Shown here: piece after piece, positions 1 to 34,978 of the stretch | Position numbering within the stretch: the stretch's first letter is position 1 | Layout of the letters: each line of letters begins with the position of its first letter | Virus record (IMG/VR): IMGVR_UViG_3300037231_000288 | Span: 1-34,978 of that record | DNA from: a virus | Length of the DNA stretch: 34,978 bases | Strand: one strand, 5' to 3' | Notes under the pieces: model-generated | The model's database searches: none | Seen by the model: only the letters and a program-made list of their open reading frames with translations | What the model was told of the DNA's origin: nothing | Made by a program: the position numbers and the translations under genes

Positions 1-483
1 CTAGAACGGACACTCCTCCACCGCTTTATCCAGGTCGATCGGCCCTGGGTGCATCGGCCCCAGATCCGGCTGAATGCTGCCTTCTCTGGCAATGATTGCC
101 TTCAACGCCTCGATCAGCTGCCACGCTTCGCGCGGGAGCAGCTGCTGCACCTGGTCGGTTCGTTTGCTGCTGAACCGATGCACCAGGGCGGCAAGCGGGT
201 ATTTGGTTTCGGCGGCCATCGTCTCGATTTTTCGGATCATCCGGTCGTTGGCGGCGAAGCCGATCCGGGCGGCCTTGCGGCCCCAGTAGCCCGCGCCGTG
301 TTTGCTGTCCTCAAACCCCATGCCCTCCATCACGTCCATCACTCGTTCGACATCCTCGTTGGTCAGATCCTTGGTCGATTGCACACCCGCCACGTTGGCC
401 AGCAGCATGCGATACTGCGGCTCATTCAGTTGCACCTGGCGGCGGGCGATCTGGACGATCTGGATTTGGGCTTTAGTGGGCAT
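1..483 (-). CDS. gemA: GemA-like protein (Mu gp16 family)
   Basis: Predicted 160-residue regulator of the Mu gp16/GemA (DUF1018) family. The N-terminal third has the family pattern: a K/R-rich start with IQIVQIARRQ, then a YRMLLANV segment, then a KDLTNEDVERVMDVMEGMGF helix. In Mu, GemA influences host gene expression and DNA topology during early growth; its exact role here is not shown by sequence. The gene ends with TAG at the first bases of the window, so it is complete. Its start overlaps the end of the upstream gene by 11 bases, placing it last in view of the leftward early operon. Family call fairly secure, function much less so. Confidence 0.8.
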   Translation of the reverse strand: MPTKAQIQIVQIARRQVQLNEPQYRMLLANVAGVQSTKDLTNEDVERVMDVMEGMGFEDSKHGAGYWGRKAARIGFAANDRMIRKIETMAAETKYPLAALVHRFSSKRTDQVQQLLPREAWQLIEALKAIIAREGSIQPDLGPMHPGPIDLDKAVEECPF

Positions 484-814
484 GCGCTTTCTTCCACGCT
501 ACCTCACACGGCAGCCATTCTCCGGGCAAAAGCGAGCCGTCGATAATCAGGGGTCGGTCGTTGAATCTCGCAAGCGAAATACCAGCGCCCATGGTGGAAT
601 TGGCTTTCAACCATTCGTGTACTGCGATGCTGACTTTGATTCCTCGCCATTCGATGAACCCGTTTTCGACAGCCCATTTCTTTTGATCGTCGGTCGGTTG
701 CGGACCACAAATCTCCTTGAGTTTGGCAGCCGCATCCATTAGGTCCGAGAGCGTGACGGGCGTCTGCAACTGGCCCCGGTTTGAGAATATCATTTTTTCG
801 ATCATACCTTTCAC
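473..814 (-). CDS. hypothetical early protein, 113 aa
   Basis: Not recognised. I chose the GTG at 814 because GGGG lies about six bases upstream and the previous gene stops at 817. The reading frame is open further upstream, but that part overlaps the 55-residue gene at 817-984 and looks like its shadow. An ATG at 805 (MIEKMIF) is the alternative start. The protein is soluble and mixed, with a helical segment DLMDAAAKLKEICG and a C-terminal half rich in tryptophan and hydrophobic strands. It overlaps gemA by 11 bases, so the two are probably translationally coupled. Confidence 0.6.
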   Translation of the reverse strand: MKGMIEKMIFSNRGQLQTPVTLSDLMDAAAKLKEICGPQPTDDQKKWAVENGFIEWRGIKVSIAVHEWLKANSTMGAGISLARFNDRPLIIDGSLLPGEWLPCEVAWKKAHAH

Positions 815-816
815 GT

Positions 817-984
817 CTACCCCATTTCTAGAATGAGCTTCAGCCCGCTTTTGAGCTGCTGATGCACGGTGATACCTTCGACGGAGTCGTCCATCGCCAG
901 CGTTCTGGCCGCGCGGCATGCGTCTGGCTCACTGTCGGCATAAACCGTCAAAAAATCCCGCTCGCCGAACTTCACGGTGATCAT
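817..984 (-). CDS. small hypothetical protein, 55 aa
   Basis: A short frame from ATG 984 to TAG 817, reading MITVKFGERDFLTVYADSEP and ending KSGLKLILEMG. It fills the space between the zinc-ribbon gene (stop at 990) and the next gene (GTG at 814) with almost no gap, as expected in this tightly packed operon. The composition is acidic and compact: a beta-strand-like start, then an alanine/arginine helix ACRAARTLAMDD. No family recognised. The overlapping plus-strand frame and the longer minus-strand frame here look like shadows. Confidence 0.6.
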   Translation of the reverse strand: MITVKFGERDFLTVYADSEPDACRAARTLAMDDSVEGITVHQQLKSGLKLILEMG

Positions 985-989
985 GAATT

Positions 990-1214
990 TCACAGCTTAT
1001 GCCCTCCCCGCCGGTTCCACTGCCTGGCCACCGCTTCAAAATCCTCAAGAGGACCGGCGACACAGTACACTTCGCAGTCATCGTTCCCGCAGTCGATCAT
1101 CCAGCTGTCATAATCGTTGTCGCTGTTGCGATGAATATGCGCCGGACCGCCGCAGAACGGGCACCGTTCAAGCTGCACGGCAGGCTGGATGGAATCGATC
1201 ACGCTGTTGCTCAT
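990..1214 (-). CDS. zinc-ribbon protein, Lar/restriction-alleviation-like
   Basis: A 74-residue protein starting MSNSVIDSIQPAVQLERC. The CPFCGGPAHI motif, a second cysteine pair in DCGNDDCEVYC and the ending VARQWNRR match the pattern of Lar-type phage zinc ribbons (CPFCGG ... W-N-R-R). Lar proteins in Rac and other phages reduce host type I restriction; whether this one does is inference, since the fold is also used by small proteins of unknown role. The ATG at 1214 overlaps the TGA of the preceding small frame (ATGA), suggesting coupled translation. Upstream in-frame codons are not used because they overlap other genes. Confidence 0.65.
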   Translation of the reverse strand: MSNSVIDSIQPAVQLERCPFCGGPAHIHRNSDNDYDSWMIDCGNDDCEVYCVAGPLEDFEAVARQWNRRGGHKL

Positions 1215-1312
1215 CGTCCGCCCAGATAAGTGGCCAGCTCCAGCAGTTCCTGTTTGGTCAGCTTCATCGGCACGGTGATGTTCACTTCCCGGCTGCGCTT
1301 GTCGATCTCCAC
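1211..1312 (-). CDS. possible 33-aa gene or frameshifted tail of the upstream gene
   Basis: From GTG 1312 a frame reads MEIDKRSREVNITVP, continues MKLTKQELLELATYLGG and ends in a TGA that overlaps the ATG of the zinc-ribbon gene. The sequence is strongly protein-like. The same frame stays open upstream for about 38 more codons (AEDPAQTIQAADLECSQLAL) until a TGA, overlapping the 3' end of the 1282-1710 gene, whose own last residues (NVPNWHLAWRSTSAAGK) look less natural. It may therefore be a separate overlapping gene, or the true C-terminus of the upstream gene after a frameshift. Confidence 0.4.
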   Translation of the reverse strand: MEIDKRSREVNITVPMKLTKQELLELATYLGGR

Positions 1313-1710
1313 GCCAAGTGCCAGTTGGGAACATTCAAGGTCAGCCGCTTGGATTGTTTGAGCAGGATCTTCTGCTCTTCCGGCGTGCGCAGGTGATCAT
1401 CGGCATCCGGCAGGGGAAGCCGCGCAAAGCGGTCGATGAAGGATGGGTTGCCCAGGAACTGCGGCACCAACTCGGCCATCACCTGGCCGGCGGCGATGTG
1501 CTTGTACCAGCGGCGAATCACCGGCGGCAAAATGCCGTCTACATTGATTCCACGTTCTACGGCGACTTGCAGTTTGCCGCACATGATGCCGATCTGCTGG
1601 GCGGTCATTCCCAGCGACTCCTTGATGGACTCGATCAGTTGTTCATCGGTCAGTTTCTCCCACATCTGCCGAAGATCGCTATCCCCGAACTGAATTGTTG
1701 TGATGCTCAT
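1282..1710 (-). CDS. hypothetical early protein, 142 aa
   Basis: Starts MSITTIQFGDSDLRQMWEKL at an ATG overlapping the TGA of the repeat protein gene (ATGA). The first 110 residues look like a helical soluble protein (KLTDEQLIESIKESLGM, then MCGKLQVAVERGINVDG, then IRRWYKHIAAGQVMAEL). No family recognised. The end of the frame runs over another protein-like frame (see 1211-1312), so the C-terminus may be wrong by a frameshift. Position between the MuB-like gene and GemA corresponds to the semi-essential early region of Mu. Confidence 0.6.
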   Translation of the reverse strand: MSITTIQFGDSDLRQMWEKLTDEQLIESIKESLGMTAQQIGIMCGKLQVAVERGINVDGILPPVIRRWYKHIAAGQVMAELVPQFLGNPSFIDRFARLPLPDADDHLRTPEEQKILLKQSKRLTLNVPNWHLAWRSTSAAGK

Positions 1711-2039
1711 GATAACTCCTTCAATTGATTATGGACGGTTTTTACCTTGATCCACGCTACTCTTGCCTTAAATTTAATCCTTGCCTTTCGGTATATCTCG
1801 CGATACTTGTCCGGGTTTGCGGCTCTGTATTTGCGATCCGCCGCCCGAATTTTTTCCCGGTTTGCGGCTCTATATTTGCGCTTCGCCGCCTGAAGTTTTT
1901 CCCGGTTTGCGGCTCTCCATTTGCGCTGCTCCGCGTGAATTTTTTCCCGGTTTGCGGCTATCCATTTCCGTGAACCCTTTCTATTCGCCGCCTTTCTCTC
2001 CTCCACCGTGAAATATTTTTTGGGCGCCGCCATGCTCAT
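1707..2039 (-). CDS. basic repeat protein with four 15-aa repeats
   Basis: A 110-residue, strongly basic protein built mainly of a 15-residue repeat of the form RKYRAANREKIRAAD (versions RKWIAANREKIHAEQ, RKWRAANREKLQAAK, RKYRAANPDKYREIY). Such repeats occur in phage proteins, often beside HNH-type domains, and probably form a charged helix able to touch nucleic acid; no nuclease domain is present here. The ATG at 2039 overlaps the TGA of the MuB-like gene (ATGA); MAAPKKYF at 2033 is the alternative start. The C-terminal 30 residues are also basic. Function unknown. Confidence 0.6.
   Translation of the reverse strand: MSMAAPKKYFTVEERKAANRKGSRKWIAANREKIHAEQRKWRAANREKLQAAKRKYRAANREKIRAADRKYRAANPDKYREIYRKARIKFKARVAWIKVKTVHNQLKELS
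1811..1959. repeat. 45-bp tandem repeat within the basic repeat gene
   Basis: The core CCCGGTTTGCGGCT recurs at 1856, 1901 and 1946, with a diverged copy (CCGGGTTTGCGGCT) at 1811, so the period is exactly 45 bases, or 15 codons. The third codon positions are also largely conserved, suggesting recent tandem duplication or gene conversion rather than only protein-level selection. Confidence 0.85.
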
Positions 2040-3184
2040 CCCACCTTCATCATTGGCCCCGGCTTGAGCGCCGCCAGGCGATCTTCCTGCAGGCTGAACA
2101 TGCTCCCCTTCACCAGCAGCTTGTGCGCGCTGCGCAGCATCGCCGCCGTCAACACCATGGCTTCGTCTCCATTGATCTTGGTTGCCATTCGCACCATGTA
2201 GACGCAGGTGCCCAGCGACCCGGAATCAATCAGGTTGGCAATCTCGCCCAGGTACCGCACGGCGTCGGGTGCCAGCCGCATTTTGTTCTTGCTGAAAACC
2301 GCACGGATTTCATCCACGGTAAACAGCGGTTCGCCATCCCCGCCAGATGTTTCGCACCGCTGCATCAGATCCCGGCAGATGCCGATCCGGCGGCGGATCT
2401 GCGCCATCGCGCTGCGACCGCGCGCCTGCCCCTTGTCCAGGTATTCCACCATGTCCTCGGTGCCGCACCACAGCTGCGGCGCTTTGGTCGCGTCGAAGAG
2501 ATCCGCCAGCATGAACAGCGGCGCATCGTGGGCCACGTGACATAGAGAATGCACCTGGTCGATGATCAGCAGCCGGCTGGTACCGCTGAGGGCCTCTTTC
2601 ACGCGGTTGTATACGTGCGATGTGCCGCCGGTGTCGCTCAACCGCATGGCGCGGGCGATGGATCGGATAAATCCTGATTTTGTGTTTACCGCCTCTTCGG
2701 CGGTGACCAATATAGCCCCGGTTGTGGTCTGGGCGATGGTGTTCAGCGCCATCGTTTTGCCGATGCCGCTGGTGTTAGGGCCGTACACCAGGCCAATGGT
2801 TTTCAGGGTGCAGGCGATGTCGGCCACGGTGCGTATTTCCTGTGCAACCTTAGTCCACACAAACGTGCTGGCCTTCGGTGCTGCATCGCGCTTCTGCTGT
2901 TCTTCGAGCCAGCGATCAAGATCGATCAGGATTTTCTGCCACTGGCCGATATAGTTGCCATTCAGCACGCTGCCCAGGGTGCTGCCGGCGATGCTCAGGG
3001 ATTTGGCGATCGCGGCGCGGGTGATGCCGCTGGCGTCGATGTAGGATCGAACCGCGCTGATGACATTCTGTGCATCATCATCGCTCACCGACTCAGGCGT
3101 TTTATCTTCCGCGAACATCCGTGTCGCTCCCTTGATTCGGGTCTCATCCGTGAGCCGTTCCATTGCCGATTTTTCATTCGTCAT
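2036..3184 (-). CDS. MuB-like AAA+ transposition ATPase
   Basis: Predicted target-DNA-binding ATPase that partners the adjacent transposase, as MuB does for MuA. The start is the ATG at 3184, with AGGAG seven bases upstream, inside the last codons of the transposase gene. About 382 residues: an N-terminal helix-turn-helix (about 51-78, SGITRAAIAKSLSIAGSTLG), a P-loop region YGPNTSGIGKT (about 134-144), a Walker B strand RLLIIDQVHSL (about 204-214) and a sensor-1-like QLWCGTED. Two features are odd. The P-loop is shifted, with Asn where the first glycine of GxxxxGKT is expected, and Walker B has Gln after the Asp in place of the usual Glu. Family and context are clear. Confidence 0.85.
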   Translation of the reverse strand: MTNEKSAMERLTDETRIKGATRMFAEDKTPESVSDDDAQNVISAVRSYIDASGITRAAIAKSLSIAGSTLGSVLNGNYIGQWQKILIDLDRWLEEQQKRDAAPKASTFVWTKVAQEIRTVADIACTLKTIGLVYGPNTSGIGKTMALNTIAQTTTGAILVTAEEAVNTKSGFIRSIARAMRLSDTGGTSHVYNRVKEALSGTSRLLIIDQVHSLCHVAHDAPLFMLADLFDATKAPQLWCGTEDMVEYLDKGQARGRSAMAQIRRRIGICRDLMQRCETSGGDGEPLFTVDEIRAVFSKNKMRLAPDAVRYLGEIANLIDSGSLGTCVYMVRMATKINGDEAMVLTAAMLRSAHKLLVKGSMFSLQEDRLAALKPGPMMKVG

Positions 3185-5240
3185 GGTCGCTCCTGAACTT
3201 TGCACCGAGCCGCGCAAACGCGTCTGGCTCGCTCCCCCCTGTTGTCTCCTCCCGGTCACTCATGAACTTGGCCACATCCACCAGCTGGGTGGACTCGGCG
3301 CCAACAGCCACCCTTTGAATACCCTTCGCAGAAGCTTCCAATGCCCTTTGAAGCGCGGGCAACTGATCGGTCATCGCATGCTGAATCGGCAGAAGGTTCG
3401 GCCCCGATGGCTCCGGTTCAGTATTCTCCGCCGCCATCGCGGCCGCTTTAGCGGCGGCGGCTCTTACCAGCCGGTCCGGCAGATCCTCGGCAATGCGGGG
3501 CCGGCGTTGGACGAAGGTTTTCAGGACGGTGCGGTCCTTGCGCTTGGCGGCGATCGCCTCGCGAAGATCCTGGGCGTCCGAATTCCAGGGCAGCATCTGG
3601 TTGGATTGTGCCACACAAATCAGCTTGTCATTGGTGCTGTACACCTGCACATGGCCGGCATACCGCTCGTCAATCCGCAGGATGACATCCTTGCCCAGCA
3701 GCTGGTGGAGCGCGGATTCGTGTTGGCCATATCGAATCCCCTGCCAAGTCACCCCGTTGCGTCCCACCTTCATCGGTCCAACGCGCTTCAGGCAAAGCAG
3801 ATCCAACAAATCTTCCGGCGCGGTTCGGCGGGTGTGGAGACAGGCGGCGTAAACATTGTCTGCCGTCTGATCAAACATCCCCTGCCCCGAATGTTGGTGG
3901 CCGGCTTCGTGTGCTGCCAGCAGATCGCCAAACCACGCGATATAGTCCTCAATCCGCGGGGCCTTGCCGCGCTCGAGGTTCAGTTGCAACCCGCCGCAAA
4001 GCGTGCCGCCGGCCGAGCGATCTTCGGGCTTGTTGGCCGTGTTGTTGCCGGTGTAAGTCGGCCACGCGCGATTCCATTCGGCGGGATTTCGAAACCAGCT
4101 TTCAATCGGCTTGGATTGCCCGTGGTATGGCCACACATGGTGGATCTGGATGCTCAGCTGCGGGAAAATCCCGGCAGACCTCTCTTCCGGCAGTTGGATC
4201 TTGATTTTGCTCTTGTCGTACCGGTCCTTTTTGGTCCGGCCGTTCAGCGCGTAACAATCATAATCCTTGCCGTTGTCCAGGTAGATGTGGTACGGCACGC
4301 CATGCTCTTTCACCGCCGCGCGGAACACGCTCAAAATCGTGTCGGCGTTTGGGGCATGATCCACGATCAGCCACCCCATGATTTTGCGGCTGCGAATGTC
4401 CTGGAACACGCTTAGCCAGGGGCGGAGCAATTTTCCCTGGCTGGAAACGATGCAATCCATCTGATGATGGTCAGCGCACCAGATTTCGTTGCTGTCGATG
4501 GACGTGTAGTCCTTCTCAATCCACGTCTCAGCCCTGGCCACGTAGGCATCTTCGCCGCCGCGCATCTTGGTAACGACCCCGGCCGGGATCTTGGCAATGT
4601 GCCGCTGGCACATCTTATAGGAGCGGATCTTCCAGCCCTGTTCCCTGGCGGTTGCCTCGGCGATGCGCAGGCAGCTGGTCAGCTTCAACTGATTCAGGTT
4701 CAGAAACAGCCGTTGAACCTCGCTCAAGAACGGGTCAGGCTCATTGGTGGAGGGACCGCCAGCGTCCTTGCTGATCTCCTTCCCGGTCCGTCCATCAATC
4801 AGCCCGACAATTCCTTCAGCGCGATAGGCACGCTGCCAGTTGTAGAGCGTACCCATCGACACCCGCGTGTTTTTGTCGATCAGCAGCCGATCGATAAACG
4901 TGTTGGTCGCGCGCACGCGGTCATAACCGATCTTGAACGCGGCCACGCAGAATTCATCCCACTCTTTCAGGATGCCTTCCCGCCGCCAGGCTTCATCGCG
5001 TTGCTTGGCGGTAAACTGCCGAAGATCCACCTGGATATGCTCAGGTGATTTGATCCGGGCAAAGGCCGGATCGGCATCTTCGCGAATCATCCAGCGCGGC
5101 TTCCCCTTGGCCGGCTTCTGCATCTCCGCCAATCCAGCCGCACGCCATTTGTTGGCGGCGTCGCGGGTGATGTGGCCTTTGGAGAGGCCAGATCGTTTGG
5201 CGGCGGTGGGAACATCGATAAACGTCTGCGAGTTGCTCAC
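3174..5240 (-). CDS. MuA-like DDE transposase
   Basis: Predicted transposase that cuts and joins phage ends and drives replicative transposition. About 688 residues: an N-terminal winged-helix-type DNA-binding region (DVPTAAKRSGLSKGHITRD), further DNA-binding helices (about 90-215), then the RNase H-fold core. Catalytic residues I would assign are Asp257 (WCADHHQMD), Asp322 (YLDNGKDY) and Glu380 (YHGQSKPIESW). The C-terminal 110 residues are Ala/Glu-rich and probably hold the MuB-contacting tail. A GTG at 5246 is possible, but the GTG at 5240 has GGGGG at better spacing and overlaps the upstream TGA. The gene directly follows the DnaA-like gene and overlaps the ATPase gene. Confidence 0.9.
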   Translation of the reverse strand: MSNSQTFIDVPTAAKRSGLSKGHITRDAANKWRAAGLAEMQKPAKGKPRWMIREDADPAFARIKSPEHIQVDLRQFTAKQRDEAWRREGILKEWDEFCVAAFKIGYDRVRATNTFIDRLLIDKNTRVSMGTLYNWQRAYRAEGIVGLIDGRTGKEISKDAGGPSTNEPDPFLSEVQRLFLNLNQLKLTSCLRIAEATAREQGWKIRSYKMCQRHIAKIPAGVVTKMRGGEDAYVARAETWIEKDYTSIDSNEIWCADHHQMDCIVSSQGKLLRPWLSVFQDIRSRKIMGWLIVDHAPNADTILSVFRAAVKEHGVPYHIYLDNGKDYDCYALNGRTKKDRYDKSKIKIQLPEERSAGIFPQLSIQIHHVWPYHGQSKPIESWFRNPAEWNRAWPTYTGNNTANKPEDRSAGGTLCGGLQLNLERGKAPRIEDYIAWFGDLLAAHEAGHQHSGQGMFDQTADNVYAACLHTRRTAPEDLLDLLCLKRVGPMKVGRNGVTWQGIRYGQHESALHQLLGKDVILRIDERYAGHVQVYSTNDKLICVAQSNQMLPWNSDAQDLREAIAAKRKDRTVLKTFVQRRPRIAEDLPDRLVRAAAAKAAAMAAENTEPEPSGPNLLPIQHAMTDQLPALQRALEASAKGIQRVAVGAESTQLVDVAKFMSDREETTGGSEPDAFARLGAKFRSDHDE

Positions 5241-5557
5241 ACCCACCCCCGAATCTTGCCTTCGATGAAACCAATCTCGGATTCAACGGCTGGATCGGTG
5301 TCACGCAATTCGGCAATGCGATTGATGCCACAGATGGCGGTGGAGTGATCCAGGCGGCGAAGCGACTTGGCTATTTCGTCAAGGCTCAAACGCGTGTCCT
5401 GGCGAATCAGGTGCATGCACACCTGCCTCGCAAACACGACGGATTTTCGTCGGCTCGATCCTTTCAGATCCGAGACCGTAACGCCGTAGCTTTCAGCCAC
5501 CAGGCTGATGACGCGCTCGGCGTGGACGCCGGGGAAGTTGTCGATGATTGCGTTCAT
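5237..5557 (-). CDS. free-standing DnaA domain IV-like DNA-binding protein
   Basis: A 106-residue protein that matches only the C-terminal DNA-binding domain of the initiator DnaA. Residues 25-53 (GVTVSDLKGSSRRK, then ARQVCMHLIRQ) and 57-81 (LSLDEIAKSLRRLDHSTAI) follow the DnaA domain IV pattern, including the signature helix with DHSTA in place of the usual DHTTV. No AAA+ module or Walker motifs precede it; the upstream sequence is another small gene. It may bind DnaA-box-like sites on phage DNA, compete with host DnaA, or recruit replication proteins to transposition intermediates. Its TGA overlaps the GTG start of the transposase and its ATG overlaps the upstream TGA, so it is coupled to transposition functions. 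Confidence 0.8.
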   Translation of the reverse strand: MNAIIDNFPGVHAERVISLVAESYGVTVSDLKGSSRRKSVVFARQVCMHLIRQDTRLSLDEIAKSLRRLDHSTAICGINRIAELRDTDPAVESEIGFIEGKIRGWV

Positions 5558-5700
5558 TTGTTCTCGGCGTTCAGTCGGTCTGCCATTGCCTGGGCGGCGG
5601 CTTTGGCGGCTTCATCGGTTGGCCGCTCAAACTTGCCCCGCACCTGGCCATCACAGATGACCACATACGATTTCGGTTTCAGCTTCTTGACGATTGCCAT
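5554..5700 (-). CDS. small hypothetical protein, 48 aa
   Basis: A short frame from ATG 5700 to a TGA overlapping the ATG of the DnaA-like gene. It begins MAIVKKLKPKSYVVICDGQ and ends in an alanine-rich helix DEAAKAAAQAMADRLNAEN. The layout (a strand pair VVICDGQVRGKFERP followed by one helix) suggests a small folded protein. No family recognised. Junctions on both sides are those of a real member of the operon. Confidence 0.65.
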   Translation of the reverse strand: MAIVKKLKPKSYVVICDGQVRGKFERPTDEAAKAAAQAMADRLNAENK

Positions 5701-5703
5701 GGC

Positions 5704-6066
5704 TCAAGCCATCCCGTTGCTGTCGTGATTCCCTTCCTCATCGCCGCTGAATTCGTGGTCGGATGCGTAGTGGATCGAGTGTTCCAGGTCCTCGCGTTTT
5801 TTCCGCTGCCGGGCTTTCTGCTGATCGAGACTGAGCACTTCGAACTTGCCGACATGCTGCCAGATCCCCCCAGTGAACTGGCGGTCAAACACGATCACTG
5901 CGCGGCAGTTCTCGCAGTGCGCTTCAATGTGCTGTTTCTTCGGTTTGCCCAGGCCCGTGTGCGGCTCGGTGATGGCGAAGCGTTCCCGTCCAACCGTGCA
6001 GTCGCATTGCGGGCAGACGCCACTTTCGGTGATGGGAAGATCAATCATTGATGCAACAGTGGACAT
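5704..6066 (-). CDS. zinc-ribbon protein, 120 aa
   Basis: Starts MSTVASMIDLPITESG at 6066, with AGGAG about eight bases before the ATG. The pairs CPQC and CENC are separated by about 36 residues and frame a strand-rich segment, forming a likely zinc ribbon. The C-terminal 40 residues are highly charged (QQKARQRKKREDLEHS) and end acidic. It may be a nucleic-acid or protein-binding accessory factor; no specific family recognised. Longer in-frame extension upstream lies in the untranslated gap and the neighbouring gene, and is rejected because of the good ribosome-binding site at 6066. Confidence 0.65.
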   Translation of the reverse strand: MSTVASMIDLPITESGVCPQCDCTVGRERFAITEPHTGLGKPKKQHIEAHCENCRAVIVFDRQFTGGIWQHVGKFEVLSLDQQKARQRKKREDLEHSIHYASDHEFSGDEEGNHDSNGMA

Positions 6067-6076
6067 AATGGGTCTC

Positions 6077-6346
6077 CTAAAAAGCGGGGTTAAGCTCCCA
6101 GCAACGTGACAACCGAAGCACAAATTGATCGCGAAGAAAGGCGTCGTCATCCCGCATGGCCGCAACGCGGTCCCAGAGGATGCCGCGAAGCGCGGCGTTA
6201 ACGTCGGATTGGTGCAGCTTTGACAGCACGCGATCCCAGGCCTCTATGCTTTCATCCAGCTGGCCGATGTGGAATCCGCACTCCCCCTTGAGCAGTTCGA
6301 TCTGCTCACCGATCTTCCTATTGCGTTTGATTTCCGCTTTGGTCAT
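6077..6346 (-). CDS. hypothetical helical early protein, 89 aa
   Basis: Starts MTKAEIKRNRKIGEQIELLK at ATG 6346, preceded by GGAGGGAAGG and overlapping the TGA of the upstream gene (ATGA). Predicted to be almost wholly helical (ESIEAWDRVLSKLHQSD, then DAFLRDQFVLRLSRCWELN). No family recognised. The spacing to the downstream gene is 10 bases, with that gene's ribosome-binding site in the gap. Confidence 0.6.
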   Translation of the reverse strand: MTKAEIKRNRKIGEQIELLKGECGFHIGQLDESIEAWDRVLSKLHQSDVNAALRGILWDRVAAMRDDDAFLRDQFVLRLSRCWELNPAF

Positions 6347-6591
6347 TTGCCTTCCCTCCGCCGCTTGTCGATCGACTCCGGTCCCTGGCCGAATTTGTCG
6401 GCGCACGCGGCACAAAAGCGGGTTCCAGTCGGTCCGATGTAAAAAATCCCACTGCACCATTCCCGGCATGCCTCGCAAACCGTCTGCGTGGTTCGGCTAT
6501 GGGTGCCGTTGCGGATCGCCTCGTTTAAGATCCGCGTCACCCGGTCCCAGCCGGGCATCTTGGTGGACGGATACTCTTGGAACCCTGTCAC
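6343..6591 (-). CDS. small CxxC zinc-binding protein, 82 aa
   Basis: Starts at GTG 6591, overlapping the TGA of the upstream gene, with AAGGAAG upstream. The protein has a helical first half (DRVTRILNEAIRNGTH) and a two-pair cysteine knuckle, VCEACREWC and FCAACADKFG, about 20 residues apart. This arrangement is typical of small treble-clef or zinc-ribbon proteins in phage early regions. Substrate unknown. Extending the frame further upstream would overlap most of the neighbouring gene and gives a shadow-like composition, so the short form is preferred. Confidence 0.6.
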   Translation of the reverse strand: MTGFQEYPSTKMPGWDRVTRILNEAIRNGTHSRTTQTVCEACREWCSGIFYIGPTGTRFCAACADKFGQGPESIDKRRREGK

Positions 6592-6884
6592 TTCACACGC
6601 TTCCTTCCCCGGCCTGGAATGCCGCTGACAATCTTGGACCGCTTGCATTGGTTCAGGTACGTCTTGAGGATCTGGTAGTCGGTCCATTGCCTGGTGAAAT
6701 CCAGCTTTGTGCGGACAAGATTGCAAACGTCCATTGCCTCTTCGGGGTGGCAGAGCAGATCATCGCGAGACCATGCCGGATGCCGCTCTCGGCGGATGCC
6801 ATTCACCGCCATCGCCACCATCTGCTTGTTGCGCAGCACGTCATCTTCAGCGCGCTCGATCGGTGATTTGAAAGACTTAGGCAT
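6588..6884 (-). CDS. hypothetical early protein, 98 aa
   Basis: Starts MPKSFKSPIERAEDDVLRNK at ATG 6884, with GGAAGGAAGG just upstream, inside the last codons of the methyltransferase gene. Helical N-terminus (VLRNKQMVAMAVNGIRRER), then a segment with WSRDDLLCHPEEAMDVC, and a basic C-terminus rich in Lys and Arg. The basic tail suggests nucleic-acid contact, but no family is recognised. The much longer frame up to 7133 is a shadow of the methyltransferase (Arg/Ser/Pro/Trp-rich). Confidence 0.6.
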   Translation of the reverse strand: MPKSFKSPIERAEDDVLRNKQMVAMAVNGIRRERHPAWSRDDLLCHPEEAMDVCNLVRTKLDFTRQWTDYQILKTYLNQCKRSKIVSGIPGRGRKRVK

Positions 6885-8229
6885 TGTCGCCTTCCTTCCG
6901 TGATGCGATTTGGGACTTGATCCATCGCTCGCTCTGCTCCAGGTATTTGGCCGAGCGGTCGATGCCGATGTATTTGCGGCCGGCCAAAATCGCCGCCAGC
7001 CCCGTGGTTCCGTTGCCGTTGAAACAATCGACGACAAGGTCACCCGGTTCGCTGGCGGCCAGAATCGCGCGGCGGGGCAGCTCCACCGGCACTTGCGGCG
7101 GCATGTCCTCAAAGGGCACGCGCTCAGAGTCATTTCCGTTCACCCGCGGGATCTGCCAGACGTTGTCGGGGCATTTCCCATCCTGGTTGGCGCGGCTGTC
7201 ACCCAGCCGCTGGCGGGCGCTCTCCACTGGCACGGGATGCCAGATGAATCCCTTTTTGCCGATCGTGTAGTAATGCAGGAACCGCGCGCAGCGGGAAAAG
7301 TTCCCCGTCTGATGCACGCCAAACGTTTCCCACCAGACGATGGTGTTGCGGCGATGCAGGCCGCCGATGCGGCGAAGGATCAATCCAAAGTGATCCGTGT
7401 AGTTGTCATCGATCAAAACAAAGATCGATCCGTTCGCCGCCAGCAGCCGCGTGGCTGATGTGATCACCCGCTGCATGCCGTCCAGGTACTCCCCATCGTT
7501 CAGATCGTCGCCGGTGGGGTCTGAGTCGTAGGCCCACTTGTTGTTGTAAGGCGGGTCGATAAATACCACGGTGGCACATCCACCGGGCAGCCGGCCCATC
7601 TCTTCCACGGCATCACCGTGGATCAGCTTCAATGCCCCCTTGGTGATCTTCGCCTCGGCGGCTTTGGCGGTGGCGTCTTTCTCTCGCTTCTCCCGCTCCA
7701 CGCGGCTGATCGCCTGGCTCAGGTTGATTTCCCTGGCTTGCAATGCCTTGTAGGTGCGCGGGGCGAATTTGCGGATCGATCGGACGTGATGGATGTACCT
7801 GGGCGAGACGCCGAACATTTCCGAAGCGATGTCCGCTTTCAGCGTGGCGATCCGTTCGATCAATGCCCGGTTGCCGCTTTGCAAATTTGCAGCCGTCTCG
7901 GGCGGAAGATCGATGTGGGTCATCGCCGCTTCAGCGGTCACGGCGCGGTCTGTCTTGCTCATCGTGCGATTGCGCATGTTCAGCGAACATATCTTTTTCA
8001 GCAGATCGCCCTTGCCGTCCCACTCTTCGTACCGGCACTGCACACCCGCTTCGTTGCACGCCTTCTGTCGCGTGCGGCCATCGGCAACCAGCAGCTGCCG
8101 TCCCTCTTTCACCAGGAGCACAGGGCGCTGCAATTCGTTGGCCTTGATGTCGGCAACGAATGAAGCGTATTCGTCACCTTCGATCATCGGGAACAATTCG
8201 GCCAGGGGATGGTGGGGATACAGCTTCAT
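6877..8229 (-). CDS. ParB-domain DNA methyltransferase (N6-adenine or N4-cytosine)
   Basis: A 450-residue fusion. Residues 1-110 resemble the ParB/Srx N-terminal domain (VADGRTRQKACNEAGV), followed by a ParB/KorB-type helix-turn-helix (about 135-152, ASEMFGVSPRYIHH) and a basic linker. From about 197 a methyltransferase follows: catalytic motif IV DPPYNN (225-230) comes before the S-adenosylmethionine motif I DCFNGNGTTG (401-410), the order seen in beta-class amino-methyltransferases. It probably modifies phage DNA against host restriction, or regulates transcription by methylation; no partner endonuclease is seen. Fusions of ParB-like and methylase domains are common in phages. It sits early in the leftward operon, overlapping both neighbours. 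Confidence 0.88.
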   Translation of the reverse strand: MKLYPHHPLAELFPMIEGDEYASFVADIKANELQRPVLLVKEGRQLLVADGRTRQKACNEAGVQCRYEEWDGKGDLLKKICSLNMRNRTMSKTDRAVTAEAAMTHIDLPPETAANLQSGNRALIERIATLKADIASEMFGVSPRYIHHVRSIRKFAPRTYKALQAREINLSQAISRVEREKREKDATAKAAEAKITKGALKLIHGDAVEEMGRLPGGCATVVFIDPPYNNKWAYDSDPTGDDLNDGEYLDGMQRVITSATRLLAANGSIFVLIDDNYTDHFGLILRRIGGLHRRNTIVWWETFGVHQTGNFSRCARFLHYYTIGKKGFIWHPVPVESARQRLGDSRANQDGKCPDNVWQIPRVNGNDSERVPFEDMPPQVPVELPRRAILAASEPGDLVVDCFNGNGTTGLAAILAGRKYIGIDRSAKYLEQSERWIKSQIASRKEGDNA

Positions 8230-8438
8230 AGTGAAACCGCCTTTAGTTCCGCCGCGCGAAGTTCGGCGAACCCGAGCGACATGAACGATCCCTCACACAT
8301 CACTTCCAGTGGACGAAGCCTGTGGTCGACAACCGGATCGCTTCCATCCGAAGTGTGGATGCCGAAGTAAGCATCGGAGCCTGGGAAGGCAGGGCGAACA
8401 TCAGTCAGTCGATCGCAGAATGGGCAAGTCTGTTTCAC
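8226..8438 (-). CDS. small hypothetical protein with an N-terminal CxxC, 70 aa
   Basis: Starts at GTG 8438, with a near-perfect Shine-Dalgarno GGAGGTGA five bases upstream, and overlaps the TGA of the CsrA-like gene (GTGA). The first residues, MKQTCPFCDRLTDVRP, hold a CPFC pair; no second pair follows, so a full zinc site would need a partner chain. The C-terminus is a helix (SLGFAELRAAELKAV). No family recognised. Strong translation is predicted. Confidence 0.6.
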   Translation of the reverse strand: MKQTCPFCDRLTDVRPAFPGSDAYFGIHTSDGSDPVVDHRLRPLEVMCEGSFMSLGFAELRAAELKAVSL

Positions 8439-8899
8439 GCGATCACCTCCGCATCTCCATCGTAGATGTCGATCTTGCCGCTCGGGTCAACAGCAAATCC
8501 CCGGCGTCCTTCTCTCATGCTCGGCTGATCACTGGGCGTCAGGCTGACCATGTCTCGCGCCGATGGATCGATCCGCTGCACCTTCTTCGGTCCGGCATCA
8601 TCGCGTTCGATCTCTACATAAGCGGGTGCGTTGATTCCGATGCGCTGCCCGTCGCATTTCGAATCGACGAAAGCGATCTCGATCCAGGCTGAATCAAATT
8701 TCGATTTTCCCGTACCGCCGATCGGCACCTTGATCGACCGGCCCCTCGAAAGCGAACAGGAGATAAAGTAGTCCGCTCCTCTGATGGAAAGAGCCACCAT
8801 GCGGAGGCCCGGATTCCATTGTTCATGCACAATGGTCACATGATCGCGACCCGCCATGCAGATGACTTCCTGACCCTCTCGACGTGTTAATACCAGCAT
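8435..8899 (-). CDS. CsrA-like RNA-binding regulator, enlarged or tandem form
   Basis: About 154 residues, starting MLVLTRREGQEVI at ATG 8899 with GGAG upstream; the seven codons before it are not needed. The start matches CsrA, with Leu4, Arg6 and Arg7 kept. The second half of a CsrA domain lies far downstream: IEIAFVDSKCDGQRIGINAP (about 73-92), then YVEIERDD with the equivalent of the key RNA-binding Arg44 at about residue 99. Ordinary CsrA is about 60 residues and dimerises. Here about 50 residues lie between the halves, and they contain a possible second set of the same strands (SLSRGRSIKVPIGG). It may be one chain folded as a dimer, with a 50-residue C-terminal tail of unknown role. Likely a translational regulator of host or phage mRNAs. 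Confidence 0.7.
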   Translation of the reverse strand: MLVLTRREGQEVICMAGRDHVTIVHEQWNPGLRMVALSIRGADYFISCSLSRGRSIKVPIGGTGKSKFDSAWIEIAFVDSKCDGQRIGINAPAYVEIERDDAGPKKVQRIDPSARDMVSLTPSDQPSMREGRRGFAVDPSGKIDIYDGDAEVIA

Positions 8900-8906
8900 T
8901 GCAATT

Positions 8907-9352
8907 ACTCCGTTAATCAAGTTTGTTACAATTCAACGCATGACGAACTTCGACCCCGCGACCGTGCCCCTGTTGCGACGGTTCGACCAACTGGAGGAAG
9001 ACCTTTTTCCGCTACATATGCAGCGGTTGCTTTCCGCATTACGTCGCGTTCTTTCATCAAGGCGCGGAACTCGGCATCGGTTGCAGAAAGCGGGAATCCT
9101 ATTATCGAAGCTGAAGGGAGTTCGATCGCAGCGGGCACTCGACCAGATGCTTTCGACCCTGACCGCGAAGGACGTGCTTTCGATCTGGTGGTATTGCCTG
9201 CTGGTGAGGAACCAGGTGTTCCGCTATCGCGCCGACACTCTCGGCTTCCAGGCTTTGCGGAAGGACATGGGGAAGCGCCCGAACCGGTTGACGTTTCTGC
9301 GTGCCGTCCTGAAATATGCCGCCGCTTCCCAATCATGATGACACTCCGTTAA
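8907..9352. repeat. 10-bp direct repeat flanking an opposed gene
   Basis: ACTCCGTTAA occurs at 8907-8916 and at 9343-9352, immediately outside the plus-strand gene at 8940-9338. On the minus strand each copy reads TTAACGGAGT and so carries a GGAG Shine-Dalgarno motif. The left copy serves the CsrA-like gene; the right one stands nine bases before an ATG at 9336. Confidence 0.7.
8940..9338 (+). CDS. hypothetical protein on the opposite strand, 132 aa
   Basis: A frame opposed to the surrounding early operon. My hand count gives about 70% G/C at third codon positions, with position 1 intermediate and position 2 lowest, the normal coding pattern for this window; the antisense frame shows the reverse. 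The protein is basic and helical: PLLRRFDQLEEDLFPLHMQR, then SQRALDQMLSTLTAKDVLSI, then WWYCLLVRNQVFRYRAD. No clear Shine-Dalgarno precedes the ATG. No family recognised. Transcribed from the plus strand it would run antisense to any leftward transcript from the operator region to csrA. A minus-strand gene at 8926-9336 is the alternative, considered less likely. Confidence 0.5.
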   Translation: MTNFDPATVPLLRRFDQLEEDLFPLHMQRLLSALRRVLSSRRGTRHRLQKAGILLSKLKGVRSQRALDQMLSTLTAKDVLSIWWYCLLVRNQVFRYRADTLGFQALRKDMGKRPNRLTFLRAVLKYAAASQS

Positions 9353-9356
9353 GTTG

Positions 9357-9503
9357 TTCGTTCAAACGGACCGGGAAACCTTTCGACTTCCCGACCGTCT
9401 TCAGCCGCTCACGCGCCTTTCGGCTTGTGGGCCTTGCATGGGATGTCTCCCGTGCGTCTCGAACCTTCGTTCAAACCATCCAGAGAACCTTTCGATCCTC
9501 TGG
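9357..9503. other. cluster of related hairpins (candidate structured RNA or leader)
   Basis: Two imperfect direct repeats 109 bases apart share TTCGTTCAAAC (9357-9367 and 9466-9476) and ACCTTTCGA (9378-9386 and 9487-9495). In each, the second block is the loop of a hairpin whose stem differs but still pairs: CGGGAA/TTCCCG at 9372-9393 and CCAGAG/CTCTGG at 9480-9503. Between them lie a small GCCTTTCGGC hairpin (9415-9424) and a GGGATGTCTCCC inverted repeat. No T-runs follow, so these are not ordinary terminators. On the minus strand the loops read TCGAAAGGT. No gene was found in 9339-9543. Confidence 0.55.
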
Positions 9504-9543
9504 TGGAAGGCTCACGCGATTTCGCATGAGCCAGAGTGGAATC

Positions 9544-9696
9544 TCATCTTCGCTTTTGCCGTTTAATCGCTTCCCTGATTTGCTTGCGAATCCATTCACC
9601 GGCAGAGCGACCGTCAGCCTTCGCGGATTCCCGGATTTGGGGGAGAAGATCCTTAAACCGCACTGTAAGGCGTCCATCTTTGCTATCTTCTGCCAT
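9544..9696 (-). CDS. small ribbon-helix-helix-like DNA-binding protein, 50 aa
   Basis: ATG at 9696, reading MAEDSKDGRLTVRFKDLLPQ and ending EWIRKQIREAIKRQKRR. The pattern of one strand with alternating residues (RLTVRF), a helix (LLPQIRESAKADG), a turn (RSAGEW) and a second helix is that of Arc/CopG-type ribbon-helix-helix repressors. It is the first minus-strand gene after the divergent promoter region and directly faces the CI-like repressor gene. It could therefore play the part of Cro or Mu Ner, shutting down early or repressor transcription; that role is inferred from position. The overlapping frame at 9471-9707 is its shadow. Confidence 0.6.
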   Translation of the reverse strand: MAEDSKDGRLTVRFKDLLPQIRESAKADGRSAGEWIRKQIREAIKRQKRR

Positions 9697-9816
9697 ATTC
9701 GCACCATTTTTACGGTGTGTCAAGAGATTCCGTCATATGTCGTCATACACGGTATATCTTGCCATTGCTCCTGTCAAGCAACAATTTCACTCTGGGGGAA
9801 AATTGTATGACGTTAG
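9697..9816. promoter_or_regulatory. divergent promoter region with a symmetric operator pair
   Basis: A leftward promoter is suggested by a perfect TTGACA (minus strand, 9777-9772) and TATACC (9756-9751), although the spacing is only 15 bases. Just downstream of it lies CGTCATATGTCGTCATAC (9731-9748): two CGTCATA blocks exactly 10 bases apart. An inverted version stands at 9805-9822, where TATGACG and GATGACG are again 10 bases apart; its reverse complement matches the left site at 15 of 18 positions. The right site covers the start region of the repressor gene. These are likely repressor or RHH-protein operators, placed to control early transcription and repressor synthesis. Confidence 0.65.
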
Positions 9817-10518
9817 ATGACGAATGATGCTAATATCTGTCGAATGGAAGTTGATTTTTCGAGCTGGCTTAGGCGACAAATTGGCAAGAGGGGAATGCTG
9901 ATCAAGCAATTCTCCGAGCACTCCGGTATACCGCTTCAAACGATCAATCAATGGATGAAACCTCAGGTGCCAAATCCACTTCCGAAGAACATCAAGCTTC
10001 TCGCTGGGGCACTTGGAATGGAATACGAGCAGGTCGAAAAGGTGCTTTCTGAATGCCGAGCATCATCGGGAGCGACGGGCGATCCGGGCGAGATGATGGG
10101 TGGATGGAAGACGCCCAAAATTCCACCCGTCCCTATATTTGAAAGGAATCTGGCGGCCGGATTTTGGACTGAGGCCGTCGGTGTTTCAGAATCGGAAGTT
10201 TCTCTATTGCAGGCAGAAATTAGCCTTTTTCAGGTTAGAATCTCGGGCGATTCGATGGAGCCCGATTATCCTGATGGCTCGCTGGTCGAGTTTCGGGTGA
10301 TCCGCGTAGCCGACGATGGGATTGAGCCAGGGGGGAATTTCTACATCCATCGCGACGACGACATGGCAACCTTCAAGAGAGTTGAATCCATGACAGAGGA
10401 CGCTATTCTCCTTCGTGCTTTAAACGTGGGAAAATATCCAGGGTTGATGCCGGTTGACCGCGCTAGAATTGTTCGGGCGGCGAGGGCAACCCGGCGGCTG
10501 AAAGGACTTTCAGAATGA
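9817..10518 (+). CDS. CI/LexA-type phage repressor with S24 self-cleavage domain
   Basis: Maintains lysogeny by binding operators. The N-terminal helix-turn-helix spans about residues 25-60 (MLIKQFSEHSGIPLQTINQW). A linker with a candidate Ala114-Gly115 cleavage site (NLAAGFW) leads to a peptidase S24 domain with catalytic Ser146 (RISGDSMEPDY) and Lys187 (ATFKRVE). All parts needed for RecA-stimulated autocleavage are present, so induction by DNA damage is expected. Two ATGs are possible: 9817, lying inside the right operator, and 9844 (MEVDFSSWL). Neither has a good ribosome-binding site, and a six-codon frame at 9807-9827 with a better one overlaps the first. The stop overlaps the next gene. 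Confidence 0.88.
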   Translation: MTNDANICRMEVDFSSWLRRQIGKRGMLIKQFSEHSGIPLQTINQWMKPQVPNPLPKNIKLLAGALGMEYEQVEKVLSECRASSGATGDPGEMMGGWKTPKIPPVPIFERNLAAGFWTEAVGVSESEVSLLQAEISLFQVRISGDSMEPDYPDGSLVEFRVIRVADDGIEPGGNFYIHRDDDMATFKRVESMTEDAILLRALNVGKYPGLMPVDRARIVRAARATRRLKGLSE

Positions 10519-11036
10519 GCGACCGATCAACGATATGGGCGGTGGGACGGATCTGTAGGCAATACCCATTGGTCCCTCTTCTCGTCAGCGCCTTCGCTCT
10601 GATTGCGATCATCGTGATGATGTTGCCTCAATCTTCGTCGACTGCATCATCGCCGGTTTCGCCTGCCGCCGCCGCACCAGCCGTGCCGCCCGTTCCGTCA
10701 CCGCCTTCGGCGTCAGTCCCGTCTCCACAAGCGAAACCGGTCACTGATCAATCAGCCGCGGAGAATCGAGCAATGGCTGCCGAGTTCAAAGAAAGGGCGG
10801 CTAAAATGCTTGCGGATAAATCAATCTACAGCATCGATTATTCTCAGCACGTCATGCGCGTCAGCCCGTTAATCTGGAACGGCCTGAAGGTGAACACAAA
10901 AACGCTGTTCTTGCGGGGATTTTATGCGGCATGTTGTGCCGACAGTTCCGAATTCAAGGTTAGAATCCTCAGCGATACCAGCGACGAGCAACTAGCGGAA
11001 TACGACTCGGTTTTTGGCCCCACCTTGAATCATTGA
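10515..11036 (+). CDS. single-pass membrane protein co-expressed with the repressor
   Basis: ATG overlaps the repressor stop (ATGA), so it should be made in the lysogen. About 173 residues: a short basic N-terminus, one transmembrane segment (about 18-37, VPLLVSAFALIAIIVMMLP), a linker rich in Ala, Pro and Ser (about 40-75), and a folded outer domain of about 95 residues with a CC pair (FYAACCADSS). The positive N-terminus suggests the C-terminal domain lies outside the inner membrane. Genes in this position often alter the lysogen, for example by superinfection exclusion, but no family is recognised and the role is inference. Confidence 0.7.
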   Translation: MSDRSTIWAVGRICRQYPLVPLLVSAFALIAIIVMMLPQSSSTASSPVSPAAAAPAVPPVPSPPSASVPSPQAKPVTDQSAAENRAMAAEFKERAAKMLADKSIYSIDYSQHVMRVSPLIWNGLKVNTKTLFLRGFYAACCADSSEFKVRILSDTSDEQLAEYDSVFGPTLNH

Positions 11037-11124
11037 CTTGACAAACCCGCCACGGTTTGAATACAAAGCTCGAACGAGCCGGAGTGGAATTCGTCTCGAA
11101 GACGATCTGAAAATTGGAACAAGG

Positions 11125-11191
11125 CCCACGCGAACGCGCAGTTAGCTGCCGATCGACGTGGGTTTTTCGTTTGAAGAACCCGTCGATCGGC
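11125..11191 (+). terminator. terminator with a competing hairpin after the repressor operon
   Basis: CCCACG (11125-11130) pairs with CGTGGG (11157-11162), with GCAGTTAGCTGC inside the loop, followed by TTTTT: a plausible intrinsic terminator 90 bases after the membrane gene. The same 3' arm is also part of a second hairpin, in which GCCGATCGACG (11148-11158) pairs perfectly with CGTCGATCGGC (11181-11191), extended by GGGTT/AACCC. The two structures exclude each other. Confidence 0.5.
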
Positions 11192-11501
11192 ACCACACGG
11201 AAGTGGATCGCCGATGGCACGGACGCAGAAAATCACCAACGAAGATCGCCTTCGGCACTACTCCCAGCGTGAGCTTTGTGTGCTGGATGGCCGCGAATAT
11301 CGCGGCGTGGATCAATTCGATTCGTCCCTCCGCCCGCTGCAAAATTGCAGCCATCGGATCATTCTCGGCTGGGACCTTGCGAAGGGTGAATCCCTCTCCG
11401 TCGAAACCCGATTTGAGTCTGGCCGTTTCATTCACGACTCCGATCCCTACGGCTTCGCCCAATCTTCCGCCATCGATTTAATTCAACCACTCTCTCTCAT
11501 G
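11192..11501 (+). other. region of uncertain coding status
   Basis: A plus-strand frame is open from ATG 11214, and its third positions look coding-like (MARTQKITNEDRLRHYSQRE). However, it runs without a stop through two strong terminators into the lipoprotein gene at 11733, which is hard to reconcile with one 357-residue protein. The opposite strand also has an open frame (11142-11462). I see no recognisable domain in either. A short gene on one strand, or a decayed gene, is possible. Confidence 0.3.
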
Positions 11502-11537
11502 GCTGGCGGGAATGCGGCGTCTCCCGCCGGCTTTTTT
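11502..11537 (+). terminator. strong intrinsic terminator
   Basis: GCTGGCGGGA (11502-11511) pairs with TCCCGCCGGC (11522-11531), nine Watson-Crick pairs plus one G-U, with a 10-base loop. It is followed at once by TTTTTT. It closes whatever transcript enters from the repressor side. Confidence 0.8.
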
Positions 11538-11640
11538 AACAACGAGCTACTTTTTGATCGGGCTTCCGACTCGCAAGGGTCGGGGGCCTACAACGCGAGG
11601 GGCGTTCGGTGCGATGCTGAAGCGACCCCCCTTTCATCGC

Positions 11641-11691
11641 TGCGCAGCGATTGTGTGGCTCATAACCAATCACAGTCGCTGCGCATTTTTT
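11641..11691 (+). terminator. second strong intrinsic terminator
   Basis: TGCGCAGCGATTGTG (11641-11655) pairs with CACAGTCGCTGCGCA (11671-11685), 14 pairs plus one G-U, with a 15-base loop, followed by TTTTTT. The 5' arm is also part of a perfect 16-base palindrome, ATCGCTGCGCAGCGAT (11636-11651), which would compete with the terminator stem. Confidence 0.8.
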
Positions 11692-11732
11692 ACAACAACA
11701 AACCCTTCCCTTTTCCCGAACGGGAGCATCCT

Positions 11733-12287
11733 TTGAAATCTCGATACACATTCCTCGCGTTGCTGATTTTGATTTGCACCATCGCCGCGTTCGCAGCTTG
11801 CGAAACGATCGGCTGCACCGACGCGCAGTTGCAGGCGGCGGATCACGGCATCGGCGGCACCACGCTCCCCGCGGTGATTGTCAAACCCGCCACCACCACA
11901 CAGCCCGCGGTGACCACGCAGCCCACCAATTTTGATTTGTGGATTCATCTCACGCAGGACGGAGCAACCGCCGCCGCCCCGGTCGTTGCGGCCGCTGCTC
12001 CGGTGGTTTCGGTCATTCCCGGCTGGGGACAAGCCGCCGGCGCGGGGCTGGCGATATTGAGCATCGCGCTGGCGTTCTACGGCAAATACCAGAACACGCA
12101 GGCAGTCCAATCCGGCAACGTGATCGCCAACGCGGTGCCAGCGATCCTTGGCTCGGTCACCCCCGAGATGATCGCCGCCGTGCCCGCGCTGACCGCGTTC
12201 ATGTCGCACCCCTCCGCGCAGAACGCCATCGCGGCCCTGAATGCGGCCTCTGCTGCGAGCAAGAAAACCCAGAGTACGGCAACGTGA
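11733..12287 (+). CDS. putative lipoprotein or holin-like membrane protein, 184 aa
   Basis: I take the TTG at 11733, preceded by GGGAG, as the start: it gives a basic start plus hydrophobic segment (KSRYTFLALLILICTIAAF) ending in AAC, a possible lipobox, and it lies after the second terminator. Next comes a Thr/Pro/Gln linker (KPATTTQPAVTTQP), then an Ala/Val/Gly-rich pair of membrane-like segments (about 80-115, ending LAILSIALAFYGKYQN), and an Ala-rich helical tail. Position between the control region and the terminase genes is where lysis genes of Mu-like phages lie, so a holin or spanin-type role is possible; no sequence family confirms it. The frame is open further upstream, but that part contains terminators. 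Confidence 0.5.
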   Translation: MKSRYTFLALLILICTIAAFAACETIGCTDAQLQAADHGIGGTTLPAVIVKPATTTQPAVTTQPTNFDLWIHLTQDGATAAAPVVAAAAPVVSVIPGWGQAAGAGLAILSIALAFYGKYQNTQAVQSGNVIANAVPAILGSVTPEMIAAVPALTAFMSHPSAQNAIAALNAASAASKKTQSTAT

Positions 12288-12349
12288 CAACGGCTGAGAC
12301 ATTCCGTTGTCCCTGCATCGCAAGTCAATCGACGGCATCAGGCGTGTGG

Positions 12350-12367
12350 CTCCGAGCGAAATCGGAG
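12350..12367 (+). other. hairpin hiding a Shine-Dalgarno sequence
   Basis: CTCCGA (12350-12355) and TCGGAG (12362-12367) form a six-base stem closing a GCGAAA loop. The GGAG inside the 3' arm is the only Shine-Dalgarno-like motif before the gene at 12381, so folding could limit its translation. A further eight-base inverted repeat, GACAACGG/CCGTTGTC, spans 12286-12311 at the end of the previous gene. Confidence 0.4.
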
Positions 12368-12380
12368 CTTATGGGCGTGA

Positions 12381-12830
12381 ATGGACGAGACACAAACATG
12401 CAAGGCGATTGAAGAGTCGCGGGACATTCGGGATTTCATCGAATATCTGCGAGAAGTCTCCGGCCAAAAGCATGTTGACTTGGACATTGAAACACTCGAT
12501 GCGTTGCTCATCCGCGTGGAAGGCATCATCGAAAATCAGGCTCGAAGGATTCAACTTTTGGAGATCGATATGGGACGCGCAGCAGACGCAATCAATCAGC
12601 AGAACACCACGATCAGCGGGCTTAACACCCAGCTGAGCACCGCCCAGGCCAACGCCTATGACGCCGCCGACCTCGCTGCGATCAATGGCGTGCTCGGAGC
12701 GCCGGTATCCCCGCCGCCCGCAACCAACACTGGCAGCGGATCGCTCAGCGGAACCAACGGCGCGCCGGTGGGTCAGATCGATCTTTCGAATCCTCCGGCC
12801 GCCAATGGCTCCGCCGGGGCAACGGCCTAA
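12381..12830 (+). CDS. coiled-coil protein with Ser/Gly/Pro tail, 149 aa
   Basis: Starts MDETQTCKAIEESRD directly after an in-frame TGA. Residues about 10-95 are helical and coiled-coil-like (VEGIIENQARRIQLLEIDMG, then NQQNTTISGLNTQLSTAQAN). The last 45 residues are a disordered Ala/Pro/Gly/Ser tail. No family recognised. It is followed within 25 bases by a strong terminator, so it may end the transcript that starts after 11691. A structural or lysis-accessory role is possible from position only. Confidence 0.6.
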   Translation: MDETQTCKAIEESRDIRDFIEYLREVSGQKHVDLDIETLDALLIRVEGIIENQARRIQLLEIDMGRAADAINQQNTTISGLNTQLSTAQANAYDAADLAAINGVLGAPVSPPPATNTGSGSLSGTNGAPVGQIDLSNPPAANGSAGATA

Positions 12831-12853
12831 TCGGTCGACCGTTTGCCCTGGCA

Positions 12854-12894
12854 AGGGTGGAGGCCGACTTTATGCGAGCCTCCACCCTGTTTTT
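12854..12894 (+). terminator. strong intrinsic terminator before the late module
   Basis: AGGGTGGAGGC (12854-12864) pairs perfectly with GCCTCCACCCT (12878-12888), with a 13-base loop, then GTTTTT. It separates the 11733-12830 genes from the head genes starting at 12922, so the late promoter should lie downstream of it or late transcription must be antiterminated. I could not identify that promoter in the 27 bases before 12922. Confidence 0.85.
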
Positions 12895-12921
12895 GAATGT
12901 GTTTTGAAGCGAGCGTGATCG

Positions 12922-13395
12922 ATGTTCGTTTTAGCCGTTGATCCATTGGTGGTGACCGATCTGGTGATTGGCACCGTCACGATCGGAGTCACTGTCGGGC
13001 TGTTCTGGCTTTCGGCGCGCACAGCCAAGCTCGAACGGCTGGAAAACGACGTGGAAACCAAGAACGAAAAACTCGTCGCCCAGCAGCTGCTGAGCCACAC
13101 CAATCCGCTGAAGACTTCGATCGATGCGCTGACCAGGGAGATCGCCGGCATCCACAAGCGGCTGGATGAGGGAGACGGCGATTTCAAGGACATCGCCAAC
13201 AACCGGCTGTCAATGAGCGTCCAGCTGGAGAAGCGTTTTGGTGACCTCAAAACGTTTATGGCCGAGACATTCGCCAGCAGGGACGATTTGAAGGATCACG
13301 AAAAGAGCGTCTCCGAAAAGTTCCAGCAGGTAACGCGGGAAACGGCCGACATCGGCAAACAGGTAGCGGTGCTGTCAGACCGGATGGGCAAATGA
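12922..13395 (+). CDS. membrane-anchored coiled-coil protein (Mu gp25/DUF2730-like)
   Basis: 157 residues: an N-terminal transmembrane segment (about 10-31, VTDLVIGTVTIGVTVGLFWL), then a long coiled coil to the end (KLERLENDVETKNEKL, then KTSIDALTREIAGIHKRLDE, then KFQQVTRETADIGKQVAVLS). Mu-type phages keep a gene of this layout just before the small terminase, and the gene order here agrees. Its role is unknown; a membrane tether acting in lysis or early packaging has been imagined for such proteins, but nothing here shows it. Its stop overlaps the next start (ATGA). Confidence 0.65.
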   Translation: MFVLAVDPLVVTDLVIGTVTIGVTVGLFWLSARTAKLERLENDVETKNEKLVAQQLLSHTNPLKTSIDALTREIAGIHKRLDEGDGDFKDIANNRLSMSVQLEKRFGDLKTFMAETFASRDDLKDHEKSVSEKFQQVTRETADIGKQVAVLSDRMGK

Positions 13396-13754
13396 GCAAG
13401 AACTTCGAACAATTCCGCGATGAGAAGCTTCGCCGGGAAATCCTCCTCATTCTCAAGGGGGCTCGCAAATACGCTCCCAAGCATGGCCTTTCAGGAGACC
13501 GGCTTTTCGCCGAGGTCAACGTGCCACTGAGCGAAGGCATGGGCCTTGAAGACGGTTCGCACCTGCTAGGGCTGTGCCACGATCTGGTGGGTGCTGAGCT
13601 GGTCAAGGAAATCGACAAGGGAACCCGCAGGGAATACGAGCTCACGGTCAAGCCAAACCACCTGTTCTACGAAATCACCTTCAAGGGCATGCAGTTGCTG
13701 GAAGAGAAGATTTCGCCGGTGCCAGGCATCGCGGACGAAAGGGCGGTCAATTAA
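13392..13754 (+). CDS. winged-helix-like protein (Mu gp26 position)
   Basis: A 120-residue protein starting MSKNFEQFRDEKLRREILLI. The helix-rich N-terminus, a middle segment DGSHLLGLCHDLVGAELVKE and a strand pair REYELTVKPNHLFYEITFKG resemble a small winged-helix fold. It stands between the coiled-coil protein and the small terminase, where Mu has gp26. ATG overlaps the preceding TGA, and its TAA shares a base with the following ATG, so the three genes are coupled. No specific family recognised with certainty. Confidence 0.6.
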   Translation: MSKNFEQFRDEKLRREILLILKGARKYAPKHGLSGDRLFAEVNVPLSEGMGLEDGSHLLGLCHDLVGAELVKEIDKGTRREYELTVKPNHLFYEITFKGMQLLEEKISPVPGIADERAVN

Positions 13755-14272
13755 TGGGCATGCGCCTCAAAGTTCACGAGCTGCTGAGCCGGGCGGAGCT
13801 GGACGCCCTGGAGGCGTTCTGCCGTGAGCCGGGGCGCACGGTGGATGAGGTTCACACCTGGCTGCTGGCGGCGGGATTCACGCTCAGCCGCAACGCGGTG
13901 TGGAACTGGAAAAAGGAGTTCGATGCCACGGACAAATTTAAGGCGAGCAATGAAGTGGCTCGGTCGCTGGTCGAGGCGGCGAAGAGCGGGGGCACGGTGG
14001 CGATCAGCGACGCGGCGACTCTGCAGCTGAGCACCATGATCTTCGAACAGATGCTCGCCGCCCAGACCAACGGAGAGGTGAAAACCAAAGACCTGTTCGG
14101 CCTGTCGATGGCACTGAAAAACACGATCACCGGCAAGCGGCATGTCGAGAAACTCCGCGGCGAAATGGCCGAAGCCCTGGCGGCGGCGGAGAAGGATGCC
14201 AAGACCGGGGCGAGCGGCGAAGAGGTCATCAGCAAGGTCCGGGCGATTCTCGGAATCAAAGACGCGGCTTAG
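13754..14272 (+). CDS. small terminase subunit-like protein (Mu gp27/DUF3486)
   Basis: A 172-residue protein that should recognise phage DNA for packaging. The first 65 residues contain two helix-turn-helix-like segments: LLSRAELDALEAFCREPGRT and VDEVHTWLLAAGFTLSRNAV, the latter followed by WNWKKEF. That matches the DUF3486 family, which includes Mu gp27. The C-terminal half is helical and charged (RGEMAEALAAAEKDAKTG). Two large-terminase landmarks lie just downstream, separated only by a 90-residue gene. A second ATG six bases later (MRLKVHELLS) may be the true start. Confidence 0.7.
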   Translation: MGMRLKVHELLSRAELDALEAFCREPGRTVDEVHTWLLAAGFTLSRNAVWNWKKEFDATDKFKASNEVARSLVEAAKSGGTVAISDAATLQLSTMIFEQMLAAQTNGEVKTKDLFGLSMALKNTITGKRHVEKLRGEMAEALAAAEKDAKTGASGEEVISKVRAILGIKDAA

Positions 14273-14288
14273 CCGCAAGGAAAATCAG

Positions 14289-14561
14289 ATGAGCAAGATG
14301 CAGGTGAATGTTGAAAGTATGACGAAAAAATACCGCAAGGTGTATCCGCACAAAAATGCCGCGGGTGAAGTGGACACCAACAAGCCGGCCGATGGCTACT
14401 GGAACGTGGTGCGGTTGAAAGCCGTTCCATCCGGCGATGATCCCTCGCCCATTCTTCTGGGGAGCGCGATCGAGATTGGCTTCCCCGATGAGGCGGATGC
14501 CAAGGCGTTCGAAGTGGGCCAGAAATATACCCTGGATCTTGTAATCCTCGCCGCTGTCTGA
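14289..14561 (+). CDS. small hypothetical protein between terminase genes, 90 aa
   Basis: Starts MSKMQVNVESMTKKYRKVYP, with AAGGAAAA upstream. A strand-rich small protein (YWNVVRLKAVPSGDD, then GSAIEIGFPDEADAKAFEVG, then KYTLDLVILAAV). Its TGA overlaps the terminase ATG (TGATG), so it is probably made in step with terminase. No family recognised. The in-frame extension to 14142 is a shadow of the small terminase gene (Arg-rich). Confidence 0.65.
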   Translation: MSKMQVNVESMTKKYRKVYPHKNAAGEVDTNKPADGYWNVVRLKAVPSGDDPSPILLGSAIEIGFPDEADAKAFEVGQKYTLDLVILAAV

Positions 14562-15922
14562 TGACATCTTCACTCGACTATTTTCTGCCTTACCAGCAAG
14601 CCTGGCTCAATGAGCCGGCTCCGCTGGCAATGGGGCGCAAGAGCCGCCGGGTCGGCTGGACTTATGTGTCCAGTTATCGCGCTGTCGAGCGCCGGGTGAA
14701 GGGGCTTTGCAATCTGTATTTCTCCTCCGCCGATCTGACCAGCGCGCGGGAGTTTATCGATTACTGCAAAACGTGGTGTGAAGTGTTCAACGCGGCGGCG
14801 GCAGAATCCACTGAAACCGAAGTGATCGCCGACTCCGAACTCACCAGCCTGGTATTAACCTTTGGCAACGGGAAAAAAATCGTCGCCGGTTCCAGCAATC
14901 CGAAATTCTTTCGCAGCAAGGGCGGGGATGCGGATCTGGATGAATTTGCTTTTCATCGCGATGGTCGTGAGCTCTACAAAGCCGCCCACGCGACCGCGCT
15001 CTTCTGGCGGTACCAGCTGCGGATCTGGTCCACCGCCAACGGCGAAGGATGCTATTACAACCAACTGCTCAAGGCTCAGGAAGCGGGGACCATTAAAGCA
15101 TCAGTCCACACGGTCACCATCCTTGACGCGGTGGATCAGGGGCTTGCGGAAAAGGTGCTGAAACTCAAGGCCCGCGATGACAAAGCCCGTCAGGAATTCA
15201 TTGACGAGCTGCACGCCACCTGCCCGGATGAAGACACCTGGAATCAGGAATACATGTGCAAGCCCTCGACCGATGCCACATCGCTGTTGAGCTATGACCT
15301 GATCCGATCGTGCGAAGCATCTCCGGCCACCGCCGCTGATCCTGATGGTCTGACCATCTTCCAATCGCCTGAGCAGTTGCCATCCGATGGCACGATGTAC
15401 GCGGGCTATGACGTGGGCCGCCAGCGCGATCTTTCGGTGCTGTGGGTGATTCGCAAGGTGGGTGATGTGTTCCGCACCGTGATGCTGCGCGAACTCTCGA
15501 AGGTGGATTACACCGCCCAGGAAGGGCTGCTGAATGTGCTACTGGCCAACCGAGCCATCAAGCGACTCTGCATCGACGGCACCGGCATCGGCGACATGCT
15601 GGCCGAACGCTCTCGCCAGAAGTGGGGAGGCCGCGTTGAAAACATCCACTTCACATCAGCGGTGAAAGAAGAGCTGGCGATGCCGCTGGTTCGGCTCTTC
15701 CAGGATCGCCTGGTGCGCATCCCCGCGGTGGATGCGGTTCGCGAGGATCTGCACAAGATCCGCAAGATTGTCACCGCTTCGAACAACGTGCGGTTTGATG
15801 CCGAGCGCGATGCCGGCGGCCACGCTGATCGCTTCTGGGCGCTGGCCCTGGCCTACCACGCCGCCGGCGCGGCCAAGATTCCCTTGCCGCCTTCCCGGCG
15901 GCAGAAACCGGCGGGGTGGTGA
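14561..15922 (+). CDS. large terminase subunit (Mu gp28-like)
   Basis: The DNA-packaging motor and nuclease, 453 residues. The ATPase half shows a degenerate Walker A GRKSRRVGWT (25-34), as is usual for Mu gp28-type terminases, a Walker B strand DADLDEFAF with Asp127-Glu128, and a coupling motif RIWSTANGEG (about 154-163). The nuclease half has RNase H-type acidic residues: Asp284 (YAGYDVGRQRDLS), Asp339 (LCIDGTGIGD) and Asp423 (HADRFWALA). It is complete, and the portal follows. Mu-type packaging from host-flanked ends (headful) would fit the transposase, but sequence alone does not show it. Confidence 0.88.
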   Translation: MTSSLDYFLPYQQAWLNEPAPLAMGRKSRRVGWTYVSSYRAVERRVKGLCNLYFSSADLTSAREFIDYCKTWCEVFNAAAAESTETEVIADSELTSLVLTFGNGKKIVAGSSNPKFFRSKGGDADLDEFAFHRDGRELYKAAHATALFWRYQLRIWSTANGEGCYYNQLLKAQEAGTIKASVHTVTILDAVDQGLAEKVLKLKARDDKARQEFIDELHATCPDEDTWNQEYMCKPSTDATSLLSYDLIRSCEASPATAADPDGLTIFQSPEQLPSDGTMYAGYDVGRQRDLSVLWVIRKVGDVFRTVMLRELSKVDYTAQEGLLNVLLANRAIKRLCIDGTGIGDMLAERSRQKWGGRVENIHFTSAVKEELAMPLVRLFQDRLVRIPAVDAVREDLHKIRKIVTASNNVRFDAERDAGGHADRFWALALAYHAAGAAKIPLPPSRRQKPAGW

Positions 15923-15948
15923 GTGAGATGCGAACCATTCTTCTTTTC

Positions 15949-15983
15949 ATTCTGCATTCTGCACTATGCATTCTGCACTTGCC
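15949..15983 (+). repeat. heptad tandem repeat, ATTCTGC type
   Basis: Five consecutive 7-base units between terminase and portal: ATTCTGC, ATTCTGC, ACTATGC, ATTCTGC, ACTTGCC. The tract ends about 20 bases before the portal ATG, leaving room for the GGAGGGCGGAG ribosome-binding site. It is one of six such tracts at late-gene junctions. Confidence 0.75.
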
Positions 15984-16002
15984 CGACCGGAGGGCGGAGC
16001 TA

Positions 16003-17673
16003 ATGCAAGTCCCCGTCCAAATCCCCGCCGTCTGGGTGCAGACCACCAGTGATCCGTACAACACGTTTCGCGCTGAGGGGTATCCCAACTTTTTGACCAA
16101 TGAGCAGAGCGCCCGGGTGGAGCGCATCCGGCAATCGCGGCTGCTGTTCGATGGCAAGCACCGCGAATATTACCTGACCGAAAACCGGACGCAGTTCGAT
16201 TTCGCCCGGTCCGTGGCGGGAAGCCGACCGATCCAGCCATATGTGAAGTACAACGTAATGCAGCTGGTGAGCAACAAGGGCACCGATCTGCTGCTGAAAG
16301 AAAAGCCGCTGATCCGGGCTGATGATCCCTATCAGCAGAAATCCCTCGAAGCCCTGGCGGATCGCTGCATGCTGCACCCGCTTTTCTATGGCGCGGCACT
16401 TAGTTGCAGCTATGAGGCGGAAGCATTTTTGGAAGCCTGCATCTTCAATGGTGAAGCGTGCCTGCGACAGGTGCCATCGGAGGAGATTTTCCCGGTCGGT
16501 GTGATCCAGCCCAACGGGCAGTATGCCTCCTATTGCCGATACAGCCTGAAAAATATCGGCACCGAAAAGGTTCCCATTTATCTACTGCGGGAGATCACCT
16601 ACTTCATCGGCAAGATCACCCGCCGGGCCTGGCAGCTGGATGAGAAGGGGCATAAGACGCAAGAGGTGTCACTCGCCATCTGGATGAATGCCGCCGACTC
16701 GCCCTCGCCATCCTGGCAGAACGCCGTCATCGGCACCGACACCGGCCCGATCGGCGTGGCGGACTATGCCAGCAATCTGCCGGACACGCCGAACGACATC
16801 GATCCGATTCCCGATCAGCAGCTGCAGCCGGTCACGATGACCGGCATCGATCAGAACACGATCATCTGGATCCCCAATGTGGTGAGTCGCGGCCAGCCGG
16901 TGAGCGACTATGACTGCGCGATCGAGTTGCAGGATGCGCTGAATGCCAAAAATACGCAGCTAGCCAACATCCTGGCCAAGCACGCCGACCCGCCGGTGGC
17001 GTTTCCCCAGGAAGCGGCTGACGACCAGGGCAATATGCGCGCCGCCAACAAGGCGATGTTCTATGACGATCCCGATCGCATCGCCAAATACATCACCTGG
17101 GACGGCGAATGCGAAGCGGCGTTGAAGGATCGTGACTTTGCCCTCACCAGCCAGATCGTGGTCATGGAATCCAGCCCGGTGCTGCTGGGCATCAAGAGCG
17201 AGGGCGTGAAGGCCATCGCCTACAAGTCGATCAAGCTGATGGGGCTCAACGCGATTGCCAAGGCGGACCGCAAGGCGATCTTCTGGACGGCCGGCATTCG
17301 CCTCGCCCTCATGGTGGCGCAGAAGCTCGAATGTGCCGTTGTTCCCGGCGTTCGCTTTGATACCGGTCCAATCAGCGTTGAATTCCAGAACGGCATTCCC
17401 AACGACTCGATGGATGTCGCCACCGAAATCGCCACGCTCCGCGGCTGCAAGTCGATGAGCCAGGAGCGCTCGATCCGCATCCTCATCCCCGATCCCGCCG
17501 CCGCCGATGCGGAAATCCAGCAGATGAAGGATGAAGCGGCGGAGGCAACGCCCAGCACGTTCTTCGGTGCTTCCACTCCCGATACCGACAGCCTGGCAAC
17601 CGCCGGGGACAATGCCCCCACCGCCCCCAAGGGCGACGATGAGGATGCTGAAGAAGAGGTTGAAATCGAATGA
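16003..17673 (+). CDS. portal protein (SPP1 gp6-like)
   Basis: Forms the dodecameric portal through which DNA enters the head. I chose ATG 16003 (MQVPVQIPAVWVQTTSDPYN), which follows GGAGGGCGGAG; the open frame back to 15916 encodes the heptad tract and is likely untranslated. About 556 residues. Family features are SRLLFDGKHREYYLTE near the N-terminus, the stretch YNVMQLVSNKGTDLLLKEKP, and a later LGIKSEGVKAIAYKSIKLMG segment. The tail is Ala/Asp/Glu-rich, as is common for portals. It is followed, as in SPP1, by a head morphogenesis gene, a scaffold gene and the capsid gene. Confidence 0.82.
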   Translation: MQVPVQIPAVWVQTTSDPYNTFRAEGYPNFLTNEQSARVERIRQSRLLFDGKHREYYLTENRTQFDFARSVAGSRPIQPYVKYNVMQLVSNKGTDLLLKEKPLIRADDPYQQKSLEALADRCMLHPLFYGAALSCSYEAEAFLEACIFNGEACLRQVPSEEIFPVGVIQPNGQYASYCRYSLKNIGTEKVPIYLLREITYFIGKITRRAWQLDEKGHKTQEVSLAIWMNAADSPSPSWQNAVIGTDTGPIGVADYASNLPDTPNDIDPIPDQQLQPVTMTGIDQNTIIWIPNVVSRGQPVSDYDCAIELQDALNAKNTQLANILAKHADPPVAFPQEAADDQGNMRAANKAMFYDDPDRIAKYITWDGECEAALKDRDFALTSQIVVMESSPVLLGIKSEGVKAIAYKSIKLMGLNAIAKADRKAIFWTAGIRLALMVAQKLECAVVPGVRFDTGPISVEFQNGIPNDSMDVATEIATLRGCKSMSQERSIRILIPDPAAADAEIQQMKDEAAEATPSTFFGASTPDTDSLATAGDNAPTAPKGDDEDAEEEVEIE

Positions 17674-18977
17674 AACCTAACCTCAATTCCCTTTATCTGT
17701 CTGGCAGGGAAAAAATCCTCCTCGGCTTAGATCAATCCACCTTGGATCAATCTGCATATGCAATCGCAATGAGGGAGCGATTCAAAAGCCAGGGAGAGAA
17801 GTCGCGGGACAAAATTCTTGCGGGGCTGAAACTTTCCAAGCCTGAGCGTCATCGAAAACGGCGAGGGCGGCCACCCACGATTCATGCTCTCGCCGTTTTC
17901 ACATTGCTTCTCTTATCGGGAATCGCCATGGCAACCCCGCTTCGCCCCGAATTATCTTCCAGCGGCCTGAATGCCGCCCAGGTAAGCGAGCTCGTGAAGC
18001 TCTACACCGCCGCCGCCGATCGCATGGCGGAGATGGTGCTGCACCCGGTGGGTGGCACCGCAGCCGGGCAGGAATTCCGCCAGCATCGCGCCATCCAGCA
18101 GATGGCACAGATCGATCAGATCCTGCACCGCCTGGGCGTGGAAACATCGGTGTGGATTGGCAAGTCCCTTCCGCTGGCGATCGCTGATGGAATCAAACGC
18201 GCTGAAAAGCAGGCGGAAGATTTGGGCGTGAAGGTATCCGGCGACAGTGGATTGACAGGCGGCTTTAGTCTGATCGATCCAGGCACGGTCAAACAGTTCG
18301 TCAAGAGCATGACTCGCGATCTGGGCGATGCGGCCAGCAACGCAGGCGATCGGGCCAAGGGGCTTCTGCGCAAGACCGCTCAGATGAGCCTCAACGAATC
18401 GGACATTGATCGCATTTTATCCGGTGGCGTGATCGAGGGCCGGCCGGCAGAGACGATCCGAAAGCTTCGCGACGCCTTCCGTGCGGTGGGCGATGGCACC
18501 GTTCCAGTTCGCGACAAAAACGGCGACATGATCAACTTCGAAGCGGGTTACTACGCTTCAATGGTTGCTCGCACCAAGACACGCGAGGCAACGGTGACCG
18601 CCCGGCACGAACGGCTGCAAAGTCTGGATCTGGATCTGGTGTCGATCGTGGGATTGGTATCCACTGACTTCTGCACAGCGTTTCTTGGCCAGGTGTTTAG
18701 CCTTTCGGGCAAGAGCAGCAAATACCCCGCCTACAGCGAACTGCCCGGTGGCGGACCCCCATTTCACCCCAACTGTTCAAAGTCCACCCGCGCGTTTGTC
18801 GAGGAGCTTGCCAGCCCGCTTCAGTTGGAACAGGCCGATGGGCTGGACGATGCCGACAAGCTGCTGGGGGATGATGTTTCGACCGCACAACGCAAATTCA
18901 AGGATCTCCAGATCCATGCACAGCAAAAAGACCGCTACGCCTCAACAGCCAAAAAGCTGTTCGGGAGGGCGGCTTAA
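17670..18977 (+). CDS. head morphogenesis protein (SPP1 gp7/Mu F-like) with an odd N-terminal extension
   Basis: The C-terminal half carries the minor-head-protein pattern: SMVARTKTREATVTARHERL, then STDFCTAFLGQVF, then PGGGPPFHPNCSKSTRAF with the conserved H-P-N-C-S. It is probably an internal or portal-associated head protein. The first 86 residues are unlike it: a charged stretch (KPERHRKRRGRPPT) and a transmembrane-like segment (HALAVFTLLLLSGIAMA), with visibly more A/T at third positions. A start at ATG 17929 (MATPLRPELSS), preceded by GGGA, would give a normal 349-residue protein. The annotated ATG overlaps the portal stop (ATGA), so a separate small gene fused in frame is also possible. 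Confidence 0.75.
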   Translation: MKPNLNSLYLSGREKILLGLDQSTLDQSAYAIAMRERFKSQGEKSRDKILAGLKLSKPERHRKRRGRPPTIHALAVFTLLLLSGIAMATPLRPELSSSGLNAAQVSELVKLYTAAADRMAEMVLHPVGGTAAGQEFRQHRAIQQMAQIDQILHRLGVETSVWIGKSLPLAIADGIKRAEKQAEDLGVKVSGDSGLTGGFSLIDPGTVKQFVKSMTRDLGDAASNAGDRAKGLLRKTAQMSLNESDIDRILSGGVIEGRPAETIRKLRDAFRAVGDGTVPVRDKNGDMINFEAGYYASMVARTKTREATVTARHERLQSLDLDLVSIVGLVSTDFCTAFLGQVFSLSGKSSKYPAYSELPGGGPPFHPNCSKSTRAFVEELASPLQLEQADGLDDADKLLGDDVSTAQRKFKDLQIHAQQKDRYASTAKKLFGRAA

Positions 18978-18980
18978 CAA

Positions 18981-19610
18981 ATGGCAAAACAACGTCATTC
19001 GAAGATCGTTTTAAGTCCGCCCTTACCGGCGACAGAAAGGCCTCCCATGCCTGAGAAAGAACAGGCCACGGCTACACCGCCAGCTGCTACCGGCGGATTC
19101 GATTCCAAAGCGTTCGGAGCGGAGCTGCTCGGCTCATTCAAGAGCCATCTCGCAGAAGTGGTGAAACCCCTCCAGGAGGAAATCAACACGCTCAAGGGCG
19201 GCGGCAAAGCAAAACCCGCCGAGGCGGAAGTCAAACCGCTCAGCGCCGATGACGTGGTCAGGCTGCTGGATGCCAGGGATAGCAAGCTGTCGGCTCTAGC
19301 CGCCCGGCAGGAGTTCATCTCCAAGAAGATGAGCAAGCTTCCCGCCGCCTACCAGGCAAAGCTGGGCAACGACCCAGCCAAATGGCCCGTCGAGGAGCAG
19401 GTGATTCGCGAAGAGTTCCGCGCCGATCTGAAATCGATGGGCGTGAAGGTTCCCGACCTGGGCGGCGAGGGCACCGAAGAAACTGTGCTCAGTCCCGCCG
19501 CCGCGGTCGACCTGAGCAAGATGACGGCCTCGCAGAAGATCGGGATTGGCCTGAGCAAGAGCAGGCCGGCCCGCGGACCCTCATTGGCAACCACGGCAAA
19601 GGCCGGCTGA
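18981..19610 (+). CDS. capsid scaffold-like protein
   Basis: About 209 residues (187 if the start is ATG 19047, MPEKEQATATPP). Composition and position are those of a scaffold: a disordered Pro/Ala start, a helical middle (FKSHLAEVVKPLQEEINTLK), a charged segment (SADDVVRLLDARDSKLSALA) and a Lys-rich C-terminus (SKMTASQKIGIGLSKSRPAR) that could bind capsid protein. No protease gene is fused to it. It immediately precedes the major capsid gene. Both starts have acceptable ribosome-binding sites; I kept the longer form. Confidence 0.65.
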   Translation: MAKQRHSKIVLSPPLPATERPPMPEKEQATATPPAATGGFDSKAFGAELLGSFKSHLAEVVKPLQEEINTLKGGGKAKPAEAEVKPLSADDVVRLLDARDSKLSALAARQEFISKKMSKLPAAYQAKLGNDPAKWPVEEQVIREEFRADLKSMGVKVPDLGGEGTEETVLSPAAAVDLSKMTASQKIGIGLSKSRPARGPSLATTAKAG

Positions 19611-19623
19611 GCGGAGAAATGAT

Positions 19624-19640
19624 CCTGGGACGTTCCCAGG
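19624..19640 (+). other. short intergenic hairpin before the capsid gene
   Basis: CCTGGGA (19624-19630) and TCCCAGG (19634-19640) form a seven-base stem with a three-base loop, just after the scaffold stop and 55 bases before the capsid ATG. No T-run follows, so it is more likely an RNA-stability element than a terminator. The capsid ribosome-binding site AAGGAAAA lies downstream. Confidence 0.5.
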
Positions 19641-19694
19641 CATCCTGACAGCGATCCACCCCGCCAGGGCGAACGCTACGAAGGAAAAAAGACA

Positions 19695-20603
19695 ATGGCA
19701 ATCTCACTGATCACTTGGGCCGCCCAGTCCGCCCAGCCCATGCTGGCTGGCCTGGTCGAGCGCATCACCAACCGGAGCATGTTTCTCCGGCTCCTCAAGT
19801 TCATCCAGGTGGATGGCTTGAGCTACCAGTACAACCGCCGCGAGGCACTGCCGGGGATTCAGTTCCGCGGCATTAACTCCAACTACTCCACGCCGCCCAG
19901 CGTCATCAATCCCCAGGTGGAATCGCTGAGCATCTTCGGCGGTGAAATCCAGACGGACGCGATCCTCTACGATCTGGAAGGGGACAAGGCCCGCCAGAAC
20001 GAAATCGAAGGCAAGATCATCAACGCCGGCCTGTTCTTCGATCGCAATTTCATCAAGGGTGATCCGGGCACCATCCCTCTCAGCTTCCCCGGCCTCAATA
20101 GCCGCCTCACCGGCAACCAGCTGCTGCTGGCGGGAACCAACGGCGGCAACATGACGCTGGAAATGATCGACGCGACCATCGACCAGACCGTCGGCGGCGA
20201 TGAAGGGAAGATCCTGGTGATGAACAAGGCAACCCGCCGCAATCTCACCACGCTCGCCCGAAACACTGCCAAGATCGCCTCGATGGAGGGCGTGCTGGGT
20301 AAGGTGCAAACCTACGACGACATCCCGATTGTGATTCTGGATGAAGACGGTGACCAGCAGCCCATCCTGGCTGAGAACGAAACCTGTGGCACCGCCGCCA
20401 ACACGGTCAGCCTGTACTGCGTGAAGCTGGGAGGCGATGTGGACAAGGAAATGGTGCAGGGCCTGGTGGGCACCAACATGATCACCCATCGCGATGTTGG
20501 CCTGCTGGGCACGTTCTATCTGGACGTATGCGAAATGCTCGGCTCGATCGGCGTGTTTCACCCCCGTTCGGCCACGCGGCTGGCCGGGCTGCTGTTGACC
20601 TGA
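19695..20603 (+). CDS. probable major capsid protein (HK97 fold)
   Basis: 302 residues, placed directly after the scaffold. The N-terminal arm (ITWAAQSAQPMLAGLVERIT) and the following strand region are typical of capsid proteins without a cleaved delta domain. Later segments such as GGDEGKILVMNKATRRNLTT, then GVLGKVQTYDDIPIVILDED, then VSLYCVKLGGDVDKEMVQGL match the usual run of an HK97-fold protein (spine helix, then P-domain strands with a substrate-like aspartate loop). The family is inferred from position, length and strand pattern rather than a unique motif. Ribosome-binding site AAGGAAAA is good. Confidence 0.75.
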   Translation: MAISLITWAAQSAQPMLAGLVERITNRSMFLRLLKFIQVDGLSYQYNRREALPGIQFRGINSNYSTPPSVINPQVESLSIFGGEIQTDAILYDLEGDKARQNEIEGKIINAGLFFDRNFIKGDPGTIPLSFPGLNSRLTGNQLLLAGTNGGNMTLEMIDATIDQTVGGDEGKILVMNKATRRNLTTLARNTAKIASMEGVLGKVQTYDDIPIVILDEDGDQQPILAENETCGTAANTVSLYCVKLGGDVDKEMVQGLVGTNMITHRDVGLLGTFYLDVCEMLGSIGVFHPRSATRLAGLLLT

Positions 20604-20610
20604 TGAAACG

Positions 20611-20686
20611 GTCAGTTGTCAGTGGTCCGTTGTCCGTTGTGGACGCGGCTCTGAACAACTGACAACTGACAACTGACAACGGACAA
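20611..20686 (+). repeat. heptad tandem repeats in two inverted arms, AACTGAC/AACGGAC types
   Basis: Left arm: GTCAGTT, GTCAGTG, GTCCGTT, GTCCGTT (20611-20638). Right arm: AACTGAC three times and AACGGAC (20657-20684). Each unit type in one arm is the reverse complement of one in the other, so the arms can pair partly into a long hairpin. It lies between the capsid stop and the next ATG at 20693. Confidence 0.8.
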
Positions 20687-20692
20687 AATAAA

Positions 20693-21424
20693 ATGGATCC
20701 CCAAACAATCGGCCTGGCAGATTCAACTCTGCAGATTTTAAAGTCGGCAGCCTCGATCGCCGGAAGTTACACGGCCACGTTCAACTCCGACACCTTCGAC
20801 ATGGCGCAGGGGGCAACGCTGGTCAACGGCCAGTATGCTCCCGGCGCGGGCGGGGCTGCATTGCAGGTTCCAGTGCCGGTCACAGCGTGGAATGCCTCGC
20901 AGACGCTGACCATCACTGCCACCGGCGGAACCTTCACCTTCAGCCTCAACACCAGCGCTGGCGTGCAGACCACGGGCGCCGTCGCCTTTGGCGCGAGCGC
21001 TGCCACCATCGCGACGGCGATTAACGGCCTGGCTGCTGTCACCGCAACCGGTGCGGCGGCAACGGTCACGGGCGGTGGCCCTTTCACAGTGACGCTTCCG
21101 CCGGCATTGCAGGTCTATGGCAACCAGGCCAACCCGCTCACGCTGGGCACTGGCAGCCTCACCGGCGGCACCGCGACACTGGTGATGCCAACGTACACCT
21201 TCACGGTGAACGAAAGCTCCGATGGTGCCACCTGGCGCGCGGCCAGTCCGGCCCGCAACGTCGCCCAGGACGGCATCCTGCCCACCGGCGATGGATTTTT
21301 GATGCTGATGACTCAATCCCGCCAGCGATACCTGCAACTGGCCTGCACGATCACCGGCACGGGACCGTCCATCACGATCGGGCCTGTTTACATTCAGCCC
21401 TTCGTCAACAAGTTCGGAGGATGA
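20693..21424 (+). CDS. head decoration-like beta protein, 243 aa
   Basis: Starts MDPQTIGLADSTLQILKSAA. The centre has a repeat-like beta domain: ASQTLTITATGGTFTFSLN, then ASAATIATAINGLAAVTATG, then AATVTGGGPFTVTLP. This pattern recurs in phage proteins that decorate capsids or tails. Low-complexity Thr/Ala/Gly composition fits a surface protein. The C-terminus (GPSITIGPVYIQPFVNKFGG) looks like a closing strand pair. Directly follows the capsid gene. Exact family uncertain; a capsid-stabilising or decorating role is inferred from position. Confidence 0.6.
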   Translation: MDPQTIGLADSTLQILKSAASIAGSYTATFNSDTFDMAQGATLVNGQYAPGAGGAALQVPVPVTAWNASQTLTITATGGTFTFSLNTSAGVQTTGAVAFGASAATIATAINGLAAVTATGAAATVTGGGPFTVTLPPALQVYGNQANPLTLGTGSLTGGTATLVMPTYTFTVNESSDGATWRAASPARNVAQDGILPTGDGFLMLMTQSRQRYLQLACTITGTGPSITIGPVYIQPFVNKFGG

Positions 21425-21439
21425 GGATAGTCCTCATCC
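21419..21439 (+). other. hairpin overlapping the stop of the decoration-like gene
   Basis: GGATGAGGA (21419-21427) pairs perfectly with TCCTCATCC (21431-21439) around a three-base TAG loop; the TGA stop lies inside the 5' arm. No T-run follows. It may mark the 3' end of a processed transcript. Confidence 0.5.
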
Positions 21440-21484
21440 GTTTGGCTCTTCACGCGAACCGTGGAAAGCATCCAGGAGAATCAG

Positions 21485-22027
21485 ATGGCAAAGACAACGA
21501 AGAAACGGGAGGCGGTTTTGGCTGCTCCCGCGCCCGTCGCCGGAGAATCCGAGATCGACGTATTGAAGCGCCGTCTCGCTCACACAGAGGCGCTGCTTGC
21601 AGTTCGGCAAGAGGCAAGCACTCAGCCGATCGTCAACGGATCGCCTCAGCCTTCCCCAGCCGATGTCACTCCAGGACAGGTCTGGCGGGCTGCATATAAG
21701 GACGAAACCGGCAAAGAGATCCCCGGAAAATTCGTCCCCTTCGAACCCGATCCCCGCACTCAATTCAAATACCAAGTGCGGACGCCGGTGAAGACATTCA
21801 ACGGCGAAAAGGGCGGCGTCAAATTCCGGGAAGGACTCGGGGGCACCAACGATCCTGATCTGGCGCGGTGGTTCCTCCAGACACTCGGCTACAAGGTGAC
21901 TCCTCCGCCGCCGGCCGCCCAGGTGATTAAGGAGCAACTCGACTCCGAAGATGAGAGCGTCGAGGAAGAAGAGCCGGGCGATCCGGTCGTTTTGGACGAG
22001 CCGGCAAGCGGAACTCCGCTGACTTGA
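21485..22027 (+). CDS. hypothetical head-region protein, 180 aa
   Basis: Starts MAKTTKKREAVLAAPAPVAG at ATG 21485, with AGGAG eight bases upstream. A basic, Ala/Pro-rich beginning leads to a short helix (EIDVLKRRLAHTEALLAVRQ). A more ordered segment follows (TPGQVWRAAYKDETGKEIPG, then FNGEKGGVKFREGLGGTNDP, then ARWFLQTLGYKVTPPPP). The tail is strongly acidic (SEDESVEEEEPGD). It may be a small virion or assembly protein, but no family is recognised. Between two genes for beta-rich surface-like proteins. Confidence 0.6.
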   Translation: MAKTTKKREAVLAAPAPVAGESEIDVLKRRLAHTEALLAVRQEASTQPIVNGSPQPSPADVTPGQVWRAAYKDETGKEIPGKFVPFEPDPRTQFKYQVRTPVKTFNGEKGGVKFREGLGGTNDPDLARWFLQTLGYKVTPPPPAAQVIKEQLDSEDESVEEEEPGDPVVLDEPASGTPLT

Positions 22028-22090
22028 ATGAACGTTGAAAGTTGGACGTTCGCCTAACCGCAAGGCGGCGGACGTTCAACGTTCAAGTCC
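22028..22090 (+). repeat. heptad-derived inverted repeat, AACGTTG/GACGTTC type
   Basis: GAACGTTGAA (22030-22039) pairs with TTCAACGTTC (22075-22084); inside, GTTGGACGTTCGCC and GGCGGACGTTCAAC nearly pair. The 7-base rhythm (AACGTTG, AAAGTTG, GACGTTC) links it to the larger tract at 23037. It fills the gap between two late genes, leaving the next ribosome-binding site free. Confidence 0.65.
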
Positions 22091-22120
22091 TGCGGACAGC
22101 AGTGAAGAAAGAAGTCCGAC

Positions 22121-23008
22121 ATGCTAAGTTCACTCACCACTGCCCAAAAGACGCAGCTCAATCAGATGAGCCGTAACTTTTCCTATGGCGCATCCAATGC
22201 CACCGGCTGGTCACAGTTCATCTCGGATCTGCTGGCGTACATCACCAGCGGTGAGATCGGCATCCAGTCCAATGCTTACGATGTGGATTCCCTCGCCCTG
22301 GGCGGCGGGGCATTTTCCTTCGATGCCGACACCACCACCGGGCTGACCTTCGGATACTTTCAAGGTCAGTTTTATGACGGCCCCGCCCTGGTGAGCGTGG
22401 CGGCGGGGACGATCAACCTCACCGCCAGTGCCACCAACTATATCGAGGTGGATGGCAGCGGCGTGGTGCACACCAACACCGTCGCTTTCACCGCCGGGCG
22501 GTTGCCGTTGTATGTGGTCATTACCGGATCGGCCAGCATCACCAGCTGGGCCAACGCTAAGACGCTTTTGACGTTTATCGGCAACAACACCATCACCGGT
22601 TTGCAGCTGTCAACGGCGGCGGCAACCAAATCAGTCAGCAAGGGATTGGGCACGCTCACCGGTACCGAATCTTATCTGGTTCGTTCGCCGGTCGCCGGCA
22701 ATCTTTCGGGCATGTCGATCGTATGCCCCACCGGCGTTGCCACCGGCGCGGCATACTGGTCGGTGTCGGCCACGAATCTCGGTGCCGCCGGTGTGGGCGC
22801 CCAGGCGATGCTGGCGGCAACAGCCGTCAACAGCACCAACACCACCGGCGGATCGGCGGTCACCGCCTACGTGCCCTTCGCGCTGACTCTCAGCGGCACG
22901 GTGGGAGTCAATGCGGGCGATGTGATTTTAGTGACCTTCACGGCGACGGGATCGCCGCCGGCGCTGACCGGGTCGGAGTTAACCGCCACCTTTACCTTCA
23001 CGGATTAA
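22121..23008 (+). CDS. beta-rich structural protein, 295 aa
   Basis: Starts MLSSLTTAQKTQLNQMSRNF. A helical N-terminus (GWSQFISDLLAYITSG) is followed by beta-rich sequence dominated by Thr, Ala, Gly, Ser and Val (VAAGTINLTASATNYIEVDG, then NAGDVILVTFTATGSPP). The second half (LRSP-like segment YLVRSPVAGNLSGMSIVCPT onward) looks like a jelly-roll or Ig-type surface domain. No catalytic motif seen. Likely a virion surface or head-fibre protein by position after the capsid genes; not proven. Its stop is three bases before the ATG of the glycosidase frame. Confidence 0.55.
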   Translation: MLSSLTTAQKTQLNQMSRNFSYGASNATGWSQFISDLLAYITSGEIGIQSNAYDVDSLALGGGAFSFDADTTTGLTFGYFQGQFYDGPALVSVAAGTINLTASATNYIEVDGSGVVHTNTVAFTAGRLPLYVVITGSASITSWANAKTLLTFIGNNTITGLQLSTAAATKSVSKGLGTLTGTESYLVRSPVAGNLSGMSIVCPTGVATGAAYWSVSATNLGAAGVGAQAMLAATAVNSTNTTGGSAVTAYVPFALTLSGTVGVNAGDVILVTFTATGSPPALTGSELTATFTFTD

Positions 23009-23011
23009 CAA

Positions 23012-24346
23012 ATGAAACCGCGAACCAATACAAATGCGAACGTCCAACGTCCAACGTCCAACGTCCAACGTCGAAATGGCGGACGCCTTTCTTTACTTCG
23101 AAGTTGGACGTTGGAAGTTGGACGTTGGACGTTCGTTTTAATTCTCCTTCTCCTTCTCCCTTTGATCGCAAGAGCGGCGTCCACCACCCAGCCCGCCATC
23201 TACATCAGAGATTGCACTGCCCTCACCGACGCCTCCGCTCCGGTCGCCAACGGCGGATCGCTCTATCTCTCACAGCTGCCTGCCAAGTGGACGCTGGACT
23301 ATGATTTCGGGCTGGCGGCCGGTCACACCTGTCAGACGATCTTTGCTGTCGACGGCGGCAAGCCCGTGCAGCTCTGGACGCCGCCCTACAGTCCCGCCGG
23401 GCACAATATTCCGTTGGCTCTTTCAACCGGCACTCACACAATCACCCTGACGGTCAATGGGGCCGCGATCGCCCCGCTGACATTCACCCTGGGCACGGCC
23501 CCGCCTATCCTGCCCACGGGTCAGATCGCCCAGCCCTTCACGCTCATCATTAATGCGGGCGGCATCAGCGATCCGGCCATCAACCTGGCGACCCATCCGC
23601 TCTATCTTCCTTTTTTCAAATCGGCGGGAGTGACGGGGCTAAGAGTCTGGACCGAAGGCGCGTTCGCCGCGCCTCAACCGGCGAGTTATTACGCGGCGCT
23701 CTTGCCCTGGCAGAAGGCCGGCGTCCATGTCATCGCGGTCGCTAACTTTCAAAACAGTGTCCCGCGTCTGTCGGCTCCGACTGATGCCGTCTGGACCGCC
23801 TGGCTGACCGCCATCCCTCCGCCCGCCACCACTGGCATCTGGGCGATTGAGATTGGCAACGAAGTCAATACCGGAGACTACTACAACGGATCTGGTCAGC
23901 AACTGGCTCATCTGATGCAGCTGGCCTACCCGATCCTGCATGCAAAGGGGTATGTGGTCATCGCGCCCAGCACGCTCAACAGCCTGAACGAAATCCAGAC
24001 GCTGGTGGGGTTGGGCGCTTATCAGTGGGCCGACTATCTCAACATCCACTCGTACCGCGGCACACCCGCCGCGATCGCCGCCGATGCTGATGCGGCCTCT
24101 CCGATCGCCGCCAGCGTGGGAAAGCCGCTGGCAATGACCGAAGAGGGCTTGCGGCTCGGCAATGTGCCGGCGGCCGTGCTGGCGTCCCAGCAGGTGCAGA
24201 CGACTGGACTATTGAGTCAGCGGTCCGTGCTGGCGGGGTATTTCCCGCTCTATCTGATGGCCAGCGACACGCTGGACATCGCAGCACCCTTCACTGCGAC
24301 TGGGGCGATCAATCAGCCGTTCTATGGCGCGATGGGGGGCAAGTAG
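23012..24346 (+). CDS. secreted glycoside-hydrolase-like protein (clan GH-A pattern)
   Basis: 444 residues in the open frame. The first 33 residues are encoded by heptad repeats (NVQRPTSNVQRR). A signal peptide follows: EVGRWTFVLILLLLLPLIAR, then AAST. A TTG at 23111 would start exactly before it, and may be the real start. The mature part has a small beta domain and then a TIM-barrel-like region: WAIEIGNEVNTG with likely acid/base Glu284, and AMTEEGLRLG with likely nucleophile Glu377. The two lie about 93 residues apart, as in clan GH-A enzymes. The substrate is unknown. A Sec signal suggests release from the host cell rather than assembly in the virion, which is unusual inside a head module. 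Confidence 0.7.
   Translation: MKPRTNTNANVQRPTSNVQRRNGGRLSLLRSWTLEVGRWTFVLILLLLLPLIARAASTTQPAIYIRDCTALTDASAPVANGGSLYLSQLPAKWTLDYDFGLAAGHTCQTIFAVDGGKPVQLWTPPYSPAGHNIPLALSTGTHTITLTVNGAAIAPLTFTLGTAPPILPTGQIAQPFTLIINAGGISDPAINLATHPLYLPFFKSAGVTGLRVWTEGAFAAPQPASYYAALLPWQKAGVHVIAVANFQNSVPRLSAPTDAVWTAWLTAIPPPATTGIWAIEIGNEVNTGDYYNGSGQQLAHLMQLAYPILHAKGYVVIAPSTLNSLNEIQTLVGLGAYQWADYLNIHSYRGTPAAIAADADAASPIAASVGKPLAMTEEGLRLGNVPAAVLASQQVQTTGLLSQRSVLAGYFPLYLMASDTLDIAAPFTATGAINQPFYGAMGGK
23037..23135 (+). repeat. 36-bp inverted repeat made of AACGTCC heptads
   Basis: Left arm 23037-23072 and right arm 23100-23135 are reverse complements at 34 of 36 positions, with a 27-base loop; the outer 19 bases (CGAACGTCCAACGTCCAAC) pair perfectly. 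Both arms are runs of the 7-base unit AACGTCC/GGACGTT. The structure lies inside the annotated 5' part of the glycosidase frame. Confidence 0.85.
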
Positions 24347-24347
24347 C

Positions 24348-25922
24348 ATGGGCTGGACATCTTATTTTACAGATAATTTCGCCAGAGGCACCACGTCCGC
24401 AGGGTCTGCGGGGTCAACCACCGGCGTAGGCAACGGCTGGATTGACAGGCTCGGGGGAGTCTGGAGTCTGTCGAGCAATGTTCTCGCGGGGCTTTTCAAT
24501 GATTCCAACTTTCTAGGGGACTGGCTTTATCGGCCTTCCGGGGAAAACAGCACAACGCAAAGAGCGGTGTGGACATTTAATGCCAGTGGAGATGCCACCC
24601 CGATCGTCCTGTTGCGCGTGGACCCAAGCGGGGATAACGCGTACGCCGCGTGGTACGACTACACGGGCACCTTCACACTGGCGACTTTCATTGCCGGAAC
24701 TAAAACGACGCTGGCAACGGGCGGCTTTTCGTTCTCTTCTTCAGTGTCCTACATCATCGATTTTTCCGCAAAGCCCAACGCAACCTCGGGTACGGATTTG
24801 GTGGCAATCGTCTATAGTGCAGCCGCCCCCGCCACTCCGCTTGCGACGCTGACTGTGACAGGTGACACGACCAGCGCGGTGCAGGGATCCCTTGGATATG
24901 GGCTCGCAACCGTCAACGAATTCCCCGGCTCGCAATCGGTCATTCTGTACAATGCGTATTCTGCGTCTTCGATGACGATCAGCCCCGCCACTTTCGGTTT
25001 GGGAGTTGTGACGCCGTTCACTATTACCGGCGCTGGCACTTCGTGGACTTCGTCTACGGGTGTCACCGTTTCAAACGGCACAAACGCCTTTGCGAGCAAT
25101 GTCGTGGTGAGCGGGCAGGTGATCACCGGCACCCTGAATCCGGGCACGGCCGCAACAACACTGTCGGTGGGAAACACCAGCGATTCCAACACCGCATCGG
25201 CATCGGCCGTCTCCGCTCCGACAGTTAATATAGTATGGCATGGGGACTCACTGACTTATGGGTTAGAGACCACCGGGGCCGGTACGACAGGCGCAACTAG
25301 GATTGCGACTGCATTAGCCGGGGTCGGCCCAATCGCCACGGCAAGCAACGAAGGGATTGCCGGGCAGACCTTGTCGCAAATGATCGCAGAAATCCCAACC
25401 ACCATAAACGGCCTGTGGGATGGAACCAAAGCAGCGAACATTCTGTTGGTTCAAGGCGGGCACAACGACTTTTATTACGGGGCAACCCCCGCTCAGGTGA
25501 AGAGTTCAATCCAGACCTACGTTTCAACGGCCCTGAGCTATCATCCGTGGAAAATAGTCTGGTCCACTGAACCGCCCGCAGATTATCCGGGTTATCCCGC
25601 GACCTTCGACTCCATGCGCGACCAGGTGAACGTCTGGTTGCGCGCCAACTGGCGGTCCATCGGCATTGCCGCACTGTCTGATTTTGCCAGCGATCAGAGA
25701 ATGGGGCTGGATGGCTGCGAATTTAACGAGACCTATTACTACTCGGGCGATCACACCCACCCGATTGACGCGGGGGCCGCCATCTGGGGCGAGTATGATC
25801 TTGCGGCAGTGCAATCTGTAATAGGCGGCTCCGCCTCCTCCAGCGGGGTAAATAACGGCAGCGGCGACTTCGCCACCGGCGGATCGATCGACAATAACGC
25901 ATCAGGAGTCTTCTCCAACTAG
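24348..25922 (+). CDS. SGNH/GDSL esterase with N-terminal lectin-like domain
   Basis: 524 residues from ATG 24348 (GGGGGG upstream). The N-terminal about 200 residues resemble concanavalin/LamG-type phage domains (TDNFARGTTSAGSAG, then WIDRLGGVWSLSSNVLAG). An IPT/Ig-like middle follows (SMTISPATFGLGVV). From about 290 an SGNH hydrolase begins: block I HGDSLTYG with nucleophile Ser301, block II NEGIAGQT, block III QGGHNDF, block V GDHTHP with Asp468 and His471. It probably removes acyl groups, such as acetyl, from a surface polysaccharide. It has no signal peptide, unlike the glycosidase before it. Third positions carry more A/T than flanking virion genes, suggesting separate acquisition. Confidence 0.8.
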   Translation: MGWTSYFTDNFARGTTSAGSAGSTTGVGNGWIDRLGGVWSLSSNVLAGLFNDSNFLGDWLYRPSGENSTTQRAVWTFNASGDATPIVLLRVDPSGDNAYAAWYDYTGTFTLATFIAGTKTTLATGGFSFSSSVSYIIDFSAKPNATSGTDLVAIVYSAAAPATPLATLTVTGDTTSAVQGSLGYGLATVNEFPGSQSVILYNAYSASSMTISPATFGLGVVTPFTITGAGTSWTSSTGVTVSNGTNAFASNVVVSGQVITGTLNPGTAATTLSVGNTSDSNTASASAVSAPTVNIVWHGDSLTYGLETTGAGTTGATRIATALAGVGPIATASNEGIAGQTLSQMIAEIPTTINGLWDGTKAANILLVQGGHNDFYYGATPAQVKSSIQTYVSTALSYHPWKIVWSTEPPADYPGYPATFDSMRDQVNVWLRANWRSIGIAALSDFASDQRMGLDGCEFNETYYYSGDHTHPIDAGAAIWGEYDLAAVQSVIGGSASSSGVNNGSGDFATGGSIDNNASGVFSN

Positions 25923-25958
25923 CAACTAGCAACTAGCAACCAACAACCGGCAACTTCC
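25917..25958 (+). repeat. heptad tandem repeat, AACTAGC type
   Basis: Six units in perfect 7-base phase: AACTAGC three times, then AACCAAC, AACCGGC and AACTTCC, ending one base before the next ATG at 25960. The first unit supplies the TAG stop of the esterase gene. Confidence 0.85.
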
Positions 25959-25959
25959 C

Positions 25960-26367
25960 ATGGACATGATCTCCCTACACGACGACTTCACTTTCGATTC
26001 CAAACCTCAGCCGGTCACCACCAGCTCCACGATGCAGCGGATCTGCCGGGTGCGTGTCTGGGGACGGCGGGCGCTGGCCAGTGTGATCGTGCTGGGCGGC
26101 ACGATCGCCGACATCCAGGTGCTGCAGGCGGCTTACCCCGATGATCCCTTTCCCCAGGTGATCGCCGATGGGCTGGGGCTCAATTCCCCGGCCCTGGCGG
26201 ACGAAAGTTACATCATCCCCGCATTAACGCTTCCCTTCGGTCCTGGAGTGTTCCAGGTGCATCTGCAGGGCGATGCGTGCGAGCTGATATTCCAGGCTCA
26301 GGGAGCGAGCGGATCGGGTGTGACAGTGCAGGTGAAAGGGTCGTGCAGCAAGATTGGGATTGTATGA
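25960..26367 (+). CDS. hypothetical structural protein, 135 aa
   Basis: Starts MDMISLHDDFTFDSKPQPVT directly after the heptad tract, with no obvious ribosome-binding site other than the tract itself; ATG 25966 is an alternative. A strand-rich protein (IVLGGTIADIQVLQAAYPDD, then FGPGVFQVHLQGDACELIFQ, then VTVQVKGSCSKIGIV). Stop overlaps the next gene (ATGA). Unrecognised; placed at the beginning of the connector genes, so a small virion component is likely. Confidence 0.55.
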   Translation: MDMISLHDDFTFDSKPQPVTTSSTMQRICRVRVWGRRALASVIVLGGTIADIQVLQAAYPDDPFPQVIADGLGLNSPALADESYIIPALTLPFGPGVFQVHLQGDACELIFQAQGASGSGVTVQVKGSCSKIGIV

Positions 26368-27251
26368 TCTCTGTAGCCATCACATCCACGCAGACCTCAA
26401 CCGGCTCGGTCGTCCAGGCGACGGTGAGCGGCGGCACACCGCCTTACAGTTACGCCTGGGGAGCGCCCAATGTGCAAAGTGTGCTCAACCCGGCATTGAG
26501 CTTCGCGCCGGGGCTGTCGTTCGCCAACGCCGCCTTCCCGGTGACTGGCATCACCATCTGGGATGGCGGCATTGGCGGCGGCACTCTCGCCACCGACTTT
26601 GAAACCAACCTGACCATCAACACCGGTGGAAGCTTTACCGTCACCTGCGAAGTGTTTGACTCGGCATCCAACTCGGTCACCGAAACGATCACGGTGCCCG
26701 GCGCCGATCGCCGCTTCTGCTATTTCAACGCCGACAGCGACGCCGATCTGATCGCGGGCGGGATCCCGCCGACGCTGATCCCCGCCTACAACGCCCTGAC
26801 TGATGGAGCAACCAAGGCGGATCTGATCACCCAGGCGTCGATCGACATCGACCGGGCGATGCGATACCAGGGACGGCGATACGACACCATCCGCCAGGTG
26901 ACCGAATTCCCTCGAGTATCCTATGAGCCAAGCAATGCGATTTTGCCCAACACGGGCGCGGCGGGGATTCCGGGCGGTTCGGCATTTGGCTCAACCATCT
27001 GGGATGTGGATCCGGTCACGCTGAATATCGTCATTCCCTCCAGGGTGCTACAGGCAGTGATTCACCAGGCCAACTATCTGGCGGGTGGAGAGAACAGCCA
27101 GGTGACCGATCAGTTCATCGGTGTGACCAGCCAGGGCACCGGCTCGCTGCATCGGAGCTACGGCAAGAGCAAGGCCCTGGAGACGGGGCTGTGCCGGCGG
27201 GCGTATCAGGTGATGCAGTTTTATCGGCTGACTTCGGGGAGGTACATGTGA
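26364..27251 (+). CDS. head-tail connector with an N-terminal Ig/PKD-like domain
   Basis: 295 residues from ATG 26364, overlapping the previous stop. Residues 1 to about 112 form an Ig/PKD-like domain (VVQATVSGGTPPYSYAWG, ending TVTCEVFDSASNSVTETITV). From about 120 the sequence matches the adaptor type that binds under the portal (gp6/gp15-like): KADLITQASIDIDRAMRYQG, then RYDTIRQVTEFPRVSYEP, then PSRVLQAVIHQANYLAGG. An outward Ig domain on a connector is unusual and may decorate the neck. Its stop overlaps the GTG of the next gene. Confidence 0.7.
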   Translation: MISVAITSTQTSTGSVVQATVSGGTPPYSYAWGAPNVQSVLNPALSFAPGLSFANAAFPVTGITIWDGGIGGGTLATDFETNLTINTGGSFTVTCEVFDSASNSVTETITVPGADRRFCYFNADSDADLIAGGIPPTLIPAYNALTDGATKADLITQASIDIDRAMRYQGRRYDTIRQVTEFPRVSYEPSNAILPNTGAAGIPGGSAFGSTIWDVDPVTLNIVIPSRVLQAVIHQANYLAGGENSQVTDQFIGVTSQGTGSLHRSYGKSKALETGLCRRAYQVMQFYRLTSGRYM

Positions 27252-27592
27252 GCCTGAGCAACGCCACCCTCATCTCCGTCACCGCTCCACCCACGCCCAC
27301 GGCCGGCGGGGGGGAAAGCTACGCCAGCGCCACCGCCGTGGGCTGTGAGTGCATCCTGGATGAACCGAACTTTTCCACGCGGCGATTGATCGATGATCTG
27401 GCTCTGGAGTCCACGGCGGTGCTGTATGTGGAGCTGGCGAATTATCCCGCCGCCCCGACAACCATCCTGGTGAACGGCATCGTGACGGTGCAGCTGCAGG
27501 GATTGGCCAGCCAGCAGCTGCGAGTGGATTGGGTGAAGGTTCGCCCGTTCGGCGGCGTGTCGCATGTGCAGGCCTTTGTGAGGGAGATGTAA
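27248..27592 (+). CDS. head completion/stopper-like protein, 114 aa
   Basis: Starts at GTG 27248, overlapping the TGA of the connector gene. A strand-rich small protein: ASATAVGCECILDEPNFSTR, then ESTAVLYVELANYPAAPTTI, then QQLRVDWVKVRPFGGVSHVQ. Size, composition and position between the adaptor and the gp10-like gene are those of the neck stopper (SPP1 gp16 position). No diagnostic motif seen, so the call rests on context. Confidence 0.6.
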   Translation: MSLSNATLISVTAPPTPTAGGGESYASATAVGCECILDEPNFSTRRLIDDLALESTAVLYVELANYPAAPTTILVNGIVTVQLQGLASQQLRVDWVKVRPFGGVSHVQAFVREM

Positions 27593-27951
27593 TGCCAATG
27601 GACATGGGACCGTTATTGAAGGGGCTGGAGGAAGCCCGCAAACGGCAGCTGGAAGCTGCCGCGCTGGCGATCGACCAGTTCGCCGAGCATGTGCTGGGCG
27701 ATGCCCAGAAGCTCACGCCGGTGGCAACAGGAGCATTGCAGGCCAGTGGCACCACCTCGCCGATTGAGATGGATGGTGAGTCGATCACGAAGGAGATCGG
27801 ATTCAACACTGACTATGCGGCGGCGGTGCATGAGAATTTGGAAGCCAATCATGCGGTTGGCCAGGCGAAATTTCTGGAGACGGCTCTCAGGGAGAATGCT
27901 CCGAAGCTTGGACCGTTTATTGCGTCGAAACTAAAGGAAGTGGCGGAATGA
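27592..27951 (+). CDS. HK97 gp10-like tail-completion protein
   Basis: 119 residues, ATG sharing one base with the previous TAA. The HK97-gp10 pattern is clear: a long N-terminal helix (LKGLEEARKRQLEAAALAID), then KLTPVATGALQASGTTSP, then IGFNTDYAAAVHENLEANH, then KFLETALRENAPKLGPFIAS. Such proteins act at the head-tail junction in siphoviruses and related phages. The next gene follows after the heptad tract. Confidence 0.8.
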   Translation: MPMDMGPLLKGLEEARKRQLEAAALAIDQFAEHVLGDAQKLTPVATGALQASGTTSPIEMDGESITKEIGFNTDYAAAVHENLEANHAVGQAKFLETALRENAPKLGPFIASKLKEVAE

Positions 27952-27953
27952 GC

Positions 27954-27988
27954 AACTAACAACTAGCAACTAGCAACTAGCAACGATC
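27954..27988 (+). repeat. heptad tandem repeat, AACTAGC type (second tract)
   Basis: AACTAAC, AACTAGC three times, then AACGATC, starting three bases after the gp10-like stop and ending four bases before the ATG at 27993. It is nearly identical to the tract at 25917, two kilobases upstream. Confidence 0.85.
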
Positions 27989-27992
27989 CACC

Positions 27993-28532
27993 ATGCTCTA
28001 TGACCCTCAAAACTTCCTCCACTCCATGTGCCTCTGGGCGGCCAACCGCTCCACGGGGTACATCAGTGGCGATACTCAATTTGGCGCGATCAATCCGCCG
28101 GTGCCGGTGAACTACGGACCGCAGGCCAATGGGACTAATGAGCCGAAGTACAACCTGTTCATGAATCGGGCCAGTGAGGACGTGGCGGCGGATCCGTTTG
28201 CCGTGGTGCGGGTGTATGGCGGGTCGCATGAGCGAAGCAATCCCACGGTGACCGCCGCCGTGCAGCTGGCCACGATGGTGACACAGGCCAACGCGCCGGC
28301 GGGTTGGACATTGGCCAACGCGCTGTATCGGTGCTTCTGTTTGGATCCCCAGGAAAAAGAATTGCGGTGCGTGTCGGCGCCAGGCGTGAAGCTCACTGAC
28401 AACTCCGCCGATGGCAGCTGGATGCTGGTGAGTGCGAAAGTGACCAATGCGCCCGGGCAGATCGGGACCGATGATCGCGGGCGGTTGAAGATCGTTTCTA
28501 ACTTTGATTTGGCGTTTTACAAAGCTGCGTAG
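27993..28532 (+). CDS. tail terminator-like protein, 179 aa
   Basis: Starts MLYDPQNFLHSMCLWAANRS. A helical beginning, a middle segment FMNRASEDVAADPFAVVRVY, a later LATMVTQANAPAGWTLANAL, and a closing strand-turn-strand (LKIVSNFDLAFYKAA) follow the layout of tail terminators (lambda gpU type), which cap the tube. It stands where that gene is expected, between the gp10-like protein and the tail tube. No strict motif, so family assigned mainly by context. Confidence 0.6.
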   Translation: MLYDPQNFLHSMCLWAANRSTGYISGDTQFGAINPPVPVNYGPQANGTNEPKYNLFMNRASEDVAADPFAVVRVYGGSHERSNPTVTAAVQLATMVTQANAPAGWTLANALYRCFCLDPQEKELRCVSAPGVKLTDNSADGSWMLVSAKVTNAPGQIGTDDRGRLKIVSNFDLAFYKAA

Positions 28533-28536
28533 ATAG

Positions 28537-28559
28537 CCGCCGATGGCATCGGCGGTTTT
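28537..28559 (+). terminator. weak terminator-like hairpin
   Basis: CCGCCGAT (28537-28544) pairs perfectly with ATCGGCGG (28548-28555) around a GGC loop, followed by TTTT. It stands between the tail terminator and tail tube genes, so it may set the relative amount of tube transcript rather than end the operon. Confidence 0.55.
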
Positions 28560-28573
28560 ATGAAAGGTGAATT

Positions 28574-29104
28574 ATGTCTGCTGAAACTCCTGGCATTCTG
28601 CTCGATCCTGTTTCGATCCAGGGCGATTATGTCGTCACGTTCAACGGGTCCGGTTGCGGCCTGGTGGATGATGTCGATCCGTCGGGCGTCAAAATGATAT
28701 TGAAGCCGATCACCACGGGCAGCACTGGAAAGGACAACGTCATTGGCTTGCGTCTGGTTGGTGTGCAAGGCACGATCAAGATTAAATTCCGCCAGTTGAC
28801 TTTGGCCCTGCAGCAGATCCTCGCCCCATGGAACGACGGGGCGGTTCCTCTGCAGCTGATCCCGCCGCTCAATACGGACCTTTATGATTTCTCCTGCCCG
28901 CTGATCCTCCATCCCGACAACATGGGAGCGGCCACCACGCAGGATCTGACCTTCGCCCATGCTGTGCCGATTAACCTTCCGATGACCAAGCGCGATGGCG
29001 GCACGCCCGATGCGGCCGAAATTGAGTTCGCGATCTTCCCTGACCGCGCGGTATTCAATACCTCGTTTGGTGCCATGACGGTCGGCAACATTAAAGGAAC
29101 CTGA
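28574..29104 (+). CDS. major tail tube protein
   Basis: 176 residues, starting MSAETPGILLDPVSIQGDYV. Alternating strands with one helix: DYVVTFNGSGCGLVDDVDPS, then GKDNVIGLRLVGVQGTIKIK, then LTLALQQILAPWN, then DAAEIEFAIFPDRAVFNTSF. This fits the tail-tube fold, with strand pairs and a hairpin loop. The next genes are the tail assembly chaperones and tape measure, the usual order. Good ribosome-binding site (GAAAGGTG). Stop shares a base with the next ATG. Confidence 0.75.
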   Translation: MSAETPGILLDPVSIQGDYVVTFNGSGCGLVDDVDPSGVKMILKPITTGSTGKDNVIGLRLVGVQGTIKIKFRQLTLALQQILAPWNDGAVPLQLIPPLNTDLYDFSCPLILHPDNMGAATTQDLTFAHAVPINLPMTKRDGGTPDAAEIEFAIFPDRAVFNTSFGAMTVGNIKGT

Positions 29105-29439
29105 TGAAACTGAATATCGACCAAATCCTTGAAATCCACCACGCCTGGGATTTCGAAGTCACCATTGGCGGGAAAACCTATGCCACTGTCAGGCCCAGCG
29201 TGGGCGAGCTGGGCGTATTGATCAGCGCTGACAAGCTTCCGGCCGAGCAGGTGAAGGCGGGGATCGAGGCACTCTTCGCCGCGCCCGCCCCGGACATCTC
29301 CACCTGGAGGGGTGAACAGCTGACGGCGTTCCTGAACGGTTTCGCGGCTTATTTTCAGCGGAGGATTGCCGCCGAAAAAAAACAGGAGGCCATCGCCCAG
29401 CTGGCGGTGGCGAGCGTGGAAAAGCAAATGGCCTCATGA
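29104..29439 (+). CDS. tail assembly chaperone G, with frameshift site
   Basis: 111 residues, starting MKLNIDQILEIHHAWDFEVT. Helical, with TVRPSVGELGVLISADKL and a C-terminal helix ending EKKQEAIAQLAVASVEKQ. Small chaperones before the tape measure gene are usually made in two forms, G and the longer GT, by -1 frameshifting. The slippery run A AAA AAA ends at codon 93, and the -1 frame continues without a stop into the next gene, predicting a GT product of 196 residues. G and GT bind tape measure protein and the tube during tail assembly. Confidence 0.78.
   Translation: MKLNIDQILEIHHAWDFEVTIGGKTYATVRPSVGELGVLISADKLPAEQVKAGIEALFAAPAPDISTWRGEQLTAFLNGFAAYFQRRIAAEKKQEAIAQLAVASVEKQMAS
29360..29382 (+). 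promoter_or_regulatory. programmed -1 frameshift signal
   Basis: The zero-frame codons GAA AAA AAA CAG contain the slippery heptamer A AAA AAA (29376-29382), within a run of eight A. GGAGG (29360-29364) lies 11 bases upstream, the spacing at which an internal Shine-Dalgarno stimulates -1 slippage, as in the known dnaX site. After the slip, reading resumes at 29382 with ACA GGA GGC and remains open for 18 codons to the ATG of the next gene. Confidence 0.8.
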
Positions 29440-29693
29440 TGTCGCTGGCCGCCGCCGCGATCGCCGCCGGCATCGCCAGCAACTGGCGCGATGCGCTGCT
29501 GATGCCCGCCGACTGCCTGATTGATCTGCTGGACGCGATGCGCGTGCCACAGAGCCCGTCGAAAAAAGAGAGCGGATCGAAGATGCAGACCCGGCCCGAT
29601 GGATCGCGTCAGATGAACTTTGGATCGATTGCCGAACTGGGGGCCGCGCTGGCAGGTTCCGGATGGTCCGGCATCAAGATCGGTGGGAAGTAA
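29436..29693 (+). CDS. tail assembly chaperone T part
   Basis: Listed from ATG 29436 (MMSLAAAAIAAGIASNWRDA), but probably translated mainly as the C-terminal 85 residues of the frameshifted GT protein, the -1 frame being open through the overlap. Sequence: a helix with WRDALLMPADCLIDLLDAM, a basic linker (SPSKKESGSKMQTRPDGS) and a Gly-rich end (LGAALAGSGWSGIKIGGK). It overlaps the end of the G gene by four bases. Independent translation from this ATG is possible but has no good ribosome-binding site. Confidence 0.7.
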   Translation: MMSLAAAAIAAGIASNWRDALLMPADCLIDLLDAMRVPQSPSKKESGSKMQTRPDGSRQMNFGSIAELGAALAGSGWSGIKIGGK

Positions 29694-29694
29694 A

Positions 29695-31275
29695 ATGTCA
29701 TTGGATGCAGGAACAGTCAAAGGCAAGCTCGATCTGGACACCACCAGTCTCAAGACGGGGTTTGAGGAAGCGCATACGCATGCGCAGGAAGCCGGAGACC
29801 ATATCCGGGAAATCATGGAATCGATTGCTGAAGTGGCAACCGAAGTGGCCGGCCCGGCGTTTGCCCAGATGGGGCAGGAGATTCAGTCCGCGTTCGCCGG
29901 TTTCAGCGAGGGGCCGCTGATCGGAAGCATGAACCTGATCGGCATCGCCGCGGGGATGATGCGTGAAGCCACCGTGGATGTGGCGGCGGACTTCCACAAG
30001 ATCGGTCTTGAAGCGCAGAGGGCGGGTGTCAGTTCTGAATTCCTGGGCAAACTGGCGGCGGTCGGAAAGACAGTGGATCTTCCGCTGGAGAGAATCAGCC
30101 AGGCATTTAATCTGATTGAGCAGCGCGCTGAAGCGGCTGGTAGCGGCACCGATGAAAAGGCGACGGCGGCATTTAAACGGCTGGGCATTTCGGTGCAGGA
30201 ACTGGGGCAATTGGCGGATGATCCCGAGAGGCTTTTTGAGGCAGTGCAGGCCGGCATGGACCGGCTGGGCAACGCCGAAGAGCGTGCGACCATTACCCAT
30301 CAACTCTTTGGCCGCGCCGGGAAGGAACTGATCCCGATCTTCGAAATGTCTCGCGAGGAGTTTGACAAGAACGTCGAATCGATCGAGGGGCTGGAGGGAT
30401 CGGCGACGGCCGCGAATGTGAGAATCGCCAATTCATTCAACAAGCTGCAGGTGGAAGTCGGCGCGGCATTTCATGGCATGGCTGTCGATCTTGCCACCCC
30501 CATTCTTCTCTGGATCGACACGCACAAGGATGAAATCGAAGCCGACATCAAGAAGGTGGCGTCGGCCGTGAAAGACGATCTGGGCGGCGCGTTCGCCTAT
30601 CTGAAATCCAACCAGGCGGAGATCAAATCGGGATTGGAGGCAATCTGGGATGACATGAAAGCGGCGGTGCCAATCATAGAAGGCGTGGCCCGCGCGCTGG
30701 GCATCACATCTGAAAATATGAAGGCCATCGTCGGAAAACCCAATAGCGGATCAATCACCACGGGTGGCGTTATCACTGGCGCATTGGACACTGTGCTTCC
30801 AGGGCACAACTTTTCCAGCGGAGTTTTAAGCCCCAACATTGCCGGCCCCAGTCCCAAGGAGATTGACGAGCTGAAATCGCTCAACCCCGATCAGCGCCGC
30901 GAGCGGATCCAGGATGAGGACAAAGTTAACAAGGCGGTTCAGGATTACTTCAATAGTACCGTGGAGATCAGCACGAACCATGTCAATCCCGCGTTGGATC
31001 AATTGGCCGAGAGAATCCGCCGCACCACCGATGCCTTTGATGCCTCGACATCCAGATCGACCGGCAATTCCGCCTCCAGTGAGGCACCGTCCCAGGCGGC
31101 CGGCGTGGTGCAGCACATCGCCGTGTCGGTTGCCTATGACCCGGATCAGTCCAGCCGTCAGTTTGCCCAGCGGGTGATGCCCACCCTTCGCCAGCTAAAG
31201 AGCCGGCTGGATGACCAGATGGCCGGATCGGCGTTGCAGAAGATGGCGGAGATGAGCATGGGGGGAGACGCTTAA
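29695..31275 (+). CDS. tape measure protein
   Basis: 526 residues from ATG 29695 (GGTGGGAAG upstream). Starts MSLDAGTVKGKLDLDTTSLK, the usual beginning of tape measures, then long helical stretches (THAQEAGDHIREIMESIAEV) with a membrane-like segment (MNLIGIAAGMM). The motif LFGRAGKELIPIF is typical of the family, and helical coiled-coil regions continue to about 350, followed by a Gly/Ser/Pro-rich end. By the common rule of about 0.15 nm per residue, the tail would be roughly 80 nm long. It lies directly after the chaperone pair, confirming the assignment. Confidence 0.85.
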   Translation: MSLDAGTVKGKLDLDTTSLKTGFEEAHTHAQEAGDHIREIMESIAEVATEVAGPAFAQMGQEIQSAFAGFSEGPLIGSMNLIGIAAGMMREATVDVAADFHKIGLEAQRAGVSSEFLGKLAAVGKTVDLPLERISQAFNLIEQRAEAAGSGTDEKATAAFKRLGISVQELGQLADDPERLFEAVQAGMDRLGNAEERATITHQLFGRAGKELIPIFEMSREEFDKNVESIEGLEGSATAANVRIANSFNKLQVEVGAAFHGMAVDLATPILLWIDTHKDEIEADIKKVASAVKDDLGGAFAYLKSNQAEIKSGLEAIWDDMKAAVPIIEGVARALGITSENMKAIVGKPNSGSITTGGVITGALDTVLPGHNFSSGVLSPNIAGPSPKEIDELKSLNPDQRRERIQDEDKVNKAVQDYFNSTVEISTNHVNPALDQLAERIRRTTDAFDASTSRSTGNSASSEAPSQAAGVVQHIAVSVAYDPDQSSRQFAQRVMPTLRQLKSRLDDQMAGSALQKMAEMSMGGDA

Positions 31276-32541
31276 ATGCCCGCACCCGTGATTGATCTTT
31301 CCGACCTGATGAACTCCACGCTGCCCAGCATCCAGGTGGATGGGTATCACTACGAGCAGCGCCCGATTATGGAAGGCGAGCTGGGACGCACCGCCACGCA
31401 GGTGCGCGTGGAGGGGACCGGGTTTATCATGGCCACGGACCCCGCCAGCTTCCGCGCGGCGATCGCCGCGATGGAGACGGCGGTGGACGGGGCGAATTTT
31501 ATCATTTATGGCCAGCAGGAATCGGTGCTGTGCCAGGTGCTGGCGGCCAATTGCCTGGATGGTGGACCGCACATTGTCTTTGAAGTGCTCGATGAGGAGA
31601 TGGGGCCGCTGTATGCCAGAGTGAAGTTTGCGGTCGAGGCCAACGCCCTCAGCACCGGCGGCGTGGTGAATGCCTACAACTTCAAGATCGTTACCGCGCC
31701 CGATGGACTGCAGAAGATCACCCAGGTTGGCAAGCTGGCCTGCATCAATGCCCGGACCCTGTTCAGTAGTCTGGTGCTGACTCCCTTCCAGACCACTTAT
31801 TCGTTGCCGGATTATGTGGTGAATTATGAGGTGAACTATCCCTACGGGAATGACGGCCAGGCGTTTACTTCCATTGCCCGATACCAGATGCAGGCCGCCC
31901 AGCTGGCCGGGCCGCTGCCCGATGTCACCGGCGCGGTGGACGGGGAGGTAACGGTCCGCAACGAAACCGACAACGAAGCCCATCGGTCGATCGACACCTT
32001 TGAATTCTCATTAAACCTCAAGCCCACGGCGGATCCCGGTGATGCGATCGACACGCTTCGCGGCCTGGCCATCGCCCAGCAGCCCACCGACCCCGCCCCG
32101 ATGCTGATTCGTGAGAGCAGCAATTACACGACCATCCGCCAGCTGAGACTGACCGCAAGCTTCGTGTTTCTCAGCACAACCGATGGCACCGATGTGATGA
32201 CGAATTACACGCGCACGATCAGCGTGACCACGGCGGATCCGGCTTACCAGGAATTCGCCTACCCCGGCACGAGCCCGATTGCCATCCAGCGGCCCAGGGT
32301 GTTTGCCCGCATCAGCGACAGCGGAAGCGCCACCGGGCTGGGAAGCTTTATCCAGGCACCAGCATCGCTGTTACCCGACACCCCCGAACGGCCGCCGGTC
32401 ATTCGCCTGGTGGATGTGAACGATTTCGAAAAGCAGACCAGCTGGCAATTCGAAAGCATTGATGTGGATGGCATGGTTTCATCCGATTTGAGCACGATCG
32501 CATCGGAGATCGTGCGGCCGGTGAGCCCGGAAACTTATTAA
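31276..32541 (+). CDS. distal tail or baseplate protein, 421 aa
   Basis: Begins immediately after the tape measure stop (MPAPVIDLSDLMNSTLPSIQ). The first 120 residues form a strand-helix-strand unit (ASFRAAIAAMETAVDGANFI, then VLCQVLAANCLDGGPHIVFE); further strand-rich domains follow (TVRNETDNEAHRSIDTFEFS, then TIRQLRLTASFVFLST). Genes in this place usually encode the distal tail protein that joins tube to hub. No motif proves it; the role follows from position. A short gap of seven bases separates it from the hub gene. Confidence 0.6.
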   Translation: MPAPVIDLSDLMNSTLPSIQVDGYHYEQRPIMEGELGRTATQVRVEGTGFIMATDPASFRAAIAAMETAVDGANFIIYGQQESVLCQVLAANCLDGGPHIVFEVLDEEMGPLYARVKFAVEANALSTGGVVNAYNFKIVTAPDGLQKITQVGKLACINARTLFSSLVLTPFQTTYSLPDYVVNYEVNYPYGNDGQAFTSIARYQMQAAQLAGPLPDVTGAVDGEVTVRNETDNEAHRSIDTFEFSLNLKPTADPGDAIDTLRGLAIAQQPTDPAPMLIRESSNYTTIRQLRLTASFVFLSTTDGTDVMTNYTRTISVTTADPAYQEFAYPGTSPIAIQRPRVFARISDSGSATGLGSFIQAPASLLPDTPERPPVIRLVDVNDFEKQTSWQFESIDVDGMVSSDLSTIASEIVRPVSPETY

Positions 32542-32548
32542 GAAAGTC

Positions 32549-34978
32549 ATGTCCACCACGTATTTCAACATCGTCCAGTTCAACCCCGATGGCGGGGCGG
32601 GTGTGAGCCTGCTGCTGGAAGAGCCGTGGAAATGCACGGCCGGCATCCGGCCCGATTTCAACCGGGCGATCGTGAACTTCGAAGAATATGCCAGGCTCTC
32701 GGGGCTGGGGGTGAACGGGACCGTTAATTTCTATTTTAACGGCAACCCGATCGGCGGCGGAGGGGCACCGGATCTGACCCTCAGCTCGATCCTGCTGCTG
32801 GATGCTGAAGTGGTGGAGTACGGCATTCCCAGCGGGACCGTCACCACGATCCCGGTGAAATACCGCCTGATCTTTGTCGATAGTCGATATGCGTTTGTGG
32901 AGCCCCGCGGCGGCCGGCTGGTGAACGGGCTGATTAACCCCTCCACCATTATCGCGCCCGATCCGGCCCGAACGAATGTTCCCCAGCAGATGACACTAAC
33001 CCAGCTGGTGCAGCAGTGCCTGACCGCGATGGGTGTCACCGCAACCGTGCCGGTGTTCGGCCAGGAACCACCGATGGACCTGAAATGGTTTGGCACGCAC
33101 GCGCCCAGCGAACTGGCCAAGCTGCTGGCGATGGGGGATGCGACCTTCTGCCTGCAGCCCGATGGCAGCTATGCGGTCTTTGAACTGGGCACCGGCACCG
33201 ATCCCGCGATTCCCAAACCGCTGCCCGCCGCCACGCTGGCCGGCGCGGATGGCCGGGGGAAGACGGTGGTGTTTACCAGCTTCCCCACCCAGATCGCGGC
33301 GGTGCTGACCCAGGCGGATCTGAACAGCGGAGACCTGACTCCGGTCATTCAGGACAACGATGGCGCGTGGGTGGGGATCAACAGCGCCGGGGTTTACAAT
33401 GGCAGCGGATCCACCACCGCCATCGAGGCACTGAATGCTCATTTCGGCGGATCCACCACCAACGTGCCCGACCCGAATGAGCAATATGGCTGCTATCGAT
33501 TCGTTCGGTTGAATCCCAATGTGTTTGATCCGGTCATCAGCCCGATCCTGCGAAAAGCCTGGTCAACGCCCTCCGGCGGCGGTGATGCCACGCCCGCCGA
33601 TCCGGATGGCAGCTCGCCCGATGATGACTCGGGCAACCCCAATAGTCTTCCGCCGCTGATCGACATCGACTTTCGGGCCAAGGTGGCAACCCAGAACGCA
33701 TCGACCGGGCTTTGGTCGATGCCCAGCGGATTTGTGAAGATCCCGGTGAAGGCGATTCACGATGGCAATATCATCGAGCTGTCGCACCGCCTGGTGAACT
33801 TGCCCTCTGGCTCAGTGACCACTGATCTGGATGGCTTTTGCGGGGTGATCGATTTCGACACCGACATCCAGATCCGCTTTGCGGTAGGCGTGGCGCAGTG
33901 GAACGGTTCCAACAACACTTTCACCCCAGCCTACTTCTACACCGGCTTCAGCGGCACACCCGAGACAGTGACCACGCTGGATGCCACGGCCGCCCAGGCA
34001 GCGATGAACCTGCCCGACACCGTGGTGATCCCGATTGCCGAGCTGGAGGCGGTGGCGTTTGGCACGGGTGATGCAGGTTGCTTTAATTCCGGCACGCCAC
34101 TGCCGATCTGGAACCAGACCGCGCTGGTGGGACGATGCCAGAATCTGGCAGCCCGATACCTCAAGGATGCCGCCGTCCCGCCGCGCAGTCTGGCGGGAGT
34201 GGGATTCTTCAACTTCACCTTCAACGGCAACATCAGCGAAGTGGAGATCGACCAGCAGCAAGCCATGCAGCGATTCCGCGTGGATAGCTGGTTCCGCCCG
34301 GCCGGCAGTTATCTGGGCAGGGAATTTGAGCGACTGCGAAAGCATCGCGAGAGCCATCCGCACGAAGCCAAGACGGCCGGCACGCGATCGGCGATCGGCG
34401 CGAGCGGATCGAGCCAGCCTGTGCAGCGGGTGGAGTCGTATATGCCCCTCGCGCAGCCTGGCAGGGGACTTTTCAAAGTGGTCGCGCTGCCGACAGAAAT
34501 TGATGCGGTGGTGCCCACTTATGTAACGGCCGTTCCCTACAGCAATGGATCATCAGGCACGGTGCAAAGCAGCATCGGAATCGTCGTGCCGCATGCGGTG
34601 GGTGATTACCTGATGGCATCGCCATGTTCCGGCGGATCAGAGCCTGGCGGAACGCCCCAGATGGACGCTGCTGGCAATGCCATCACGATGATGGAGGAGG
34701 GCAGCTTCGGGGTGGGCATCCGCTGCCCGGTGGTGCAGTACGGTGGCAGCAATGGCAGCGTGGGAAGCCCGTCCACCTATACCTACAGCCCCAAGGATCC
34801 CGGCAATACAGTGCAGCTGGCGATTGGGCTAAGCGTCAAGGAAGCGAGATCGTTTCCCCTGCCCGTGACGGCGGCAAACTATGGCAGGGTGGCGATCGAC
34901 AATAAAACCGGCACCTGGATCGTGCTGAGCGTGGAGGAAGTTTACCTGGTGGTGACCTGCCCTTCAGGAGGTGACTGA
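32549..34978 (+). CDS. tail hub/tip protein (gp27/gp44-like), 809 aa
   Basis: Complete: the TGA occupies the last three bases of the window. The N-terminal 120 residues are strand-rich (CTAGIRPDFNRAIVNFEEYA). Then comes a hub-like module: QMTLTQLVQQCLTAMGVTAT, then MDLKWFGTHAPSELAKLLAM, then DATFCLQPDGSYAVFELGTG, a pattern seen in baseplate hubs of gp27/Mu gp44 type. A disordered Gly/Asp/Ser linker (about 350-370) leads to more beta domains, and the last 200 residues (from about AKTAGTRSAIGASGSSQPVQ) are low in charge and beta-rich, perhaps a tip. Receptor-binding proteins probably lie beyond the window. Confidence 0.65.
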   Translation: MSTTYFNIVQFNPDGGAGVSLLLEEPWKCTAGIRPDFNRAIVNFEEYARLSGLGVNGTVNFYFNGNPIGGGGAPDLTLSSILLLDAEVVEYGIPSGTVTTIPVKYRLIFVDSRYAFVEPRGGRLVNGLINPSTIIAPDPARTNVPQQMTLTQLVQQCLTAMGVTATVPVFGQEPPMDLKWFGTHAPSELAKLLAMGDATFCLQPDGSYAVFELGTGTDPAIPKPLPAATLAGADGRGKTVVFTSFPTQIAAVLTQADLNSGDLTPVIQDNDGAWVGINSAGVYNGSGSTTAIEALNAHFGGSTTNVPDPNEQYGCYRFVRLNPNVFDPVISPILRKAWSTPSGGGDATPADPDGSSPDDDSGNPNSLPPLIDIDFRAKVATQNASTGLWSMPSGFVKIPVKAIHDGNIIELSHRLVNLPSGSVTTDLDGFCGVIDFDTDIQIRFAVGVAQWNGSNNTFTPAYFYTGFSGTPETVTTLDATAAQAAMNLPDTVVIPIAELEAVAFGTGDAGCFNSGTPLPIWNQTALVGRCQNLAARYLKDAAVPPRSLAGVGFFNFTFNGNISEVEIDQQQAMQRFRVDSWFRPAGSYLGREFERLRKHRESHPHEAKTAGTRSAIGASGSSQPVQRVESYMPLAQPGRGLFKVVALPTEIDAVVPTYVTAVPYSNGSSGTVQSSIGIVVPHAVGDYLMASPCSGGSEPGGTPQMDAAGNAITMMEEGSFGVGIRCPVVQYGGSNGSVGSPSTYTYSPKDPGNTVQLAIGLSVKEARSFPLPVTAANYGRVAIDNKTGTWIVLSVEEVYLVVTCPSGGD

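Follow-up and report, generated by a model that had tools for sequence, protein, structure and literature searches.

CsrA is known from textbooks as an obligate interlocked dimer, and the bridging of two GGA sites of the same mRNA is regarded as central to its repression. Each RNA site is formed by the parallel strands beta1 and beta5 of opposing monomers; residues L4 and R44 are critical, and the exchange R44A abolishes binding (PMC7652899). The strands of the sheets follow the order beta5A-beta2B-beta3B-beta4B-beta1A (PMC3791407). A relative of CsrA, RsmN/RsmF, carries a 16-residue helix between beta2 and beta3 and forms a homodimer of 71-residue chains (PMC3791407). The C-terminal domain of YqeH is a one-chain, two-repeat sandwich which resembles the CsrA dimer, is related to it by segment swapping and has no CsrA sequence signature (PMC2954204). 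Genes for CsrA are also known from phages, one survey listing them in 30 of 2517 phage genomes (PMC7366521).

The protein considered here, P0001, resembles CsrA/RsmA/RsmE (PF02599) in its beta1 (MLVLTR), in its closing strands (RIGINAP..VEIERD), in the equivalents of L4/R6 and R44, and in a predicted all-beta core. It differs by its length of 154 aa from the CsrA chain of about 60 aa with a single beta1-beta5 unit; the predicted core comprises 103 residues in one chain, compared with two chains of about 60, and contains nine strands and one intact RNA site. While the interlocked CsrA homodimer has two identical RNA sites, the single-chain prediction for P0001 has one site without the arginine. 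A C-terminal helix after beta5 is not predicted (the model ends at residue 106, and the tail is of low confidence). With RsmN/RsmF the protein shares the kinship to CsrA and the presence of extra residues which alter the path of the chain, but the helical insert is missing, since AF2 predicts no helix in residues 1-106, where the model ends. A likeness to the YqeH domain would lie in the one-chain, two-repeat architecture proposed for P0001.

The window, i.e., the whole stretch of DNA which was analysed, has 34,978 bases; it is a viral record of IMG/VR from a Mu-like phage. The coding sequence of P0001 starts with ATG and occupies positions 8435-8899 on the minus strand; the plus strand is interrupted by stop codons there, and the open reading frame is real. 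The coordinates given in an earlier note on this DNA were correct, the strand of the gene being minus. The gene is the first clear member of a leftward early operon. A Shine-Dalgarno-like GGAG (8908-8911, minus strand) is located 8 nt from the ATG within the sequence ACGGA, which corresponds to the CsrA-type motif ANGGA. Autoregulation of P0001 via this motif could occur and would be compatible with its position, but the motif is unremarkable, because Shine-Dalgarno sequences are GGA-rich. RNA folding of the leader showed no unusual structure (z +2.1). The next gene of the operon (8226-8438, minus strand) overlaps the stop of the csrA-like gene by 4 bp and encodes a 70-aa CxxC protein. The early region, entirely on the minus strand, contains a Mu transposase (PF02914), an AAA protein at the position of MuB, a GemA-like protein and a DNA methylase; a repressor of the S24 type (9817-10518) is divergent from the early operon. 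Such a location within the early operon, with repressor and methylase nearby, points to a protein which regulates early phage or host mRNAs.

The Pfam profile of CsrA (PF02599) matched P0001 with 30.5 bits (E 3.6e-7), above the curated cut-off of 27, in two stretches: residues 1-14 correspond to profile positions 1-14 and residues 73-101 to positions 18-46. Judged by the profile alone, P0001 looks like a single CsrA in which about 58 additional residues separate strand 1 from strands 3-5. The strings named in the earlier note are all present: MLVLTRREGQEVI at 1-13, HVTIVH at 20, RMVALS at 33, SLSRGR at 49 and RIGINAP at 86. The strand beta1, MLVLTRR (8879-8899, minus strand), would provide the first half of the retained RNA site with L4 and R6, and is identical in the related phage L015 up to R6 and in the bacterial contig L003 (both see below). 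The closing strands GQRIGINAPAYVEIERDD (8597-8650, minus strand; profile 18-46) would provide the second half with R99, the equivalent of R44 of CsrA. When scored separately against the Pfam profile, the halves of P0001 reached 13.9-14.4 and 20.3-20.8 bits, both under the cut-off of 27, and the thresholds of the NCBIfam equivalogs "carbon storage regulator CsrA" were missed (22.4 bits vs 73; 15.8 vs 70.1). Residues 1-57 and 44-103 each scored higher against CsrA than all of their own 2000 shuffles; for this reason, and because a syntenic orthologue exists, the match is considered to be beyond chance.

The middle of the protein (residues 15-72; 8684-8857, minus strand) is read as beta2, 3 and 4 of a first copy, a shared strand, DYFISCSLSRG (45-51), and beta2' of a second copy. 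Against a profile of ordinary CsrA it scored at shuffle level (982 of 2000 shuffles; 340 of 2000 for the middle of the L015 protein), a joint test gave z 1.2, and a PF02599 search with the P0001 middle alone yielded no score; units A and B of P0001, as delimited below, did not align with each other. The segments LSIRGADYF / LTIKGPGYF stand at the place of CsrA LGIEAPKEV, and SLSRGRSIKVPIGG can be put beside CsrA LSRKLGEKIIIGE, which is suggestive only.

The syntenic orthologue (L015:7545-7883) belongs to another Mu-like phage, whose transposase is 35% identical to that of the P0001 phage; the CsrA-like proteins share 44% identity and have the same architecture. As with P0001, a similar small CxxC gene adjoins it (homology of the two CxxC proteins by eye). 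The middles of both proteins, aligned alone, gave z 19 with none of 5000 shuffles as good, and the P0001 middle is thus conserved protein. The first 30 residues of the L015 protein match profile positions 1-24 without interruption, a split different from that in P0001; since the L015 protein shows positions 18-24 in its first unit and P0001 shows them in its last, they are covered in both units across the orthologues. The L015 protein stops about 12 residues beyond the core. The tail of about 50 residues described in the earlier note (residues 104-154; 8438-8590, minus strand) is real, lies outside the core, is modelled with low confidence and is lacking in the orthologue. Residues 25-64 of L015:7545-7880 showed a weak match (E 0.08) to phrog_22540, a 116-aa phage family of unknown function, which might be a further family of single-chain CsrA proteins.

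A spaced DNA pattern (MLVLTR, 75-85 codons, IGINAP), applied to GTDB genomes, retrieved a 114-aa protein, P0002 (L003:2874-3218), on the contig JAIFWS010000036.1 of a metagenome-assembled genome. This contig carries leuS and an ordinary csrA next door and is bacterial, not from a phage. Each half of P0002 is recognized by Pfam CsrA on its own (E 1.4e-6 for profile positions 1-43, E 5e-12 for positions 8-48), and the alignment of the two halves reaches z 9; judged by these matches, P0002 is an unmistakable CsrA tandem. Thus, two-unit CsrA chains of about this length exist in nature. P0002 has the same ends as P0001, a core of about 101 residues compared with 103, and strands for an intact outer and a degenerate inner site; in contrast to P0001, both of its units are clearly CsrA, beta1' is separate, the contig is bacterial and the middles are not alignable, no significant alignment between them having been obtained. 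Searches of 287, 36 and 247 Patescibacteria genomes (phylum, family and order, respectively) revealed no second two-unit CsrA like P0002, and those other matches which were read were ordinary single CsrA genes; P0002 appears to be rare. Upstream of the ordinary and the tandem csrA, a 67-aa open reading frame (L003:2137-2340, plus strand) resembles by eye a degenerate third CsrA (VGKSLYVGDVVFTITELHG..RVEIVTPNGIYVGRME); it had no Pfam match even at E 10.

Structure prediction with AF2 for residues 1-106 of P0001, using seven rows (P0001, the L015 protein, P0002 and four ordinary CsrA), resulted in a pLDDT of 89.3 and a pTM of 0.83, all five models exceeding 85. The model is one compact all-beta domain of nine strands, with the core at residues 1-103 (8591-8899, minus strand) and strands at 2-6, 11-16, 19-29, 34-40, 45-51, 55-59, 72-81, 84-90 and 96-99. 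Confidence was above 90 for residues 1-60 and 71-100, with 93-96 for residues 11-60, and 70 for the loop 61-70. An initial run with three rows, including the tail and no ordinary CsrA, gave the same nine strands at a pLDDT of only 47, with 24-36 past residue 110; the confident model therefore leans on the rows of ordinary CsrA. The strands can be read as beta1, 2, 3 and 4, the shared strand, and beta2', 3', 4' and 5' of CsrA, and their order in the sheets would follow from this reading. The predicted monomer is a compact beta domain of the CsrA type, in which the first set of strands is complete and the second largely so. An unrelated inserted domain or disorder in the middle, which would have spoken against a double CsrA, was not found: the middle is conserved, and in the prediction it completes one compact domain with the chain ends.

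Among the 50 best Foldseek matches of the confident model in the PDB, none had an E value below 0.001, all being above 0.04, and YqeH (3ec1) was absent from these 50. This would be no surprise if the PDB contained the fold solely in the form of a dimer of chains. Matches of the initial model to fatty-acid-binding proteins were meaningless at a pLDDT of 47 and were dropped. Among viral models (BFVD), which are themselves predictions, seven proteins of 81-114 aa matched over 98-108 columns with E<0.001 and 13-24% identity. The best of them, A0A6J5RUQ1 from an uncultured Caudovirales phage (114 aa, "Carbon storage regulator"), has the same predicted fold as P0001 over 105 columns (TM 0.70, rmsd 3.5, 24% identity). 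The model of an ordinary 64-aa phage CsrA could be superposed on the P0001 model over 43 columns with an rmsd of 1.4 Å.

In a fused chain, one RNA site would consist of the N-terminal beta1 and the C-terminal beta5, and the other of beta5 of the first unit and beta1 of the second. The outer site is intact in P0001, the L015 protein and P0002 (L4 and R6; R99, R96 and R97, respectively), and in all three the beta5 arginine is confined to the last unit. In the inner site, the residues aligned with R44 are Ser49 in P0001, Ser in the L015 protein and Trp45 in P0002; the place of R6 in the inner site of P0002 is occupied by Met. The pair of residues characteristic of CsrA, L4 in beta1 and R44 in beta5, is found once per P0001 chain, as L4 and R99, and one GGA site per chain is to be expected from the sequence. 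The two different RNA sites proposed in the earlier note were not confirmed, as the inner site is without the essential beta5 arginine and its beta5 and beta1' are merged in the model into the single strand 45-51.

We consider it somewhat probable (about 0.55) that P0001 is an RNA-binding protein of the CsrA family which represents the CsrA dimer in single-chain form. A pair of CsrA units would be merged head to tail, unit A comprising residues 1-51 (beta1-beta5) and unit B residues 45-99 (beta1'-beta5'), and strand 45-51 (DYFISCS, running into SLSRG) would serve both as beta5 of A and as beta1 of B. Because beta5 and beta1 of opposing subunits run as parallel neighbours in the dimer, a single strand could take the place of both with no linker being needed; it would enter from beta4 and leave to beta2'. 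Such a chain would need no partner and would presumably be monomeric, having kept one canonical RNA site, composed of the N-terminal strand (L4, R6) and the C-terminal strand (R99), and having lost the other. The single chain which was suggested earlier is for the most part supported, by the predicted compact domain, the conserved middle, the existence of a tandem in L003 and the viral fold relatives, while descent of the middle from CsrA cannot be shown by sequence alone. We propose only tentatively that P0001 is a natural monovalent CsrA, in which the interlocked dimer collapsed by fusion to a nine-strand chain, a single strand replacing the two parallel strands of the lost site.

A different explanation would be one CsrA unit with a beta-rich insert of 58 residues between beta1 and beta3, which forms a homodimer like CsrA/RsmN with two RNA sites per dimer. 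The Pfam profile indeed covers the CsrA model just once, with the split at residues 15-72, there is no detectable CsrA signal in the insert, and RsmN shows that inserts in CsrA are tolerable and able to redirect the chain (PMC3791407). On the other hand, AF2 places the middle of the lone chain with high confidence in one compact domain with the ends, the CsrA chain is repeated in number and order of strands, with beta2-like segments occurring twice (11-16, 55-59), and P0002 is a proven tandem with the same ends; we regard the insert as unlikely, but as an explanation to be taken seriously. Loss of the inner site and the strong divergence from the seven best fold relatives (13-24% identity) would also suit a CsrA-derived fold which has given up binding of GGA RNA and acts as a protein-binding module, e.g., to antagonize the CsrA or an anti-phage regulator of the host. 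This appears improbable in view of L4, R6 and the beta5 arginine, which P0002 and the proteins of both phages retain at their ends, as would be expected under selection for a single RNA site. Very improbable, finally, is the reading first suggested, a single-chain dimer whose two RNA sites differ and both work: by eye, the shared strand offers a hydrophobic residue in the position of L4 and an arginine in that of R6 (SLSR; SIER in the L015 protein), but in the first unit the arginine R44 is replaced by Ser in both phages and by Trp in P0002, nine strands do not accommodate both beta5 and beta1', and R44A abolishes binding in CsrA (PMC7652899).

As a single-chain CsrA, P0001 would probably bind single GGA motifs in leaders of phage or host mRNAs, early in infection or during the lysogeny decision. 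Subunit exchange with the CsrA of the host would not take place, and a single GGA would be held at a time; the protein may act as a competitor or as a simple blocker of ribosome binding. If true, a natural one-site, single-chain CsrA would allow a direct test of the extent to which CsrA regulation depends on the second site, would be a ready-made orthogonal RNA binder, and would show a route from interlocked dimer to monomer in evolution. A monovalent CsrA would, if true, be unable to bridge two GGA sites, and its fold would be shared with a broader set of phage proteins, most of them unnamed. This suggests a group of unannotated phage RNA regulators which are missed by sequence searches.

Close relatives of P0001 were found neither in IMG/VR or GTDB genomes (related-locus search) nor in GenBank phages and plasmids (tblastn). 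The spaced pattern gave only L003 in genomes, and a relaxed version gave L015 again in viruses; of the other two matches, L100 is an ordinary csrA and L099 a chance match with stop codons. A PF02599 search of whole records of 50 related Mu-like phages detected only L015, and the phage csrA genes inspected from a tblastn list of 100 GenBank phage records were all single-unit, with no two-unit csrA among them. No paper on tandem CsrA was found in the open-access literature.

Several other features of the window were observed. The N6/N4 DNA methylase (6877-8229, minus strand; PF01555, E 1.4e-39) has a ParB-like N-terminal part by eye, and L002 and L014 carry the same gene close to the repressor. 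A 106-aa protein (5237-5557, minus strand), encoded immediately upstream of the gene for the Mu-type transposase, consists almost solely of the C-terminal DNA-binding domain of DnaA (PF08299, E 9.7e-21); judging from this match, it could be a phage-borne DnaA domain IV which binds DnaA boxes. Between the repressor and the early operon there is a 30-bp direct repeat (9357-9386 and 9466-9495; 80% identical, 109 bp apart). A 19-bp inverted repeat (9731-9749 and 9804-9822; 84% complementary; TGTATGACG..), just before the start of the repressor, contains candidate operator sites of the immunity switch. Short repeats (FILHSALCILHL, NVQRPTSNVQR, CILHSAF) within or before open reading frames at 15916-16000 and 23012-23100 (both plus strand) of the window and at 9450-9600 of L015 look like intergenic repeat elements, which we assume may hint at a host among the Planctomycetes or Verrucomicrobia.
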